DNA from: Streptomyces sp. NBC_01260
GTDB lineage: Bacteria; Actinomycetota; Actinomycetes; Streptomycetales; Streptomycetaceae
DNA length: 64,000 nt
Direction of reading: 5' to 3'
NCBI RefSeq assembly: GCF_036226405.1
Contig: NZ_CP108464.1
Coordinates: 186,001 to 250,000 of the forward strand
Numbering within the stretch: position 1 is the stretch's first letter; each line of letters opens with the position of its first letter. This document shows positions 1 through 64,000 of the stretch, in pieces. The position numbers were made by a program, and so were the translations under genes. Under the pieces are notes generated by a model. The model was not told where the DNA came from. It saw only the letters and a list, made by a program, of their open reading frames with translations, and ran no database searches.

Positions 1-203
1 CGGGCGACCCCGCTCTGGTTGGTGACCACGACCAGAGCGAAGCCCTCCTCCTGAAGGGCGCGCAGCGGTGCACCAATGTCCGGCTGGAGGGCCAGCTCGT
101 CCGGGTGGGCAGGGTAGTGGCGGTGCTCCGTGAGGGTGCCGTCGCGATCGAGGAGGACCGCCGGACGCCGGGGCCGGTCCGCGTTGCCGCCGGTGGCGGT
201 CAC
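1..203 (-). CDS. gmhB: D-glycero-D-manno-heptose bisphosphate phosphatase (HAD family), partial
   Basis: This is the N-terminal part of a HAD-IIIA phosphatase; the rest lies beyond the left edge. Visible motifs are the nucleophile loop LLDRDGTL near residues 17-24 and VVTNQSGVAR near residues 58-67, the latter typical of the GmhB/HisB-N group. GmhB removes the C7 phosphate of heptose 1,7-bisphosphate, the step between the kinase and the nucleotidyltransferase encoded by the fused gene just upstream. The GTG start overlaps that gene's TGA by four bases (GTGA), so the two are probably translationally coupled. HisB-type histidinol phosphatase is the alternative; the heptose neighbour favours GmhB. 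Confidence 0.75.
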   Translation of the reverse strand, partial: MTATGGNADRPRRPAVLLDRDGTLTEHRHYPAHPDELALQPDIGAPLRALQEEGFALVVVTNQSGVA

Positions 204-2188
204 TGGGCACCGACCCGCCCGGTGAGCCGGTCGATCCGGCTGGTGGTCGAATGCCCGTCCAGGTAGGGCACGGTGACGACACTGCCTCCCCAGCTCTCCA
301 CGAGGCCGGCCTCGGGGACGCGCTGCCCCGCGTAGTCGCCGCCCTTGACCCAGACGTCCGGGCGCAGCTCGGCCAGGATCCTCTCGGGGGTGTCCTCGTC
401 GAAGACGAGCACGCCGTCCACGCAATCCAGCGCTTCCAGCAGCATCGCCCGTTCCCGCTCGCCAACGGCTGGTCGGCTCTCGCCCTTGAGACGGCGCACG
501 GAGGCGTCGCTGTTGAGGCACACGATCAGTGTGTCTCCGAGGCGGCGGGCCTGTTCCAGGAGCGCCAAGTGCCCGGCGTGCAGCAGGTCGAAGCATCCCC
601 CGGCGCCGACCACGCGCCCGCCGTGCTTCCGCACACGGGCGGCCAGTTCCTGCGGGTCTGTCGTGGCGGTGACGGGCCGGGCGGTCAGCGAGGAGGGGCC
701 GCCCGAGGTGACGTATTGCGTGGCGGCGTCGACGGCCGCGGCCACCGCGTGCGAGGGCAGTCGTCCGGTGCCCAGCATCAGCGCGGCGGTGACGGCCAGT
801 CGGTCGCCGGCCCCGCAGGCGTCCCCGGTGGCCCGCCGGGCCGGGACGACCAGGGGGTGGCTCTCGGGATCCGCGACGAGGACCGCGCCATCGCAGCCCC
901 GGGTGACGGCCACCTGTTTGACGGGCCATCGGGCGAGCAGCCGTACGGCCCTCGCTGCATCGCCCGCGAGGTCGCGCGGCGCCGCGTCCCCGGTGAGGGC
1001 CAGGGCTTCTTCCGCGTTGGGGACGGCCAGCGCGGTCCCCGGTACCGGGGCGGTGCCCCGGGGATGCGGGTCCCACACCAGTGGTCGGCCCGTGGCCGCA
1101 TCAGTCAGCGCCTGACGGACGTCGTCGTGGGCTGTGATGCCGCGCCCGTAGTCGCAGACGAGGACGGCGGAGGCTTCCGCAAGCCGGGCACGGGCCTCGG
1201 GCGGGAGTGGGCCGAGCCGAAGTGCCGCGGTGCCGACGCTGTCGGCACCGGAGTCACTGTCGGCATCGAATCGCAGCAGTGTACGGCCAGCCGCGCGGAC
1301 GCGGGTCTTCGTCGGCGTGGCGCCTCCAATTGCGAGGCTTATGATCTCCACTCCCGCTTCGTCCAAGAGGGCGCGGACCCGGGCCCCGGGCGCGTCCTGC
1401 CCGAGGCCGCACACGAGGGTGATCCTCCAGTTGGGTTCCCGGGCGGCGAGTGCGGCGGCCAGCCCCGCGCCGCCCGGCCGTTCAGTGGTGCGGACGTTGG
1501 AGACGACGGGGACGGGGGCTTCGGGAGACAGCCGCTCGGCCGTACCGGTGATGTCACGGTCTAGCAGCACGTCGCCGACCACCACCAGCCGCCGTGTGTC
1601 ACCTGGTTCCTCGGCAGCGGCGGCGTCGGCCTCGACGAAGTGGGCGTCGACGGCCGCGCACAGCAGGTGTATGGCGACCAGGTGGCATTCCTGGACGGTC
1701 GCCACCTGGGCGGCGTCCACGTACACGGCCAGATCGCTCGCCTCGGCCAGGGGATTCGGGCCGGGGCCGGTCAGTGCCCAGACGGTCAGGCCCGTCTCCC
1801 GACCCGCCCGGGCTGCGGCGAGCACGTTGGGGCTGGTTCCGGAGGCGGAGAGCAAAAGGAGGACGTCACCGGGCCGCCCGTGCGCGCGGACCTGCCGGGC
1901 GAAGACCTCTTCGGGCCCGTAGTCGTTGGTGAGGGCGGTGACCGAGGAGGAGTCGGCGTGCAGTGCGATCGCCGACAGCGGCGCACGCTCGGCGCGGAAG
2001 CGCCCGACGAGCTCGGAGGTGAGGTGCTGGGCTTCGGCCGCCGAGCCGCCGTTGCCCGCGACCAGGAGCCGCCCGCCGGCCGTCAGGACGGCGGCGAGGG
2101 CTCGACCCCACCGGTCCAGCGCAGCGGTGTCGAGGCGGTGCAATGCCCCGGTCAGGGCATGGATGTGGTCTCGGCCCGATATGGTCAC
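200..2188 (-). CDS. Fused sedoheptulose-7-phosphate isomerase / heptose kinase / nucleotidyltransferase (GmhA-HldE)
   Basis: A 662-residue fusion carrying three steps of ADP-heptose synthesis. Residues about 1-185 are a SIS-fold GmhA isomerase (NGGSA near 46-50; SELVGRF with the likely catalytic Glu near 59; His near 169). Residues about 200-505 are a PfkB/RfaE-type sugar kinase (GAGD near 459-462). Residues about 520-660 are a cytidylyltransferase-like domain (HAGH near 537-540; VKGGDY near 614-619). HldE is normally only kinase plus transferase, with GmhA separate. I chose the GTG at 2188, with GGAAGG seven bases upstream; the open frame extends to 2302, but that part is a repeat region with no domain. 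It lies downstream of the ABC exporter genes and is coupled to the phosphatase after it. Without LPS in a Streptomyces, the product is probably ADP-heptose for a secondary metabolite or glycoconjugate. Confidence 0.88.
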   Translation of the reverse strand: MTISGRDHIHALTGALHRLDTAALDRWGRALAAVLTAGGRLLVAGNGGSAAEAQHLTSELVGRFRAERAPLSAIALHADSSSVTALTNDYGPEEVFARQVRAHGRPGDVLLLLSASGTSPNVLAAARAGRETGLTVWALTGPGPNPLAEASDLAVYVDAAQVATVQECHLVAIHLLCAAVDAHFVEADAAAAEEPGDTRRLVVVGDVLLDRDITGTAERLSPEAPVPVVSNVRTTERPGGAGLAAALAAREPNWRITLVCGLGQDAPGARVRALLDEAGVEIISLAIGGATPTKTRVRAAGRTLLRFDADSDSGADSVGTAALRLGPLPPEARARLAEASAVLVCDYGRGITAHDDVRQALTDAATGRPLVWDPHPRGTAPVPGTALAVPNAEEALALTGDAAPRDLAGDAARAVRLLARWPVKQVAVTRGCDGAVLVADPESHPLVVPARRATGDACGAGDRLAVTAALMLGTGRLPSHAVAAAVDAATQYVTSGGPSSLTARPVTATTDPQELAARVRKHGGRVVGAGGCFDLLHAGHLALLEQARRLGDTLIVCLNSDASVRRLKGESRPAVGERERAMLLEALDCVDGVLVFDEDTPERILAELRPDVWVKGGDYAGQRVPEAGLVESWGGSVVTVPYLDGHSTTSRIDRLTGRVGAQ

Positions 2189-2272
2189 GATGTGCCTTCC
2201 GAAAGGATTGGGACAGGGAGAGGGCCGTTGAAGTCCGGGCGGCACGCGACCACCCGCCCCGGTGTCACACGC

Positions 2273-2289
2273 GCCGGTGTCACACCGGC
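2273..2289. repeat. Short palindrome and direct repeat at the permease stop codon
   Basis: CCGGTGT-C-ACACCGG is a perfect palindrome with 7-bp arms, extended to 8 bp by the flanking G/C. A second copy of CCGGTGTCACAC lies at 2259-2270 and a partial one near 2295. The palindrome covers the stop codon (2280-2282) of the permease gene and precedes the heptose fusion gene. It could be an operator or an RNA hairpin controlling read-through; function is inferred only. Confidence 0.5.
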
Positions 2290-3083
2290 TCGGGTGCGAC
2301 ACCGGCGCGGACGCGCCGGGCCTGAAGCCGCAGCAGAAGAGCGGTCGCGAGCAGCCACAGTCCTGCCACGACCGTCTCGTGCACGACCGCGCCCCACAGC
2401 TCGCCGGCCGTGCCGGTGCCCAGGGAGCGCAGGGCGTCCAGCCCGGCTCCCAGGGGCAGCACCTGGCCGACCAAATGAAGGACGCCCTCCGGACCCACGG
2501 GAACGACCACGCCGGCGCAGAGCAGGATCAGATAGCCGGCGACGTTGACGACGAGCCCCTCGTCAAGGCCGGACAGAGCGAGGGCACAGCAGAACAGGCC
2601 CGTGCAGAGGCAGCCCACCGTGGTGAGGAGCACCAGGGGATACCCGGCCGCAACATCGGCCGTCCCGTGCCCGCCCAGAACGGTCGGCCCCAGGACGAGC
2701 AGCGCCAGGAGCGAGGCCGCCAGCCCTTCGGCGACGTACACCCAGGAGCGCAGGAGCAGGACGACGAGCAGCGGGGTGTCGCCGAGGCGCAGGCGGTACA
2801 TGGTCCCCTGGGGTACCTCGGAGGTCACCACGGCGGAGACATGGCTGGTGACCGCGGCCACCGGGGCGAAGGCGACGGAGCCGACGAACGCGTGGGCGCG
2901 TCCGGCGTCTCCGGCAGTGAGCTGCCCGAGGAGGGTGAAGAAGGCGACCTGGAAGACGGTCCGGACTCCGATGCTGGCCGACGCCGCGAGTCCGGCCGAG
3001 GCGACACGGTAGTCCTTCCACGAAAGATGGCAGATCCTCAGGGCCGTGGTGAGCACATGGCGAACGGTGTCAGGCAAGTTCAA
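2280..3083 (-). CDS. ABC-2 type exporter permease (second of a pair)
   Basis: A 267-residue integral membrane protein with about six hydrophobic segments (strong ones near residues 28-55, 98-125, 130-165, 170-200 and 235-255), as in ABC-2 export permeases of 250-270 residues. It overlaps the previous permease gene by 14 bases, so the pair are probably translated together and form a heterodimeric channel with the ATPase encoded further upstream. The start at 3083 is TTG behind a G-rich stretch; an in-frame GTG at residue 10 is possible but has no ribosome site. The substrate is not evident; the neighbouring peptide gene and adenylating enzyme suggest export of their product. Confidence 0.8.
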   Translation of the reverse strand: MNLPDTVRHVLTTALRICHLSWKDYRVASAGLAASASIGVRTVFQVAFFTLLGQLTAGDAGRAHAFVGSVAFAPVAAVTSHVSAVVTSEVPQGTMYRLRLGDTPLLVVLLLRSWVYVAEGLAASLLALLVLGPTVLGGHGTADVAAGYPLVLLTTVGCLCTGLFCCALALSGLDEGLVVNVAGYLILLCAGVVVPVGPEGVLHLVGQVLPLGAGLDALRSLGTGTAGELWGAVVHETVVAGLWLLATALLLRLQARRVRAGVAPEPV

Positions 3084-3864
3084 GGGTCCCCCCGGCTCGG
3101 CCGCGCCGCAGCACGGCGTTGAACGCCCACACCCCGCCAGCGAGATAGAGCATGGTCAGCAGCAGGACGCCCGCCAGATGCGCGTAGGCGAACGCCCGGC
3201 CGTGGGAGGCGTCTTGGACCAAGCCGGCCACGTGGTGCAGGCTGACGGCCTGGGCCGGCCAGCGCAGCACCGGGGCGAGCATGTCCGGAGGGATGACGAT
3301 GCCGCCGAGGACGAAGACCGGGTAACCGAGGGCCTCGATGATGCGCAGGCCCGCCCGGGAGAGGAAGACGACACAGCTCAGGACGAGCCCCATGGCGGCT
3401 GCGGAGACCACGGCCGCCACAATGACGAGCGCGGCCACCGATGGCCGGGGAAGCTGCGGGTGCAGCCCGAGTACGGGAACGGCGATGGCCGCCGCGGCCA
3501 GGGTGCGTACGAAACCCGCCGCCGCGACACCGAGAGTCTTGCCCAACAGCACCGACAGCAGCGACACCGGGCGGACCAGCAGGGCCGCGAGGGTACCCTG
3601 CGACGCCTCACGACGGAGCAGCGTTCCCGCTCCCCAGAGGGTGGACGACCACAGGGCGATCATCACGACGCCGAACACGATCTCGGTCGTCCGCTCCGGG
3701 CCCAGGTGCGCGCCGTCCCGGGAGACGACGGCCAGCAGCACGACCGGTTGGATCACGGAGACGACCGTCGCGGTCTTGACCTGGGCTGTCTCCCGCATCT
3801 GGAGGACGGCGGCGCGCCACATCGCCCAGGCCTCGGCCTTCGCAACACGAAGAGCCTCACCCAT
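3070..3864 (-). CDS. ABC-2 type exporter permease (first of a pair)
   Basis: A 264-residue membrane protein of the ABC-2 permease type. An N-terminal amphipathic stretch (residues 1-28) is followed by about six membrane segments; LLRREASQGTLAALLVRP near residues 82-99 matches the conserved loop of this family. The ATG at 3864 lies eight bases inside the end of the ATPase gene, and the 3' end overlaps the next permease by 14 bases, so ATPase, permease and permease form a tight operon. It probably pairs with the following permease to make the pore of a drug, peptide or glycolipid exporter. Confidence 0.82.
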   Translation of the reverse strand: MGEALRVAKAEAWAMWRAAVLQMRETAQVKTATVVSVIQPVVLLAVVSRDGAHLGPERTTEIVFGVVMIALWSSTLWGAGTLLRREASQGTLAALLVRPVSLLSVLLGKTLGVAAAGFVRTLAAAAIAVPVLGLHPQLPRPSVAALVIVAAVVSAAAMGLVLSCVVFLSRAGLRIIEALGYPVFVLGGIVIPPDMLAPVLRWPAQAVSLHHVAGLVQDASHGRAFAYAHLAGVLLLTMLYLAGGVWAFNAVLRRGRAGGTLELA

Positions 3865-4834
3865 GGTTCAGCGCCAGTCGTCGCAGCACGGCCTCGACAC
3901 CGGGCGAGGCAACGTCGATGTCCGCCACCGGATGCCGTCGTACGACCTCGGCCAGCCGGTCGAGTACGGCCGCGTCCCAGGCGCCAACCTGGAAGGTGAG
4001 CCTCCACCCTTCCTCGTCCTGATGGATCCGCACGGACGCGTCGGTCAGGAGCGCGGCGGCGTCGCGCGGAGCGACTCCCGGGCCGGACAGCCGCACCTCG
4101 GCGGTGAAACCGGCCTGCTGCCGGAACTCGGCAATGGGCAGGTCGTGGGAGACCGTTCCGGAGTCGAGCAGGACGACCCGGCCCGCCAGGCGGTCGATGT
4201 CCGTGGGGTAATGGCTGGTGAGGATGACCGCCGTGCCCGCGCGGGCGAGGCGGGCGATGGTGTCGCGGACACGCTCCGCCTCCGCGAGGTCGAGGCCGAT
4301 GGTCGGCTCGTCCAGCATGAGCAGGCACGGCCAGTTCAGCAGCCCCACGGCCAGATGGAGGCGTTGCCGCATCCCCTTGGAGAACGTCTCGACCCGGCTC
4401 CCCGCGCGCTCGGCAAGCCCGACCTCTTCCAGGGCAGCGAGCGAGCGCGTACGCAGGTGACGGTGCGATCCGGACAGACCGCCGAAGAACATGATGTTGT
4501 CGAGGGCCGAGAGTCGGGGGTACAAGCCCCGGTCGCCGCCGAAGACCACACTGAGGTGACGTCGCGCCAGGCGCCCATCCCTGGCCAGGTCGATGCCGCA
4601 GACGCTGGCTCCCCCCGCCGACGGCAGGAGGAGCGTGGAGAGGATCTTCAGGAGCGTGGTTTTGCCCGCACCGTTGTCCCCGAGCAGTCCGACAATCTCA
4701 CCGATTCGTACGGTAAGGCCGACCCCGCGCAGTGCCTCGACGGGAGGGGTTCCCTGGAAGGTTCTGCGGAGGTTCTCCACCTGTAGTACTTCTCCGTCCG
4801 GCTGGCACGGCCCTACGACAGTCCTCATCCTCAT
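3857..4834 (-). CDS. ABC exporter ATP-binding subunit
   Basis: A 325-residue DrrA-like ATPase that would power the two ABC-2 permeases encoded after it. Walker A GDNGAGKTT is near residues 52-60, the signature FSKGMRQR near 151-158, Walker B LLMLDEP near 171-177 and the H-loop His near 208. About 100 residues follow the ATPase core, as in drug and glycan exporters of this group. The ATG at 4834 has GAGGTG six bases upstream; a second ATG two codons in is possible. A strong hairpin lies between this gene and the small peptide gene, so transcription may reach it partly by read-through. Confidence 0.9.
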   Translation of the reverse strand: MRMRTVVGPCQPDGEVLQVENLRRTFQGTPPVEALRGVGLTVRIGEIVGLLGDNGAGKTTLLKILSTLLLPSAGGASVCGIDLARDGRLARRHLSVVFGGDRGLYPRLSALDNIMFFGGLSGSHRHLRTRSLAALEEVGLAERAGSRVETFSKGMRQRLHLAVGLLNWPCLLMLDEPTIGLDLAEAERVRDTIARLARAGTAVILTSHYPTDIDRLAGRVVLLDSGTVSHDLPIAEFRQQAGFTAEVRLSGPGVAPRDAAALLTDASVRIHQDEEGWRLTFQVGAWDAAVLDRLAEVVRRHPVADIDVASPGVEAVLRRLALNHG

Positions 4835-4885
4835 TCCACGTCACCTCGTCATATTCCGGGCGTGTGCGGCAGAGACCTGACCTGC

Positions 4886-4916
4886 CCCGGGCTGGCGCGG
4901 CACCGGCCAGCCCGGG
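4886..4916. terminator. Hairpin between the small peptide gene and the ABC operon
   Basis: CCCGGGCTGG (4886-4895) and CCAGCCCGGG (4907-4916) form a perfect 10-bp stem around an 11-base loop. There is no T-run, as is common in Streptomyces. Placed just behind the small peptide gene and before the ATPase gene, it would act as a partial terminator, raising the peptide mRNA relative to the exporter mRNA. Confidence 0.6.
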
Positions 4917-4951
4917 ACCCGGCTTCCGCGGACGGAATTCCGGGCGATCTG

Positions 4952-5014
4952 CTAGATCACGCCGTCGGCGCGAAGGAACTGCTGAATCTGCGCGATGCGC
5001 TCCTCCTTGGTCAT
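4952..5014 (-). CDS. Putative 20-residue peptide (candidate precursor or signal peptide)
   Basis: A very short frame, MTKEERIAQIQQFLRADGVI, ending in TAG. Its ribosome site GGAGGAGGTGA is close to a perfect match to the 16S tail, with eight bases between GGAGG and the ATG. An in-frame GTG three codons earlier would add V-T-D, but it overlaps the ribosome site. The peptide is charged and helical-looking with a hydrophobic C-terminal Val-Ile; it has no Cys, Ser or Trp and only one Thr. It lies 77 bases after the adenylating enzyme gene and before the exporter genes, with a hairpin behind it. I know no family for it. A ribosomal precursor peptide, a leader peptide or a translation-coupling frame are the options; the first is my preferred inference. 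Confidence 0.6.
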   Translation of the reverse strand: MTKEERIAQIQQFLRADGVI

Positions 5015-5091
5015 GTCGGTCACCTCCTCCTCTGATCGGACGACGGGCCTCCCGCAGCGTGGGCGCCGCCTTCACGCCCCACGACCACGCT

Positions 5092-6483
5092 CTACCCGGG
5101 GGCCGTGGACGTGCCGGGGAGGAAGCTCACGAAGTCGACGTCCTTGCGTCGGCCGGCGCTGTGGAAGTCGCCGTCGGCGACCGTCCGCACCCGGCACCTG
5201 ACGCCGGCGCCGAGAACGTCCTCGAGGTTCCGCGTCAGCTCCGCGGCGTCCGCCGCAGTGAATGACGGGGCCGGTGCGACCAGTACAGCCACGGAGAAGT
5301 CCGCCTCCTGCACGATCTGGTAACGCCGAACCGGGTGGCGGCGAGCCGCCCGCGCGACCCAGAGCACGGGAAGAACCGTCCCGTCAGGCCGTCGCAACTC
5401 GCCGGGGTTGCGGCCTTCCACAAGGTCCATCACTTTGTGCGGGAGACCGCAGCCGCACGCGGCGGACGCCAGCGAGCCGAAATCACCGGTCCGGTAGCGG
5501 ATCAGAGGCATCGCCCGATTGGTCAGGTCGGTGATCACGATCTCCCCGGTGTGCCCCTCCGACAGCGGTACACCGTCGTCGTCGACGACCTCCAGCCAGA
5601 GCCGCTCGGACTCGATGTGATAAGAGCCCGCCTCGCACTGCACCGCGATGGTGCCGGCTTCCTTCATCGCGTACATGTCGATCATTGGTAGGCCGAAGAA
5701 CTCCGTGAGCGCTTCCCGTACGGCGGGGACGAGAAGCTCACCGCACGTCACGACGGACCGGACCGACAGCAGCGGGCCGCCGTGCGAGCGCAGCAGCTCC
5801 ATGAAGTCCAAGAGGTTGCGTGGTGTGCCCGCCAGGACGTCCGGACGGAGGCTCCTGGCGCGCTCGGCGAACGCGGCGCGCTCGGCGGATCCGGCGCGGT
5901 CGGACGCCTCGCGTCCCGCGAGACCGAACTGCGCGACCCGCGCGAACCCCGCCCCGGGAGAGGTGTACTCGAACCAGCGGTCCATCCGCGCCAGGCACGG
6001 CATCAGCACCGTACGGTCGAACGCCTTGCCCTGCCGCTGGTTCCTGACGAGCGCGGTAGCCCACTCGTGGACCAGCGCATCATCGTGACGGACCATCCGC
6101 AACGGCACTCCGCTGGTCCCCGACGTCTCCAGAACCCGGCAGGTCGTCGGATCGATGTCGTCGTCGCAATGGTCGACCATGCCCTCGGCCAGCTCGAGCT
6201 TGCTCACCAGAGGGAACGTGGAGAGCAACCGCCAGGGATCTCCCCGGTCATCTGCCGTAATCCCCGCCCGCCGATACGCCGGGACGGCGTCGATGGCGTG
6301 CCGGAGCGACGCGGAAAGGCGCTCGCCCTGCAGGTCCCTGAGTGCTCCGGGCCGTCTCGCGATCTCGGAGTACCGCTCGTACTCCTCGTACACGCGCGGG
6401 AAGAGCAACCCCTCATGGATCAACTGCGACCGCCAGTGCCGCTCGTCCTCCGGCTCCACCAGCGGATCGAATCGCTGCCGCAA
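5092..6483 (-). CDS. CapK/PaaK-type adenylate-forming enzyme
   Basis: A 463-residue member of the phenylacetate-CoA ligase/CapK family, which activates a carboxylate with ATP. The P-loop-like ETSGTSG is near residues 119-125, YAMKEAG near 271-277, GEIVITDL near 313-320 and RYRTGD near 329-334; a CGCG motif near 343-346 may help bind metal. The C-terminal lysine region GRRKDVDF near 444-451 is kept, so the enzyme looks intact and slightly longer than classical PaaK. No thiolation or LuxC-like partner is visible nearby. It is the first gene of the leftward block and the next gene is the 20-residue peptide, whose carboxylate is a conceivable substrate. The start at 6483 is TTG with GGAGG about ten bases upstream, so it is uncertain. 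Confidence 0.85.
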   Translation of the reverse strand: MRQRFDPLVEPEDERHWRSQLIHEGLLFPRVYEEYERYSEIARRPGALRDLQGERLSASLRHAIDAVPAYRRAGITADDRGDPWRLLSTFPLVSKLELAEGMVDHCDDDIDPTTCRVLETSGTSGVPLRMVRHDDALVHEWATALVRNQRQGKAFDRTVLMPCLARMDRWFEYTSPGAGFARVAQFGLAGREASDRAGSAERAAFAERARSLRPDVLAGTPRNLLDFMELLRSHGGPLLSVRSVVTCGELLVPAVREALTEFFGLPMIDMYAMKEAGTIAVQCEAGSYHIESERLWLEVVDDDGVPLSEGHTGEIVITDLTNRAMPLIRYRTGDFGSLASAACGCGLPHKVMDLVEGRNPGELRRPDGTVLPVLWVARAARRHPVRRYQIVQEADFSVAVLVAPAPSFTAADAAELTRNLEDVLGAGVRCRVRTVADGDFHSAGRRKDVDFVSFLPGTSTAPG

Positions 6484-6655
6484 TGCCCCACCGCCTCCGC
6501 TCCGCGCCCGTGTCCAACACCCCGGCGCTGTGCCTCACGCCGACCAGTCTGATGACCGCCTCTTGCGTCGAGCTAACGTCTCGCTAACGCGTCGCTGCTG
6601 AGGTGAGCTTCCCCTCGTAGCGTGGAGTCCGTGACTGCAGGGGAAGTTGGGAGTC

Positions 6656-6749
6656 ATGGCGGAGAAGCGACGAAGGTTCAAGCCGGAGTTCCGTGAGGGA
6701 GCTGTACGGATCGTGACGGAGACGGGCAAGCCGATCGCCCAGACGCTTG
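6656..6749 (+). pseudogene. IS3-family OrfA stump
   Basis: The first 31 codons of an IS3-family OrfA transposase (MAEKRRRFKPEF, then EGAVRIV) are clear and then stop matching near 6749. The helix-turn-helix core is missing. The stump sits just before an HNH gene that has lost its 5' end, so an IS event probably removed both missing parts. Immediately after it, GTGCCTCAC (6749-6757) and GTGAGGCAC (6774-6782) form an inverted repeat that may mark the junction. Confidence 0.7.
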
Positions 6750-6829
6750 TGCCTCACGCTCTCATCACGACCTGTGAGGCACAGCAGGTGGGAACACCTG
6801 TGGCGTACGTGGCTCAGCCCTTCAGAGGC

Positions 6830-7289
6830 TATGCAGACAACCCGGAAGGAAGTCCTCATCGCCGAGGCGGTCAAGGTGCTGGAACAAGGCGCGCGGTGTG
6901 CGCTGACGGGCGGAGAGTGGCTGAGCTACTCCGACGAAGTCACCGTGACCTCCGCGACGAAACTCGATATCGACCACCTCGTGCGGCTCGCCGAAGCCTG
7001 GGATTCCGGGGCATCGAAGTGGGACGCCGACCGGCGCGAGCAGTACGCCGACGACCTCACCGCTGAACGGTCGCTGGTAACGGTCACGGCGAGGACGAAT
7101 CGCAGCAAGGCCGACCGCGACCCCGCGCAGTGGCTTCCGCCGGCCGCGTCCGCGCAGTGCACCTACGGTGCCGACTGGATCGCGACGAAGCTGCGGTGGA
7201 AGCTCACCGCGGACACCAAGGAGCGTGCGGCACTGGCGAAGCTCGCGAAGGGCTGCGCCAACACGGTCGTGAAGTACAAGGTCGGCTGA
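6830..7289 (+). pseudogene. 5'-truncated secreted HNH endonuclease-family protein
   Basis: The frame matches the Streptomyces HNH/DUF1524 secreted protein family from near TRKEVLIAEAV to the C-terminus. The key motif DIDHLVRLAEAWDSGA carries the His of the beta-beta-alpha metal site, and TARTNRSKADRDPAQW follows, with the expected cysteines in the C-terminal part. These proteins usually begin with a signal peptide and about 60-80 further residues; here that part is absent and replaced by unrelated sequence and the IS3 stump. An open frame exists from 6747, but its first 30 residues do not fit. It is probably non-functional, or at least not exported. Confidence 0.72.
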
Positions 7290-7536
7290 CCTGACTTGGG
7301 GTCACCGCATCCGGGTCACGGTCAGTGTCCCGTGCCGGCCTGACCCGGCCAGGATCTCGACCACCAGGTCCGTGTCGATTCCGGTGTACGACCCGTCTCC
7401 GGCCCGCAGTTTCCCCGTCACCGGCGCATCGGCAAGGGCTGTTCCGGCATGCACGGCGAGGACCTGGTCGAGCCGGGCCGACAGCCGGACCCGGTCCTGC
7501 TCGGCGTCGGTGACTAGGGCCCGTATTGGGTTGTGA

Positions 7537-8034
7537 TCACTGAGCGGTTCGCGTGAGGTCCTTGATCCAGATCATGGAGGCCCGGAGGTGGAGTCCGGCT
7601 TGGTAGCTCTCGGGCGTCTTGTCGTAGCGGGTGGCGATGCCGCGCCACGCCTTGAGCTTGTTGATCGAGCGCTCGACCGTGTTCCGTTCCTTGTACAGGG
7701 CGGTGTCGTGAGTGAGAGGCCGGCCGCCCCGGCGGCCTTTCTTCTTCCGGTTGGCGGTCTGGTCCTTCTTCTCCGGGATGACGGCCTTGATGCTGCGTCT
7801 GCGCAGGTAGGCGCGATTGCCGCGCGAGGAGTACGCCTTGTCGCCGGCGACTGCGTCGGGCCGGGTGCGGGGCCTGCCGGCCGGGCCACGGATCCGCAGC
7901 TTGTCGAGAACGGGGATGAACTGCGGGCTGTCGGCGGCCTGTCCCGCGCTCAGAGTCAGCACGAGCGGTCGGCACTGACGGTCGCAGGCGATGTGGACCT
8001 TGCTGGTCTGCCCGCCACGCGAGCGCCCGAGCAA
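7537..8034 (-). CDS. IS5-family transposase, C-terminal frame
   Basis: 165 residues holding the rest of the DDE domain: the second Asp in AVAGDKAYSS near residues 61-70 and the Glu in ERNTVERSINKLKAWRG near 128-144. Its apparent ATG is internal; the upstream frame reads KAALLGRSRGGQTSK, which is the normal junction sequence, so translation is expected by frameshift from the preceding frame. Both catalytic halves look complete, so the element may still be active. Confidence 0.83.
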   Translation of the reverse strand: MLGRSRGGQTSKVHIACDRQCRPLVLTLSAGQAADSPQFIPVLDKLRIRGPAGRPRTRPDAVAGDKAYSSRGNRAYLRRRSIKAVIPEKKDQTANRKKKGRRGGRPLTHDTALYKERNTVERSINKLKAWRGIATRYDKTPESYQAGLHLRASMIWIKDLTRTAQ

Positions 8035-8042
8035 GGCAGCCT

Positions 8043-8528
8043 TCAGCCGGAGCTTGCGGCGCCGCCGGAGACGTCTTCGCCCGGCAGCACCATCGGCTCC
8101 CGGCCCGGTTTGTTCATCTTCGGTGCCCCCTTTGAACGGGCCTTCTCCTCCTCCGCAGCCCTCTCCAGGGCGTCGAGCACTCCGGGGCCCAGACGCATGC
8201 CGGCCGCGTCATGGTGGGCACGGGTGGTGGTGGAGTCCACGCTGACCAGAGAGATATCCACCTCACCCCGCGCGGCCGCCTGCGCGATCAGCCCTTCCAG
8301 CAGGGCCTCGAAAACTCCGGCGTCCCGCCACTGGCGGAAGCGGTTGTGCACGGTGGACCACGCACCGAACTCGGCCGGCATCTCACGCCACTGCGCTCCC
8401 GAGCGGAACTTCCAGATCACGCCCTCGAACTGCTTCCGCAGCCACGCGGGATACGGGCCGTACTCGCCGATCGGCAGGTACGGCTCAACGTACTCCCACT
8501 CCAAGTCCGTCAGTTGCGCCCGTGTCAT
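8043..8528 (-). CDS. IS5-family transposase, N-terminal frame
   Basis: 161 residues with the IS5-type N-terminal region (LTDLEWEYVEPYLP, then FRSGAQWREMP) and the first catalytic Asp in SVDSTTTRAHHDA near residues 96-108. The frame ends at TGA where the second frame takes over. In this group the active enzyme is made by programmed frameshifting between the two frames near 8035-8045, giving a full DDE protein of about 330 residues. Confidence 0.85.
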   Translation of the reverse strand: MTRAQLTDLEWEYVEPYLPIGEYGPYPAWLRKQFEGVIWKFRSGAQWREMPAEFGAWSTVHNRFRQWRDAGVFEALLEGLIAQAAARGEVDISLVSVDSTTTRAHHDAAGMRLGPGVLDALERAAEEEKARSKGAPKMNKPGREPMVLPGEDVSGGAASSG

Positions 8529-8798
8529 GCATTACGGACTACCGGACCCGCCCGCTCGACGAGGGCGAAACACACAGATTGATCACGACTCGATACACGC
8601 CCTAGGGCGAGGTTCCGAGGCCGGCGCCGGGGGCCGGTGTAACCGACCACGGCCGCTTCGGCCGTGGTCGCGTGCCTGATCTTCACCCACGACGACCGGC
8701 GCCCCAGCGGGTAGGCAGCCGTCCCGCGCTTCGCGACCAAGCCCTCCAGTCCCTGCTTGTTTCCGCACTGGGCGTGTCCCGATTCCTGGTCCTGTCCC

Positions 8799-9269
8799 TT
8801 ATGACGGGGTGCTGTTGTCAGCGGGTGTCGCTCTGTGCGTGTCGCTTTGAGGCGTCCTTCGTGCGGGACGGGGTGGGCTGATGATGCGGCAGATGGTGTC
8901 GGCGTCGCTGCAGGACTGGGGGTCGGTCTTGGCTGCTTGCTGGGCCAGGTCGCGCAGAGCGGTGCGGGTTTTGCGGAGCTCGGCGATTCGCCGGTTGATC
9001 TCTTCGAGGTGCTGGTGGATGAGGTCGGTGACGTGTGCGCAGGGGGCCTCGCCGCTGTCTCGGAGCGCGAGGATGCCGCGGATCTCGGCGAGGGTGAGGC
9101 CGGCGTGCTGGGCATCGCGGATGAAGGTGAGGCGGGCTTCGGCGGCGGGCGGGTAGTCGCGGTAACCGCTCGAGGTCCGGGGCGGCGGGGGCACCAGGCC
9201 GGCCTGTTCGTAGTAGCGGATGGTCTTGGCGGTCAGTCCGCTGATGGTGGCGAGGTCCCCGATGCGCAT
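8799..9269 (-). CDS. merR: MerR-family mercury/heavy-metal responsive regulator
   Basis: 156 residues. The N-terminal winged helix (MRIGDLATISGLTAKTIRYY) is followed by a dimerisation helix and three cysteines near residues 77, 120 and 127, the arrangement that binds Hg(II) in MerR. It is divergent from the organomercurial lyase gene, and their shared promoter has the long 20-bp spacer and central dyad that MerR proteins distort on metal binding. It should repress merB and its own gene without metal and activate with metal. The C-terminal 25 residues are low-complexity and longer than in classical MerR. Confidence 0.88.
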   Translation of the reverse strand: MRIGDLATISGLTAKTIRYYEQAGLVPPPPRTSSGYRDYPPAAEARLTFIRDAQHAGLTLAEIRGILALRDSGEAPCAHVTDLIHQHLEEINRRIAELRKTRTALRDLAQQAAKTDPQSCSDADTICRIISPPRPARRTPQSDTHRATPADNSTPS

Positions 9270-9285
9270 GGCTCCAGGCTAACTC

Positions 9286-9317
9286 TTGACCTTCCAGTGT
9301 GCTGGAAGGTCTAACGT
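9286..9317 (+). promoter_or_regulatory. MerR-type promoter and operator of merB
   Basis: A -35 element TTGACC (9286-9291) and a -10-like TAACGT (9312-9317) are 20 bp apart, longer than the usual 17 bp, as in MerR-controlled promoters. Between them ACCTTCCAG (9289-9297) and CTGGAAGGT (9302-9310) form a perfect 9-bp dyad around TGTG. It lies 20-50 bases before each of the divergent genes. Confidence 0.85.
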
Positions 9318-9352
9318 CGGCTGCAAAGGCGATGAGCTGGGAGGACGACATC

Positions 9353-10324
9353 ATGCGGATCAGGGTGCTGACGGTTCCGGACTGTCCCAACGGGCCGGTC
9401 GTGCGGGAGCGGATCACGACCGCGCTGGCCGGGCGGGACGTCGAGGCGGAACTGATCGAGATCTCCGAGCAGGCGGAGGCCGAGCGGGCAGGGATGACCG
9501 GCTCACCAACCGTCCTGTTCGATGGCATCGACCCGTTCGTGCAGGCCGGAGCGGTGGCGAGCGTGTCGTGCCGGATCTATCGGGACGCCGACAGCAACGC
9601 GGATGGGGCGCCGAGCGTGGACGACCTGCGCCGGGCCCTGGCCGCCGCGGGTTTGCCGGAAGTGGCGGACGACGATTCCTGTGCGGATGTGCTCGACCTG
9701 GTTGGGCGGGACGGTCGGGGTCGTGTCGCGCCGGTCGAGGGCGGGCTGCGGGCGGTGCATCAGGCGGTGTTGCGGCACTTCGCCGCCACCGGCAGCGCGC
9801 CCGAGCTCGCCGAGCTGGAACCGGTCGCGGCAGCCATCGGTCAGACGGCATCCAAGGTGCTGGCCGAGCTGGCCCGGGAGGACTTCTTGGCTCTGGACCG
9901 GTACGGACGCATCCGGGCCGCGTATCCCTTCTCCGCGGTGCCGACCGCGCATCGGGTGGCGATCGCGGGCGGAACGCAGGTGTGGTCGATGTGCGCGATC
10001 GACGCACTGGGCATCTCCGCGATGCTGGAGACGGACACCGTGATCTCCTCTGCCGATCCGGTCACCGGAGAGAAGGTCACCGTCACCAGCGAGGACGGGA
10101 AGACCATATGGGCGCCGGCATCGGCGGTGGTGTTCGTCGGGCGCCGCGGCTGCTCGGGGCCCGCCGCCGAGGTGTGCTGCGACACCCTGAACTTCTTCAC
10201 CAGCACGTCCTCCGCCCAGGCGTGGATCGAGCAGCATCCGGACGTGGACGGGCAGATCGTCGACCGGGACCGCGCCGAAGAGATCGGCAGGACCACCTTC
10301 GGGCCACTGCTGACCGCCAGCTGA
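9353..10324 (+). CDS. merB: Organomercurial lyase (MerB) with N-terminal thioredoxin-like domain
   Basis: 323 residues. The C-terminal half is MerB: WSMCAIDALG puts the catalytic Cys near 214 and the proton-donor Asp near 217, and GCSGPAAEVCC near 266-276 carries the second catalytic Cys. MerB cleaves carbon-mercury bonds, releasing Hg(II). The N-terminal 100 residues (VLTVPDCPNG, then GSPTVLFDG) look like a thioredoxin-fold module, perhaps a mercury shuttle; classical MerB is about 210 residues. The ATG at 9353 has GGGAGG eight bases upstream; an open frame back to 9299 would cross the operator. No merA reductase is adjacent, so Hg(II) must be handled elsewhere. Confidence 0.9.
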   Translation: MRIRVLTVPDCPNGPVVRERITTALAGRDVEAELIEISEQAEAERAGMTGSPTVLFDGIDPFVQAGAVASVSCRIYRDADSNADGAPSVDDLRRALAAAGLPEVADDDSCADVLDLVGRDGRGRVAPVEGGLRAVHQAVLRHFAATGSAPELAELEPVAAAIGQTASKVLAELAREDFLALDRYGRIRAAYPFSAVPTAHRVAIAGGTQVWSMCAIDALGISAMLETDTVISSADPVTGEKVTVTSEDGKTIWAPASAVVFVGRRGCSGPAAEVCCDTLNFFTSTSSAQAWIEQHPDVDGQIVDRDRAEEIGRTTFGPLLTAS

Positions 10325-11140
10325 CCGGCCGGGCAGGCCCGTCAGGAGCTTCCTGGCTCCATAGAGCACCGACGCAGGACATTCCCCATGGACGGGACGG
10401 CCGGCGTTTCTGCGGAACGTCTCGCAGGAGCGAGCGCGGGCCGGGACGCGTCGCCGGTCGGCCACGGGTGAGTCGGCGGACCATGATGCCGATCATTGCC
10501 CAGCGGATCATGGTCTCTGAGCGGGCCGGGCTGGTCTCGTAGTCACGCGCGAGGCGGCGGTGGGCGGTGAGCCACGAGAAGGTGCGCTCGACCGCCCATC
10601 TCTTGGGCTGGACCTGGAATCCGCGCTGGTCCGGGGCCTTGCGCACGATCTCCAGCTCACGGCCGAGGATCGTGCCCGACCACTCAACGAAGCGGCCGGC
10701 GAAGCCCTGGTCCGCCCAGATCCTCTGCACGCCCTGGTGGTCCAGGCGGGTCCACAGCAATAAAGGCTTTGCGCCGTCGCGGTCCTGGATGTTCGCCGCG
10801 ACCACGTGAACCGCCAGCAGCAAGCCCAGGGTGTCCGTGACGACGACCCGCTTGCGGCCCTTCGCCTTCTTGCCCGCGTCGAAGCCCCGGGTGCCTGCGG
10901 GGACAGTGTCGGCCGTGCGCACGGACTGCGAGTCGATCAGCCCGGCGCTCGGCTCCGCGTTACGGCCGTCAGCCTCACGGACCCGGCCGCGCGAGGGGTC
11001 CTGGAGCTGCTCGACGGTGCCGTCGTCGTGCCACCAGGTGACGTACCAGTACACAGTGGGCCAGGGCGGGAAGTCCTTGGGCAGTTTGAACCGTTCCGGG
11101 TTTGATCGAGGCTCGATCTTTTGGAAGGATCGAGTCCGTT

Positions 11141-11458
11141 ATGGCGAAGCAATACCCCAAGGAGCTCAAGGAGCGGGCCGTGCGCCTGGTCCTGGAGACT
11201 CGTGATCAGTACAAGACCGAGTCCGCGGCGATCCGGTCGATCGGAGCGAAGCTCGACATCGGGCCGGAGTCCCTGCGCAACTGGGTGCGGCAGGCCGAGG
11301 TCGACGCCGGTGCTCGGACCGGGACAACGACCGAGGAATCCGCCCAGCTCAAAGCCCTCAAGAAGGAGGTCGCCGAGCTGAAGCGGGCGAACGAGATCTT
11401 GAAGGCGGCGGCGAGTTTCTTCGCGGCCGAGCTCGACCGGCCACACACACGCTCGTAG
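11141..11458 (+). CDS. IS3-family transposase OrfA
   Basis: 105 residues from the ATG at 11141, with a helix-turn-helix (KERAVRLVLETRDQY, then SLRNWVRQAEVD) and a leucine-zipper-like helix (LKALKKEVAELKRANEILK) that mediates OrfA/OrfAB dimerisation. The frame ends at 11458, overlapping the upstream open part of the orfB frame, as needed for a -1 frameshift that makes the OrfAB transposase. Confidence 0.88.
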   Translation: MAKQYPKELKERAVRLVLETRDQYKTESAAIRSIGAKLDIGPESLRNWVRQAEVDAGARTGTTTEESAQLKALKKEVAELKRANEILKAAASFFAAELDRPHTRS

Positions 11459-12381
11459 CGTTCATCGACGAGCACCGGGACCGCTTCGGCGGAGTCGAGC
11501 CGATCTGCAGGACGCTCACCGAGCACGATTGCAGCATCCACCCGTCCACCTACTACGCACACAAGAAGCGCCCGCTGTCAGCCCGTGCCATGCGGGACGC
11601 GGAACTGGCTCCGTTGATCGTGGAGATATTCCGGGACAACTACAGCGTCTACGGGGCCCGCAAGATCTGGGCCGAGCTGAAGCGGCAAGGTCATCAGGTG
11701 GCGCGGTGCACTGTTGAGCGCCTGATGAAAGCCGAGGGCCTCACGGGGGCGGTGCGCGGGAAGAAGATCGTCACCACCAGGGCGGACAAGGAAGCCGACC
11801 GGGCGCCGGACCGGCTGGGCCGGCAGTTCGTGGCCAGCGCCCCCAACCGGGTGTGGGTCGCCGACTTCACCTACGTGGCCACCTGGTCCGGCACCGTCTA
11901 CGTCGCGTTCGTCGTGGACACCTTCTCCCGCCGGATTGTCGGCTGGTCCGCCGCGACGAACAAGCAGACCCCGCTGGTGCTGTCCGCACTCGAGATGGGC
12001 CTGTGGCAACGTGACCGCGCGAACACCCCTGTGATGGCACGGGAGTTGATCCATCACTCCGATGCCGGTTCGCAATACACCAGCTTCCGGCTCGCCGCCC
12101 ACCTGGCGTCCGAACAGATCGCGGCCTCCATCGGCACCGTCGGCGACGCCCTGGACAACGCCCTGATGGAATCGACCATCGGTCTGTACAAAACCGAGCT
12201 GATCAAACCGCAGCGTCCCTGGAAGGCCCTGAGCGACGTCGAGTTGGCCACGGCCGAATGGGCCGACTGGTACAACCACCGACGACTCCACGGTGAAATA
12301 GGACACGTCCCACCAGTCGAATACGAAGCCACCTACTACCAACAGAACACCCAAGAACCGCAGGTCACAGCCACAATCTAG
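11425..12381 (+). CDS. IS3-family transposase OrfB (expressed by frameshift)
   Basis: The rve-type DDE integrase domain: VWVADFTYVATWSG near the middle (first Asp), HHSDAGSQYTS (second Asp) and the Glu in DNALMESTIGLYKTE. Upstream of the first ATG (11590) the frame is already coding (FIDEHRDRFGGVEPICRTL), so the true product is OrfAB made by a -1 shift near 11410-11455; the start given here is approximate. Nothing is visibly broken. Confidence 0.87.
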   Translation, partial: GRARPATHTLVAFIDEHRDRFGGVEPICRTLTEHDCSIHPSTYYAHKKRPLSARAMRDAELAPLIVEIFRDNYSVYGARKIWAELKRQGHQVARCTVERLMKAEGLTGAVRGKKIVTTRADKEADRAPDRLGRQFVASAPNRVWVADFTYVATWSGTVYVAFVVDTFSRRIVGWSAATNKQTPLVLSALEMGLWQRDRANTPVMARELIHHSDAGSQYTSFRLAAHLASEQIAASIGTVGDALDNALMESTIGLYKTELIKPQRPWKALSDVELATAEWADWYNHRRLHGEIGHVPPVEYEATYYQQNTQEPQVTATI

Positions 12382-12657
12382 AGTCTCTACCGAACCCGGA
12401 ACGGTTCAGTTGGCGCCAGGCGCACCCGGTGCGTACCACGTAGAAGATCGCGTCCACGATCCGCCGACGCGGGTGCTTTTCCCGCCGCCCGCCCTTCGGC
12501 CCGACCCTCGCCCCCGGTAGCAACGCCTCGACCAGAAGCCACTGCTCATCCGTCAGATCCGACGGATACCCGCCCCCAGAACCACCCACGCAAGGCTCAA
12601 CGACCCCGCCCACCCCGGGACGGCAAATCTCAAACGCGGTCTGAACAAGCCGTACCC

Positions 12658-13389
12658 TCACTTGCAGATGAGGATACTGTCGCAGTATCCAATTCCCCGG
12701 ACAGCAGGGGGATTCGTGAGGTCTTTCCGGCTGTTCAGAAGGTAATACCCATCCTTCTGACTGCCTCCCGCCCCAATGACGATCAACGTCTGATCTGCCA
12801 TTTTCTCCCCTGTGGGGGTGACAATATAGTCGTGGAGCGCAGCGAAGAGATTGAAATCCAAGCTATCCGTGTGGACGACGCGGTAGCTCCGCGGGTCAGT
12901 CTTGGATGTCTGCCCGTCCCAGCCGTTGACCGTGGTCAACTGGTTGCGCCAGTGATTCAAGTCCTTGGCGACCGTGCCCGCGGTGCTGGCTTTGTCGAGC
13001 TGGCCTGTCACCCCCTGGCCGACGACCACAGACATGTGGATGTGCAACTGGTCATGGGAGCGCGACCCGGCCGCGTTGACCCCCAGCCCGAAGGTGCCCC
13101 AGGGCGGCTTTGAGAACCAGTCGTAGGCTCTGTCCCAAGCCCACTGCCAATAGTTGTGATCTTTGTCGGAGTAGGCGCCGGACACGAGCTCCGGGCACTC
13201 GATCCCTCTGATGCGATCGGTGGGAACCAGGAGGTGCCCCTGTTGCCCTTTGGCCACGAGCCAACGGCTGCCTTTCGGCCTCTCTTGGCACTCCCACGTC
13301 ATTTTCCAGAGAGTGTCATCGTCCGAGGTCTGTCCGCACAGCAGGGGATCAGGTGGGGAGAAGGTGCTCTCCCCATGGTCGCGGGTCAT
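12658..13389 (-). CDS. CDP-diacylglycerol pyrophosphatase-like protein (HIT-like)
   Basis: 243 residues with the CDH-family pattern: GIECPELVSG near residues 62-71, a Trp-rich stretch YWQWAWDRAYDW near 79-90, then GLGVNAAGSRSHDQLHIHMS near 101-120, where the HxHxS is the catalytic HIT-like motif. CDH enzymes split CDP-diacylglycerol or related nucleotide diphosphates. There is no obvious signal peptide or membrane anchor, unlike the enterobacterial enzyme, so it may be cytosolic. The ATG at 13389 has GGAGG seven bases upstream; the frame reaches further back to 13500 without a site. It lies beside the split IS5 element and may have moved with it. Confidence 0.75.
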   Translation of the reverse strand: MTRDHGESTFSPPDPLLCGQTSDDDTLWKMTWECQERPKGSRWLVAKGQQGHLLVPTDRIRGIECPELVSGAYSDKDHNYWQWAWDRAYDWFSKPPWGTFGLGVNAAGSRSHDQLHIHMSVVVGQGVTGQLDKASTAGTVAKDLNHWRNQLTTVNGWDGQTSKTDPRSYRVVHTDSLDFNLFAALHDYIVTPTGEKMADQTLIVIGAGGSQKDGYYLLNSRKDLTNPPAVRGIGYCDSILICK

Positions 13390-13500
13390 GGCAGTACCTC
13401 CATGGTGATCGGCCGGGGAGCGGCTGCCCGGCCGGTAACGCCCTGACCCCGACCCGACCAAGCGGTCAAAACGTCCGAAACCTACCGGTCGAACGGACAT

Positions 13501-14004
13501 CGCGAGTTACGGTCACTGCCAGCCCACGGCGGCGGCGCTGATGGAGACGGCATCGCACTGCTCTCGGCGGGCGCGTGGCTCAGTGGATGGGGCCCGGCTT
13601 CGGGCTGCACAACCACCGTGTCACCAACTATGAGCGGGCGCATCTGCTGGCTGCGTCGACCCTCCGCAGCTGGGAACCCCCACTCCAGCGTCAGCGGCAT
13701 CGCGGCCCTGCGATCTCTCGGTTTGGTGTCGGTGATGGTGAGAGTCGGTGGTGCTGGTCCTGGGATGTGGGGTTTCGGAGCTGGTCAGGGGGTGTTGAGA
13801 GCGGAGTTGGTGCTGTCATGAGGTGAGGGGTTCTGGGTGTGTGTTGCTGTCGTGGGGCTATATCTCATGGCGGGTGATGTTGTCTCAGGTTCAAGAGTTC
13901 TTATCCGTTGAGAGGACGGCACGTCGGCGGGTTCGTATGCGACGCCGACATGCCCCCATGGACGACCCCCTCCACCGTGATCAGCCCGAGGATCCTCCCA
14001 CCCT
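13501..14004. other. Intergenic stretch, no recognisable gene
   Basis: Small open frames occur on both strands but none shows a domain, a ribosome site and matching codon use together. The part from about 13700 to 13900 is rich in GTGGTG/GGTGTTG-like runs. It leads into a decayed SDR gene. Confidence 0.5.
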
Positions 14005-14730
14005 GTCAGCCAACGTGACAGCGCCCTTGTCACCGCGGCGGGCGGGACCGGCATCGCCGTGTTGCCGACCGACCACTTGGTGCCCGCGCAGGTCCGCGCG
14101 CCGGCCGAACGCATCGACGCCGAGCAGGGGCGGCTCGACGTGCTGGTCAACGATGTCTGGGGCGGAGAGCGGCTGTTCGCGTTCGACAAGGCGGTATGGG
14201 AACACGGCCTCGACAACGGACTGCGGCTGCTCCGACTTGGCGTGGAGACCCACGCGATCACCAGCCACCTCGTGTTGCCGCTGTTCGTGCGTCGACCGGG
14301 CGGGCTCGTGGTCGAGATGACCGACGGAACGTCTGCATACAACGCAACGCACTACCGCAACTCGCACTTCTACGACCTGGTCAAGAACAGCGTGTTGCGC
14401 ATGGCGTTCGTGCTCGCACACGAGTTGACGTCGCATGGCGGGACGGCGGCGACACTCACCGCGGGCCGGCCGCGTTCGGAGATGATGCTCGACACGTTCG
14501 ACGTCACCGAGGACAACTGGCGCGACGCGCTGACCACGGTGCCGCATTTCTGCATTTCGGAGAGTCCGTCGTACGTCGGACGCGCGGTCGCGGCGTTGGC
14601 CGGCGACGCCGACATTGCGCGCTGGAACGGTCAGTCGCTGTCCAGCGGGCAACTCGCACAGGAATACGGCTCGACAAAGCTGACAAACCGGCGGACGCGA
14701 CCGGTATCGGTGACGGGCCGGGGTGCTAGT
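14005..14730 (+). pseudogene. Decayed short-chain dehydrogenase/reductase
   Basis: The central part (14059-14660) matches SDR oxidoreductases: DHLVPAQVRA, RLDVLVNDVWGG, then a Tyr-Lys region NSHFYDLVKNSVLRM and LDTFDVTEDNWRDAL. The N-terminal Rossmann region is reduced to SALVTAAGGTGIAV (about 14020-14061), with the NADP-binding loop and following helix missing, and the C-terminal end shifts frame near 14670. An open frame continues to 14922, but the tail is unrelated. The gene cannot make a normal SDR of about 300 residues. Confidence 0.75.
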
Positions 14731-14929
14731 ACTCCAGCCGGACCTTCGGTGTATGTGCTGGTCAACGGCTTGGGTGTGGGGATTTTAGCTGGGTGGTGCC
14801 GGGTGTGGGGCGGGTTCGCCCGGCTGCCCCGCAAAGGTGTGGCCGCGCCGTGTGTAGTGAGAGCGGCGGGCCCGGGCCTCGTGTCGGCGGCGCCGTCTTG
14901 GAGGTGTTGTGCGCGTGAGTGATAGCTCG

Positions 14930-15521
14930 TAGCGCCGACGGTGAATGAGGCAGATCCTGCTGGGCTTCGTTGATCGTCACGCATCGTTCGCTCGACCGCA
15001 CGAACTCGACGCACAGGGCGTTGCCGATCCGCGCCTTGTTCCCGAACCGCTCGTCTTCCACGAAGGGAGGGGTGCCCGGAGGCGTACGCACGAGGAGATT
15101 CGGTCGGAAGCGTCGCTCATCGACGGGACCATTGGGTACGACTGAGCGCACCCAGTCGAGGGTGGCAGTGGTCAAGATACTCAGCGGGAGCTGGTCGAAG
15201 TGAGAGATGGCTTCCTCGCGCGCGCTTGGACGTCGTCGCGGCCGAGGTAGCCACGGAGGTAGGCAGTCGGGTCCGGAACAGCCACGCCTCGCGGGTCCAA
15301 TAGCTCCGGCTCACCCATGTCGCCAGGGTAGCGAGAACGCAGGTGCAGCAGGCCGGGCATCCTGCGGAAGCGGCGAGTGTTCTTCCCCGAGCCGAACTTG
15401 CCCCCGACGTCGCGTACCGCAAAGAGCCGGTCCCCAGAAGGCCCCGCGGGTCAACGTCCACCCGTTGCAGCAGCTCACCGCCGGTCGATTTGATCGGATA
15501 CCGCCAGATCCGACCAACCAT
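14930..15521 (-). pseudogene. MOSC-domain protein with two frameshifts
   Basis: Starting at the ATG at 15521 the sequence reads MVGRIWRYPIKSTGGELLQRV, the MOSC N-terminal barrel. It loses a base in the run near 15430-15436 (GLLG then DRLFAVRD only in another frame) and gains two in the CG-repeat near 15215-15226 (DDVQAR then EEAISHFDQ). It continues as RRFRPNLLV and CVTINEAQQDLP, the molybdenum-cofactor-binding sulfur-carrier part. Both shifts lie in short repeats, so sequencing error is possible, but the gene sits among other decayed genes. Confidence 0.75.
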
Positions 15522-16046
15522 GCCCACCACGTCCGCCTTCTGGAGGATGGCTACAGGAGCCTGGTCGCACCCACTTTCGAAACACGCCCCAGCGACTGTG
15601 GGGGAACCTGTCCGGCCGACCGCTGTTGCATCGGTCGAGGAGAATCCGCTGGCGGCGCGGTGGATTCCTGCGGTAGGAGTGGGGACATGGCCAGAAGTGC
15701 CCACCACATGCGCCGCAACGCTGTCCGCTCTGGACGGGCAGCTTCGCGTCCCTGGAGTCCGTGGAGGGTCGCCCTGGTGCGCGACCTTCGCTACAGTTCC
15801 GAGCGCCTGCGCTCAGCCGCAATGGAAGGGCGGCGCCCGCTGCCACAAGAGGTACGGCGGTCTGTTGCCGTGTACTCCTTCGCCCGCAGTGATACGCGAG
15901 GAGGGGCGGTGGCCGCTCTCGCCGACATTGCGGAGCGGCGCGCTCGTCAAATGACCCGCCGCCAGCTGGATCTGTTTCGAACGGGACTGGTGCCGGACAT
16001 CGAGATCGAGCCTGGGCGCCACCGGCACAGTGCCCGTTGGCTTGCC
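15522..16046. other. Intergenic stretch with an unplaced open frame
   Basis: A plus-strand frame is open to a stop at 16047-16049; its last 90 residues (about 15770-16046, containing GGAVAALADIAERRARQ) have plausible composition but match nothing I know and have no clear start. No other structure was seen here. Confidence 0.35.
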
Positions 16047-16141
16047 TAAGGGCGTGCAGAGCATTAACTTGCGTGTTGTAGCCCTTGACACCGCTGCTCA
16101 AGCAGGGTGTTCGACAGCAAGTTGTTTACCGGCACGCCCTA
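16047..16141. repeat. MITE-like short element beside the ISAzo13 copy
   Basis: About 95 bp bounded by imperfect terminal inverted repeats: TAAGGGCGTGCAGAGCATTA on the left and TTAGGGCGTGCCGGTAAACA on the right (reverse complement), followed by AACTTGC in both arms. The left end differs at only two positions from the adjacent ISAzo13 end (TAAGGGCTTGCAGATCATTA). It has no coding capacity and shares its right TAA with that element. Confidence 0.6.
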
Positions 16142-17842
16142 AGGGCTTGCAGATCATTAACACGGTGTCTTGATCTTGATGCTGGTGTCGCCGGTCAGTG
16201 CGAGGACCCTGGCTTGGAGGACTGTGAGGGACGCGGGTGGGGTCTTCGCGGGCGGGATAGTGATGCCCTGGGCCTCGAGCAGTCTTCTGTTCTTGAGGAG
16301 AGTGCGGTGCATGGCCGTGCGGCTGCTGGCGAACAGTACGGCGAGTGGTTCCGCGGCCAGGGCGACCCGCAGGTGGAGCACGGTGGCCAGGACCTGTTCA
16401 GGGAAGGTAAGTCGGGGTGGGCGACCTCGCTGAGTATCCCCGTCGGGAGCCAACATTGTCGTGAGGTTGTCCAGTTGCTGGCGGGGCATCCCGGTCAGGG
16501 AAGGATCGGTCAGTAGGGCCTGGTCCCACTGTGTGTCAGCGGCCTGCGGGGCTCGTGCCGCCGGGATGGCAGGGCGTGTCTGGGGGTGCAGTGCATAGTT
16601 CCAGTCGGCGTGGAAGGCATGCCGGGTCAGCGGCAGGGCAGCCATCTCTGCGTCGCCGATCTTCACCCCGATGGGATAGCTGTTGGTGTCAAGCGCGGCT
16701 TTCACGCGCAGTCCGGTGCGGGTGGTGGTCGCTGCGATGCTGTTCACGATGACTTCGTGGCTGGTCAGCGGGCGGCCGCGCCAGTTCATGGTGATGTGCG
16801 AGAAGAGCCGGTGCTCGATCTTGTTCCACTTTGACGTGCCCGGCGGTAGGTGGCACACGGTGATGGTCAGTCCCGTTTCGGCGGCGAGCCGTGCGAGTTC
16901 GAGTTTCCAGGCCCGGGTGCGGTAACCGTTCGAGCCGCCCGCGTCGGCGGTGACGAGCAGTCGCGTCGCTTGCGGGTAGGCGGCCCGACCCTGGCCGCAC
17001 CACCAGCGGCGGATCGATTCCACTGCGAATGCGGCGGTGTCGTGATCGGTGCCCACGTTGACCCAGCCGGTGTTCGCCGCGAGGTCGTAGATCCCGTACG
17101 GGACGGCCTTGCCCAGCCGGGGGTCGGCGAAGTCATGGACGTTCACCGGCGCCGGATCAGCCGCAGGCCGCCACTGGAGACCGTTGTTCTTGAACTCGCC
17201 GACGAGTTCCTTCTTCTTGGTGTCCACGCTGATCACCGGCTGGCCAGCGTCCCGGTGATCACGGGCCTGCTCGTTGAGATAGCGGAACTGGGCATCTCGG
17301 TCGGGATGTTGGCTTCCCTCGATGGTCTTGGCGTTGGCCTGCAGACTGAAGCCTTCCTCTCGCAGCAGGTCCGCGACGGTGTCCGCACTGACTTTGTGTC
17401 CGGTTCGGGCGAGTTCCCGCGCCAGAGTGCGGGTCGACTTCACCGTCCACCGCAGCGGCGACATCGGATCGCCTCGCTCGTCTGGCTCGACAAGCGTCAG
17501 GAGAGCCGGCCGCAGCCCCGGATCGAGATCTGCGACCCTCTTGCGGCCTCCGCCCGGCCGCCGCACTCTCCCCAGAGGCTCCTCGCCGGCCTCCAACTCG
17601 GACACGCCCTTGCGGACCGTGGTCTCACTCATCGAGGCCGCCCGCGCGACGGCCCGAACGCCACCGTGTCCCAGAGCACGGGCCTCTGCGGCCATCAGCA
17701 GCCGTCGTTGCCGCTCATCCAGATGAGGGAACAACACCTCGAACTTCATGGTGAGTTGGGCACAGGCCTCTTCCAGGATGCGCATACCACATCAACGAGC
17801 CAAGGGACGGGAAGCAACACCTTGATGATCTGCAAGCCCTTA
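16140..17842 (-). mobile_element. ISAzo13-family element, complete
   Basis: About 1.7 kb with 21-bp terminal inverted repeats differing at one position: 16140-16160 on the left and 17822-17842 on the right, both reading TAAGGGCTTGCAGATCAT from the outside. It contains one long transposase gene. The right end abuts an IS1380 element whose TTAG target includes the last bases of this element, so the IS1380 copy landed on its edge. Confidence 0.85.
16157..17785 (-). CDS. ISAzo13-family transposase
   Basis: 542 residues, a usual size for this family. The N-terminal helix-turn-helix (VRAVARAASMSETTVRKG) precedes a catalytic core with VISVDTKKKELVGEFKNNG, VTADAGGSNGYRTRAW and PPGTSKWNKIEHRLFS, which carry the family's acidic residues. 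The gene is uninterrupted and lies just inside both terminal repeats, so the element could be active. Confidence 0.9.
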   Translation of the reverse strand: MRILEEACAQLTMKFEVLFPHLDERQRRLLMAAEARALGHGGVRAVARAASMSETTVRKGVSELEAGEEPLGRVRRPGGGRKRVADLDPGLRPALLTLVEPDERGDPMSPLRWTVKSTRTLARELARTGHKVSADTVADLLREEGFSLQANAKTIEGSQHPDRDAQFRYLNEQARDHRDAGQPVISVDTKKKELVGEFKNNGLQWRPAADPAPVNVHDFADPRLGKAVPYGIYDLAANTGWVNVGTDHDTAAFAVESIRRWWCGQGRAAYPQATRLLVTADAGGSNGYRTRAWKLELARLAAETGLTITVCHLPPGTSKWNKIEHRLFSHITMNWRGRPLTSHEVIVNSIAATTTRTGLRVKAALDTNSYPIGVKIGDAEMAALPLTRHAFHADWNYALHPQTRPAIPAARAPQAADTQWDQALLTDPSLTGMPRQQLDNLTTMLAPDGDTQRGRPPRLTFPEQVLATVLHLRVALAAEPLAVLFASSRTAMHRTLLKNRRLLEAQGITIPPAKTPPASLTVLQARVLALTGDTSIKIKTPC

Positions 17843-17843
17843 G

Positions 17844-19515
17844 CCTCGATCGTTCATGGGTCCTCGTCGGTTCGCTGATGGGGACTCTGTGCTTGCGAGG
17901 TGCGGAATTTCGTGGGCTGGGGCAGGTTGGCGGCCCGGCTGTCGCGTCGAGTGGGCGCCGGGTTCCACTGCTCCGGGATGTTGCTGGTTCGTCGGGACGG
18001 TTGAAGTGGTTGGTCAGCCGGGGTTCGGCAGGGCTGCGAGTCGCTGGATCGCGCGGGTGATTACATCCGTCCAGGGCCATCGGGCGGTGAAGCGGAGCCA
18101 GCGGCGGCGGCCGGTGGTGACCAGCTGGGCAGCAGCGGAGAACAGCCGAAGGCGGAGCCGCTTGGGTTCCCAGCGGCGGGTTCTGCTGGTCAGGGCGAGC
18201 ATCGGCATCCAGGCGAGGAGGTCGAGTGCGAGGGAGACGATCTCCAGCCAGATCTGGTTCTGTGCGGTGTCGTGCAGCGGCAGGTTGCGCAGGCCGGTGT
18301 CGCGGGCGTTTCGGATCCGGTCCTCGCAGCGGGCCCGCCGTCGATGACGTAGTTCCAGGTCGGCGAGCTGGCCGCCCTTGGTGTTCGTCGCGAAGCAGGT
18401 GAGCCGGAGTCCGTCGAGGTCGGTGAAGCGCAACTGGGCTCCGGGGTGCGGGCGTTCTTTGCGGACGATCAGCCGCATCCCTTTCGGCCAGGTGGTCAGG
18501 TCGGGCATGTCGGTGATCTCTGCGACCCAGGCGCCGGGCCGCTCGGTGCCGTCGGCGTCGTAGGCCGGTGTCCATGCCTTCTTCGGGATCTTCAGGACGG
18601 CCTGGTGGATGGCGTCGGTGATGGTCATTCCGACGGAATACGACAGCCACCGGCCCGGTTTGGAGAGCCAGTCGAGGAAGGCATGGGTCCCGCCGACGGA
18701 GTCGGTGCGGATCAGCGTCTGCCGTCCCCGCCGCAGGTACTTGGGAAGTTGAGCCACGGCGAGGCGGGTGGTCTCGATGTGATCGCTCGCGGTGTTGGAC
18801 CCGGCGTTGCCGGGCCTCAGCAGCGCGGCCACCGGTTCCCCGGACCCGCTCTGGCCGTGGTCGACGAACGCGACGAGCGGATGATGACCGAAGGTCTTCT
18901 TCCAGGTCGCGGTGGCGTCCTGCTTCTCGGAGTGCGCAAGGACGAGCACGCCGTCGATGTCCACGATCACCGAGCCGTCGGCGGCGGGACCGTTCGCCCC
19001 GGCCAGTTCCCAGACATGCGAGCGTACTTCCGCCCGAGCCGACCGGATCGCGGTGAGCGACTTCGGTCCGGCAGCGGCAAGGGCGTCAATGAGCCGTGAA
19101 ACCGTCGGGTCGGATGCCACTGGTCCGAACACGTCGGGCTCGGCCCGCAGCATGGCGACATCGGCGAGGCAGTCCCCGCCCAGAGCGACTCCGAGCGCGA
19201 CATCCAGAAGGATCTTGCCTGGATCATGCACCGTCCGCGGTTCGCGCCACGGCTCCAACGCCGTCGATATCGCGGTGTCCAGACCCAACTTGCGGACCGT
19301 CTCGACCAACAGCACCGCGCCAGCCTGCGAGACCGTCCCGCTGCCACCGCCCTCGACACGGACACGCGGGTACAACCCGATACGCTTACTCACCTGGAGA
19401 GTGCTTCTTTCCGTGCAGCCAACAGGACCCTAGACAAGTCCCATCGTTGCAGGTCAGAAGCACTCTCCGCTTATTTGATCAAGACCCGGACAGGCTCACT
19501 CACGAAAGCCCGAGG
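17844..19515 (-). mobile_element. IS1380-family element, complete
   Basis: 1672 bp with imperfect ends CCTCGATCGTTCATGGGT (left) and CCTCGGGCTTTCGTGAGT (right, reverse complement). A 4-bp TTAG duplication flanks it (17840-17843 and 19516-19519), as expected for IS1380. It is inserted at the outer edge of the ISAzo13 element. Confidence 0.82.
18014..19393 (-). CDS. IS1380-family transposase
   Basis: 459 residues. Hallmarks are LGVALGGDCLADVAMLR, SDPTVSRLIDAL, the DDE block VDIDGVLVLAHSEKQ and the long central region with RTDSVGGTHAFLDWL. The gene is intact from the ATG at 19393. The region from 19394 to the element's right end holds a GC-poor leader with GAGAGTGCTTC repeated in inverted orientation (about 19397 and 19459), perhaps limiting expression. 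Confidence 0.9.
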   Translation of the reverse strand: MSKRIGLYPRVRVEGGGSGTVSQAGAVLLVETVRKLGLDTAISTALEPWREPRTVHDPGKILLDVALGVALGGDCLADVAMLRAEPDVFGPVASDPTVSRLIDALAAAGPKSLTAIRSARAEVRSHVWELAGANGPAADGSVIVDIDGVLVLAHSEKQDATATWKKTFGHHPLVAFVDHGQSGSGEPVAALLRPGNAGSNTASDHIETTRLAVAQLPKYLRRGRQTLIRTDSVGGTHAFLDWLSKPGRWLSYSVGMTITDAIHQAVLKIPKKAWTPAYDADGTERPGAWVAEITDMPDLTTWPKGMRLIVRKERPHPGAQLRFTDLDGLRLTCFATNTKGGQLADLELRHRRRARCEDRIRNARDTGLRNLPLHDTAQNQIWLEIVSLALDLLAWMPMLALTSRTRRWEPKRLRLRLFSAAAQLVTTGRRRWLRFTARWPWTDVITRAIQRLAALPNPG

Positions 19516-19553
19516 TTAGGAGCGTGAGGCGTCTGATGCGGCACTAATCCGGC

Positions 19554-21014
19554 TCAGGAGCGTCCGGAGGCGCCGACGGCCGTCGGCTTGCGCCGAGTGC
19601 GGCGGCCCCTGGCCATGATGCCGTTGATGATCTCGGAGTGGCGGCCTTTGAGCGCGGCGACCGGCACTTCGATGGTCCTGTAGGTCTCGTGGCCGCCCTG
19701 TCGTTCCTCCACGCTGTTCTCATCGTGCCAGCGCAGGTCCGTGCCGCCCGCCTCGATGTACGGGATGTCCGGGACCGTCTGGAGAAGTACGCGGCCGCCG
19801 CCAGGAACGGGGAGTTCGATCCAGAAGTGCTCGGGGACGCCGAAGGCGCCGTCCATCTTGTACTGGCACATGATCCAGCCCGCCGGTTCCCCGGCGTCGA
19901 TCCTCAGGCCGTGCGCCTGCACGAACGTCTGGACCGACTGCTGCATGAAAGGGAGGATCTCCGCCTCGTCGTGAATGGCGTCGAGGTCTTCCAGATTGAA
20001 GCTCAAGCCCGCGGCCGCGATGTTGTTCCGCAACTGGTCCAGATCGCTTCTGACCGCGGGCTCCAACTGCTCGATCTCCCGCACCTCTTCGTCGTCCACC
20101 ATGCTGAGGAGGTAATTCCAGAACTCGCCGCGGTCAATGCCGCCGGAGTCCGCAGCGGCCCGCACGGCCCACTCCCAGCAGGCGGCGCCCTCGGGCGTCT
20201 TGGGAATCCGTCGTCCCTGGCCGCCGGCGTAGGTGTCCTCCCGTCCCATGGGACTGGCGATCAGGTTGACGGCGTCCTCGGAGATCTCGCCCTCGGTGCT
20301 CTCCTCACGGCCGCGTTTCACGCGTTGAACGGCGGATGCACCGGCGCCGCCCTGCGGGCCGTGTCCGTAGGCGGAGTGCCCGGCGTGGGCCGTCTCTGCG
20401 CCGGCGGGACCACTCAGCGCCCGCCTGGCGTTGGCCTCTGCCTCGCGCTCGAAGCGGTCGCCGGGGTCGGAGACCGACAGCCCTTCGCCGTTGTCGGTGC
20501 CCGCGACCGGGCCCCTGCGCTGCTGAATGACGTGCGTGAGCTCGTGGGCCAGCGTGTGCCGGTCGCCGCCTCCGTTGCCGATGACCACGTGCTTGCCGGA
20601 AGTGTAGGCGCGGGCACCGATCTGGGCAGCGGAGCGACTGGCCTCGGCGCCGGTGTACAGGCGCACGTCGGAGAAGTCGGCGCCGAGCCGGCGTTCCATG
20701 TCCGTGCGAGTCGTTTCGTCCAGCGGCCGGCCGCTGCCGCGCAGCACATCGTGGACAGCCGAACGCTGCACCGTTGGCGCGGCTTCGGCCTGGCCCGGCT
20801 CACCGGCGTGTCCGCAGCCGGTGCCGTGACGGTGGCGGCCCTGCGCCCCCGCGTGCCCGGCCCGGCGCAGCATCCGCACCACGGCATCGTTGCCGACAGC
20901 CCGCTGCAGGCCGAGCAGACCGGCTCTTCCCACATCGGCCGCGGGCTGCCGCGAGACGGCCTTCGGCGCGATGGCGGGCTCCCGCTCGGTGTCCCGGCTG
21001 CCATGTGACCGCAC
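19554..21014 (-). CDS. eCIS-core (DUF4157) protein with transglutaminase-like C-terminal half
   Basis: 486 residues from the GTG at 21014, chosen because GGAGAGGA lies six bases upstream; a TTG at 21041 is weaker. Residues about 85-170 are the DUF4157 core (VHDVLRGSGRPLDETT, then FSDVRLYTGAEA), with the zinc-peptidase motif HELTH near 157-161. Such domains occur on cargo of extracellular contractile injection systems. After a Gly/Ala/His linker, residues about 235-486 match nothing I recognise, but ACWEWA (Cys near 279), EHFWIEL (His near 396, the HxWxE pattern) and PDIPY (Asp near 416) resemble a papain/transglutaminase catalytic triad. It stands alone between IS elements, with no other eCIS genes in view. 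A toxin or effector role is inference. Confidence 0.78.
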   Translation of the reverse strand: MRSHGSRDTEREPAIAPKAVSRQPAADVGRAGLLGLQRAVGNDAVVRMLRRAGHAGAQGRHRHGTGCGHAGEPGQAEAAPTVQRSAVHDVLRGSGRPLDETTRTDMERRLGADFSDVRLYTGAEASRSAAQIGARAYTSGKHVVIGNGGGDRHTLAHELTHVIQQRRGPVAGTDNGEGLSVSDPGDRFEREAEANARRALSGPAGAETAHAGHSAYGHGPQGGAGASAVQRVKRGREESTEGEISEDAVNLIASPMGREDTYAGGQGRRIPKTPEGAACWEWAVRAAADSGGIDRGEFWNYLLSMVDDEEVREIEQLEPAVRSDLDQLRNNIAAAGLSFNLEDLDAIHDEAEILPFMQQSVQTFVQAHGLRIDAGEPAGWIMCQYKMDGAFGVPEHFWIELPVPGGGRVLLQTVPDIPYIEAGGTDLRWHDENSVEERQGGHETYRTIEVPVAALKGRHSEIINGIMARGRRTRRKPTAVGASGRS

Positions 21015-21098
21015 GCTGGTTCCTCTCCCCTCGGGGTACAAACTCCCTGTCTAACAGGACATGGAGCCGGATACGAGTGGCACACGGGCACTCTCCCT

Positions 21099-21133
21099 GC
21101 CCGTAGGGGCGGGGCGTGTCTGCCCCTACGGGC
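21099..21133. terminator. Strong hairpin
   Basis: GCCCGTAGGGGC (21099-21110) pairs perfectly with GCCCCTACGGGC (21122-21133) around an 11-base loop. The right arm contains the TAG stop of a leftward gene fragment, so it is probably that gene's terminator. It lies 85 bases before the start of the eCIS-core gene. Confidence 0.7.
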
Positions 21134-21305
21134 GTGGGGCCCATCCACGATCGGCGAGGTCGAAGCCTGCCATCTGCTGCCCGTAGAGCCGGTCCCCACC
21201 CGTCAGAGCGGTCTCCAGCGGCCCGCGAACCTTCCGCCGGCCTCCCGGGTGCGTCGCGATGTCCTCGCGGTCCACCAGAGAGGCGTGCGCGTGGCGAGCG
21301 CGCTA
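21126..21305 (-). pseudogene. 3' fragment of an unknown gene cut by IS630
   Basis: A minus-strand frame runs from the IS630 edge through LVDREDIATHPGG and GDRLYGQQMAGFDLADRG to a TAG inside a strong hairpin. Composition and the terminator suggest a genuine C-terminus, but I know no family. On the far side of the element the frame does not continue cleanly, so the 5' part is lost. Confidence 0.45.
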
Positions 21306-22721
21306 GTGTGATGCGCCAGAAATCCTGATGGTTAGTTCTGCCCTGTCTGCTGGCTATCGGTTCCGACCTTGGCGAGGTAATCGGCGAGGGAGTTGAGGAT
21401 CTCGTCGGCGGTCTTGGTCCAGGTGAAGGGCCTTGGGTTCTCGTTCCAGGTGTCGATCCATGCGGTGATGTCGTCCTCCAGGGCCTTCACGGACCTGTGG
21501 ACGCCGCGGCGAATGAGCTTGTCGGTCAACAGGCCGAACCACCGCTCGACCTGGTTCATCCAGGAGGAGCCGGTCGGAGTGAAGTGGATGTGGAAGCGGG
21601 GGTGTTTGCCCAGCCAGGTTTTGATCTCGGCGGTGTTGTGGGTGGCGTAGTTGTCACAGACGAGATGGACGTCGAGCCCGACGGGCACCGCTTTGTCGAT
21701 CCGGATCAGGAACTTCTTGAACTCAATCGCGCGGTGGCGGCGGTGAAGCTGAGATATGACGGTGCCGTCAGTGATGTTGAAGGCGGCGAACAGGCTGGTG
21801 ATGCCATGCCGGTAATAGTCGTGGGTCCGGCGTTCGGGCATGCCCGGCATCATCGGCAGGACCGGCTGTGAGCGGTCCAGGGCCTGGATCTGGGATTTCT
21901 CGTCCACGCAGAGCACGACCGCCTTCTCGGGCGGGTGATGGTACAAACCGACGACATCGACGACCTTGGCGACGAACTGCGGGTCGGTGGACAGTTTGAA
22001 GGAGTCCTGCAGGTGCGGCTTGAGGTCGAACTTCTTCCAGATCCGGCCGATGGTCGACTTCGACAGGCCGGTGCGCTGAGCCATCGAGGCCCGTGACCAG
22101 TGGGTGTCTCTGCCCGCGGTCGACTCCAGGGTGGCCACGACGACCTCCTCGACCTGGTCGAGAAGGATCGAGGGTGGCCGACCCGAGCGGGGCTCGTCGT
22201 GCAGACCGTCGAGGCGTTGGGCGATGAACCGGGCCCGCCAGCGGTCCACGGTCGATCTGTCGACGCCGAGGTCGGCCGCGGCCTGCTGGTTCGTCCCGCC
22301 CTCCGCGCAGCGCAGCACGATCTTGGCTCGCAACGCGAGGAACTGGGCGGTCTTCGCCCGCCGCGCCCACTGCGTCAGCTGCGTCCGCTCAGCCTCGTTC
22401 AGGACCAGGTCGGCCTTGGGTCGGCCGATCCAGCCGGCGTCCTCAAGCCCGGCCATCCGCTCTGCGGCGAAAGCCCGACGCCACTTGCCAACCGTCTTGG
22501 CCTGGACACCGACGACGCGTGCGACACCCGCGTTCGACATGCCCTCAGCGCACGCCAGGAGGATCCGAGCCTTCTCGGCCGAGCGCCGGTCTGGCCATTC
22601 CGTCCGGCGCACCAACTCGGCACGCTCTTCCCCTGACAACGTGATCTTCACAGCAGAAGGGCCGGGATGTGACATGACAACAGGGTACTGACTAACCATC
22701 AGGATTTCTGGCGCATCACAC
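21306..22721 (-). mobile_element. IS630-family element, complete
   Basis: 1416 bp with perfect 31-bp terminal inverted repeats starting GTGTGATGCGCCAGAAATCC, flanked by TA on each side (21304-21305 and 22722-22723), the TA target duplication expected of IS630/Tc1-mariner elements. The single transposase gene is intact. Confidence 0.93.
21332..22675 (-). CDS. IS630-family transposase
   Basis: 447 residues from the ATG at 22675; eight extra codons to 22699 would overlap the terminal repeat. Two helix-turn-helix units ([38 protein letters not shown]) precede the DDE domain: [19 protein letters not shown] (Asp), [15 protein letters not shown] (Asp) and [18 protein letters not shown] (Glu). All catalytic residues are present. 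Confidence 0.93.
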
Positions 22722-22797
22722 TAGGGTGCTTGCCGAACGGGCGGATCCTCGTCACCGTCCCGGCCCTGGACCTGCTCGCCCAGGCCGCCCAGGCGTG

Positions 22798-22956
22798 GCG
22801 AAAGCCTACGCCGCGCGCTTCGATGACCTGCTCTCGACGTTGGCACGGCGCCGCAGGTTCCGCGAGTACCTCGCGGGACTGCTGCTGCCGCGGGACCGGA
22901 ACAAGACCCTGACCTGCCTGGCCGGCGCCGAACCCGTCGTCGGGGCCCAGCGCGGT
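22798..22956 (+). pseudogene. IS701-family transposase N-terminal fragment
   Basis: A short frame reads AYAARFDDLLSTLARR, then REYLAGLLLPRDRNKTLTCL and GAEPVVGAQ, the N-terminal region of IS701-type transposases. It then ends without the DDE domain. The stretch between it and the FG-GAP gene start (about 22957-23205) holds no other gene; the 5' leader there contains CCGCAGGAGAACAAG before the start codon. Confidence 0.65.
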
Positions 22957-23205
22957 AGAGGCTCATGCCACGGATGGACAGTCGCGCCGAGGTGGTGGGT
23001 TCCGGCCGGCTGAGGGATACGTGACGGCACACCTGTCCCGTACAACCCTGGGGGCCCTCCAGTAGTCCACATCTGCACCGAACGACGTGGGTGCACGCGC
23101 ACGCGCCTGAACGCCTGCCCACCCGCGCACCCGCGCCGACCGATCAACCGAATTCCGGATGCCATACCACCGGCATCCAACCTGCCGCAGGAGAACAAGA
23201 CCCAC

Positions 23206-24651
23206 ATGCACCAGAGCCTCCGTATCGCCACCGCTACCGCCGCCGCGGCCGCGCTCACCGGCGCGCTGCTCGTCGCCGGCGCGGGCAGCGCCTCCGCCGC
23301 GCCTTCCAGGCTGCAGGGCGACTTCAACGGCGACGGTTACCGCGACCTCGTCATAGCCGCGCCCATCGGCAAGATCTCGGGCAGGGAAGGGGCCGGTTAC
23401 GTCACGGTCGTCTACGGCACCAAGAGCGGCCTCGACAAGTCCAAGCACACGGTCATCAGCCAGGCCACCACGGGCATCCCCGGCACTCCGGAGGCCGGTG
23501 ACTACTTCGGTGACCGGCTCACCACGGGCGACCTCGACGGCGACGGGTACACCGACCTCGTGGTCGGCGTGCACTCCGAGCGGATCGGCTCCACCGACTC
23601 GTTCGGTGTCCTCACCGTCATCTGGGGCGGTGCGACCGGCCTCACGACCGGCACCGACATCGCGTCCCCCCTGCCCAAGTACCGGAACGAACTCGGCTGG
23701 GCCCTGGCGGCCGGCGACTTCGACGGCGACGGACACACCGACCTCGCCGCCGGCAACAACTCCACCCCGAGCCTGAACATCTTCAAGGGCCCCATCTCCC
23801 GTACCGGCAAGGCCGCTGCCCTCGTCGGCATCGACACCACCGCCGCCACCGGCATCTACCCGGACAAGCTCGTCGCCGGCAACGTCAACGGGGACGGTGC
23901 GGCCGACCTCCTCGTCATGGGCCAGCAGGAGAGCGGCAACGTGTACGCCACCCGCAGCATCCTCTACAAGGGCGGCTCCACCGGCCTCAAGGCGTCGAGC
24001 AAACTCGCGGGCGGCTACGCGGCGGCCATCGCCGACGTCGACAAGGACGGTTACGGGGACATCATCACCGGCAACTTCATGGAGAAGTCCGCCGAGGAAC
24101 CGAACGGCGGTCCGGGCGGTGCGGTCACCGTGACGTACGGAAGCGCCTCCGGACTGTCCACCCGGACCCCTGTCCGGATCACCCAGGACACTGCCTCGGT
24201 CCCGGGCACCGCCGAGAAGAACGACCGCTTCGGGTGGAGCGTGTCCGCGGGTGACACCAACGGCGACGGGTACGCCGATGTCGCCGTCGGCGCCTCGGGC
24301 GAGGCCCTCGGATCCAAGCAGTCGGCCGGCACGGTCACCGTGCTGCGTGGCTCGGCCAAGGGACTGACCGGCACCGGCTCGAAGAGCTTCTCCCAGGATA
24401 CGGCGGGGGTCCCCGGCGCCGCCGAGAGCCGTGACGAGTTCGGCGGCTCCGTATGGGTCACGGACAGCAACAACGACGGCCGTGCGGAACTGGTGGCCGG
24501 TGCCGCCGCGGAGAACAGCGGCGTTGGTTCGGTCTGGCTGTTCAAGACGGGGTCCGGCGGCATCACGGCGACCGGATCGACGGCCTTCGGTCCGGGATCG
24601 GTCGGCGGGCCTGCCGGGATCTCCTACTTCGGCGACGATTTCGCCAACTGA
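23206..24651 (+). CDS. Secreted FG-GAP repeat (integrin-alpha-like propeller) protein
   Basis: 481 residues. A Sec signal peptide with an AAA-rich core and an Ala-X-Ala end (SASAAP, cut near residue 32) is followed by seven FG-GAP-type blades. Calcium-binding loops such as DFNGDGYRD, DLDGDGYTD, DFDGDGHTD, DVDKDGYGD and DTNGDGYAD recur about every 60 residues. The fold is a seven-bladed propeller, usually for binding or adhesion; no catalytic residues are evident. The ribosome site GGAG is 12 bases from the ATG, rather far. It stands alone, with a bidirectional hairpin just after the stop. Confidence 0.88.
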   Translation: MHQSLRIATATAAAAALTGALLVAGAGSASAAPSRLQGDFNGDGYRDLVIAAPIGKISGREGAGYVTVVYGTKSGLDKSKHTVISQATTGIPGTPEAGDYFGDRLTTGDLDGDGYTDLVVGVHSERIGSTDSFGVLTVIWGGATGLTTGTDIASPLPKYRNELGWALAAGDFDGDGHTDLAAGNNSTPSLNIFKGPISRTGKAAALVGIDTTAATGIYPDKLVAGNVNGDGAADLLVMGQQESGNVYATRSILYKGGSTGLKASSKLAGGYAAAIADVDKDGYGDIITGNFMEKSAEEPNGGPGGAVTVTYGSASGLSTRTPVRITQDTASVPGTAEKNDRFGWSVSAGDTNGDGYADVAVGASGEALGSKQSAGTVTVLRGSAKGLTGTGSKSFSQDTAGVPGAAESRDEFGGSVWVTDSNNDGRAELVAGAAAENSGVGSVWLFKTGSGGITATGSTAFGPGSVGGPAGISYFGDDFAN

Positions 24652-24653
24652 TC

Positions 24654-24678
24654 GCCCGGGCTCAGCCGGAGCCCGGGC
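24654..24678. terminator. Bidirectional hairpin after the FG-GAP gene
   Basis: GCCCGGGCT (24654-24662) and AGCCCGGGC (24670-24678) form a perfect 9-bp stem with a 7-base loop, three bases after the FG-GAP stop and overlapping the stop of a leftward gene remnant. Confidence 0.7.
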
Positions 24679-24835
24679 CCGGGTCGTGCCCACGTACGCT
24701 CAGGTTCTGCACCTGTGCGTACGTCGGTACGTCCCCGCCCACCGGCCGGCCCGCCCGGATGTTCGCCGCCACGGCCATCGCCTCCCCGAGCGCCGCCCGG
24801 TACAGCAGCGAGCCGAGACTCACCCTGTGCGCCCC
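24662..24835 (-). pseudogene. C-terminal remnant of a PEP phosphonomutase / isocitrate lyase-family gene
   Basis: The minus-strand frame reads RVSLGSLLYRAALGEAMA and PTYAQVQNLSV to a TGA, the usual ending of Streptomyces proteins in the isocitrate lyase/PEP mutase superfamily. Upstream of about 24835 the match is lost; weak traces in another frame (IVADMVDHVLALGRP) suggest frameshift and decay. About 55 of some 260 residues survive. Confidence 0.65.
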
Positions 24836-25230
24836 CATTTCGCCGAACTGGGCGGCCGAGGGCCAGGACGTGGTCGACCATGTCCGCGACGATCCCGGCG
24901 GGGTCGCGGCCGTCGGTCGCCGGTGTGGAGCCGTTGCCAGGTGCCCAGGCGTAGGGGCTCAGGCCCTGGAAGTCGGGATGCGGTCGTCGTGACGGCCATC
25001 GATATGTGTCGTCAAGTGAGAGTGGCGGCAGACCCAGCAGAAGGTTCCGCTTGGCCTGCCGCCCTGCTTGATCTCCGGTTCGCCTTCCGGGCGTGCTTTC
25101 GGACAGTGACAGTGCGTGAGTTGGACTCCTGGCTTCGGCATGGAGGGGGCAGAAGGTTCCTCAGCTACGGGTGCGCAGGAGCCGTACGACCAGGAAGGCA
25201 CCGGCCGCACCATGCGTCACCGGGAGTGGC
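24836..25230. other. Intergenic stretch with a doubtful small frame
   Basis: A minus-strand frame (24959-25213, 84 residues) has four cysteines in a C-x-C...C-x2-C-like spacing (HCHCPKARP, FCWVCRH) that could bind zinc, but I cannot assign a family or a convincing start. Nothing else was recognised. Confidence 0.35.
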
Positions 25231-27219
25231 TCAGCAGCGGCTGACGTCGATGCGGATCAGGTTGCGATTGCGGATGGCGTAGAACCTGCCGCGCTCGTCC
25301 ACGGCGGCTCGCGGGATGCCGTACCAGTCGGCGTCGAGCGCGACCAGGTCGGTACGCGCGAATGTCTTCCGGTCGTAGCGGACGAAGTCTGAGCTGGACG
25401 CCCCGTATACATACCCCCGGTCGGCGAGCAGCGTCCCGTAGTTCGGCACCACCGGGCCGTGGTTGGCGGAGTGGATCACCTTTCGGGTGTGCAGGTCGAT
25501 CACGAAGAAGTCACCCCTGAAGCACATGACGTACAGGTTCTGGCCGAGCACGGTGAGGCCAGTGATCCCGGTGGGCTTGGACTGCGGCGTCATCCGCCAC
25601 AGCTCTCGCTTCCGGATCGGGTCCCACGCGACCAGGGTGCCGGCGGTGGCGGCGACGTTCTGGCCGCCGAGATAGGCCACGCCGTCGTGCGCCACGACGG
25701 CACGGATCATCTGGTCGTCATCGATCGGGTTGACGGCGACCGTGGTGGCGCCGTTTTTCGGGTCGAACGTCATCAGCGATCCGCCCAACTCGTAGTCGGA
25801 CTGCAGCCCGATCATCATCAGTCGGTGACGATCGTCCCAGACGATCTGGTGCGGGCGGTTCTGCTCCGCCGGCAGATCGGCCAACTTGCGGGCCCATTCG
25901 TCGTCGATGTGCGGGTTGTACGCCAGGAGGCCGACCGCGTTGTACTGGGCGAGGTGGGCAGTGCCCCGGTGCAGCAGGATGTCCTTGGCTTCGCTCGTCG
26001 CCAGCACCCTGCTCTGTTTCCCGGTGCGCAGATCATGCCGTGCGACCGAGTTCGTCCCGCCGACGTACACGTTGTGCGTGTCGGCGGCTATCGACATCGC
26101 CAACTGGGGCCCGATCGGGGCGCCTGCCGCGATCAGGTCCCATGAGGTGTCCGAACCCGTGCTCGGATCGACCTCGAAGATCAGGCCGAAGGCCGAGACG
26201 ACGATTACCTTGTCGTCGCGGATCCACAGGCCCCAGATCTCGCCGAATTCCCCGTCCTTGGGCTTGATCTCGCGGAACGTACCGGTGCTCAACGTCAACT
26301 CGATCAGCGCGGCACCATTGAAGTACATCGTGTCGCCGAGCTTGCGCGGCAACCGAAGGAAGTGCTGCTCACTCTGCACGAGTGTGTACTGGGTTGGGTC
26401 GTCGGCGTCCATGATCGCGACCGCTGCGCCGTCGTCGGTGGTCGAGCACACGTACAGCGTGCCGTCGTAGAGACCGACGTCACGAACCTCTACTTGCCCC
26501 GTGAACTCCTTCGGCAGGATCGATGTGATCTTCTTCGTGGCGCGGTCCATGACAAAGAGTCCGGCCTTGGTGCTGGTCGGAGTGGCGCCGAGCGACGCGC
26601 CGGTGCCGATGTAGATCTTGTCCTGCGTGGCCAGCAGGCAGCGGATCATCGGTACGTTCGGATCGGGGATCGCGATCTCGGTGAGCTCACCGGTGGCCGG
26701 GTCGTACTGGCGCAGCTTGGGCTGGGGCTCTCGGCCGCCGAAGAAGATCTTGTTGTCCGGCGACGCACTGATCGCGTACGGATCGAGGCCGGGGATCGAG
26801 TGGAGATCCTCCTTGGGTGCGCCGGCCGCGGAGAGATCGAGCCGGATGAAGCCCGGGCCCGGGGCGGAGTCGTACTCCCGGATCGCTGAGTACAGATACC
26901 GCCCGTCCGGGTCGACGGCGAGCAACTGCGTGCTGATCCCGGGCCCCTCGGTGACACTGGTGACCTTCTCGGTGTCGAAGTCGAAGCCGATGATCCGCAT
27001 CGGATCGATGTTGCGCGAGGCGATGTACGCCTTGTTTCCCACCGGAATGGCAGCCGCGAGAGAGAAGTTGTTCACCCCCGGACCGAGGTCCGTGACCCGC
27101 ACCCCTGACCTCGGCGTCGCCCTGGCGTCGGTCGCGGGGAGGCCGGCGACGGCCAGTGCACCCGCACCGACGGCCCCCCACTGCATCATCTGACGTCGTG
27201 TGATCGGTACGTCCTGCAT
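25231..27219 (-). CDS. Tat-exported beta-propeller protein (PQQ-like), copy 1
   Basis: 662 residues. The twin-arginine signal (ITRRQMMQWG followed by a hydrophobic stretch) is near residues 6-32. The rest is a run of PQQ/WD-like blades: repeated VTDLGPG, GRYLYSA, GEIWGLW, VYVGGTN, VAYLGGQN and VAWDP. It has about 40% apparent similarity along its length to the second copy at 33661-35682, so the two are paralogues. No catalytic motif is visible; a surface or periplasmic sugar-binding or lyase role is possible. It ends the leftward transporter operon. The ATG at 27219 has AAGGAG ten bases upstream. Confidence 0.83.
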   Translation of the reverse strand: MQDVPITRRQMMQWGAVGAGALAVAGLPATDARATPRSGVRVTDLGPGVNNFSLAAAIPVGNKAYIASRNIDPMRIIGFDFDTEKVTSVTEGPGISTQLLAVDPDGRYLYSAIREYDSAPGPGFIRLDLSAAGAPKEDLHSIPGLDPYAISASPDNKIFFGGREPQPKLRQYDPATGELTEIAIPDPNVPMIRCLLATQDKIYIGTGASLGATPTSTKAGLFVMDRATKKITSILPKEFTGQVEVRDVGLYDGTLYVCSTTDDGAAVAIMDADDPTQYTLVQSEQHFLRLPRKLGDTMYFNGAALIELTLSTGTFREIKPKDGEFGEIWGLWIRDDKVIVVSAFGLIFEVDPSTGSDTSWDLIAAGAPIGPQLAMSIAADTHNVYVGGTNSVARHDLRTGKQSRVLATSEAKDILLHRGTAHLAQYNAVGLLAYNPHIDDEWARKLADLPAEQNRPHQIVWDDRHRLMMIGLQSDYELGGSLMTFDPKNGATTVAVNPIDDDQMIRAVVAHDGVAYLGGQNVAATAGTLVAWDPIRKRELWRMTPQSKPTGITGLTVLGQNLYVMCFRGDFFVIDLHTRKVIHSANHGPVVPNYGTLLADRGYVYGASSSDFVRYDRKTFARTDLVALDADWYGIPRAAVDERGRFYAIRNRNLIRIDVSRC

Positions 27220-27291
27220 GGTTGTGTGCTCCTTCGTCGGGTTCTGAGGATGCGCACGGGGAATTCATGGCCTTCCCCGTGGCCGGAGGGA

Positions 27292-27963
27292 TCAGCCCGC
27301 AGTCCAGCGCAGGCCGCCCAGAAGGTGGCCGCGGAAGGCCGGGTCGGTGTAGGCGTCAACCGCGTGGCCCAGCGATGTGTAGAACGAGCGGCCGGCGCCT
27401 GACTCCTTGCACCACACCAGGGGGTGATCGGCGCCCATGCCGCCTCCCTCGTAGCCGGCTTCGTCGATGGTGGCGAGGACCTGCACGCCGGGGCGCCGCG
27501 GATTGCTCCGGAAGTCGTACCACTCGTCGTTCCAGTCCCACCGCGGCGGAAGATGGCGCATCGATGGATGGCTCCGGTCCTCGACCAGCACGGTGCCGGA
27601 CTGGAAGTCCGGGTGGCCGGCGAAACGCGCGCCGAGCAACTCCCCGTAGTACGGCCAGTCGTACTCGGTGCACGCAGCGGAATGGATGCCCATGAAACCG
27701 CCACCGTCCGCGGTCCAGCGCCGCAGCGCCAGCTGCCCGTCCGGGGTGAGCACCTCGCCGCTGGTGGACAGGAATACCACCGCACTGCGCCCCGCCAGGG
27801 AAGCGTCGGTGAAGACCGAGGGGTCCTCGGAGGTCTCCACGGTGAAGCCGTGCTCCTCGCCCAGCTCACGCAGAGCCGCCTGCCCGGCGGGGATCGAGTC
27901 GTGCCGGTAGGCCGTGGTGCGGGTGAAGACGAGAACGTCCGACAGGCGGTCGGTCTGGGACAT
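27292..27963 (-). CDS. ThuA-like domain protein
   Basis: 223 residues of the ThuA/class I glutamine-amidotransferase-like fold: VLVFTRTTAYRHDSI at the start, AVVFLSTSGEVLT, GGGFMGIHSAAC near residue 90 and VWCKESGAGRSFYTSLGH near the end. ThuA proteins occur in sugar-oxidation loci, possibly in 3-keto-sugar metabolism; the catalytic role is unsettled. I chose the ATG at 27963 with GGAG seven bases upstream rather than the earlier frame start at 28017. It lies between a hydroxyacid dehydrogenase and a propeller protein gene, fitting sugar catabolism. Confidence 0.86.
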   Translation of the reverse strand: MSQTDRLSDVLVFTRTTAYRHDSIPAGQAALRELGEEHGFTVETSEDPSVFTDASLAGRSAVVFLSTSGEVLTPDGQLALRRWTADGGGFMGIHSAACTEYDWPYYGELLGARFAGHPDFQSGTVLVEDRSHPSMRHLPPRWDWNDEWYDFRSNPRRPGVQVLATIDEAGYEGGGMGADHPLVWCKESGAGRSFYTSLGHAVDAYTDPAFRGHLLGGLRWTAG

Positions 27964-28062
27964 GCTGGCACTCCGGGTTCTGACGCGCAGGGTGGTCGCG
28001 GTGATTGGCACGCTCATGGGGCGGGGCGGTGCGGCGGTCGCCCGGTACTCAGGCCGAGGCGG

Positions 28063-29073
28063 TCAGGCCGAGGTGGAAAGGGCCGCTCGGGTCACGGGAT
28101 ACGCGAACTCTCGCCCGGCGCAGTAGCGTTCGACCTCATCCAGCGCACTGCGGGTGATGCGCAGGAGCTCACCGCCGAGTGAGCCGGCGATGTGCGGGGT
28201 CAGCAGCACATTCGGCAGTGAGTACAGCGGTGAGGACACCGGCAGCACCTCGGGCTCGGTGACGTCGAGGACGGCGTGGATGCGTCCCGACAACGCCTCG
28301 GCGGTGAGGGCCTCGGTGTCGATGAGGGAGCCGCGCCCCGTGTTGACGAGGGTGGCGCCGTCCCGCAGGAGCGACAGTCTGCGGGCATCCAGCAGGTGGT
28401 ACGTCTCGGGCAGCGCGGGGGCGTGCAGCGAGACGATGTCGGAGACGGCCAGCAGCTCGTCGAGCTCGACGAGCCGGGCGCCCGTCGACCGGGCCGCCTC
28501 GGGATCGAGGTGCGGATCGGCCAGCAGGATGTCGAAGTCGTGGGGCCGGAGCAGCTCCAGCACCCTGCGTCCCACGAGGGACGCGCCCACCAGGCCGATC
28601 GTCCTGCGGTAGTTGCCGAAGCCGGGGAAGTGAGCCGCCCAGTCCAGGGTGTTTCGGTGCTCGCGGTAGAGCCCGCCGATCTCCAGGACGCGCTTGTTGG
28701 CGAAGAGGATGGCGGCGAGCGTGTATTCGGCGACGGGTACGGCGTTGGCGGCGGCCGCAGTGGAGACGAGGAGCCCGCGGTCCCAGCAGGCTTCCGTCAC
28801 ATGGTGTTTGACGCTTCCCGCTGCGTGCACGACTGCCTTCAGCGCAGGCATGCGGGCCAGCACGGCGTCGTCGAGCGGGTGGCATCCCCAGGATGTGATC
28901 AGGATTTCGACAGCTGCCAGGCGGGGCACGCGGTCGAAGTCCTCGGCGACGAAATGCGGTTCGATATCGACGAGACGGGTCAGGCGGTCGATCGCGGCAC
29001 GAGGGAAGAGGGCATCTCGGTGCGGGCGGCCCATCGCGAAAAGCGCACGAGGGCGGGGCGGAGTGGATGACAT
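28063..29073 (-). CDS. D-isomer-specific 2-hydroxyacid dehydrogenase
   Basis: 336 residues of the NAD-dependent 2-hydroxyacid dehydrogenase family. The nucleotide-binding loop reads GLVGASLVG near residues 160-168, and the catalytic Arg, Glu and His are near 247 (NTGRGSLID), 273 (DVTEPEVLP) and 294 (TPHIAGS). The family reduces 2-keto acids or oxidises sugar acids. It follows a sugar ABC permease by 21 bases and precedes the ThuA-like gene, so it probably acts on the imported sugar or its acid. The ATG at 29073 has GAGG six bases upstream. Confidence 0.88.
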   Translation of the reverse strand: MSSTPPRPRALFAMGRPHRDALFPRAAIDRLTRLVDIEPHFVAEDFDRVPRLAAVEILITSWGCHPLDDAVLARMPALKAVVHAAGSVKHHVTEACWDRGLLVSTAAAANAVPVAEYTLAAILFANKRVLEIGGLYREHRNTLDWAAHFPGFGNYRRTIGLVGASLVGRRVLELLRPHDFDILLADPHLDPEAARSTGARLVELDELLAVSDIVSLHAPALPETYHLLDARRLSLLRDGATLVNTGRGSLIDTEALTAEALSGRIHAVLDVTEPEVLPVSSPLYSLPNVLLTPHIAGSLGGELLRITRSALDEVERYCAGREFAYPVTRAALSTSA

Positions 29074-29094
29074 GGGGATCCTCAGGACGATGGC

Positions 29095-30054
29095 CTACTT
29101 GACGGCGCCGGCTGTCATGCCGGACTTCCAGAACCGCTGGAGCATCAGGAAGAGGACGACCAGCGGGACCACGGACACCAGCGATCCGACGATGGCCAGG
29201 AGGTAGTCCTGCGGGTGCCCCTGGGAGAGTGCGGAGGAGTACCAGACGTACAACCCGAGGTTGACCGGGAAGAGGTCCTTGTCGGACAGCATCACCAAAG
29301 GAAGGAAGAAGCTGTTCCAGATCTGGGTGAACTGGAAGAGGAAGATGGTCACGAAGCCCGGCGCGATCATGGGCAGGGCGATCCTGCAGAAGGTCCTGAG
29401 CTCGCCTGCCCCGTCCACACGGGCGGCTTCGAGGACCTCGTCGGGGATGTACGAGGCGCTGAAGACGCGGGCCAGGTAGACCCCGAACGGGAACACGAGG
29501 CCGGGGATGAACACGCCCCAGAAGGTGTTCACCAGACCGGCTTTGGCAGCGATCAGGTACAGCGGGATCGCCATCGCCGTTCCGGGCACCATCACGCCCA
29601 GCAGGACGAAGGAGAAGAGCTTCTCCTTGCCGGGGAAGTTCAGCTTGTCGAACGTGTACCCGGCGGCCACGCTGAACACGGTCGCCAGCAGCGAGCCGAC
29701 ACCGGCGTACAGGACCGTGTTGAGCAGCCAACGCAGGAAGATCCCGTTGTCGACCTCGAACAGGTACGTGAGGTTGTCGACGAGCGCAAAGTCCTTGCCC
29801 GGGGCGAAGCCGTTGGTGGCGAACAGGTCCTGGCGGCTCTTGGTGGACGAGAGGACCAGCCACAGCATCGGAAGAAGTGTGTAGAGGGCGGCGAGGCCCA
29901 GCATCGCGGTCACACCGGCTTTGGACAGCAGGACCGATGGACGGTTCCCGGGGCCGCGCCGGCCCGGCCGGGGCTTGTCCGTTCGGCTTCTGTCCGTCCG
30001 CTCCGGTGCCGGACGGGAGCCGGCGGGGGCAACGCGCGTCATGGTCTTGGTCAC
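29095..30054 (-). CDS. Carbohydrate ABC transporter permease (CUT1, MalG-like)
   Basis: 319 residues with six membrane segments and the EAA loop EAARVDGAGELRTFCRIALP near residues 215-234, which docks the ATPase. I took the GTG at 30054, overlapping the upstream permease stop as GTGA with GGAG six bases before; the open frame extends to 30432 but would lie over that gene. It forms the channel with the partner permease. No ATPase gene is present here, so a shared MsiK-type ATPase is likely, as usual in Streptomyces. Confidence 0.9.
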   Translation of the reverse strand: MTKTMTRVAPAGSRPAPERTDRSRTDKPRPGRRGPGNRPSVLLSKAGVTAMLGLAALYTLLPMLWLVLSSTKSRQDLFATNGFAPGKDFALVDNLTYLFEVDNGIFLRWLLNTVLYAGVGSLLATVFSVAAGYTFDKLNFPGKEKLFSFVLLGVMVPGTAMAIPLYLIAAKAGLVNTFWGVFIPGLVFPFGVYLARVFSASYIPDEVLEAARVDGAGELRTFCRIALPMIAPGFVTIFLFQFTQIWNSFFLPLVMLSDKDLFPVNLGLYVWYSSALSQGHPQDYLLAIVGSLVSVVPLVVLFLMLQRFWKSGMTAGAVK

Positions 30055-30947
30055 GGCTTGCTCCTGCTGCGCGAAAAGCGGGTGACGAGGAACGACAGCA
30101 GCGCGGCGAACAGCGCGATGAGCAGCGAGGCCGCTGCTGCCAGTCCGAAGTCGTTGTGGGTGAAGGCGGCGGTCTGGACGAACATGTTGGGCGTCCAGCT
30201 GCTGCCGATCGAGCTGGAGGCGCTGTAGATGACCTTCGGTTCGGTGAAGAGTTGAACCGATCCGATCACGGTGAACAGCACGGCCAGGGCGATGGCCGGG
30301 CGGATCATCGGCACCTTGATCGACAGGGCGGTACGGATCTGGCCGGCACCGTCGATCTTCGCCGCGTCCAGGGCCTCGGTCGGCACCGCCTTGAGGGCGG
30401 CGTAGAAGATGACCATGTTGTACCCGATCCACTCCCAGACGGCGATGTTCGCCGCGGAGAAGACCGCGTTGTCCGCCGACAGGAAGTCGATGTCGAGGCC
30501 GCCGGCGCCGAGGAAGTCGATCACCGGGCTCAGTCCGGGCGTGTACAGGTAGACCCAGATGAGTGCCGCGATCAGACCGGGCACCGCGTGCGGGAGGAAC
30601 AGCGCCAGCTGGAAGAAAGTACGAGCCCTGGTCAGTGCCGAGTCCAGCAGCAGGGCGAGGACGAGGGCGCCGCCGATCATCACCGGAATGTAGATCGCGA
30701 CGTACGCGGCGATGGTGAGGAATCCGCCGCGGAAGGCGGGGTCCGCCAACGCGCGTACGTAGTTGTCCAGTCCTGCGAAGACCTCTTCCGTCCCGCCGAA
30801 GCCGAGGCCGGAGGTGTGGGTGGTGAACAGGCTCATCCAGCCGGCGTAGACCAGCGGGGCAAGGGTGACGGCGGCGAACAGGATGAAGAAGGGTGCCAGG
30901 AGCAGCGTGGCGGTGCGGCGCTGGGCGCGGGCTGACGGAGTTGTCAT
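30051..30947 (-). CDS. Carbohydrate ABC transporter permease (CUT1, MalF-like)
   Basis: 298 residues with six membrane segments; the EAA-type loop is LDAAKIDGAGQIRTALSIKVP near residues 188-208. The ATG at 30947 follows GAAAGG by six bases; the frame reaches back to 31022 without a better site. It is encoded directly after the solute-binding lipoprotein and overlaps its partner permease by four bases. Confidence 0.9.
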   Translation of the reverse strand: MTTPSARAQRRTATLLLAPFFILFAAVTLAPLVYAGWMSLFTTHTSGLGFGGTEEVFAGLDNYVRALADPAFRGGFLTIAAYVAIYIPVMIGGALVLALLLDSALTRARTFFQLALFLPHAVPGLIAALIWVYLYTPGLSPVIDFLGAGGLDIDFLSADNAVFSAANIAVWEWIGYNMVIFYAALKAVPTEALDAAKIDGAGQIRTALSIKVPMIRPAIALAVLFTVIGSVQLFTEPKVIYSASSSIGSSWTPNMFVQTAAFTHNDFGLAAAASLLIALFAALLSFLVTRFSRSRSKP

Positions 30948-31043
30948 ACCGGGCCTTTCTCGAGGGGAGCGGAAAGCGTCGGGGCGGGAGCCGATGCGGG
31001 CCTCGACCTGCGGTGCGGGCATCGGCTCACTGGGGTTCGCGTA

Positions 31044-32348
31044 CTACGGGGCGACCTTCATCCCGCGCCGCTCCATGTCCTTCACGGTCGCCTGCTGGGC
31101 CCCGGTGAGGACGTCGAAGAGCTTCACCTTGCCCTGGGCGACCTTCGGAAGCTGATCGACGATGGCCGTATTCGTGGTCCCCATGACGGGTCCCCACGTC
31201 CAACCGGGCCGGACCGCTGCGTAGGACTTGCTGCCCACGGCGTACACGTCCTGGCCGCCGAAGTAGTCGGTGGGGAAGGCGGCCTTGGTGACCGGCACGA
31301 GCTTGGGGTCGGCGGGGAACATGCTGCTGGTCCCGGAGGAGACCCACGCCTTCATGCCCGCGGGGTCGGTGGTGATCCACTTGATGAACTCCTCGGCGGC
31401 ACCGCTGTTCTTGGCGCCCTTCGGTATGACGAACGAGGAGCCGCCGTACATGGCCGAGGCCGGCTTGCCGTCCCAGGTAGGCACCGGGGCCACCGACCAC
31501 TTGCCCTTCTGGTCGGCGACGGTCGCCTGCTGGGCCCCCGCGCACCAGCTCGCGCAGACGTAGGCGACGGTCCGGTTCTGCTGGACGCTTGTCCAGAACG
31601 GGTCGAGCGAGCTCACCGAGGTGACGAGGTCCTCCCGGGCGAGGTCACCCCAGTAGTCGGCGACCTTCCGGGAAGGAGCGTCGTCCAGCGATACCTTCCA
31701 GGAATCCTTCTCCGTGCCGAACCACTGCGAACCGGCCTGCCAGGCGAGGGCGGTCAGCAGTCCCGGGTTGTCGGTGTAGAGAACCCCGCCGCGGGCCTTC
31801 GGGTCCGCCTTCTTCACCTGAGCGGTCATGTTCCGATACGCGTCCCACGTCTTGGGGACACTGATCTTGTGGCTCTTGAAGAAGTCGTTGCGGTAGTACA
31901 GCATCAGCGGAGCCGCGTCGCGGGGAACACCCCACGTCTGGCCCCCCAGCTCGACCAACTGCCTTACGGACTGCGGGAAATGTTCCTTGACCAGGGGCGC
32001 GAGCGAATCGCTCAGCGTCTCCAGCTTGCCCTGAGTGGCGAACTCCGGCAGCTGCGGGTACTCGACGACCGCGGCATCCGGGGCGGTGCCGGCCTTCACG
32101 GCGTTCGTGAGTTTGGAGTAGTACTCCTGGCCCGAGGGCACCGCCTCGAAGGTCACATTGATGTCCGGGTGGGTCCGGTTGAAGGCCTTCGCCACTTCGT
32201 CGGAGCCCTTGACGAAGGACCAGAAGGTGACCTTTCTGGTGCCCTTCTCCGCCGTGGGAGTCCCGCTGTCCGAGTCTCCACATCCCGCGGTGAGAAGGCC
32301 GATTGCTGCGACGGAGCAGACCAGCGCTGCCAGTCGTCTACGAAACAT
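31044..32348 (-). CDS. Carbohydrate ABC transporter solute-binding lipoprotein
   Basis: 434 residues. A lipoprotein signal with lipobox LLTAGC (Cys near 23) is followed by an extracellular solute-binding protein of family 1: KVTFWSFVKGSDEVAK, PDINVTFEAVPSG and IPKGAKNSGAAEEFIKWIT. It is the first gene of the leftward operon (binding protein, permease, permease, dehydrogenase, ThuA, propeller). The ATG at 32348 has GGTGG seven bases upstream. The ligand is unknown; the nearby polysaccharide lyase suggests an oligosaccharide or uronate. Confidence 0.9.
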   Translation of the reverse strand: MFRRRLAALVCSVAAIGLLTAGCGDSDSGTPTAEKGTRKVTFWSFVKGSDEVAKAFNRTHPDINVTFEAVPSGQEYYSKLTNAVKAGTAPDAAVVEYPQLPEFATQGKLETLSDSLAPLVKEHFPQSVRQLVELGGQTWGVPRDAAPLMLYYRNDFFKSHKISVPKTWDAYRNMTAQVKKADPKARGGVLYTDNPGLLTALAWQAGSQWFGTEKDSWKVSLDDAPSRKVADYWGDLAREDLVTSVSSLDPFWTSVQQNRTVAYVCASWCAGAQQATVADQKGKWSVAPVPTWDGKPASAMYGGSSFVIPKGAKNSGAAEEFIKWITTDPAGMKAWVSSGTSSMFPADPKLVPVTKAAFPTDYFGGQDVYAVGSKSYAAVRPGWTWGPVMGTTNTAIVDQLPKVAQGKVKLFDVLTGAQQATVKDMERRGMKVAP

Positions 32349-32422
32349 GATGTGCCACCGATCGTTTGCTTGGGTGTCACCGCAATCATTCGTTACGTAC
32401 GACAGCACGTCAATGCATCTGA

Positions 32423-32444
32423 TTTCGTTTTTTTGATAACGAAA
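32423..32444. promoter_or_regulatory. Operator-like dyad before the sugar transporter operon
   Basis: TTTCGTT (32423-32429) and AACGAAA (32438-32444) form a perfect 7-bp dyad with an 8-base spacer. The surrounding AT-rich patch lies about 75 bases before the solute-binding gene and just after the regulator's stop, so it is a good candidate site for the DeoR/LacI-type regulator. Confidence 0.65.
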
Positions 32445-32462
32445 CCACATGGCTTCACATGG

Positions 32463-33551
32463 TTACGCGTCGGTCCGGTGGCTGGCGCCACAGGATGCGC
32501 GGACTCGCAGTTCCGGGCGGAGCAGGATCTCGGCCAGCGGGGTGGCCGGGTCGGACAGTCGGCGTACCGCCAGGTCGAGCGCCCATGACCCCACCGCCTG
32601 TTTGGGGGGTGCGACGGCGGTGAGGGGGACGTCGCTCAGCTCGGCGACCTCGTCGTCGTAGGTGACCAGTGCCAGATCTTCCGGCACGCGCATACCGCGT
32701 GTGCGCAGGATGCCGACGAGGGCGATGGCGTCGATGTCGTTGTGCACCAGTGCGGCCCGGACCTCGCCGGATTCCACGGCCCGGACCACTTCTTCGAAGC
32801 GCGCGTCGGCCGGAGCCGCATCACCGGTGGTGCTGATGCGGAACTCCGGCCCCGGCGTCAGCCCCATGGCCTTCACGGCGTCGGCATGACCGGCGCTGAG
32901 AAGAGCCGTGTTGGGGCTCTCGATCCTGGCGACGAGGGCCACCTTGTCGTGTCCGAGCCCGGCGAGATGGCGCACCGCGAGGGCCGCGCCGTAGGCGTGG
33001 TCGGAGGCTACCTGCTCCAGTCGGCCGGCCTGTATCCCGGCCCGGCGCTCCACCAGTACGGCCGGCACATCGAGGGTGCTCAGCCACTGTTCGGCCTTGT
33101 CCAGAGGGTGCAGGCCCGGGTGCAGCATCAGCAGCAGGCTGTTGATCCCGCCGGCCACGAGTTGGCGGACCTGCTCCTGGTTCTCCGACAGCGACTCCCC
33201 GGAGACGGTCAGTACGACGCGGACGCCACGCGCGCGGGCCGCGTTCTGGACGCCCCGGATCACCTCCGCGTAGTAGTAGCCGCCCGGCGGCACCACCAGC
33301 CCGACGGCGTACTTCTCCCCGGTGGGGGCCGGGGCGGCGGCCGGGGACTCGACGGGAGCGGGGGCGTCCGAGGCCAGGGCCCTGGCGCCGCCGTGCACGC
33401 GGTTCAGCAGTCCCTGGCCGGCCAGCTCCCGTACGTCCTGGCGCAGGGTCACGGCGGAGACTCCCATCTCCTCCGCCAGCGCCTTCACGGTGATCGACCC
33501 CTGGCGCTCCACCGCGCGCAGGATCGCTTCCCGCCGCTCGTTAGCCAACAC
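32463..33551 (-). CDS. DeoR-type HTH / LacI-type sensor transcriptional regulator
   Basis: 362 residues combining a DeoR-like winged helix (ERREAILRAVERQG, then VTLRQDVRELAGQGLLNRVHGGA, residues about 4-55) with a LacI/periplasmic-binding-protein-like sensor (residues about 80-355; KYAVGLVVPPGGYY, then DLALVTYDDEVAEL). Such chimeras control sugar operons in actinomycetes. I chose the GTG at 33551, which follows AGAGGGGA by six bases; the longer frame from 33593 has no ribosome site. It sits just upstream of the transporter operon and probably represses it until the sugar binds. Confidence 0.87.
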   Translation of the reverse strand: MLANERREAILRAVERQGSITVKALAEEMGVSAVTLRQDVRELAGQGLLNRVHGGARALASDAPAPVESPAAAPAPTGEKYAVGLVVPPGGYYYAEVIRGVQNAARARGVRVVLTVSGESLSENQEQVRQLVAGGINSLLLMLHPGLHPLDKAEQWLSTLDVPAVLVERRAGIQAGRLEQVASDHAYGAALAVRHLAGLGHDKVALVARIESPNTALLSAGHADAVKAMGLTPGPEFRISTTGDAAPADARFEEVVRAVESGEVRAALVHNDIDAIALVGILRTRGMRVPEDLALVTYDDEVAELSDVPLTAVAPPKQAVGSWALDLAVRRLSDPATPLAEILLRPELRVRASCGASHRTDA

Positions 33552-33660
33552 CTTCAGTCCCCTCTCGGTAGCGAGTGAGTCATCGTTCTTCACTCGACAA
33601 TCGAAAAGATATCAATCAAAGGTCAACGATGGCCTGGAGCAGCGAATCTCCGCGGCGGGG

Positions 33661-35682
33661 TCAGTGCGACGGCCTGTCGTCGACGGCGACGAGGTTGCCG
33701 CCGCGGAGCGTGTAGAGCAGACCCTCGTGGACGTTGACGTGCGGGCCGCTGTACCAGGCCCCGTTGATGTCCGCGACGACGGTGGTGACGGCGAACGTCT
33801 TCGGATGGAAGCGGAAGAGCGTGGTGTCCGAGACGCCGTAGACCGCACCCCTGTTGGTGACCATGGCGGCGAATCCCTTGCTGACACTGCTGACGTCCGC
33901 GGTGTGCACCACCTTCCTGGCCCGCACGTCGATGACGAACAGGCCTCCCTTGGTAGTGAGGCCGTAGAGGCTCCGGCCCTGCACCGCCAGAGCCGCCACG
34001 CCCGCCGCCTGCTTCGTGTCGACGCGCCACTGCTCCTTGCCGGTGGCCGGATCGACGGCGACGACGGTGGCGCGCGGTCCCTGCTTGGCGGCGTTGTCAC
34101 CGCCCAGGTAGGCGACGCCGTCCCGGTTGGCCACCGCTCGCACGAGTTGGACGTCGTCGATGGGGTTGACGTAGGACGCCGACTTCCCGGTCCGTGGAGA
34201 GTACGTCCACAGGGCGCCGCCGCCCTCGGTGTCGGACTGCACGCCGACCAGGAGCAGCTTGTTGTCCGGGTCCCACGAAAGGTCCAGCGGACGGTTCTGC
34301 TCGCTGGGGAACTTCGCCGTCTGCTGCGGCTGCTGTCGCCGGGAGGAGTCGTAACGCCAGATGCCCTGTGCGTTGTACTGCCCGGTGTACAGGACGCCTT
34401 CGATCACCTCGGCGTCCTTGGCCTCACCCGGTGCCTGCAGGTTGACGACCTCGCCGGTCTTCAGGTTGCGCCGTGAGATGGCGCCGTTGCCGCCGAGGTA
34501 GACATACCCGTGGCCGGCGGCGATCCCCATGCCTGCCTGCGGTCCGGCCTTTACCCCCGCCTCGTACAGGTCCGTGACCACCGAGGTCTTGGCCGGCAGG
34601 TCGATCTCGGCGACGAATCCGTAGCCCGAGACGACAGCGAGCTTTCCGTCGGCGTGGTCCAGCCCCCAGATCTCGCCGAGGTCCGGACCGGTGAACTCCA
34701 CGTGGGAGATGGTCCTGTCGGCCTTCGAATAGGCCTCCACTCCCGACTCGGAGGCGAAGTAGATCCGCTCGGCGTCGGAGGTGAACGTCTTGATGACAGC
34801 CCCCTCGGTCTTCACCACGGTGTACGAGGAGAAGTCCGCCAGGTCGATGACGGCGAGCTTCGCAGGGTCGACCGCACCCGACGTGCCGACGATCAGCTTC
34901 CCGTCATGGACGGCGAGTTCCCGCAGGCTGGGGTCCTTCTCCATCTCCTTGGGCACGATCGAGGTGAACTCGCGGCTCTTCCGGTCGAAGGCGAACAGGG
35001 ACGCCTTGCTCGCGCCGCTCCCGCCGGAAAGGACGCTGCCCGCGCCGAAGAAGACGGTGGTGTCCGTGGCCGCGACCGCCCTGGCCAGCGTCGCCTTCGG
35101 ATCAGGGGCGCCCAGATTGGCCACGGCATCTTTGGCAGGGTCGTACTGCCACAGGACGGGCGGCTTGTCCGGAACGCCGCCCACGGCGAAGACCGTGCCG
35201 TCGGGGGCGACGGCCAGGTCACGGATGTCGCGGTCCTCGGTCCTGCCGATGGGCACGGCGGGCTTCTCGGGCGTCTTCAGGTCCCACCGGTAGAGATTCG
35301 GCTTGCCCTGGTCGGACTTGACCAGGACGCCGATGTAGAGGTAGCGGCCGGTGGGATCCGCCGCGAGTGCCTGGATGGAGGGCTCCGGCCCCGCGTCGAG
35401 GTTGGTGGACGACACCACCTTCCGGCTCGGCAGATGGAAGCCGACAACGCTGGAGGGGGTCAGGTTGCGCGAGCCGATGTAGACGGTGTCGCCGACCAGC
35501 ACCCCGCTCATCAGCGAGAACTGGACCAGGCCCGGCCCGAGGTCGGTCACCTTGGTCGCGGCCGCCGCCTCGGGTGCCGCACCGGCCTGCGGGGCGAGAA
35601 GAGTTCCGGCGGCGGTGGCCAGCCCGAGCGCACCACCGGTCTGGATCAGCCGGCGCCTGCTCAGGGAACGGGTATGGGGCAT
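33661..35682 (-). CDS. Tat-exported beta-propeller protein (PQQ-like), copy 2
   Basis: 673 residues from the ATG at 35682 (GGAG six bases upstream). The twin-arginine signal SRRRLIQTGG is near residues 8-17, ending at QAGAAP. The mature part repeats the same landmarks as copy 1: VTDLGPGL, GRYLYIGV, GEIWGLD, AGHGYVYLGGNG, VAYLGGDN and RATVVAVDP. It probably has the same fold and a related ligand. It lies between the polysaccharide lyase gene and the regulator, on the same strand, so one copy is linked to the lyase and the other to the transporter. Confidence 0.83.
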   Translation of the reverse strand: MPHTRSLSRRRLIQTGGALGLATAAGTLLAPQAGAAPEAAAATKVTDLGPGLVQFSLMSGVLVGDTVYIGSRNLTPSSVVGFHLPSRKVVSSTNLDAGPEPSIQALAADPTGRYLYIGVLVKSDQGKPNLYRWDLKTPEKPAVPIGRTEDRDIRDLAVAPDGTVFAVGGVPDKPPVLWQYDPAKDAVANLGAPDPKATLARAVAATDTTVFFGAGSVLSGGSGASKASLFAFDRKSREFTSIVPKEMEKDPSLRELAVHDGKLIVGTSGAVDPAKLAVIDLADFSSYTVVKTEGAVIKTFTSDAERIYFASESGVEAYSKADRTISHVEFTGPDLGEIWGLDHADGKLAVVSGYGFVAEIDLPAKTSVVTDLYEAGVKAGPQAGMGIAAGHGYVYLGGNGAISRRNLKTGEVVNLQAPGEAKDAEVIEGVLYTGQYNAQGIWRYDSSRRQQPQQTAKFPSEQNRPLDLSWDPDNKLLLVGVQSDTEGGGALWTYSPRTGKSASYVNPIDDVQLVRAVANRDGVAYLGGDNAAKQGPRATVVAVDPATGKEQWRVDTKQAAGVAALAVQGRSLYGLTTKGGLFVIDVRARKVVHTADVSSVSKGFAAMVTNRGAVYGVSDTTLFRFHPKTFAVTTVVADINGAWYSGPHVNVHEGLLYTLRGGNLVAVDDRPSH

Positions 35683-35742
35683 CTGTACTCCAAGGGGTGT
35701 TGAGTCTGCTGTTCCACACATCCGGGGATCCAGGGATCCGCG

Positions 35743-36585
35743 TCAGGAGAGGTCGAGGATGCGGATGTCGTCGTGCTGGACGATCCGCGTGGGTACGTCA
35801 CCGTTCTCGATCGACTCCGAGGGTCGGTAGAGCCCCCACTTGATGTAGCCGTGCTCGGCCGGGTTCTCCGGCTGGTAGGTACGCACGTTCTCGTACGAGG
35901 CGGCCGGCTTGTAGTCGGACTCTCCCGGCAGCCGCACGGAGACCTTGAAGTAGCCCGTCTCGTCGGTGGTCCAGCGTGCGTCCACGCGGAAGCTCATCCA
36001 CTTGTTCACATACGGACGGAGGTCCGGCACCACCGCCGTCTGCTGGTTCAGGTGTGGGGACCTGAACGCGACCTCGTTGCGCTTCGCCATGAGGTAGAAC
36101 GCCGGGACGTTGCCACCCGCGTACTTCCCCTGGAAGAGGATGTCGCCCGATTCGCTGCCACCAGGCGTGTAGGTCTTCCAGTCCTTGAGCAGCACGCTGA
36201 ACTCGTAGCGCTGCACGTCACCGACGTCGAACTGCCCGGATGGAAGCAGATCCGTCGCGCTCTCGCTCCGCGGCGCGCCGTTGGACTCGTATCCCGCGTC
36301 GCCGAGCGTCACCTTGTGCTGAACCGCGTACGAGCCCTCGTGCCCGGGCTGCACGACGCCGGAAGCGTCCGATGCCGTCGCGTGCGTGGTGCTCAGGCCG
36401 TCCACTCCGGAGTTCAGGGCTCCGTTCTCGTAGTCCACCTTCAGCTTCTCCGTGGTGGACTGCGCGGGCGCGGAGCCGGCGAGCGGGGCGCCATCCGGTT
36501 CGGCTCCTGACGAGTACGACACCAGAACGGGAACCATCAGCGCCCCTGCGCATAGGGCGGTCGCCACCTTGAGAACCTTGATCAT
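35743..36585 (-). CDS. Secreted heparin-lyase-like polysaccharide lyase
   Basis: 280 residues from the ATG at 36585, with GAGGAG five bases upstream. A signal peptide (residues about 1-28) is followed by a jelly-roll lyase domain of the heparin-lyase-I-like type: PSGQFDVGDVQRYEFSVLL, GDILFQGKYAG, YVNKWMSFRVDARW and HGYIKWGLYRP. Such enzymes cleave uronate-containing polysaccharides by beta-elimination. It would release oligosaccharides for the transporter encoded downstream. The exact substrate cannot be read from the sequence. Confidence 0.8.
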   Translation of the reverse strand: MIKVLKVATALCAGALMVPVLVSYSSGAEPDGAPLAGSAPAQSTTEKLKVDYENGALNSGVDGLSTTHATASDASGVVQPGHEGSYAVQHKVTLGDAGYESNGAPRSESATDLLPSGQFDVGDVQRYEFSVLLKDWKTYTPGGSESGDILFQGKYAGGNVPAFYLMAKRNEVAFRSPHLNQQTAVVPDLRPYVNKWMSFRVDARWTTDETGYFKVSVRLPGESDYKPAASYENVRTYQPENPAEHGYIKWGLYRPSESIENGDVPTRIVQHDDIRILDLS

Positions 36586-36913
36586 TTTCACTCCTCGACA
36601 TCGTGGGGCTGCGAGAACCGGTCGAAGGCCACCCAAGGGTGTTCCTCCAGCACCGTCACACCGTGTGGCCGAAACTCAAACGGCGAGACGACATCGTTTG
36701 GTGGGCGATGGAGGTACTTCGAACCGCCTGCATGCTGACACGCTTGCGAATGAAACCGGAAGACCGATGGCAAAACTTCATTCAAGCCAAGGGATGGCGA
36801 GGTTCTGGCCATGCATTCACAGATGTACCGGGGCGAGAGGTCATCGATTCGACGATCCCGCTCGCCATGGAATGTTCATCTTTCGACGGAATACGATGTC
36901 GAATGACGCAAGA
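36586..36913. other. Intergenic region with an inverted repeat
   Basis: The region before the lyase gene holds CAAACG (36677-36682) and CGTTTG (36695-36700), a 6-bp dyad with a 12-base spacer, possibly an operator for the lyase gene. AT content is above average near 36700-36780. No gene is recognised. Confidence 0.4.
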
Positions 36914-37480
36914 ATGACGAGGGTGGCTGGATCGTCTGGGCCGATCACGGACACGTGCGGTGCAGTGCTCGATCATGAGCTTGGTATGGGTCGAAAGGTC
37001 ACGTGCCGTGACTTCCTCGACAAGGTGGCCGTCACTGCCGTGGGCGCGGCCGCGGCGATGGCGCTTCTTGGGGCGACGCCGAGCGCAGAGCCCGGCCCCA
37101 CCCGTCACGGGCCCCGCAGGCCGCTCACGCCCTACCTGCCAGGCGGGACCGGCCTGACGTGGCGCACCCCGTGCGTGACGGCGCGTTCGCACGGCCGCAT
37201 ATCGGATACCCGTGAAACCTACGACCTGGTCGTGGTCGGCGGTGGCCTCAGCGGTGTGGCCGCGGCTCACCTCTACCAGCGAGCACGCCGGCCCGCGGGC
37301 CCGGGTCCTCGTCCTCGATGCCCTCGGCGGGCATGCCGGGCGCAACGAGTCCGCGTCGGCCGCACTAAGCTCCTGTCCGACGGCGGCACGGTCAACATCG
37401 ACACTCCGAGCACCTGGTCGCGCGGAGCCCGCGACCAGCGTGCACACCATCGACTACGCCGAAAACCCGGGTGCGCCATC
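36914..37480 (+). pseudogene. Decayed FAD-dependent oxidoreductase (amine-oxidase type)
   Basis: The start (MTRVAG, then LDHELGMGRKVTCRDFLD) resembles Tat-exported spermidine-dehydrogenase-like proteins, but the twin arginine has become Cys-Arg. YDLVVVGGGLSGVAAAHLYQ is the FAD-binding GxGxxG motif; after it the sequence shifts frame (EHAGPRARVLVLDALGGHAGRNE in another frame), shifts back (TKLLSDGGTVNIDTPSTWS) and then ends. Another shift lies near 37150. Only about 190 of the usual 600 residues are left. Confidence 0.72.
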
Positions 37481-37684
37481 ACGTCCTGCGACCGTCATAC
37501 TCGACGCCCGTACGGCCCCTACCTGCCCGGGGCCGTACGGGGCCTGCCCGGAACAGCTGCGGTGCGCTCCTGGGAGTGCCGGCCCACGCGGGCGGGCGCA
37601 TGCTGTGAGAAGGACCGGAATCCTCTTGCCCGACAAGGGGGCCCTGTGGGATCGAGGAACGAGGCGGGGCACACCGAGCGCCCC

Positions 37685-40021
37685 ATGAGCGTTTCCCCCC
37701 TCGACAGCATCGCGGCGGCCCTGCTCGACGCCGAGGGCGGCATCTCATGGTGGTCGCGGGCCGCCCACGAGCTGCTCGGCTGGACCGGTCAGGAGGTGGC
37801 CCGCCATCCCGCCCAGCGGCTTCTGGTCGACCCCGATGACGATTCTTTCTGCCGCACCGAGCGGGCCATCGTGCACCGGACGCGCCTGCGGCATCGTGCC
37901 GGGCACGTGGTCAAAGCCGACATTCACATCGCGGGGGCAAAGGACTCGGACGAACGACTGGTCCTCGCCCTGCCGCCCGAAGGGCCGGGCAGCTGCCACC
38001 AGGACCGGGACATTGCCAGGGCCCTCCTCGCCCAGGACTCCATCGGTGTCGCGCAGTTCGATATGGACATGGGGCTCGTACGGACGAACGCGGCCATGGA
38101 CGCGCTGCGGCCCCGGAACGCGGAGGACAACTGGCTGTGCCGTCTCGTCGCGCGCGACGGCGGCGGTGAGGCCCGCGCCGACTTCGGACACGTAGCGGCC
38201 ACAGGGGCCTCCGTCGCGGCCCGCATCTACGGGCTCGGCACCGACGCCGCTGCGTCTTCGGCACTGTCGCTGTCCTGCTTCCGGATCGATCAAGCCCTGG
38301 GCGTACCGGTCGGCATCATGGTCGAGGCGACAAGGGTTCCGGAGACCGGTCCGACCCGCCTCGGCGACGCTTACCGGAATGCCTTCGACATCGGCCAGTC
38401 GCTCGATGTCGTCCAGGTGGCACAGGACCTCACCACGGTGCTGGTACCGGCCATGGGCGACTACGCGGCAGTCGATTACCCGGACGACGTGTTGCAGGCC
38501 CGCGACCCGGCGTACGGATACCACGGTCAGGAGGCGGCCGCTCCGCGCCGCGTGGCGGTGAAGTCCGAGCACGGCGCGTGGCCGGCCCAGCTGGTTCAGG
38601 TCGGCGAGGCGGTTCCGCGCGTCAAGGAGTCCCCGGAGATCGCAGCCAAGGTCGTCGGCGACGTGCTTGTCGCGGACGCCGCACTCGCGCGGCGGATCCT
38701 CGGCAACGACCCCGTACTGCTGCTGAAGTTCATGCCAGAGGGCATGCACCACTCCCTCGGCTGCCCGCTCTATCGCGGCGGCCGGTTCTTCGGCTACGCA
38801 CAGGTGTATCGCTGCGGCACCTCGGCACCGTTCGACGACACGGACATCAAGCTGATGCACGACCTGTGTGCCAGGACCGCGACGGCCATCGACCATGCCT
38901 TCCGTTTCACTCGCGAGCATCAGACGGCGGTCGTCCTCCAGCACAGTCTCCTGCCCCCGTCGGCGACGCACAGCGTGGCCGCCGAGACGTCAGGCATCTA
39001 CGTGCCCGCCGGCGGAGCCGTGAGCGTGGGAGGAGACTGGTACGACGCCGTCAACCTCTCCTCGCTGCGGATCGGGCTCGTGGTCGGCGACGTCGTGGGA
39101 CACGGTCTCGAGGCCGCCGCCACGATGGCCCGCCTCCGCACAGCGGTCCAGACGCTCGCCGACCTGGACCTGCCGCCCGACGAACTGCTCACCCGCCTCG
39201 ACGATCTGGTGCGGCGGATGCAGCTGGAGGCGGACGAGCCCGACACCGTGGGCGGTTCCTGTCTGTTCGCCGTGTACGACCCGGTCGACCGAACGTGTCG
39301 GATGGCCTCCGCCGGTCACCCACCGCCGGCTCTGGTGACACCCGACGGCGACGTCGGCTTCATACCCGCCGCACCGGGGCCGATCCTCGGCGTCGGCGAC
39401 AACCCCTTCGAGGTCACGACGGTGACGCTGCCTCCGGGAAGCACCCTCGTGTGTTACAGCGACGGGCTGCTCGGGCGGGACGTCGTGCAGGGATCGGAGC
39501 ATCTGAAGTCGGTTCTGGCCGAACAGTGCACTGCGGACCGTCCTCTGAAGGCCGTGGGAGAGGCCATACTGGCCCGCACTCCCCACGCGGAACACCCGAC
39601 CGACGACATCACCGTCCTGATCGCCCGCACCCACGCCGTGGCGGACGAATCCACAGCGATGTGGGAGTACCCCGCCGACCCCGCTGCCGTCCAGCACGCC
39701 CGCGCCCATGTCAACGCCCAACTGGAGGCATGGGGACTGCACGAGTTGCTGTTCAGCACCGAGTTGATCGTGAGCGAGCTCGTCACCAATGCCATCCGGT
39801 ATGCCGGCCGGCCTGTCACGCTGCGCCTGATCCGCGACCACGTGCTCTTCTGTGAGGTTTCGGACCCGAGCAGTACTCAGCCCCGGCTGCGCCGTGCTCT
39901 TGCCACCGATGAGGGTGGCCGCGGGCTCTTCCTCGTCGCCCAGCTGACGACACGCTGGGGCAGCCGGTACACGGACCGGGGTAAAACCATCTGGACGGAG
40001 CAGAAACTGACGCCCCGGTGA
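37685..40021 (+). CDS. SpoIIE-type serine phosphatase with PAS, GAF and anti-sigma kinase domains
   Basis: 778 residues. A PAS-like sensor (about 1-105, ISWWSRAAHELLGWTGQEV) and a second PAS-like part are followed by a GAF domain (about 225-395), a SpoIIE/PP2C phosphatase (about 415-640; GGDWYDAV, VVGDVVGHGLEAAA, SAGHPPPALV, CYSDGLLG) and a C-terminal HATPase_c kinase (about 655-775; ELIVSELVTNAIRYAG, EGGRGLFLV). Streptomyces use such proteins to control anti-anti-sigma factors. I chose the ATG at 37685; an in-frame GTG at 37646 with AGGGGG five bases upstream is also possible. The open frame continues back to 36452 through decayed DNA, so longer versions are artefacts. Confidence 0.88.
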   Translation: MSVSPLDSIAAALLDAEGGISWWSRAAHELLGWTGQEVARHPAQRLLVDPDDDSFCRTERAIVHRTRLRHRAGHVVKADIHIAGAKDSDERLVLALPPEGPGSCHQDRDIARALLAQDSIGVAQFDMDMGLVRTNAAMDALRPRNAEDNWLCRLVARDGGGEARADFGHVAATGASVAARIYGLGTDAAASSALSLSCFRIDQALGVPVGIMVEATRVPETGPTRLGDAYRNAFDIGQSLDVVQVAQDLTTVLVPAMGDYAAVDYPDDVLQARDPAYGYHGQEAAAPRRVAVKSEHGAWPAQLVQVGEAVPRVKESPEIAAKVVGDVLVADAALARRILGNDPVLLLKFMPEGMHHSLGCPLYRGGRFFGYAQVYRCGTSAPFDDTDIKLMHDLCARTATAIDHAFRFTREHQTAVVLQHSLLPPSATHSVAAETSGIYVPAGGAVSVGGDWYDAVNLSSLRIGLVVGDVVGHGLEAAATMARLRTAVQTLADLDLPPDELLTRLDDLVRRMQLEADEPDTVGGSCLFAVYDPVDRTCRMASAGHPPPALVTPDGDVGFIPAAPGPILGVGDNPFEVTTVTLPPGSTLVCYSDGLLGRDVVQGSEHLKSVLAEQCTADRPLKAVGEAILARTPHAEHPTDDITVLIARTHAVADESTAMWEYPADPAAVQHARAHVNAQLEAWGLHELLFSTELIVSELVTNAIRYAGRPVTLRLIRDHVLFCEVSDPSSTQPRLRRALATDEGGRGLFLVAQLTTRWGSRYTDRGKTIWTEQKLTPR

Positions 40022-40079
40022 ACGCAATTTCGCGGTCGCCCGCTCACAGGGGGATCAGAAGAGGCCCCCTCCGCGGCTG

Positions 40080-40345
40080 CGTCGCGGTGGACGCCCCGAC
40101 GCCGCCGACCAGGAGCGCCACCGCGCCCAGCCCCAGGAGGATGGCGTCGAAGGCTTCTTTGACGGCCAGTTGTGCGGCCGGGGCGTCGGACGGGCGGAGA
40201 CCGACACTTCGTTGGGGGTCGCCGGGTTGACGGTGGGGGCCAGCGAGTCTCGGACCGCTTCGGCCTCGGACTCGACGGTCCGGGTGCAGACGGTGGTCGG
40301 GCACCTGAGCTTTACCGTCGGCGTGGACCTCAGTTCCGACCACAC
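40080..40345 (-). pseudogene. FtsX/MacB-like ABC permease fragment
   Basis: The minus strand reads RDSLAPTVNPATPNEVSVSR in one frame and QLAVKEAFDAILLGLGAVALL then VGGVG in another, the segment before and within the first membrane helix after the periplasmic domain of MacB-type permeases. It stops abruptly after that. It is a short frameshifted relic. Confidence 0.65.
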
Positions 40346-40394
40346 AAGTCGGTGGTCAGAACTGAGTGAACGTCACCCATGTTCGACCCCGGGA

Positions 40395-41175
40395 TCACGA
40401 GGGGCTCGAACGGGTGGACTCCATCGCTCTCTGGGGGCGGTCACGCCGGGACCCGAACAGCCGGTCCGATATCTGGCCGTTGACGAGGGCGCCCGCTGCC
40501 ATGCCCACCGGAAGGGCGACCGAGATCCTCAGGGGGCTGATGCTGCTGCCCCCGTCCTCCCAGTTGTCGCCGAGGAAGTAGAGGGGAACCCAGATCAACA
40601 GGCCGTAACGGGCCATGTTCTGAAAGCCGATGGCGATACCGGTCGACCAGATCCTCGGGTTGCGCAGCACTGCCGCGTACCGCTGGAAGGACGTCTCACC
40701 CGCCGACGCGCCGGCTTCCTCCGCGGCCTCGTCCGCCTCGATGGCGTCGGCCGACCCGGCCGGCGGGGTGACACCGGCCTGAGCGGGACTGTCCCTGGCG
40801 ATGACGTAGAAGGTGACACCGCCCACCAGCATCAGGAGCACCGGCATCCGAAGATCCACTGCCAGTCGAGGTCGAGCGTGTCCACGACGATCGTGGAGGT
40901 GACGAAGGCCAGGACGGATGCCATCCCGGCGGCGAAGGTGTAGAAGCCTCTTGCCCCGCTCGTGCGGGGCCCACCAGTTGGAGATGACCCGCCCGCCGGC
41001 CGAGGTCCTCCTCGATGCCGGGAACGACGAAGCCGAAGGTCTGCCTGCCGGTGCAGAAGAAGAAGTAGCAGAACATGGCGGACAGCAGCATGCGCCACTT
41101 GAGCCGGGTGTACGCGTGCTCCTGCAGGGGGTCGGGAGTGCGGCTCCCGGCCATCACGTTCTCGGCGTTCGACAT
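40395..41175 (-). pseudogene. Frameshifted MFS transporter (organophosphate-type)
   Basis: The N-terminal part (41175 to about 41000: WRMLLSAMFCYFFFCTGRQTFGFVVPG) looks like an OPA/GlpT-like major facilitator. The middle (ARGFYTFAAGMASVLAFVTS, then DTLDLDWQWIF) is in a second frame and the rest (MPVLLMLVGGVTFYVIARD, MARYGLLIWVPLYFLG) in a third. The last helices are missing after SDRLFGSR. It sits directly after the phosphonoacetate hydrolase gene, so it may once have imported that substrate. Confidence 0.75.
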
Positions 41176-41321
41176 GGTTTCTCAACCAGTCCGGGGAAAG
41201 TGCCGCGTGTCCGGCCGCGGGGGAAGGGGCCGGTGTGTGAGGCGGTGGTGGCCGCCGGGGCGTGGCCGACCTCGCGGGGCAGGTCCGGAGCGGCCGGATC
41301 CCCGGAGGTGACCTCGTCTCA

Positions 41322-42674
41322 TCAGGTGGTCCGGGCCGACGCGTTCTCCTGCTCGGCGACCAGCGTGGTGGCGACCCAGAGGGCGTCGTAGTTGTGGATG
41401 CGGGCGGGAGCGCCGAACGGCTTGTCCAGCAGCTCCGGCCGCGCCGGCCGCCGGTTGATCAGGAACGGGATCCGCAGCTCGCCCAGAGCCCCGTGGGATC
41501 GCAGCGGCGCGTCGAGCCCGCTGAGGTCGTGCCAGGCAGCGAACCGGCCGAGCGCGGTGCAGGCCTCCGCGAGGACCACGATGTCGCCGATGCGGTCGGC
41601 GGGCAGGGCGTAGCGCTCGGCGGCCTCCTCACGACCGTGCACCTCCTGCACTCCCTCGATGGCCCGCAGCGCCTCGACGGTGGAGGTGCGAACGGCTCCC
41701 GGCGGCAGGTACACGCTCGCGAAGGAGCCGAGCGCACCGTGGTGCACGGTGTAGGGGTCGGTGATCGGGAGGATGACCCGCAGGCCCTCCGCCTCGGCGT
41801 CCTCGGTGATTCCGAGAATCCTGCGGACCTCCTCCTCGACGTAGATCACCCGGGCCACGCCTGTACCGTCCGTCTTGGCGCTCATGCCGTGATCGGCTGT
41901 CAGGACGACGGTCGCGCCGAGTTCGGCCAGTCGGCCGGCGTAGTGGTCGATCTTCTCGTACAGGTCATTGGCCGCTTCGGTGCCGGGCGCGTGCTTGTGC
42001 TGGATGTAGTCCGTGAGCGAGAGGTACATGAGGTCGGCGCCGCGGGTCTCCATGATCCTGACGCCCGCGGCGAGTGCGAATTCGCTGAGGTCTGCGGAGT
42101 AGACGCTCGGCAGCGGCCTTCCGACGAACTCCAGTACGTCACCCATGCCGTTGTCCTCGACGGTGGCGCGGTCGGCCTTCTCCGCCGAAAAGCAGATGCC
42201 GCGTCGGGACGGTGCGACGAACTCGCCGGAGCCGTCGAGCGAGAGCCCCTCCTCGACGAGCCCGGCGCCGAGCAGCCTGCGGAGCTTGTCCTTGGCGGTC
42301 ACGACGACCACGTCGAGGCCGGCCTCGTTCGCCGCCCCGAAGACGGTGGGGACGCGCAGGAACCGCTTGTCGTTCATCAGCACCTCCTCACCGAGCTCGG
42401 TGTCGAAGATGTAATTGCCGCTGATCCCGTGCACGGCCGGCGGGTGGCCGGTGGCGATGGACACGTTGTTCGGATTGGTCAGGGCCGGCATCGCGCAGTG
42501 GGCGGGCCACGACGTGCCCTCTCCCTCAAGCACCTTACTGAGCCAGGGCATGCGTCCGGCCGCCATCGCCTCGATGTGGTAGTCGGGCTCACTGCCGTCG
42601 ATACAGATGACCACCACCGGCCCGCGGGGCATCGAGTAGGTCCTGCCGTTGACACTGAATGTCCCTGAGGTCAC
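41322..42674 (-). CDS. phnA: Phosphonoacetate hydrolase
   Basis: 450 residues of the alkaline phosphatase superfamily. VVVICIDGSEPDYH near residues 20-33 gives the first metal ligand Asp near 26; MPALTNPNNVSIATGHPP near 62-79 carries the likely nucleophile Thr near 66; DYIQHKHAPG and VVLTADHGMS supply the other Asp/His ligands. It hydrolyses phosphonoacetate to acetate and phosphate, with two zinc ions. I chose the GTG at 42674, with GGAG six bases upstream. It is near a phosphonate ABC transporter and a regulator with shared boxes, so the locus probably handles phosphonoacetate or close relatives. Confidence 0.88.
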   Translation of the reverse strand: MTSGTFSVNGRTYSMPRGPVVVICIDGSEPDYHIEAMAAGRMPWLSKVLEGEGTSWPAHCAMPALTNPNNVSIATGHPPAVHGISGNYIFDTELGEEVLMNDKRFLRVPTVFGAANEAGLDVVVVTAKDKLRRLLGAGLVEEGLSLDGSGEFVAPSRRGICFSAEKADRATVEDNGMGDVLEFVGRPLPSVYSADLSEFALAAGVRIMETRGADLMYLSLTDYIQHKHAPGTEAANDLYEKIDHYAGRLAELGATVVLTADHGMSAKTDGTGVARVIYVEEEVRRILGITEDAEAEGLRVILPITDPYTVHHGALGSFASVYLPPGAVRTSTVEALRAIEGVQEVHGREEAAERYALPADRIGDIVVLAEACTALGRFAAWHDLSGLDAPLRSHGALGELRIPFLINRRPARPELLDKPFGAPARIHNYDALWVATTLVAEQENASARTT

Positions 42675-42945
42675 GAGGGGCTCCCTGCTGCATGTAACGT
42701 GGCCGAAATCCTGCTGCCCCATGAGCGTGCTGGCAGGAGGCGCCACGAGGAACTCGTCTTTCGGCTATCGCCCCCATAGCCCGAACCCACTGCCCGCCCG
42801 GCATCGTTGCCACACACAGGGTGACGTAGCCGTCGCCGCCGTCGGCGATCGTCCACTGGGTGGGCATCGTCGTCCGAGACGCCGCTCCAGACGGCCAGGA
42901 TCAGGAGTGTGCCGCCGTGCGTGGTGTTGATCGCGTACTGCCCCG

Positions 42946-43221
42946 AAACCCACGGGCATCAACCGGAATTGCGACGCGCTCGCGGCCGCGTCAAACATCG
43001 GCTCCCTGCTGACCGATGGGGTCGAACCCTTCCGCTCACACCTGCGTGCCTTCCGGCTCAGCAGCGTGAGAGCCGCCGAGGATCCGACGCCGGCCGAGCA
43101 CGAGCGGGTCGTGCGCCGCGTGCCGCGCAGGAAAGCCGACCGCGCCGCCGAGGCCATGACGGAGCATCTCACCCTCAGCCTCATCCTCCGGCGCCAGCTG
43201 GCCGGTGAGACCGAAGGCTGA
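42946..43221 (+). pseudogene. C-terminal fragment of a GntR/FCD-type regulator
   Basis: The plus-strand frame before the TGA at 43219-43221 reads GSLLTDGVEPFRSHLRAFRL, then PTPAEHERVVRRV and ADRAAEAMTEHLTLSL, which fits the helical FCD ligand-binding domain of GntR regulators. No DNA-binding part is found upstream; the region 42675-42945 holds nothing else I recognise. Confidence 0.5.
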
Positions 43222-43291
43222 GTCACGTCCCGCCGACTGAACGCTCCGCCCGGGCCGCAGGCTGTCGCCCGCGGCGTGTCGTGGCCGGCGG

Positions 43292-44110
43292 TCAGGCCAG
43301 GCGCTGCCGCACCCATGCCGACAGCCGGTCCACAGCGACGATCAGGACCAGCACGACCAGGATGTGAGTCAGCATCTCGTCGAACTGGAACAGCCTGATC
43401 GACTGGTTGATCAGGAAGCCGATGCCTCCCGCGCCGACGAGTCCCAGCACCAGCGAAGCACGCACGTTGACGTCCAGCCGGTACAGCAGCAGTCCGATCA
43501 GCTGGGGTGCCACGGTCGGCAGCAGGGCGTGCGCCGCGATCTGGATCCTGCCTGCCCCCGCCGAGCGCAGGGCCTGCACCGGACCGGGGTCGGCGTCCTC
43601 CAGCGCCTCCGCCCACAGCTTGCCCATCACACCGACGTTGTGGAGAAGCAACGCAAGTACGCCCGGGAAGGGACCGAGTCCGACAGCGGTGACGAAGATC
43701 AGGGCGAAGACGACGTCAGGTACGGCGCGCAGGAACGACAGCAGGGAGCGCGCCACCTGGTAGACCGTCGTCGAGGGGGCGGTCCCGCGCGCCGCGAGCA
43801 GTGCCAGGAGCAGCGAGAACGGCACGGACAGGGTCGTGCCGAGCAACCCGATCCACAGGGTGACCAGCGCACCGTTGAGACTGGGTTCCAGGACGTCCCA
43901 GCTCAGATCGGGCGGGATCGCGTCACCCAGAAAGTCCACGATGCCTCCCCAGCCCTCGGCCAGCGCTCCGAAGGACATGTCGGTGGTGTTCCACGCGACG
44001 ACATGAGCGGTGACCACCGCGGCGGTGACCACGGCTCCCACAGCCGTGGCCCGTGGCCGGGCGGGCTTCGGGGGGACGGGAAGCGTTCGTACCTCATTGA
44101 GGTCGATCAT
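43292..44110 (-). CDS. phnE: Phosphonate ABC transporter permease
   Basis: 272 residues with about six membrane segments and a C-terminal binding-protein-dependent transport motif (GKLWAEALEDADPGPVQAL, then SAGAGRIQIAAHALLP) near residues 165-200. The ATG at 44110 overlaps the ATPase stop as ATGA. The open frame continues to 44554, but that is antisense-like sequence over the ATPase gene. It is the last gene of a binding protein, ATPase, permease operon. Confidence 0.9.
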   Translation of the reverse strand: MIDLNEVRTLPVPPKPARPRATAVGAVVTAAVVTAHVVAWNTTDMSFGALAEGWGGIVDFLGDAIPPDLSWDVLEPSLNGALVTLWIGLLGTTLSVPFSLLLALLAARGTAPSTTVYQVARSLLSFLRAVPDVVFALIFVTAVGLGPFPGVLALLLHNVGVMGKLWAEALEDADPGPVQALRSAGAGRIQIAAHALLPTVAPQLIGLLLYRLDVNVRASLVLGLVGAGGIGFLINQSIRLFQFDEMLTHILVVLVLIVAVDRLSAWVRQRLA

Positions 44111-44820
44111 GAAACGGCCTCCACAACCGCGGCCCGGTAGAGGGCGTCGACGTTCTGGCCGGGTGGCCCGTTCAGGATCACCCGGCCGCTTCGCAGGCCG
44201 ACCATGCGGTCGGCGTGGCGGGCGGCGAGCGAGGGCTGGTGCAGGACAGCGAGGACGGCCAGGCCCGCGTCGTGGGCGAGCTCGGCCAGCAGCGCGAGTA
44301 CCTGCTCGGACGCGGCCGGGTCCAGTGCCGACACCGGTTCGTCGGCCAGCAGGACGCGGGGGCGCTGGCACAGGGCACGAGCCACGGCGACGCGCTGCTG
44401 CTGGCCGCCGGAGAGGCGGCCCGCGCGGTCGTGCGCCCGGTCGGCGAGACCCACCCGGTCCAGGCAGGCCATCGCCTCCTCCCGCAGTGCGCGTGGGAAC
44501 AGTGCGGGAACCAGCGAGTGCCTCAGCCACAGCCGGCCGAGGGCGCCGGCGCACACGTTCTCCAGGACGGTGCGCCGGCGCACGAGGTGGATGTGCTGGA
44601 AGACCACGGCGGTGTCCAGCGGCGCGGACGGCTTCCCGTCGATGGTCACGCTGCCCGCCGCCATCGGTTCCAGGCCGGCGGCGGCTCGTAGCAGGGTCGA
44701 CTTGCCGGAGCCGTTGGCCCCGAGTACGGCGAGCAGCTCGCCCCGGGCGACGTCGACGTCCGCCCCGTGCAGCACCTGCCGCTCTCCGTACCGCACGGTG
44801 ATCCCTGACAGGGCGAGCAT
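44107..44820 (-). CDS. phnC: Phosphonate ABC transporter ATP-binding protein
   Basis: 237 residues with Walker A GANGSGKST near 34-42, Q-loop in VVFQHIHLVRRRTVLENV, signature LSGGQQQR near 136-143 and Walker B VLLADEP near 156-162. The Q-loop sequence VRRRTVLENVCAG is typical of PhnC. The start overlaps the end of the binding-protein gene by one base (TGATG) and the end overlaps the permease start by four. Confidence 0.9.
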   Translation of the reverse strand: MLALSGITVRYGERQVLHGADVDVARGELLAVLGANGSGKSTLLRAAAGLEPMAAGSVTIDGKPSAPLDTAVVFQHIHLVRRRTVLENVCAGALGRLWLRHSLVPALFPRALREEAMACLDRVGLADRAHDRAGRLSGGQQQRVAVARALCQRPRVLLADEPVSALDPAASEQVLALLAELAHDAGLAVLAVLHQPSLAARHADRMVGLRSGRVILNGPPGQNVDALYRAAVVEAVS

Positions 44821-45728
44821 CAGACGTCCTTCTCAGTCAGGTTCAGGGCGGCGGCCAGGTCGAACAGCGGCTGGTACGTGGACTTGTCCACGGCGATCAG
44901 CGGCGCCGGCGGGTCCACGTCGAGGAGGGCGCCGATCTTGCCGACCTTGTCCGACGGCAGCTTCAGCAGCGCGTCGGTGACGGCCTTCTTGAATTCGGCG
45001 TCCAGGCTGCCGCGGACGGTGATCGGGTCGTTCGGGATCGGATCGGAGCCCCACACCTTCCGGAACCCGGACGGGTCGAAAGTACCGGCGGCGGTGGCAC
45101 TCGCCAGCTGCTGGGAGTTGACCTCGGCCGCGTCGACCGTGCCCTTGGCGAGGGCCAGCAGCGCCTCCGGGTGACCTCCGGCGTAGTTGACCTTGACGTC
45201 GTCCTTCTTCAGGCCTGCGTCGAGCATCGCCTGGCGCGGCAGGGCGTCACCCGACGTCGACCCGACGGAAGCCAGCGCGAGGGAGTGGCCCTTGAGATCC
45301 CCGACCGACTTGACGGCGGACTCCTTCGGCACCCAGATGCCGGCGGTGTAGCTGGACACCTTTCCCTTGCCGTCACCGAACGAGGCGACTGCCTCGGCCT
45401 TGGCCCGCCCACTGGCGAAGACGTAGCCGAGAGGGCCGAACATGGCGATGTCGAGCTTGCCGTTCTCCATGGCGAGGACCTCGGCGGAGTAGTCCTCGGT
45501 GACGGTCAGCTCCACCTCGCAGTCCAGGCTTTCGCCGAGGGCGTCGGCGAGGACCTCGGCGGCCGGGGTGAGCTTGGCGGGGTCCTCGAAGGGCTCCACA
45601 CCGAAGCGGATCCTTCCGCCGGGGCAGGTGGCGGACTCGGCCGCGTCCGAACTGCCGCCGCAGGCGGTCAGGGACAGCGCGGCGACTACGGCGAGCGAGG
45701 TGGCAAGGACGACAGGGCGGACGGACAC
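44820..45728 (-). CDS. phnD: Phosphonate ABC transporter substrate-binding lipoprotein
   Basis: 302 residues. A lipoprotein signal with lipobox SLTAC (Cys near 23) precedes a PhnD-type fold: RIRFGVEPFEDPAKLTPAA, DIAMFGPLGYVFAS, LKGHSLALASVGSTSGDALP and VWGSDPIPNDPITVRGSL. I chose the GTG at 45728, with GGAG six bases upstream, over the earlier frame start at 45779. A GntR-type box lies about 115 bases upstream. The protein binds a phosphonate or related ester. Confidence 0.9.
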   Translation of the reverse strand: MSVRPVVLATSLAVVAALSLTACGGSSDAAESATCPGGRIRFGVEPFEDPAKLTPAAEVLADALGESLDCEVELTVTEDYSAEVLAMENGKLDIAMFGPLGYVFASGRAKAEAVASFGDGKGKVSSYTAGIWVPKESAVKSVGDLKGHSLALASVGSTSGDALPRQAMLDAGLKKDDVKVNYAGGHPEALLALAKGTVDAAEVNSQQLASATAAGTFDPSGFRKVWGSDPIPNDPITVRGSLDAEFKKAVTDALLKLPSDKVGKIGALLDVDPPAPLIAVDKSTYQPLFDLAAALNLTEKDV

Positions 45729-45842
45729 GGTGAACTCCGGGTTCGAGGACAGTACGGGGGAGGGACGCGGTAGGTGCACGGGGGGAGTCGCTCGCCGGGG
45801 CGGCTGTGGCCAACGTTTCAGGCACAGCCACCCCGGTCAACA

Positions 45843-45856
45843 CTTGTATCGACAGG
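45843..45856. promoter_or_regulatory. GntR-type operator box in front of phnD
   Basis: CTTGTATCGACAGG, close to the box before the phosphatase gene (CTTGTATCGACAAG). It lies about 115 bases before phnD in its leftward promoter region. The TGTANNGACA core fits HutC-group GntR sites. Confidence 0.75.
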
Positions 45857-45934
45857 TTGCCAACTGTTCATCTGTGAGTCGGCAGTGAGTTGCCCGGCCT
45901 CGCGGCCGAGGGCCGGCAGGGACGCAGGCGCGGC

Positions 45935-48109
45935 TCAGCGGTGGCTGTGTCCGCGCCCCCCGCCGGGGTGCTCCTCGTCCCGGCCGTGGTGGGCGTGTGC
46001 AGGACGCCTCGGATAGGAGGTGTGACCGAGTTCGGCCGCGGTACGGGTCACCTCGAAGAGGCGCTCGGCGTCGCGGTTGATCCAGGTCGCCGTGAGGGTC
46101 GGCATGTCGAGCGTCGTATCGGCGACCAGCTTGAGGAAGACGTGTGGCTCGACGGCACTGTGCACCAGGTAGGGGCTGGGCACGTTGAGGCTCGGGATGG
46201 TGCTGTCGTGCATGGGGCTGACGATGAACTGCCACAGGTCGTAGCCGACACGCGGGCCGTAGCTCAGGGCACGGGAGACGTGGATGTCTCCGCCGATCAG
46301 GAAGCAGCCCGGGATCTTCTCCGCGGCGATGAAGTCGTAGATCGCCTCCCGCTCGTAGGAGTAGGTGGCCCAGTCGTCCTTCTCGGCGTTCTGCTTGTCG
46401 TCCCAGATCATGCCGGTGGCGATGGCCTTGAACGGTGCCGTGCTCCTGCGGAGCTGCTTGCGGAGCCAGTCCCACTGCACCGTGCCCAGACAGGTCACCT
46501 GGGTGCTGTCGGCCCAGCTCGGTGCGGTGCGGCTGAACCAGCGCGGATCCAGCAGGAAGACCTCGATCGGACCCCGGCGGAAGGATGTATAGATACCCTC
46601 GCCGTCCGTTCGCTGCTTGAGGATCTTCCCGTCCGCGGTCTGCCCGAAGGAGGGGTTGGCGCGGTAGTTGACGAAGGCGGTGCGGTTCTGGCGTTTGCTC
46701 TTGTAGTCGCCGTGGAAGTCGTTGCCCCCGAAGTCGTGGTCGTCCCAGGTGGCCCAGACAGGCATGGAACTGATCATCCGGGAGATCTCCGGCTGCACCA
46801 GGAACGTACGGTGCTTCCGGCGGGCCACCTCGAGGTCGGGGCTGTCGACGTACGGGGTGTCGCCTAGCATGACGAAGCTGTCGCAGCCCTCGTCCATGAT
46901 CGCCGTCCATACGTGGTCGGGGACCGACGGGCCGCACGAGCCCATCCCCATGGTGACCACGGAGGGCTTGTCCGGGTCGGGCGAGGTGGTGAAGGAGCCG
47001 GTCATCGGCGCCAACCCGGCCACTTCCTTGACCGGGGTGAGGGCGAACTCGTACGCCGTGTCGGGAGCCAGGCCGCGTAGTTGGGCGATCAGTGTGTTGT
47101 CGTTGCCGGGATCGACAGCGGTGGTGACGGTGCGCCAGACCTTGCTCCCTTTCCCTCCCAGCTCCCGGTAGGCACACTTCCAGCGGGAGTAGAGGGAGGG
47201 GTCGAGGCCGGGGCGGGCCCAGATCCGGGCGTTGCCGGGTTCGGTGTGTCCCACCATCGGCCCGACCGGCTGCTCGGGCGGCATCGGCGTCGGCACCACG
47301 GCGGGCGCCGTCCCGGTGCGCACCGACGCGACGTAGCCGGCCAGCGCGGTGAAGAACGCCTCGCTGTCCGTCACCGCATCGGCCGGCTGCACCACCGCGC
47401 CCGCACTGTTGCGGATCTTGTCCACGGTCAGGCTGGTGACGAGGAACCGGCCGGAGCCGAACTGGCCCTCCAGCAGCGCGGGCGGGAACCCGGAGGCGGA
47501 GCAGGCCATCAGCACCCGCATCGAACTCCACCACTGAACCGTCTCGTAGCTCACCCGCGGACTGGCGTTCCGGCCGGTGAACAGCCGGCCGTTGCTGACG
47601 CGCAGCCCCTTGACGAGCGGGTGACCGGGATCGACCGGGTGGATCGTGTCGTAGTCGGCGTCGCTGCGTACGGCGGACAGGCCGCTCGGCAGATAGGCCA
47701 CTGCCGCGCCGTACTGGTCGGACTGCGCAAGGTCCAGCACGACGCGGCGGTCGGCAACGAACCTGCGCAGGGAGTCGGCCTGGTCGGCGACGTAGTCGAG
47801 ATAGTCATCGCTGTTGTTCGTGAACGTACCGAAGGCGATCAGGTCGGCCGGCTGCGGCTGCTCGTCAGCAGGCAGCGTCAGGTCGAGCGGCACGACCTCG
47901 AAGCCTGCCTGGCGCAGCAGTTCGGCCAGCCCCAGGGCCTTGGTCCACGGGTCTTCGTACTCCAGGACGGCGGCGCGCAGCGGGGTGGTGTCGTCCGCGG
48001 CGCGCGGCGCGCCGCCTGCGGCGAACGCCGGTGCGGCAGCACCGACCGTGAGAGCGGCGGCGACCCCGCCCGTCAGTATCTTCCGTCTGTCCAGACCGTT
48101 GTCCGGCAT
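45935..48109 (-). CDS. PhoD-type alkaline phosphatase with extra N-terminal GATase-like domain
   Basis: 724 residues with a Tat signal (LDRRKILTGG near 6-15). Residues about 43-275 form a ThuA/GATase-like domain (AAVLEYEDPWTKALGLAELL, FVADRRVVLDLAQSDQ, PALLEGQFGSGRFLVTSL) not found in ordinary PhoD of about 550 residues. The rest is PhoD: a fibronectin-like part, then GMGSCGPSVPDHVW, DSFVMLGDTPYVD, PVWATWDDHDFGGND and IGGDIHVSRAL, which hold the metal ligands. The tail is His-rich (HAHHGRDEEH, GRGHSHR). PhoD releases phosphate from phosphodiesters or esters. The ATG at 48109 has AAGGAG six bases upstream, with a regulator box about 125 bases further up. Confidence 0.87.
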   Translation of the reverse strand: MPDNGLDRRKILTGGVAAALTVGAAAPAFAAGGAPRAADDTTPLRAAVLEYEDPWTKALGLAELLRQAGFEVVPLDLTLPADEQPQPADLIAFGTFTNNSDDYLDYVADQADSLRRFVADRRVVLDLAQSDQYGAAVAYLPSGLSAVRSDADYDTIHPVDPGHPLVKGLRVSNGRLFTGRNASPRVSYETVQWWSSMRVLMACSASGFPPALLEGQFGSGRFLVTSLTVDKIRNSAGAVVQPADAVTDSEAFFTALAGYVASVRTGTAPAVVPTPMPPEQPVGPMVGHTEPGNARIWARPGLDPSLYSRWKCAYRELGGKGSKVWRTVTTAVDPGNDNTLIAQLRGLAPDTAYEFALTPVKEVAGLAPMTGSFTTSPDPDKPSVVTMGMGSCGPSVPDHVWTAIMDEGCDSFVMLGDTPYVDSPDLEVARRKHRTFLVQPEISRMISSMPVWATWDDHDFGGNDFHGDYKSKRQNRTAFVNYRANPSFGQTADGKILKQRTDGEGIYTSFRRGPIEVFLLDPRWFSRTAPSWADSTQVTCLGTVQWDWLRKQLRRSTAPFKAIATGMIWDDKQNAEKDDWATYSYEREAIYDFIAAEKIPGCFLIGGDIHVSRALSYGPRVGYDLWQFIVSPMHDSTIPSLNVPSPYLVHSAVEPHVFLKLVADTTLDMPTLTATWINRDAERLFEVTRTAAELGHTSYPRRPAHAHHGRDEEHPGGGRGHSHR

Positions 48110-48232
48110 GTGTCTCTCCTTCGGAACGCGGCCCCCGGTCCGCCTTGTGCGGATACGGAGACCGGGCAATGGGGTGCCCCTCTCGGGGCCTGTGCCGCAG
48201 ACGCTGGCAGAGCGAGCAACCGACGGCAATAG

Positions 48233-48246
48233 CTTGTATCGACAAG
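48233..48246. promoter_or_regulatory. GntR-type operator box in front of the PhoD gene
   Basis: CTTGTATCGACAAG, the best copy of the box: its two halves CTTGT and ACAAG are inverted around ATCG. It lies about 125 bases upstream of the phosphatase start. Confidence 0.78.
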
Positions 48247-48343
48247 TCATTCGGAGTTCACGCACACCTCGGACGCGCTGCACGATGTTCACCCGCACCG
48301 GGGATCACGCGTTCCTCCCCGACGGCCGCAGGTGGGGGCCGGT

Positions 48344-49423
48344 TCAGCCCAGGCTCGGCAGAACGGCCTGGCGTGGGGCATCCGCTCCCTGGGCGGCCCG
48401 CACGGCCGCGCCGAGATCACCCAGCGAATAGGCCCCTTCCACGAGGTCGGCGAAGGGGTGGGCGGCATGACGGGCGGCGAGGAAGGCCACAGCCGTCCGG
48501 AGGTCGGCGGGCCGGTAGTTGTGCACACCCGTGACCGTGCGCAGGCCCCGCACCAGCCACTCGGGATCGACGGGGACGGTGTCCGCCGGGGAGACCGAGC
48601 CGGCCAGCACGGCGGTCCCGCCGATGTCGAGGGCGGACAGACACGCCCGGACCGCGTCCGTCCGGCCCGACAGCTCCAGGGCGATGTCGACCCGGCCCGG
48701 CGGTTCGCTCACGCCCCGCACCCGGGCGGCCCCGAACTGCCCGGCGCGCGCCCGCCGGGCCGGGGACGGATCGACAGCGGTCACACGGGCGCCCCCCAGG
48801 GCCGCCATAGCCACCGCCGTCAGACCGAGCATGCCCGCGCCGGTGACCAGCACCTCGCGCCCCTCCAGGGGGCCGGCGGCGGCGATGACGGCGGCCACGG
48901 TGGCGGTCGCGCAGGACGCCGGAGCGGCGACCGCATCCGGCAGCCCCTCGGGTACGGCGACGACGGCGGTACCCGGCAGCAGCACGCAGTGCGTGGCGAA
49001 CCCGCCCGTCAGCGGGGCCCGTTCATCCAGCGGCTCGTGCCCGTACTTGCGCAGCTCCCGGCACTTCTGCGGGTGGCCGCGCCGGCAGCGCGGGCAGGTC
49101 CCGCAGGAGGCGGTGACCGACCACACCACCCGCAGCCCCGGAACCACCGGAGTGCCGTCCACACACGACGGCGCCCCCGGCCCCACCGCCAGCACGGTGC
49201 CGACCTGTTCGTGCCCCAGCACCGCCGGAACCGGGGACGACCGCTTGCCGTTCACCGTGTGCAGGTCACTGCCGCACACCGTGGCCAGGTCGATGCGCAC
49301 CAGCACCTCACCCTCGCCGGGCGACCGCGGAGTGGTGGTGGTCACCAGCGTGAACGGCCGGTCGACCCCGTCCCAGCGGGCATAGCGGACGGCGAGAAGT
49401 TCGTCGGAAATGGTCCCAGGCAT
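48344..49423 (-). CDS. Zinc alcohol dehydrogenase, phosphonate-catabolism type
   Basis: 359 residues of the medium-chain zinc dehydrogenase family. RIDLATVCGSDLHTVNG near residues 43-59 carries the catalytic zinc Cys; GHEQVGTVL follows; CGTCPRCRRGHPQKC near 107-121 is the four-Cys structural zinc site; VLVTGAGMLGLTAVAMA near 185-201 binds NAD. The sequence order matches the subgroup often found in phosphonate loci (TIGR03366-like; recognised from memory). The substrate would be a small hydroxyphosphonate or the alcohol from its cleavage. The ATG at 49423 has a poor ribosome site, so the start is uncertain. A regulator box lies about 45 bases upstream. Confidence 0.82.
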   Translation of the reverse strand: MPGTISDELLAVRYARWDGVDRPFTLVTTTTPRSPGEGEVLVRIDLATVCGSDLHTVNGKRSSPVPAVLGHEQVGTVLAVGPGAPSCVDGTPVVPGLRVVWSVTASCGTCPRCRRGHPQKCRELRKYGHEPLDERAPLTGGFATHCVLLPGTAVVAVPEGLPDAVAAPASCATATVAAVIAAAGPLEGREVLVTGAGMLGLTAVAMAALGGARVTAVDPSPARRARAGQFGAARVRGVSEPPGRVDIALELSGRTDAVRACLSALDIGGTAVLAGSVSPADTVPVDPEWLVRGLRTVTGVHNYRPADLRTAVAFLAARHAAHPFADLVEGAYSLGDLGAAVRAAQGADAPRQAVLPSLG

Positions 49424-49468
49424 GGCGTCAGCCCAATCCGTCGCGATGACATGAAAGCGAGTAAGTAA

Positions 49469-49482
49469 CCTGTATAGACACC
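49469..49482. promoter_or_regulatory. GntR-type operator box between dehydrogenase and regulator
   Basis: CCTGTATAGACACC, with the TGTANNGACA core, lies about 45 bases before the dehydrogenase gene and 240 before the divergent regulator. A third copy of the same box in this locus. Confidence 0.75.
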
Positions 49483-49707
49483 TTCTCGAGGTGGTGGCGA
49501 AATTCTGGGTGAACAGAAGATGCAAAGGCTGTTCACCGACGACACCCAGGCGGTCGCACCCGCGCTCCGCGACCGGGCGTACGACCGACCGAACCATGCG
49601 CGACAGGCGGGCAGTCCATCCCGATTCACCCAAAGGCGCCGCGAGGTGACAGCGTCGGGAGAGCCCGCACCACCGGCTGAGGCGGGACCGGAGGAACAGG
49701 AACGGAA

Positions 49708-49721
49708 CCTGTAGGGTCAAG
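49708..49721. promoter_or_regulatory. Weaker GntR-type box at the regulator start
   Basis: CCTGTAGGGTCAAG shares CTTGTA/CCTGTA and the CAAG end with the other boxes but has a changed core. It lies only three bases before the regulator ATG, where binding would block translation or elongation, so autoregulation is possible. Confidence 0.5.
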
Positions 49722-49724
49722 TGC

Positions 49725-50453
49725 ATGGCCACCCCTCTGCACCGGACGATCGCAGCCGAACTCCGCCATCGGATTCGTTCCGGGAACCTCGCGGTCGGTG
49801 GGTCGCTGCCGTCCGAGTCCCAGCTCTGCGAGGAGTTCTCGGCGTCGCGAGGACCGGTCCGGCAGGCCCTCGCCACCCTGCGTGACGAGGGGGTCATCGG
49901 CGGCGGGCAGGGCAAACGGGCCGTGGTGCTGGACACCGTTCCCACCCAGCCGTTCGAGTCGTTCCTGTCCTTCACCCGCCGCGCGGAACTGACCGGCTAC
50001 TCCCCCGGCCAGAAACTGCAGGAGATCGCGCTGCGCCGCCCCGAACCGGAGATCGCCGCGGCCCTCCAGATCAACCCGGACGACCTCGCGGTCCAGCTCG
50101 TCAGGCTGCGTCTGCTCGACGGGCGCCCGGCCATGCTGGAGCGCATGACGTACGTCGAGTCGGTGGGCCGTCCATTGATCTCCGCGGACCTGGACGCCGG
50201 TTCCATCTACGCCCTGCTCACCGAGCAGGGCGTGGATCTGCACTCGGCCCGCCACACGTTTGACGCCGTCCCCGCCAACACTCTGGACGCGAAACTGCTG
50301 GACGTCCCCGAGGGGTTTCCGTTGCTCAGGGAGCGGCGCCTGACGACGGACTCTCAAGGCACCCCCGTCGAATGGTCCGAGGACCGCTACCGCTCGGACA
50401 CCGCGACCGTGACGGTCACCAACACCCGCAGCTCCCGCACCGCCATGCTCTGA
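49725..50453 (+). CDS. GntR-family (HutC/UTRA) transcriptional regulator
   Basis: 242 residues. The N-terminal winged helix (LHRTIAAELRHRIRSGNL, then LPSESQLCEEFSASRGPVRQAL) and the UTRA ligand-binding domain (about 85-235; EIAAALQINPDDLAVQLVRL, then ERMTYVES and SEDRYRSDTATV) are complete. Members include PhnF-type phosphonate regulators. It is divergent from the phosphonate genes, whose promoters share its probable boxes. No good ribosome site is seen: the region before the ATG is the box GTCAAGTGC, so leaderless translation is possible. Confidence 0.87.
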   Translation: MATPLHRTIAAELRHRIRSGNLAVGGSLPSESQLCEEFSASRGPVRQALATLRDEGVIGGGQGKRAVVLDTVPTQPFESFLSFTRRAELTGYSPGQKLQEIALRRPEPEIAAALQINPDDLAVQLVRLRLLDGRPAMLERMTYVESVGRPLISADLDAGSIYALLTEQGVDLHSARHTFDAVPANTLDAKLLDVPEGFPLLRERRLTTDSQGTPVEWSEDRYRSDTATVTVTNTRSSRTAML

Positions 50454-50853
50454 ACGAGGCCTCCGTCCCTTCTGCTTTCGCGCCTCGGGCCAACCTGGCA
50501 GAGACACCTCCGTCGACGGCCCAGTCGGCACCAGTGCCGAAGCCCGCGGCGTCGGACAGGAGGAACCCCCGACCCGCGCGACGCACGGCTGACAGCCCGG
50601 ATGCGGGTCCCCGAACAGGACAGGGCCCGCTGGCGCGAAATCCTCGGACCGCCTGAACAGGACACCGACGAAGAAGACCAGCCAAGTGCAGGCGCACCTG
50701 TACCGCATCCCCCGCCAAGAACGCCACCTGGTCCTCGGACCCGTCGAACGGCAAAAGACAGTCCACCGCCGCTTCAGGCCTTTCCCGCCCACAGCACGAC
50801 GCAGGCATGATCGGGCCCGCCCCGAAACCCAAGAACCCGTATGAACCCGCCGC
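50454..50853. other. Intergenic stretch, no recognised gene
   Basis: Open frames occur on both strands, but none carries a domain or ribosome site I can support. It ends at a pirin fragment. Confidence 0.5.
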
Positions 50854-51039
50854 TCAGCGCACACGTCCACGCGGCTTCAGGGGTATATCGGGCAGTGCGG
50901 GAGCCGGGAGGGGTGCGCCGTCATAGCCGCGTACGGTGCCGAACCGATCACCCTTCATCCAGTCCTCCCGGGCCTGTGCAATGTCCTCCTGGGTCCTGGC
51001 CACGAAGTTCCACCACATACCACGCTTCTGCCGTTTCAT
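50854..51039 (-). pseudogene. Pirin C-terminal fragment
   Basis: A minus-strand frame reads MWWNFVARTQEDIAQAREDW, then GTVRGYDGAPLPAPALPDIP, the last 55 residues of actinomycete pirin proteins (a metal-binding bicupin, normally about 320 residues). The rest is absent; the DNA upstream belongs to an integrase fragment. This junction may be the site where an integrating element broke the gene. Confidence 0.72.
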
Positions 51040-51109
51040 CCCAGCTCAGAGGCATGACGCACCATCCGTGGTCAGCAAAAGGTCAGCAAGCGACCCCGGA
51101 GACCGAACG

Positions 51110-51523
51110 ATGGCGAACAAGACCCTGGCCCGCGGCATGGGCACCTTCTTCAAGGATTGCGAGCACAGCAGCACCAGGTGGTCCAAGTGCCCTCATGAGT
51201 ACACGATCAGGTATCGGAACGCCGCCGGAAAGCAGACCGAGGAATCCGGGTTCGCTACCCAGGACAAGGCCATTGAGCGGCTGACCGAGGTCTACACGGC
51301 CAAGAAGGCGGCCCCGCGGAGCCAGAAAGCCGAGTTCGAGCAGTATGGTGGCGGGTACCTTGACCTGGAACGCGGACGCCGCCCGGGCCACAACGTCTCG
51401 CGGCGTTGCACTGTCCGGCAGGCGCTCAGAGACGCCTCGCGAGCCGGAGGAAGCGCTGAGGGGCCCTACCGCTCTTTTGGAGAGCTCCAAGTATGCCGTG
51501 GTGGCCGCTTAACGTTCGGGTGA
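51110..51523 (+). pseudogene. Tyrosine integrase N-terminal fragment
   Basis: From the ATG at 51110 (GGAG eight bases before) the frame matches the arm-binding N-terminus of Streptomyces integrases: GMGTFFKDCEHSSTRWSKCP, TIRYRNAAGKQTEESGFATQ and AIERLTEVYTAKKAAPRS. After about residue 90 the match ends; neither the SAM-like nor the catalytic domain (Arg/His/Tyr) is present. A GGTCAGCAAAAGGTCAGCAA direct repeat lies at 51070-51089. A relic of an integrative element next to a broken pirin gene. Confidence 0.7.
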
Positions 51524-51714
51524 ATCGAGCTCAAGGGCCAACCACCCGCCAGCCGCGTCCCCAACCTCACGGGGCAGTACACCTAGCTCCTCGTGATACT
51601 GCCGCCGTTCAGCATTCGGCTCGCCCTCGTCTACGAGCTGCTCGTGATCGCCGGGCGGGCCGCCGCGCTGATGTCCACGGCAGCGTTTTTCGTCAAGCAG
51701 TTGTGACCTTGGGC

Positions 51715-51850
51715 GGTTCGTAGGGGTGCCGTCGCGGCACATGGCAAAGAGGGCGTTGATGCGGCGTTGGGCCAGACAGATGAGCGCTGCGACGTGGTGT
51801 TCCCTCGCGTCGCTTCTTGTCGTAGTAGGCGCGTGAAAATCCTAGGTCAG
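51715..51850 (-). pseudogene. IS110-family transposase C-terminal fragment
   Basis: The minus strand reads SRAYYDKKRREG in one frame and HVAALICLAQRRINALFAMC, then RDGTP in another. This pair is the usual ending of IS110-type transposases, with a frameshift. Nothing of the DEDD catalytic part remains. Confidence 0.55.
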
Positions 51851-52043
51851 CGAGGCGAACGCTGAGAGGTAGAAGTCACGCTTAAACTGCCGGCCGCCTC
51901 GCCTGGAAGGGTGTTCACCACGGATGGACGAGCCGGATCTGGAGGTTGCGGGCGCGAGGCCTGCGTCGGCCGCCAGGTGCCCGGAGGTGGCGAAAGCACT
52001 GCCGTCACCGACGTCGCCGAAATAGAGGTCGGCGCACGCACCG

Positions 52044-52217
52044 GCCCTTCACAGCCTTCGCTTGGCGCAGGGCCTTCGCCACGACTGCGGCGCTGTCGTG
52101 CTTGCCTGTCGGGTCGACACCGAACGTCGTGACATCGACGACTGTCTCGGCGGACCGGGCCTGTGCGTGCAGCGGCGCGGCAAGCAGGACGCCTACGGTG
52201 GCGGCCAGGAGCGCCAT
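52044..52217 (-). pseudogene. Secreted pectate-lyase-like protein, N-terminal fragment
   Basis: A signal peptide (MALLAATVGVLLAAPLHAQA) is followed by TVVDVTTFGVDPTGKHDSAA, the typical start of a parallel beta-helix glycosidase or lyase. The frame then diverges into unrelated arginine-rich sequence near 52044. Only about 58 residues are left. Confidence 0.6.
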
Positions 52218-52564
52218 CCACGCCCGGCCGCGAATGCCATCCTGGGCAAGAGTGGTCTGGCACAGACGGGTGCCGGTGGAACGTCGCTGTCCGGCGACAT
52301 GAAATGGGTCTGCACGAAGATCCCCAATGAAGGCGACAGTCGTGATCATGAAGCGGGGCGTGCAGCGAGCCTGACCAGACTGCGCCTTCATGGAAGCGGC
52401 CGTTGGGAAACCGCGACGTGAAGCTGCTTCATCGGCACCCGTCCCGCCCTCCGCGCGGGCCGATGCGGTCCACGCGGAGGCGGATGGGCGTCACGCCACA
52501 GGACGCGGCTTGCGCGAGTGCGGGCGGGGCCTTGCCCGTCTGAGGCGAAAGCTGTGACTGCGTG

Positions 52565-52700
52565 TCAGTGGGGCAGCCCGACAAGGTCTTCGCCGTTGCG
52601 ACGTTGCTGGATGACGACGGCGGCGGCGAGGAGGGCGCCCTGGGCTACGTTCCGCCAGAAGGTGTTGGCTCCTTCGACGGTGAGGCCGTTCAGGCCCTAC
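52565..52700 (-). pseudogene. Sugar ABC permease (RbsC/RhaP-like) C-terminal fragment
   Basis: The minus strand reads GLTVEGANTFWRNVAQGALL, then AAVVIQQRRNGEDLVGLPH and a stop, the last membrane helix and tail of ribose/rhamnose-type permeases. Upstream the match is lost. Confidence 0.6.
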
Positions 52701-53126
52701 GGCAAGCACCGTGCCCTCCACCGACCTTGCGGCCGACGAACCCACGACGGGAGATCAGCTCTGGTCCCGAGATACCTACCTCGACTCCAAAATCAAATAG
52801 GAAACCGATGAGGAGATAGTGGGCTACGAGCGGCACCTCGTCAAGCCCCGCAGAGCAGTCCGCCGCCGCGGCCCGTCGGCACGACAGGGGAACGAGGCTG
52901 AATCTCCATCGTTAGGCGCTTCGAACCACAGGAAGCGGGCTACACATTGAAGCGGTGACGGAATCGGCTGAGCCGCCAGGTCGACCGACCCCTGAAGGTT
53001 CACGTGCATGACTCCCAGAGGCGAGGATGAATCCTATAGGGAAATTGGTCAAAACCATTGACATGATCCGTCCGTGCCGGTGCACTTCTGCACAGTCCTC
53101 ACCCTCAAAGAAGGAGCCGCACGGCC
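52701..53126. other. Intergenic stretch before the GH95 gene
   Basis: No gene is recognised. Near its end, TTGACA at 53058-53063 could be a -35 element for the GH95 gene; TGGTCAAAACCA at 53046-53057 is a short dyad that might be an operator. Confidence 0.45.
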
Positions 53127-56100
53127 ATGTCCTCTCGTTTCCCTGTCCAGCCTCCCTCCGAGGGCAAAGACGGCATGTCGCGCCGTGGCGTCCTGCGCGC
53201 CGCGGCGTGCGGTGGCGCATTGGCCCTGACCCCTCTGGTCACCAATCCGACCTCGGCGTCCGCGGCATCGGGCGGCTCCCGGCCGGTTGCGACGAAGGCG
53301 GTGCGGCCCCCCGAGCTCGCCCGCCACTCCCTCTGGTACCGGCTCCCCGCCACGGACTGGCAGTCCCAGGCGCTGCCAATCGGCAATGGCAGGCTCGGCG
53401 CCATGCTCTTCGGCCGGCCCGACCACGAACGGATCCAGTTCAACGAGCAGAGTCTGTGGGGCGGAGTCAACGACTACGACAACGCGCTCGCCGGCCAGGG
53501 GGACGGTGCCTTCGACACGAGCATGACCGGCTTCGGGTCCTATCGTGCCTTTGGTGACGTCCTGCTCTCCTTCGGTGCCCGGCCGGAGGTCACCTCTCCC
53601 GGTGGTCCCTACCGGACTGCCCCGAACCAGGGCTTGGGCAATGCAGTCGACGGCGACCCGCGGACGAAATGGTGCATCGAAGCCCCGCCAAAGGAGGTCA
53701 TCTGGCAGGCCGCCCTCACCGCACCTGCCTCGGTGTCGGCCTACCGGCTCACGAGCGCCGAAGACGTCCCTGACCGGGACCCTCAGAACTGGACTTTCCA
53801 GGGCTCGGCGGACGGAACCGCATGGACCACACTCGACACCCGGTCGCTTCCAAGCCCCTTCGACAGCCGCAACCAGACCAGGGAGTTCACTTGCTCCAAC
53901 AGTTCGGCCCATACGTTCTACCGCTTCGTCTTCACGCCCCGCCCAGGAGTGAGCCACTTCCAGGTGGCCGAGATCGCCCTTGCCGGGGTCGACCTCGGCG
54001 GCCGGCACCTCCTGTACGTCTCCTCACCCTCCGGCCACGCCGACGGCTCCGGACGCGGGCACGACATCTCGCGGAGCATGGACGGGAACGGCTCCACGGT
54101 GTGGAGAGCGGCCGACGCAACCGGCGGAGCAGTGTGGCAAGGCGACCTCGAATCAGTTGCGACGGTCACCGGCTACAGCGTGACGGCTGCGCCTGACACC
54201 CCGCAAGAGGATCCCGGTTCGCTGACCCTCGAGGGTTGCGCCAACGGTCTGGACTGGACCCCACTCGACGAGCGCGCCCTCCAGCCTGCACTCCAGCGCG
54301 GTGAGCGTCGGCAGTTCACCATCGGCAAGCCCGGGGCTTTCACCCGCTACCGTCTGACGCTACGCCCGAAGTCCGGGTCCAAAGCCGTGCGCGTCGCCGA
54401 TGTCCGTCTCACCGGAACCGAGCTCGACACAGCGCAACTGGGCCCGGTCATCGAGTATCACCGTGCACTCGACCCCGAGTCCGGAATCCACACCACCCGG
54501 TTCGGGCCCCCCGGACAGAAGGTCCTGCGGGAGGCCTTCGCCAGCCGGTCCGCCGACCTGCTCGTCCTGCGCTACGAGGCCGAGCGCGCCGGCGCACTCG
54601 ACTGCGACATCGCACTCACCTCCGCACAGGACGCGCCCGCATCAGTCGATGCCGCAGCGGGGACCGTCCGATTCGGCGGCACCATGGGCAACGGCCTCAA
54701 GCATGCCGCCGTCCTCCGGGTGACCGACACCGACGGTTCCGTGACTGCCGCGGGTTCCCAACTGCGGGTTCGGTCGGCGACACGCATGACCCTGCTCCTC
54801 GATGCACGCACCGACTACAGACTTGACGCCGCCGCGAAGTGGCGCGGGCCGGACCCCCAGCCCGCCATCACGGCAGCCCTCGCCACCGCCTCCCGACGGT
54901 CCTACAAGGCGCTGCGCAAAGCACAACTCGCCGAGGCCGGCGCGGTGGCCTCGCGTGTCTCCGTGAACTGGGGGCGCACCGATGACGGGACCGCCGCACT
55001 CCCGACAGACGCGCGGCTTGCCCGTTACGGAGCCGGCAAGTCCGACCCCGGACTCGAGCAGAGCATGTTCGTCCTCGGCCGCTACCTGCTCCACAGCTCA
55101 TCGAGACCGGGCGGCCTGCCCGCGAACCTCCAAGGGCTCTGGAACGACAGCAACCAGCCGCCGTGGGCATCGGACTATCACACGAACATCAACGTCCAGA
55201 TGAACTACTGGGGCGCGGAGACGACGAACCTCAGCGAGAGCCACGAGGCACTTGTCGAGTTCGTGCGCCAGGTAGCGGTGCCCAGCCGCGTGGCGACCCG
55301 GAACGCGTTCGGCGCCGAAACCCGCGGCTGGACGGCCCGCACGAGCCAGAGCATCTTCGGAGGAAACGCCTGGGAATGGAACACCGTTGCCAGCGCCTGG
55401 TACGCGCAGCACCTGTACGAGCACTGGGCCTTCACCCAGGACCTCACGTACCTGCGCGACGTCGCCTATCCGATGATCAAGGAGATCTGCCAATTCTGGG
55501 AGGACCGGCTCGTCGAGAACGCGGCCGGTCAGCTCGTGTCCCCCAACGGGTGGTCGCCCGAACACGGTCCACGCGAGGACGGGGTGATGTACGACCAGCA
55601 GATCATCTGGGACCTCTTCGGCAACTACCTCGACTCCGCGGCGGTGCTCGACGTCGACCCCGACTACCAGGCCACCGTCGCCACCATGCAGAAGCGGCTC
55701 GCACCCAACAAGATCGGCCGGTGGGGCCAGCTCCAGGAATGGCAGACCGACCGCGACGACCCGAATGACATCCACCGCCACACCTCTCACTTGTTCGGGG
55801 TGTATCCGGGCCGTCAGATCACGCCCGACACGTCGCCCGAACTCGCGGCAGCAGCGCTCGTCTCGCTCAAGGCGCGGTGCGGCGAGAAGGAAGGCGTCCC
55901 GTTCAGCGAGGCCACCGTCACCGGTGACAGCCGGGGATCATGGACCTGGCCCTGGCGGGCCGCGCTGTTCGCGCGTCTCGGAGACGGCGAGCGCGCGCGG
56001 TACATGGTCCGGGGTCTCCTGCGGTACAACACGGGGGCGAACCTGTTCTGCAAGATCCCTCCGTTCCAGATGGACGGCAACTTCGGCATCACCGGCGCGA

Positions 56101-56354
56101 TCGCCGAAATGCTCCTGCAGAGCCACGAGAAGGTCATTCACCTCCTGCCGGCGCTCCCGAAGGACTGGGCCGACGGCTCGTTCTCGGGTCTGCGGGCCCG
56201 CGGCGGCTACGAGGTCAGCTGCACCTGGCGGAGCGGGCGTGTCACGGACTTCACCATCGTGGCCGACCGGGCGCACAACCGGGACAAGGTTGCCGTCCGC
56301 GTCAACAACAAGGTGGTCTGGGTCAAGCCGGTGAAAACCCGCCGCGGCAACTGA
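53127..56354 (+). CDS. GH95 alpha-L-fucosidase family enzyme split by two discoidin-like inserts
   Basis: 1075 residues with a Tat-like signal (MSRRGVLRAAACGG near 17-30). The GH95 N-terminal domain starts at WYRLPATDWQSQALPIGNGR (about 68) and is broken near 155 by two tandem F5/8-type-C-like modules (about 157-292 and 293-430: GNAVDGDPRTKW, FQVAEIAL; SMDGNGSTVW, VRVADVRL), then continues. The (alpha/alpha)6 barrel has HTNINVQMNYWGAE near 684, SPEHGP near 808 and QMDGNFG near 978, which hold the Asn, Glu and Asp used by this family. It should release fucose or galactose from plant or mucin glycans outside the cell. The start has GGAG ten bases upstream. Confidence 0.88.
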   Translation: MSSRFPVQPPSEGKDGMSRRGVLRAAACGGALALTPLVTNPTSASAASGGSRPVATKAVRPPELARHSLWYRLPATDWQSQALPIGNGRLGAMLFGRPDHERIQFNEQSLWGGVNDYDNALAGQGDGAFDTSMTGFGSYRAFGDVLLSFGARPEVTSPGGPYRTAPNQGLGNAVDGDPRTKWCIEAPPKEVIWQAALTAPASVSAYRLTSAEDVPDRDPQNWTFQGSADGTAWTTLDTRSLPSPFDSRNQTREFTCSNSSAHTFYRFVFTPRPGVSHFQVAEIALAGVDLGGRHLLYVSSPSGHADGSGRGHDISRSMDGNGSTVWRAADATGGAVWQGDLESVATVTGYSVTAAPDTPQEDPGSLTLEGCANGLDWTPLDERALQPALQRGERRQFTIGKPGAFTRYRLTLRPKSGSKAVRVADVRLTGTELDTAQLGPVIEYHRALDPESGIHTTRFGPPGQKVLREAFASRSADLLVLRYEAERAGALDCDIALTSAQDAPASVDAAAGTVRFGGTMGNGLKHAAVLRVTDTDGSVTAAGSQLRVRSATRMTLLLDARTDYRLDAAAKWRGPDPQPAITAALATASRRSYKALRKAQLAEAGAVASRVSVNWGRTDDGTAALPTDARLARYGAGKSDPGLEQSMFVLGRYLLHSSSRPGGLPANLQGLWNDSNQPPWASDYHTNINVQMNYWGAETTNLSESHEALVEFVRQVAVPSRVATRNAFGAETRGWTARTSQSIFGGNAWEWNTVASAWYAQHLYEHWAFTQDLTYLRDVAYPMIKEICQFWEDRLVENAAGQLVSPNGWSPEHGPREDGVMYDQQIIWDLFGNYLDSAAVLDVDPDYQATVATMQKRLAPNKIGRWGQLQEWQTDRDDPNDIHRHTSHLFGVYPGRQITPDTSPELAAAALVSLKARCGEKEGVPFSEATVTGDSRGSWTWPWRAALFARLGDGERARYMVRGLLRYNTGANLFCKIPPFQMDGNFGITGAIAEMLLQSHEKVIHLLPALPKDWADGSFSGLRARGGYEVSCTWRSGRVTDFTIVADRAHNRDKVAVRVNNKVVWVKPVKTRRGN

Positions 56355-56373
56355 CCCCGACGCCCTCATGTGC

Positions 56374-56422
56374 AGGCCCTGTGTCCGTGGACGCCGTCCG
56401 ACATCCACGGACACAGGGCCTG
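56374..56422. terminator. Long perfect hairpin after the GH95 gene
   Basis: CAGGCCCTGTGTCCGTGGA (56374-56392) pairs over all 19 bases with TCCACGGACACAGGGCCTG (56404-56422) around an 11-base loop, 20 bases after the stop. A strong factor-independent-type terminator without T-run. Confidence 0.9.
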
Positions 56423-56880
56423 CCATCCGATGAACGGAGTGGACCTGCCTGCCGGCGAGTGCCACTCACGGCCTCGACCTCTGGCGCACTCTCTCTCTTG
56501 AGTCCGTCGTGCGAAATCGACACCGGCCGGGTGCGGTTGCCTGGTGGGAAGGACGGTCGAGGAGGCGACCACGACGCCTCGACTGCGGTGCTGTCGGTGA
56601 CGTCCACCAGGTGGAAGGTCACACGCGCGGTGCTCTGTTCCAGACCGCCGGAGCTCACGGTGCCTGCGCCCTGGTCCAGGTCGAACGAGGCGAATGCCCG
56701 CGCCTTCGCGTGAGTACCACTCGATCGGTCAACCGCCCCTGCCCACTCCTCTGCTATCGCACCCCCACTCGAAGCCGCGGCCTCGGTCGTGCGGCGCTAC
56801 GGGCACAGCCGCCGCCCCGCCCGCGATGGGCACTTGACAGCCTAGCTGCTATATCGCCAGGCTCCATACTGCGTCACTCC
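56423..56880. other. Intergenic stretch with a possible carbohydrate-module remnant
   Basis: The minus strand in 56560-56710 reads FASFDLDQGAG and ARVTFHLVDV, like part of a carbohydrate-binding module, without start, stop or length to be a gene. TTGACA near 56835 precedes the next gene. Otherwise nothing is recognised. Confidence 0.4.
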
Positions 56881-58884
56881 ATGCCCGCTTCACGGCCGGT
56901 GCCCGACGACCGAAAGTCCGAACAGGTGACCTCACGCTATGTCCTGCGCCTGCAGGTGGATCCCGCCGCCGACCCGGCCGGAGTCGGCGACCGGCTGCTT
57001 GCCATGGCGCGCAGTGCGCGCGCCGAGGAGATCTGCGTGTTCCTCTTCGGCATGGAATACAACGACGGTCACGACAGCCTCGACCGGATCGACCACTGGT
57101 TGACCGCCACGCGTCCCTGGCGCACCATGCTCCGTGCCGAGGGCATCGCGGTGAGCCTCAACCCCGGCCACACCGTCGGCCACAGCGACTGGGCCCGCTC
57201 GTTGGCCCCGGACCAGGCATGGCAACGGATGACCGACCAGTCCGGGAAGACCGCCGCCGCCCAGGTGTGCCCTCTGGACCCTGCATGGCGCGCGTACTAC
57301 GCCGAGACGCTGTGCCGCTACGCAGCCGAGGACGTCGACGCGGTGTGGATCGAGGACGACATCCGGCTGCACAACCACCGGCCTCTGGACTGGGGGGGCT
57401 GCTTCTGCGAACTGCACCTGGCCGAGTTCACGCGCCGCACCGGTATCGCCACCACCCGGGAGGAGCTGGTCGCCGCCTGTACCGCACCGGGCGAACCCCA
57501 CGCATGGCGTGGTCGGTGGCTGGACTTCTGGGATGCCACGCAGCGCGAGCTGCTCACGTCCTGGCGCGACATCCTGGGGGACCGGCTGGGCCTGATGTCC
57601 TCGCGCATCGATCAGCACGCCGCCGAAGGGCGCGACTGGTCGGCGTGGCTCGAACTGCCCGGTCTGCACCGCCCGCACTTCTGGGCCTACTCCGACACGG
57701 GAGGCACTGAACTGCCTTACGCCTCAATTCAGTTCGACATGCAGCGCTCGGTGCAGCCGGACGCGGTCCGCATCCTTCCGGAGATCGAGTGCTGGCCGTA
57801 CGGGCAGTGGAACAAGTCGTTCCGGCAGACCGCCGCGCAGATGTCGCTGGCCCATGTGCTCGGCTGTGACGGGCTGGCGATCAGCCTGTACGACTTCCTC
57901 GGCAACCACCCGGACGACGAACCGCGCCGGGCGGGCTTCCTCGCCCAGTGGCGCGACACGTTCGACTGGCTCTCCAAGACGTTCCCCAAGTCCTTGCGGA
58001 CCGTCGGTATCGGCCTTCCATGGTCACAGGCGACCGGCCGGCGGGTCCACACCGAGACGGCTCGCTGGCAGTCGCTCGTCGTGGAGCAGGCCGGATGGGC
58101 CGGCCTGCTCGGCGCCACCGGCCATGCGGTGACCGGTCGCGGCGGCGCTAGGGTCAACGCCCTGTCCGGGGACACCGCCTGGGCCTTCGACGACGCCGAA
58201 CTGCGCGAGTGGCTGAGCGGCGGGCTCCTGCTGGATTCCGTGGCCGCGCGCATCCTCTTCGAACGGGGTTACGGCCCCTTGATCGGTGTGACCTCTGTCC
58301 GCTCCGCGCCCGAGGGGTACGTCCGCGAGGTGTGCACGGACCCCGAGTTCTCGTTGCGGCAGGGATGCCTGATCTCCCTCGACGTGGAGAGCTACGACCG
58401 CGCGGATCTCACACACGTGGAACACCTTCCGGAGGCACGCGTGGCGAGCGTCGTGCACGATCAACTCGGGCGTGTGACGGGCCCCGGCCTGATCCTCCAC
58501 AACAACGACCTCGGCGGCCGCATCGCGGTCGTCCCGTGGCCCGCGCACACGGCGGACCACGTACGGATGAACCCGCAGCGAGCTGTCCAGCTCAGTGCCG
58601 TCCTCGACTGGATCTCCGACGCGTCCCATGCACGAGCCACGGGCCATCCCTGGTTGGTGACACAAGCACTCACAGATGAGCGCACTTGGTGCGTGGTCAT
58701 CTGGAACGCGTCTCCGGATGAGGCGGACGACATCCGGGTCCGGCTTCCCGTCGGCATGCCGGAGCCGGCTACGGCCGTCCAGGTCACCGCGCGCGGCACT
58801 CGCATTCCCGTGGGCTGGAGAGATGGCCGTGTCATCCTCGAACAGCCCCTGGGCCAGTGGGAGTACGTGGTGCTGAGCACCTAG
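56881..58884 (+). CDS. Predicted glycosidase-like TIM-barrel protein of unknown specificity
   Basis: 667 residues, no signal peptide, so probably cytosolic. Residues about 15-390 have the look of a TIM-barrel glycosidase: EICVFLFGMEYNDGHDSLDR, VSLNPGHTVGHSDW, DVDAVWIEDDIRLHNHRPLD near 155-175 (candidate acids), LGLMSSRIDQHAAEG and RILPEIECWPYGQWNKSFRQ near 297-316 (a Glu-rich strand). Residues about 395-560 look like a GATase-fold trimerisation domain, and the end like a beta-sandwich (WCVVIWNASPDEADDIRVRL). I cannot name the family. The ATG at 56881 lacks a good ribosome site; a GTG near residue 16 is an alternative. It lies between two secreted glycan enzymes on the same strand. Confidence 0.7.
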   Translation: MPASRPVPDDRKSEQVTSRYVLRLQVDPAADPAGVGDRLLAMARSARAEEICVFLFGMEYNDGHDSLDRIDHWLTATRPWRTMLRAEGIAVSLNPGHTVGHSDWARSLAPDQAWQRMTDQSGKTAAAQVCPLDPAWRAYYAETLCRYAAEDVDAVWIEDDIRLHNHRPLDWGGCFCELHLAEFTRRTGIATTREELVAACTAPGEPHAWRGRWLDFWDATQRELLTSWRDILGDRLGLMSSRIDQHAAEGRDWSAWLELPGLHRPHFWAYSDTGGTELPYASIQFDMQRSVQPDAVRILPEIECWPYGQWNKSFRQTAAQMSLAHVLGCDGLAISLYDFLGNHPDDEPRRAGFLAQWRDTFDWLSKTFPKSLRTVGIGLPWSQATGRRVHTETARWQSLVVEQAGWAGLLGATGHAVTGRGGARVNALSGDTAWAFDDAELREWLSGGLLLDSVAARILFERGYGPLIGVTSVRSAPEGYVREVCTDPEFSLRQGCLISLDVESYDRADLTHVEHLPEARVASVVHDQLGRVTGPGLILHNNDLGGRIAVVPWPAHTADHVRMNPQRAVQLSAVLDWISDASHARATGHPWLVTQALTDERTWCVVIWNASPDEADDIRVRLPVGMPEPATAVQVTARGTRIPVGWRDGRVILEQPLGQWEYVVLST

Positions 58885-59177
58885 AACTGACTGATCTGCC
58901 CCACCACGGCATCGGCCGACTCAGCCGGTGTCACCATCGAGGCCTTGGCCGCTGCCGACGGATCTCGCTATTTCCTAGGCCCTCTCCATCAGATACCGGA
59001 CCTCTACGGGACAGACCCATGTCACGGAGACACATACGTGGAGCCATCCCCGGCGTGGCGCCCAACGCCCTCGTCACGACGCCTCCGGCGGGCAGCGACG
59101 GGGAATCCCGCTGCGGCCGGGAATACGTCGCGAGCCCGTACGTACTGGCCACTTCACCGCGAGAGAATCGAGCGTTC

Positions 59178-61148
59178 ATGAGACACCTTCTGAGGCATGG
59201 CCTGGCCTTCATGTGTTCCCTCATGCTGGTGGCCGGGGCCTCGTCGGCCGCCACCGCGGCGGGCGGTGAGGGCCGCAGGGTTCATCACGTCGACTGCCGG
59301 TCGACCGATGGGCCTGCGAACGGGGCACCCGCCCACCCGTGGCACACTCTGGATCAGGTCAACTCCCTCTCCCTCGGCGCCGGTGACCGGCTTCTGTTCG
59401 CTCGCGGCTCACGGTGTACGGGCACGCTGACTCCGCAGGGCGCCGGGCGGCCCGGCCATCCGCTCGTCATCGGCGCATACGGCGAGGGGGCCAAGCCGGT
59501 GATCGACGGTGCCGGAGCCCCGGACACCGTCCTGCTCCACAACACCGAGTGGGTGGAGGTCTCCGGCCTGGAGATCACCAACGCGGGGAACCCCGCCCAC
59601 AACAAACGCGGTGTCCACGTTCTGCTCGACGACTACGGCACCGGCACGCACTACCGGTTGACGGATCTCGACATACACGACGTGCTCGGCGACGACACGA
59701 AGCACACCGGCGGCTCGGCGGGCATCCTCTTCTCCGTCACCGGCTCCAAGGTGGAGACGCGGTTCGACGACGTCCGCGTGGAGGGCAACACCCTGCGGAC
59801 CGTGGACCGGGAGGGCATCTACTTCGCGTCCAGCTGGAACAACCGGCCCGCGATCACCGACTACGACCCGACCGGCCCCCGGTGGCTGGCCGCCACCCGT
59901 GTCGTCGTCCGCGGCAACACCCTGGAGGACCTGGGCGGCGACGGCATCGTCATGACCGCCACGGACGGCGCTCTGGTGGAGCGGAACACTGTCCGCGGCT
60001 TCCAGCGGCGCTCTGCCGGATACAACGCCGGGATCTGGCCGTGGAACGCCGACCACACCGTTTTCCAGTACAACGACGTTTCCGGCGGTGAGACGACTCG
60101 AGACGGTATGGCGTACGACGTGGACGAGGGTTCCTTCGGCACGGTGTTCCAGTACAACTACAGCCACGACAACGTCGGCGGCTTCTTCCTCGTCTGCACT
60201 GCAGGCGGCACTCTCGGCGACGCGGTGATCCGCTACAACATCAGCCAGAACGACCGGTTCCGGGGCATAGAAACCTGCTCCGGGTCCTTCGACGACGTGC
60301 GCTTCCTCAACAACACGATCTACATCGCCCCCGGCATCTCCCAGACCGTCGTGAACGAGAACACCGCCCAACGACACGACATCGCGTTCCGCAACAACGT
60401 GGTCGTGAAGGAAGGAGCAGGCACGGCGACATTCACCCTGCGCTCCGGCGGGGTGACTGTGTCGGACAACGTGCTGCACAACGTCACGGGCGCGCCCGCG
60501 AATCCGGGTGGAGGCACATCCGATCCGCTGCTGACAGGCCGGGGCACGGCCACGGGGATCGCAGACGCGGGCACGGCGTACGAACTGCACGTGGACTCCC
60601 CCGCACTGGGTGCCGGTGCCGCAATCCCCGACATCGGCGACCGCGACTTCTCCGGAAACCCAGTCCTTCCCGGCACGACCCCCAGTATCGGCGCCTACAA
60701 CGGGCCAGGTGTCGAAGGCGCGCGTCCCACTCCGGTGGAGGCTCCACCGCTCCCCCCACTGCTCTCCAACGGCGGCTTCGAGAACGAACTCACGGGTTGG
60801 GCGACACGCAACGCGGCATCCGTCGCCGAGGCCCACGAAGGAACAGGGGCGGCCCGGCTCACCGCACCCGCCGACGGCTTCGCCACGGCGGAACAGTACG
60901 TGACGGGCCTACACCCCGCCACACGCTACGTCCTCTCGGCCTGGATCAGGAACGACGGCGGGTCCACGGCTCTGGGCGCCAAGGGCTTCGGAGGAGTCGC
61001 CACTTCCGTCTTGGTCTCGGGCATCAAATGGACGCTCGCCTCAGTGGAGTTCACCACCGGCCCATCCGGCAGTACGGCAACGGTCTTCTGCTACCGGGAG
61101 CAGCCCGGCACAGCGGTCTGCGACGGCATGGCCCTGCGCGCACTCTGA
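59178..61148 (+). CDS. Secreted right-handed parallel beta-helix protein with C-terminal carbohydrate module
   Basis: 656 residues from the ATG at 59178 (weak ribosome site). A Sec signal peptide (cut after ATAAG near residue 28) is followed by a pectate-lyase-like beta-helix: repeated Asn-rich turns such as VVVRGNTLEDLGGDGIVM, VFQYNDVSGG, VFQYNYSHDNVGGFFLV and RFLNNTIYIAP (about 30-490). A C-terminal galactose-binding-like module (about 510-655; LLSNGGFENELTGWATRNA) is of the CBM4/9 or CBM32 kind. The family includes lyases and galactosidases; no catalytic residues are assignable. It belongs with the GH95 gene to a glycan-degrading group. Confidence 0.82.
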   Translation: MRHLLRHGLAFMCSLMLVAGASSAATAAGGEGRRVHHVDCRSTDGPANGAPAHPWHTLDQVNSLSLGAGDRLLFARGSRCTGTLTPQGAGRPGHPLVIGAYGEGAKPVIDGAGAPDTVLLHNTEWVEVSGLEITNAGNPAHNKRGVHVLLDDYGTGTHYRLTDLDIHDVLGDDTKHTGGSAGILFSVTGSKVETRFDDVRVEGNTLRTVDREGIYFASSWNNRPAITDYDPTGPRWLAATRVVVRGNTLEDLGGDGIVMTATDGALVERNTVRGFQRRSAGYNAGIWPWNADHTVFQYNDVSGGETTRDGMAYDVDEGSFGTVFQYNYSHDNVGGFFLVCTAGGTLGDAVIRYNISQNDRFRGIETCSGSFDDVRFLNNTIYIAPGISQTVVNENTAQRHDIAFRNNVVVKEGAGTATFTLRSGGVTVSDNVLHNVTGAPANPGGGTSDPLLTGRGTATGIADAGTAYELHVDSPALGAGAAIPDIGDRDFSGNPVLPGTTPSIGAYNGPGVEGARPTPVEAPPLPPLLSNGGFENELTGWATRNAASVAEAHEGTGAARLTAPADGFATAEQYVTGLHPATRYVLSAWIRNDGGSTALGAKGFGGVATSVLVSGIKWTLASVEFTTGPSGSTATVFCYREQPGTAVCDGMALRAL

Positions 61149-61431
61149 CTGAGCGAAGCCATCGGCCACCGGCTCCCACCCGGCCGGCAGCGGCCTTCCG
61201 GCGTGGGGATACGGGATCCGGCGGATTTCCCGACCGGCGGGACCGGGAGTAGGGCCGTGTTCCAGCGGTGAGGCGGCCGCCCGTCGCCACCACCCATCTC
61301 CAGTTCAGAGGCAGCCTCCTACCGGGGTCCCCTGCGGTCATCTCCGGAGTTTCACCCCAAGCTGTGACACTTCGTCATCCATTCAGGAGTCGGGTAGGTT
61401 CCGACGCCACAAGTGCCTAATATGAGCTCGT

Positions 61432-62862
61432 GTGTCCAGAACTTCCCCCATACCCCCCGCACGTACTGGGGCTCGCCGTGCAACGCTGACGGCGCTCATG
61501 ATTGCGTCGTCGGCCGGTCTCGCGATTACCTCTCTCGGCGCCTCCGGGGCGGTGGCGGCTGAGAAGAAGCATCCGATCACGATTGCGGTCACGACCGATC
61601 CGGCACTGCCACTGCCGAATGACAACGGCGCGGCGTATATCGCCGAGGTCAAATAGAGCGTGAGCGCTGCGGCGGAGTTGTGGAGCGACGAGTCCGACGG
61701 AAACGTCGAGTTCTCGATCGAGGCCACGCGTTGGGTGCCCGGTCTCGGGACGTGCGACGGCGATCGTGGGCACGCCCGTAGCGAGGTGTCAAAGGCCGTC
61801 GGCTTCACCGGCGGTCCTCGTAAGCACCTGATCGTGGCAGTCGGCAACTGCACCGGCGGCTCCGCCACGGGCTCGGTGACCAGCGGTCCCGACAGCGGCG
61901 GGGCCATCTACGTACCCGGTCTCGGGAGCGGTGGCACCTACGCCCACGAACTCGGGCACAACCTCGGCTTCGGTCACGCCGGCGTGCTCGTCTGCCCAGA
62001 TGGCATCGTCGACGGCTCGCTGACGGCTGACTGGGGCGAGAAGGGCACATGCAAGGGCTCGGAGTACGGCGACGCGTGGGACGTCCAGGGGGCAACGCGC
62101 TCGTGGATGTTCAAACCGCTCTCCAGCCCGAACCGCATCCGGTTGGGCTGGCTCCCTGCGGATCGCTACGAGGTGGTCAAGGGTGCCGGCGTCAACCAGA
62201 AGGTGACGATCCGCTCGCGCGACAACGAGTCGGGCCTCGTCGCTGTACAGGCGACAGATCCGACCACTGGGCGCACGTTCTACGTCGAACTGAGCCAACC
62301 GGTCGACCGCGACAAGGGCATCGAAGACCCGGACGGACGCATCACCGAAGCAGAGGGAGCGAAGCTTCGACGCGGCTACGGCGTGCGCATCCTGCGCTAC
62401 GTCGGCAAGGGGACCTCGGCCATGGTCGTGCCCACCGCTGCCGGCAGCGACGGCGTGCGCAACCTGTACTGGTCGGCCGGTGAGACGTTCGAGACCACCG
62501 AGGCCGGGCTGCGCATCGAGATCGTCAGTAACGATGGCGGGCAGGCGACGCTGCGGATCGGAACCACGGCCAACGGCGAAGAACCGCTCCGGGCGCCTGC
62601 ACCGGCGGTCGCCGGTCTCGACGAGGACACCCCCGCCCACGGCGACGCGGGCGACCCGGCCGACACCGCCACCGCAGACCCCGCACCCGCCGCTGATGCG
62701 GCGGCCGAGAAGCCGACCGACACAACGACTGAAGCTTCGACGCCCAACCTCGCCTCGTCGGGTACCGATCTCTCGATCGGCGTCCTCGGGCTCGTGCTGG
62801 TCTGCGCCGGTGCCGGCGCCTTCATGATCGGCCGGTCACGCCTCGTGCGCACCCGGCGCTGA
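61432..62862 (+). pseudogene. Secreted zinc metalloprotease gene with an in-frame amber codon
   Basis: A single reading frame of 476 codons is interrupted only by TAG at 61654-61656, after AAYIAEVK; the next codons (SVSAAAELWSDES) continue the same protein. One C-to-T change from CAG would explain it. Before it lies a signal peptide (residues about 18-43); after it GTYAHELGHNLGFGHAG gives the HExxHxxGxxH zinc site, then a repeat-like beta region, a Thr/Ala/Asp linker and a C-terminal SSGTDLSIGVLGLVLVCAGA membrane anchor with Arg tail. Resembles reprolysin-type peptidases on the surface. It may be a recent nonsense mutation, a read-through case or a sequencing error. Confidence 0.82.
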
Positions 62863-63068
62863 GCAAGCTACGCGTGAGGGAACGGCCGCAGAAGACGGTG
62901 GGCGGCAGCGTGGATCGCGGCTGCCGGCGGACTGTCTGCGGCCGGGGGTCATGAACGACGGCGTCACGGGTTCGCCACCGCCGCCCAATTGAACCCGGTT
63001 AGTTCGCCGAAGCGGGCACCCGGAAGGGCCTCCTCTTGACGTGCGGCTCTGCCGGCTGTGCGCAGTCT

Positions 63069-64000
63069 TCAGTCCTGGGTGAGGACGTTCAGTTCCGCCG
63101 CTCCCGCCCACGGCTGACCGTTGACGGAGCTGAGGGCGACGAGCTTGATGAAGCCGCCGGTGCGTCCGCCGAGCGGGACGATCTGCTCGTCGGCACTGTC
63201 GGGCCAGGTGCCCTTGGCGACCGGCGCGCCCCAGTTCTGGCCGTCGGCCGAGACGTAGACCTCGTATCCCTTGATCCGGTCGTTGGTGTGATTCTGGCGC
63301 GGCAGGTACCTGAAATCCTTCAGTCGGTGGGCGCCGCCGAGGTCGAGTGTGATGTGGTGCGGGTAGTCCGGGGACGAGGCCGACCAGCCGGTGCCCCACC
63401 AGGTGGCGGGGTCGCCGTCGAGGGCGTTGACGGCGGGAGTGTCCTCACCCTCGGTCTCCTGGCTGTCGACATCCACGATCTTGATGCGGTCTTGGGGCAG
63501 GTAGTCGGGCGGGACCGTACTGACCTCGACGGCGGCCGCGGTCGAGGTCTTCTTCTCACCCGCGGTGTATGACGCCCGGGCGTTCAGGGTGAATGTGCCG
63601 GCGGGGATGCCGGCCTTCGGGGTGACCTTCCAGGTCACCTTGGCAGTGGCGCCGGGGGCGACGGAGTCGAGCGTGGCGGAGGTCTCGGGCCGGGCGGTCC
63701 AGCCGTCGGGGACGGTCAGTCCGGTCTCGACGGCGGTGGCCGGCGTCGTCTCGCCGTTGGTGAAGGCCACGTCGACGCTGTTGGCGGCGCCGGGCACGAG
63801 CTTGCCGGACTTGGGGTGGACGGCGAGCGTTGCGCAGGAGGTGAGGTCGTCCGTCTCGCCCAGATCGGTCACGGTGAAGTCGTCCATCACAAAGTCGGCT
63901 TGGTCGGGGGCGCTTCCGACCTTGCGGATGCCGATGTAGTAGTCGCCGCAGTCTCCTGCGGTGAACTCGTGGTTGTAGCGGGCCGTGGTCCGCTGCTGCC
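63069..64000 (-). CDS. Large secreted modular protein, C-terminal part (NEW3 and F5/8-C domains), partial
   Basis: The frame runs from the stop at 63069 to the right edge without a break and continues outside. From the N-terminal side it shows GDYYIGIRKVGSAPDQADFV (a galactose-binding-like module), a NPCBM-associated NEW3 domain (SGKLVPGAANSVDVAFTN, then PDGWTARPE and AGTFTLNARASYTAG), and a discoidin F5/8-C domain (VNALDGDPATWWGTGWS, then KDFRYLPRQNHTNDRIKGY). This pattern ends many glycoside hydrolases, for example endo-alpha-N-acetylgalactosaminidases; the catalytic part is outside the window. A GTG at 63890 is internal, not the start. Confidence 0.8.
   Translation of the reverse strand, partial: QQRTTARYNHEFTAGDCGDYYIGIRKVGSAPDQADFVMDDFTVTDLGETDDLTSCATLAVHPKSGKLVPGAANSVDVAFTNGETTPATAVETGLTVPDGWTARPETSATLDSVAPGATAKVTWKVTPKAGIPAGTFTLNARASYTAGEKKTSTAAAVEVSTVPPDYLPQDRIKIVDVDSQETEGEDTPAVNALDGDPATWWGTGWSASSPDYPHHITLDLGGAHRLKDFRYLPRQNHTNDRIKGYEVYVSADGQNWGAPVAKGTWPDSADEQIVPLGGRTGGFIKLVALSSVNGQPWAGAAELNVLTQD

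Follow-up and report, generated by a model that had tools for sequence, protein, structure and literature searches.

Gene organization of the locus

The window analyzed here is a 64,000-nucleotide stretch of the chromosome contig of the soil bacterium Streptomyces sp. NBC_01260. A preliminary description of this DNA reported seven leftward genes with overlapping starts at 200..6483. All seven were found in place, and overlaps are present between the ATPase and permease 1 genes, the two permease genes, and the GmhA-HldE and GmhB genes. The features are as follows:

5092..6483, minus strand: CapK/PaaK-type adenylate-forming ligase, 463 aa, TTG start (Pfam AMP-binding)
5020..5027, minus strand: Shine-Dalgarno sequence GGAGGTGA of the 20-codon gene, seen in the sequence (pattern place G000:C1:191004-191027)
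4952..5014, minus strand: gene for the 20-residue peptide MTKEERIAQIQQFLRADGVI, conserved in G188, G482, MJM8645, and Embleya, with a related 20-mer in S. cadmiisoli
4886..4945, minus strand: two stem-loops predicted by RNA folding, immediately 3' of the peptide gene
3857..4834, minus strand: ABC transporter ATPase (Pfam ABC_tran; best NCBIfam match drrA, under cut-off)
3070..3864, minus strand: ABC-2 permease 1 (Pfam ABC2_membrane), overlapping the end of the ATPase gene
2280..3083, minus strand: ABC-2 permease 2 (Pfam ABC2_membrane), overlapping permease 1
200..2188, minus strand: GmhA-HldE fusion, 662 aa, a predicted isomerase, heptose kinase, and heptose-1-phosphate adenylyltransferase, with a probable GTG start at 2188 (Pfam SIS_2, PfkB, and CTP_transf_like)
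1..203, minus strand: first part of a GmhB-type phosphatase gene (199 aa), start at 203 in a GTGA overlap

The phosphatase gene continues past the left edge of the window for 396 bases, to L004:19604. The preliminary description had expected a glycosyltransferase in this direction, but extending the sequence leftward showed none directly there; the region holds a gene for phospholipase C and a remnant of a transposase, the latter a weak DUF4096 match below its cut-off. No glycosyltransferase and no obvious protease or immunity gene were found among the operon genes. TTA codons are absent from the six operon genes checked, from capK through gmhA-hldE, and bldA-type control was dropped from consideration. 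Only the overlaps and the gene order suggest that the seven genes would be read as one transcript. The block is present in two inverted copies, each about 186 kb from an end of the chromosome contig, and is probably a small, mobile biosynthetic operon.

A 20-codon gene is conserved beside capK

The near-perfect ribosome site attributed to the small gene is evident, with GGAGGTGA at 5027-5020 ahead of the frame at 5014-4952. The encoded peptide is identical to the window 20-mer at 20/20 positions in G482, 19/20 in both G188 and MJM8645, and 17/20 in Embleya. CapK identity drops to 64% among the same four closest relatives, and the small frame is therefore not a product of chance. Codon differences in the peptide gene over 10 pairs comprise 27 synonymous and 19 non-synonymous changes, so that selection on it is purifying but not extreme. 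The pattern GGAGGTGA-N4-7-ATGACSAARGA was found at three places in 2 of 295 genomes, all of them known loci, and its backwards control gave zero in every row listed.

The preliminary description had tied its proposal to the survival of the small frame in relatives that keep the CapK and ABC genes. Ten CapK genes of the clade are full-length and have readable DNA, and an intact peptide gene with a strong Shine-Dalgarno sequence accompanies nine of them. At the tenth, the second capK of Embleya, the ligase gene is intact and the adjoining peptide gene is frameshifted, and we counted it as decayed. On this check the proposal was not refuted. The same rule picked out none of 79 PaaK-like control loci and neither of the two CapK-like ligases of genome G034. 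The ten peptide-linked CapKs form one tree group (support 98/96) with no control rows inside, the controls being 27 sampled ligases less one (L051) dropped for length. The tree also holds 16 further clade proteins (from Hamadaea, Micromonospora, Actinoplanes, S. olivaceoviridis, and others), and the counts cover only loci with readable DNA.

The final rule was shaped on seven of the eight scored loci, and the Fisher value obtained with it is not to be read literally. The sole independent test is plasmid pFRL2, which was picked from the CapK family before its DNA was read, and a peptide gene is present there. When L014-L016 were first scanned, the minimum length was set higher and nothing appeared at G029; a 9-residue frame was then spotted by eye in G398, the length limit was lowered, and the G029 peptide was detected. 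Genome G128 lies outside the counts: its CapK is only a fragment (about 100 residues), and the 20 kb read there contain no MTKE-type start. A class-level sample gave no new members (1 of 394, the genome itself). The large genome searches scored no more than a few top candidates in each genome, so absence from them is weak evidence. Together, these sequence comparisons support the small frame as a real, conserved gene that is linked to the CapK enzyme and to an exporter.

Peptides of 9 to 20 residues share an acidic motif near the C-terminus

Eight distinct peptides were recovered. Five of them, MTKEERIAQIQQFLRADGVI included, are 20 residues long, and MTKETMIKSIRELSSLGDGH diverges most within this set. 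The shorter ones, of 9-10 residues, are MTITLKEAA, MGIDVKEAW (for which a start two codons earlier in G029, giving MNMGIDVKEAW, is possible), and MSFETTEATF, and they share little sequence with the 20-residue peptides. Asp-Gly or Glu-Ala occurs in all eight, the acidic residue being the third or fourth counted from the C-terminus. Behind this pair the last one or two residues vary, in a set of only eight distinct peptides that includes four close relatives; the final residue is I, A, H, A, W, or F, and in none is it Asn. None of the peptides is annotated in the two plasmid records that have gene tables.

The peptide gene follows capK in the five window-type loci and precedes it in S. cadmiisoli, G398, G029, and pFRL2; a fixed position after capK had already failed at S. 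cadmiisoli. The gene behind it is the ABC ATPase gene in five loci and capK in four. Since its position differs among loci, the peptide gene goes with capK and not with one fixed downstream gene. Position and CapK clade suggest that the short and the 20-residue peptides may share common descent.

The peptide could instead be a small accessory subunit of CapK, a stabilizer or allosteric partner that is not its substrate. Every full-length clade capK with readable DNA does have the gene beside it, in one case decayed, and the gene is conserved in the window type. However, peptides of 9, 10, and 20 residues with little common sequence would be odd for a subunit, and the strong Shine-Dalgarno sequence suggests high output. 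The intact second Embleya capK beside a broken peptide gene also argues against a strict subunit, as it does against any strict need for the peptide gene in cis. We regard this explanation as very unlikely.

The 110 nt past the window peptide stop folded with a dG of -54.6 against a locus background of -42.7 (sd 8.7), a modest excess. Seven of nine such folds after peptide genes exceeded their locus background by 1.1-2.6 sd. The excess at pFRL2 was only 0.5 sd and at G029 there was none, and the hairpin is therefore weak evidence. These structures bear on the alternative that the small gene acts as a regulatory leader ORF, in which ribosome progress controls the hairpin and the genes behind it, and CapK activates a free small acid that is joined to a heptose-derived compound and exported. 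A short ORF with a strong Shine-Dalgarno sequence and a predicted stem-loop behind it fits this scheme, as does the lack of a glycosyltransferase in the operon and directly left of it. A leader is nevertheless unlikely in our view, because the amino acid sequence is kept, with Asp-Gly/Glu-Ala near the end of 8/8 peptides, while the gene behind differs. Nor is any one codon clearly repeated in a run, though three Gln codons lie near one another in the window type. Rfam matched no known leader RNA over window positions 1-8000, and a known RNA leader was dropped on this ground.

CapK is a PaaK-type ligase that scores under the cut-offs of NCBIfam models

An AF2 model of the window CapK had a mean pLDDT of 88, and Foldseek matched it to BT_0428, PaaK1, ClxA, NatL2, and AjiA1. 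Residues T120, S121, G122, T123, G125, C283, H289, C343, C345, and K447 are invariant in a 24-row alignment. By its fold, TSGTSG loop, and C-terminal Lys, the protein belongs to the PaaK-type ANL superfamily. It shares this fold and these motifs with the PaaK-type ligases BagE/FevW, NatL2, AjiA1, ClxA, and the DVU_1553 family. It differs from the BagE/FevW, PaaK, and DVU_1553 families in that it scores under the cut-offs of all NCBIfam models, theirs included; a plain phenylacetate-CoA ligase PaaK (TIGR02155) was rejected at 83.1 bits against a cut-off of 646.3.

Ligases of the BagE/FevW, NatL2, AjiA1, ClxA, and DVU_1553 types act on small aromatic acids, and some of them form amides or esters in natural-product pathways. 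We know of no peptide gene beside any of them. To our knowledge, ANL enzymes are not class-defining for ribosomal peptides, and a literature search turned up no such description.

Heptose genes form one branch of the family

The GmhA, HldE, and GmhB families are the established route to ADP-D,D-heptose. Domains for the isomerase, kinase, phosphatase, and adenylyltransferase of ADP-heptose biosynthesis are all predicted at the locus, and the GmhA-HldE fusion carries GAGD, HAGH, and STTSR motifs. Among the heptose NCBIfam models, only HldE domain II scored over its cut-off (182.2 versus 181.5 bits); GmhB was the best match of the phosphatase, under cut-off. NDP-heptose is named as a septacidin precursor in Streptomyces fimbriatus in PMC11461863, and GmhA, HldE, and GmhB activities like those of the septacidin/ADP-heptose pathway would be expected here. 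Unlike that pathway, the NBC_01260 genome had no match to the heptosyltransferase family PF01075 (control: 5/14 known genomes matched), and LPS-type heptose use, as judged by this family, was thus not found. An HldD-like epimerase occurs only in G188 and Embleya and is absent from the window, MJM8645, and G482. The genome has no second HldE over cut-off.

The preliminary description proposed that the peptide is perhaps glycosylated with heptose. An essential role of heptose is not supported: S. cadmiisoli, G398, G029, and plasmid pFRL2, 4 of the 9 intact peptide-CapK loci, have no heptose-gene match in the 19-31 kb read. In S. cadmiisoli the neighbors are instead a B12 radical SAM protein, AsnB, and citramalate synthase; in G398, a PhyH dioxygenase; and in G029 and pFRL2, Gfo/Idh, isomerase, and sulfotransferase proteins together with an MFS exporter. 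The constant core is therefore the peptide, CapK, and an exporter, with the heptose genes as one interchangeable branch.

In both G029 and pFRL2, the cluster further encodes a deacetylase, a nucleotide-sugar dehydrogenase, and a glycosyltransferase of family 2. Genes named ABC-2 and CapK are found in capsule loci. With the GmhA/HldE/GmhB domains, these genes would suit a cell-surface glycan locus that builds and exports a heptose-containing polymer, the peptide being incidental. Against this, the window operon and the DNA directly to its left hold no glycosyltransferase, PF01075 has no match in the genome, and the ATPase is closest to drrA. A glycan locus is highly improbable, and a capsule locus was considered and dropped.

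The same two clusters, in which 11/13 proteins match, both encode peptides with an aromatic end. In PEARL pathways (ammosamide, 3-thiaglutamate), a ribosomal peptide is likewise a platform for C-terminal chemistry; the TglA scaffold differs in having 50 residues, and PEARLs use aminoacyl-tRNA. A scaffold of this kind would only carry its last residue or residues through tailoring, and a small Ile-, Ala-, His-, Trp-, or Phe-derived molecule would be released and exported. The variable last residue (I, A, H, A, W, F) behind the conserved Asp-Gly/Glu-Ala agrees with this, as do the aromatic ends. We nonetheless consider a scaffold quite unlikely: 9 residues are very short for one, no dedicated protease was seen, and no LanB-like tRNA-dependent ligase was matched by Pfam among the proteins scanned, which covered part of the flanking ORFs.

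A proposed pathway for a modified peptide

Peptide coupling and export are now the most economical reading of the locus, and we lean slightly toward an operon whose product is a peptide made on the ribosome, modified, and exported. As in RiPPs, a precursor-like peptide is encoded in the cluster and conserved in relatives. Microcin C has dedicated export. As described in PMC6495379, its 7-codon precursor gene precedes a hairpin terminator, behind which lies the gene for an adenylating enzyme that modifies the peptide C-terminus. The layout here is similar, with a tiny peptide gene of conserved length and a predicted hairpin behind it. The differences are that MccB is ThiF-like and its precursors end in Asn, whereas here the enzyme is PaaK-type (ANL), the peptides have 9, 10, or 20 residues with no Asn end, and peptide activation is inferred; neither an MccB/ThiF-type enzyme nor a C-terminal Asn was found. 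By analogy, we read the family as RiPP-like: a PaaK-type ligase would activate a carboxylate of a tiny ribosomal peptide, which would make the system a microcin C analogue with an unrelated enzyme.

Under this proposal, CapK would bind the peptide, adenylate a carboxylate near its end, and couple it to a nucleophile. It would be either the C-terminal carboxylate or that on the side chain of the conserved Asp/Glu, two or three positions ahead of the final residue. In the window branch, GmhA, HldE, and GmhB would make ADP-D,D-heptose, the likely partner or decoration of the peptide, and the ABC-2 exporter would then secrete the product. Both peptide adenylation and heptose attachment are thus putative steps. 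The absence from the operon of an obvious protease or immunity gene, and of a glycosyltransferase that would attach the heptose, counts against the proposal. More speculatively, and with considerable doubt, we suggest a new ribosomal-peptide class in which the ANL ligase adenylates a carboxylate on peptides of 9 to 20 residues and joins this group directly with the partner. Here, this would give an ABC-2-exported heptosyl-peptide ester or amide made without a glycosyltransferase.

The preliminary description knew of no described pathway with this gene set, and our literature search likewise revealed no described equivalent. That related loci encode peptides smaller still suggests a peptide natural-product family that has not been described. 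Peptide genes down to 9 residues in length escape the usual gene callers and precursor searches, and because such short genes are missed, and are unannotated in two plasmid records, a natural-product family may have been overlooked.

The operon and its close relatives

All seven leftward genes of the preliminary description were borne out by sequence, Pfam and NCBIfam. In the S. bambusae-like genome G188 (CapK 85%), the entire operon is retained with its gene order unchanged, and an HldD-like heptose epimerase is inserted between hldE and gmhB. The operon is also retained, without the epimerase, in the S. roseoviridis-like genome G482 and in Streptomyces sp. MJM8645 (L017, G465). Embleya sp. 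NBC_00888 carries a capK-peptide-ABC-permease-permease unit 13 kb from a second capK, which is accompanied by gmhA-hldE, an epimerase and, on the opposite strand, gmhB. This second CapK (L101:33055-34640) is of intact length and its adjoining peptide gene is frameshifted. In genome G128, an N-terminal CapK fragment of ~100 residues (L014:8239-8544) is a decaying relic.

The peptide is MTKEERIAQIQQFLRADGVI in the window and G482, MTKEERIAQIQQFLRPDGVI in G188, MTKEERIAQIQQFFRADGVI in MJM8645 and MTKEERIAQILQFLRGDGVA in Embleya. Summed over ten pairs, which are not independent, the peptide genes differ at 27 synonymous and 19 non-synonymous codons.

Distant loci with mini-peptide genes

A plasmid of S. 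cadmiisoli encodes a CapK (38%), an ABC ATPase and two permeases, with no heptose-gene matches within the 31 kb read. Directly 5' of capK are AAGGAGGTGA and MTKETMIKSIRELSSLGDGH, the latter being the peptide. Genome G398 of genus g14 (CapK 29%) has AAGGAGGTGAATTCA and an ATG 5' of capK, giving the peptide MTITLKEAA. On the 3' side are a frame without a Pfam match, a PhyH dioxygenase, an ABC ATPase and further membrane-protein-like frames, one of which was scanned and had no Pfam match. In genome G029 (CapK 28%), MGIDVKEAW is encoded 5' of capK (MNMGIDVKEAW from an alternative start two codons earlier) and an MFS exporter 3' of it. From a protein search with the G398 ligase, we chose as a test case the relative carried by pFRL2, a plasmid of Streptomyces sp. 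FR1, whose DNA encodes MSFETTEATF 5' of capK. The stretch of pFRL2 bounded by the SIR2 and enolase-like genes was compared over 13 proteins, of which 11 match the G029 locus at 46-76%.

Gene clusters at the distant loci
L102:2596-20557, S. cadmiisoli: genes around the peptide, namely a radical SAM protein (B12-binding domain match below cut-off), two Gfo/Idh oxidoreductases, AsnB, citramalate synthase, CoA-transferase, P450, beta-lactamase-like hydrolase and AdoHcyase-like protein
L122:7323-18998, pFRL2: cluster matching G029
L015:4668-17252, G029: cluster matching pFRL2

The two matching clusters, perhaps an undescribed natural-product locus, include a nucleotide-sugar dehydrogenase, a deacetylase, a family-2 glycosyltransferase, Ldh, CapK with its mini-peptide, MFS, Gfo/Idh, an isomerase and a sulfotransferase.

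Association of peptide genes with one CapK group

We scored a peptide gene where a strong Shine-Dalgarno sequence (AAGGAGG, GGAGGTG or AGGAGGT) preceded an ATG-started frame of 8-25 codons that lay no more than 500 bases upstream or 300 bases downstream of the matched ligase stretch. Such a gene was found at 8/8 clade loci besides the window (in Embleya at the first copy), the rule having been shaped on earlier loci and pFRL2 being the sole independent test. It was found at none of 79 PaaK-like control loci, eight of them Streptomycetaceae by record titles and one (L062) with <500 bases upstream, nor at the locus of G034, a genome with two CapK-like ligases. A looser rule returned unrelated mini-ORFs at 7/79 controls and at neither G034 ligase. 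In a 54-row tree, all ten peptide-linked CapKs (10/10) form one group with 16 proteins of unknown context (support 98/96). Outside it fall both G034 copies and 26 control rows, kept from 27 sampled among the 79.

Genomic setting and frequency

The contig carrying the window (bases 186001-250000) is 9.12 Mb long and holds a second, identical copy of block 200-6483, inverted, at G000:C1:8931878-8938161. Because these copies stand at near-equal distances from the contig ends (186,199 bases before the left copy, 186,193 after the right), they fit a terminal inverted repeat of a Streptomyces-type chromosome that we infer to be linear. The GmhB end lies 396 bases left of the window; beyond it come a weak IS4/5-type transposase remnant and a phospholipase C gene. 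On the right is the following feature.

Window 7537-8528, right of capK: two IS4/5-type transposase frames

The operon is thus flanked by insertion-sequence debris. Transposase frames of several families lie around it (window 7537-8528, 11590-12378, 18017-19393 and 21335-22699; left flank L004:14162-15874 and 18812-19432).

The peptide-CapK system is rare. In samples that overlap and were searched at differing thresholds, CapK was detected in 5/295 genus genomes at 1e-30 (two intact operons, one fragment, two distant relatives), 3/394 family genomes, 1/394 class genomes (its own), 4/392 genus genomes, 2/70 of genus g14 and 3/81 relatives of S. cadmiisoli; the pFRL2 ligase search gave 1/71 genus genomes. 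Four of nine intact loci lie in a terminal repeat or on records named plasmids, locations that fit horizontal spread.

The heptose branch

GmhA, HldE and GmhB constitute the standard route to ADP-D,D-heptose. The only HldE over the cut-off in the genome is that of the operon, which occurs twice, once in each repeat (one further match is weak), and glycosyltransferase family PF01075 has no matches there. Therefore, either a glycosyltransferase of another family, encoded elsewhere, uses the heptose nucleotide, or, hypothetically, CapK itself couples a heptose derivative directly to the peptide. At the HldE C-terminus (window 203-260), an STTxR motif occurs in 4/5 operons and is absent in Embleya. 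An arginine near STT is reported to allow CDP- or UDP-heptose to be made as well (PMC11461863); its counterpart in STTxR is putative.

A probable ribosomal peptide pathway

Each of the eight distinct peptides has one Asp-Gly or Glu-Ala, with the acidic residue third or fourth from the end, and terminates in I, A, H, A, W or F. CapK therefore probably activates a carboxylate at either the C-terminus or the side chain of this acidic residue. Stems were predicted 3' of the peptide stop in 9/9 intact loci folded. Against locus background, their energies are in excess by 1.1-2.6 sd at seven loci and 0.5 sd in pFRL2, with no excess in G029; these modeled energies are not decisive.

In function, the system most resembles microcin C, where a gene of seven codons precedes a hairpin terminator and then the gene of the adenylating enzyme by which the C-terminus is modified (PMC6495379). 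That enzyme belongs to a different superfamily than CapK, and the CapK system is therefore not a member of the microcin C group, although it may work in a similar way. Our literature search, which covered few subscription journals, returned no publication that pairs a CapK/PaaK ligase with a ribosomal precursor and nothing on this operon. Across loci, the peptide, CapK and an exporter are constant, and the tailoring set is variable, as is exporter type in G029 and pFRL2. Ribosomal peptide pathways are built in this way, with a constant core and variable tailoring.
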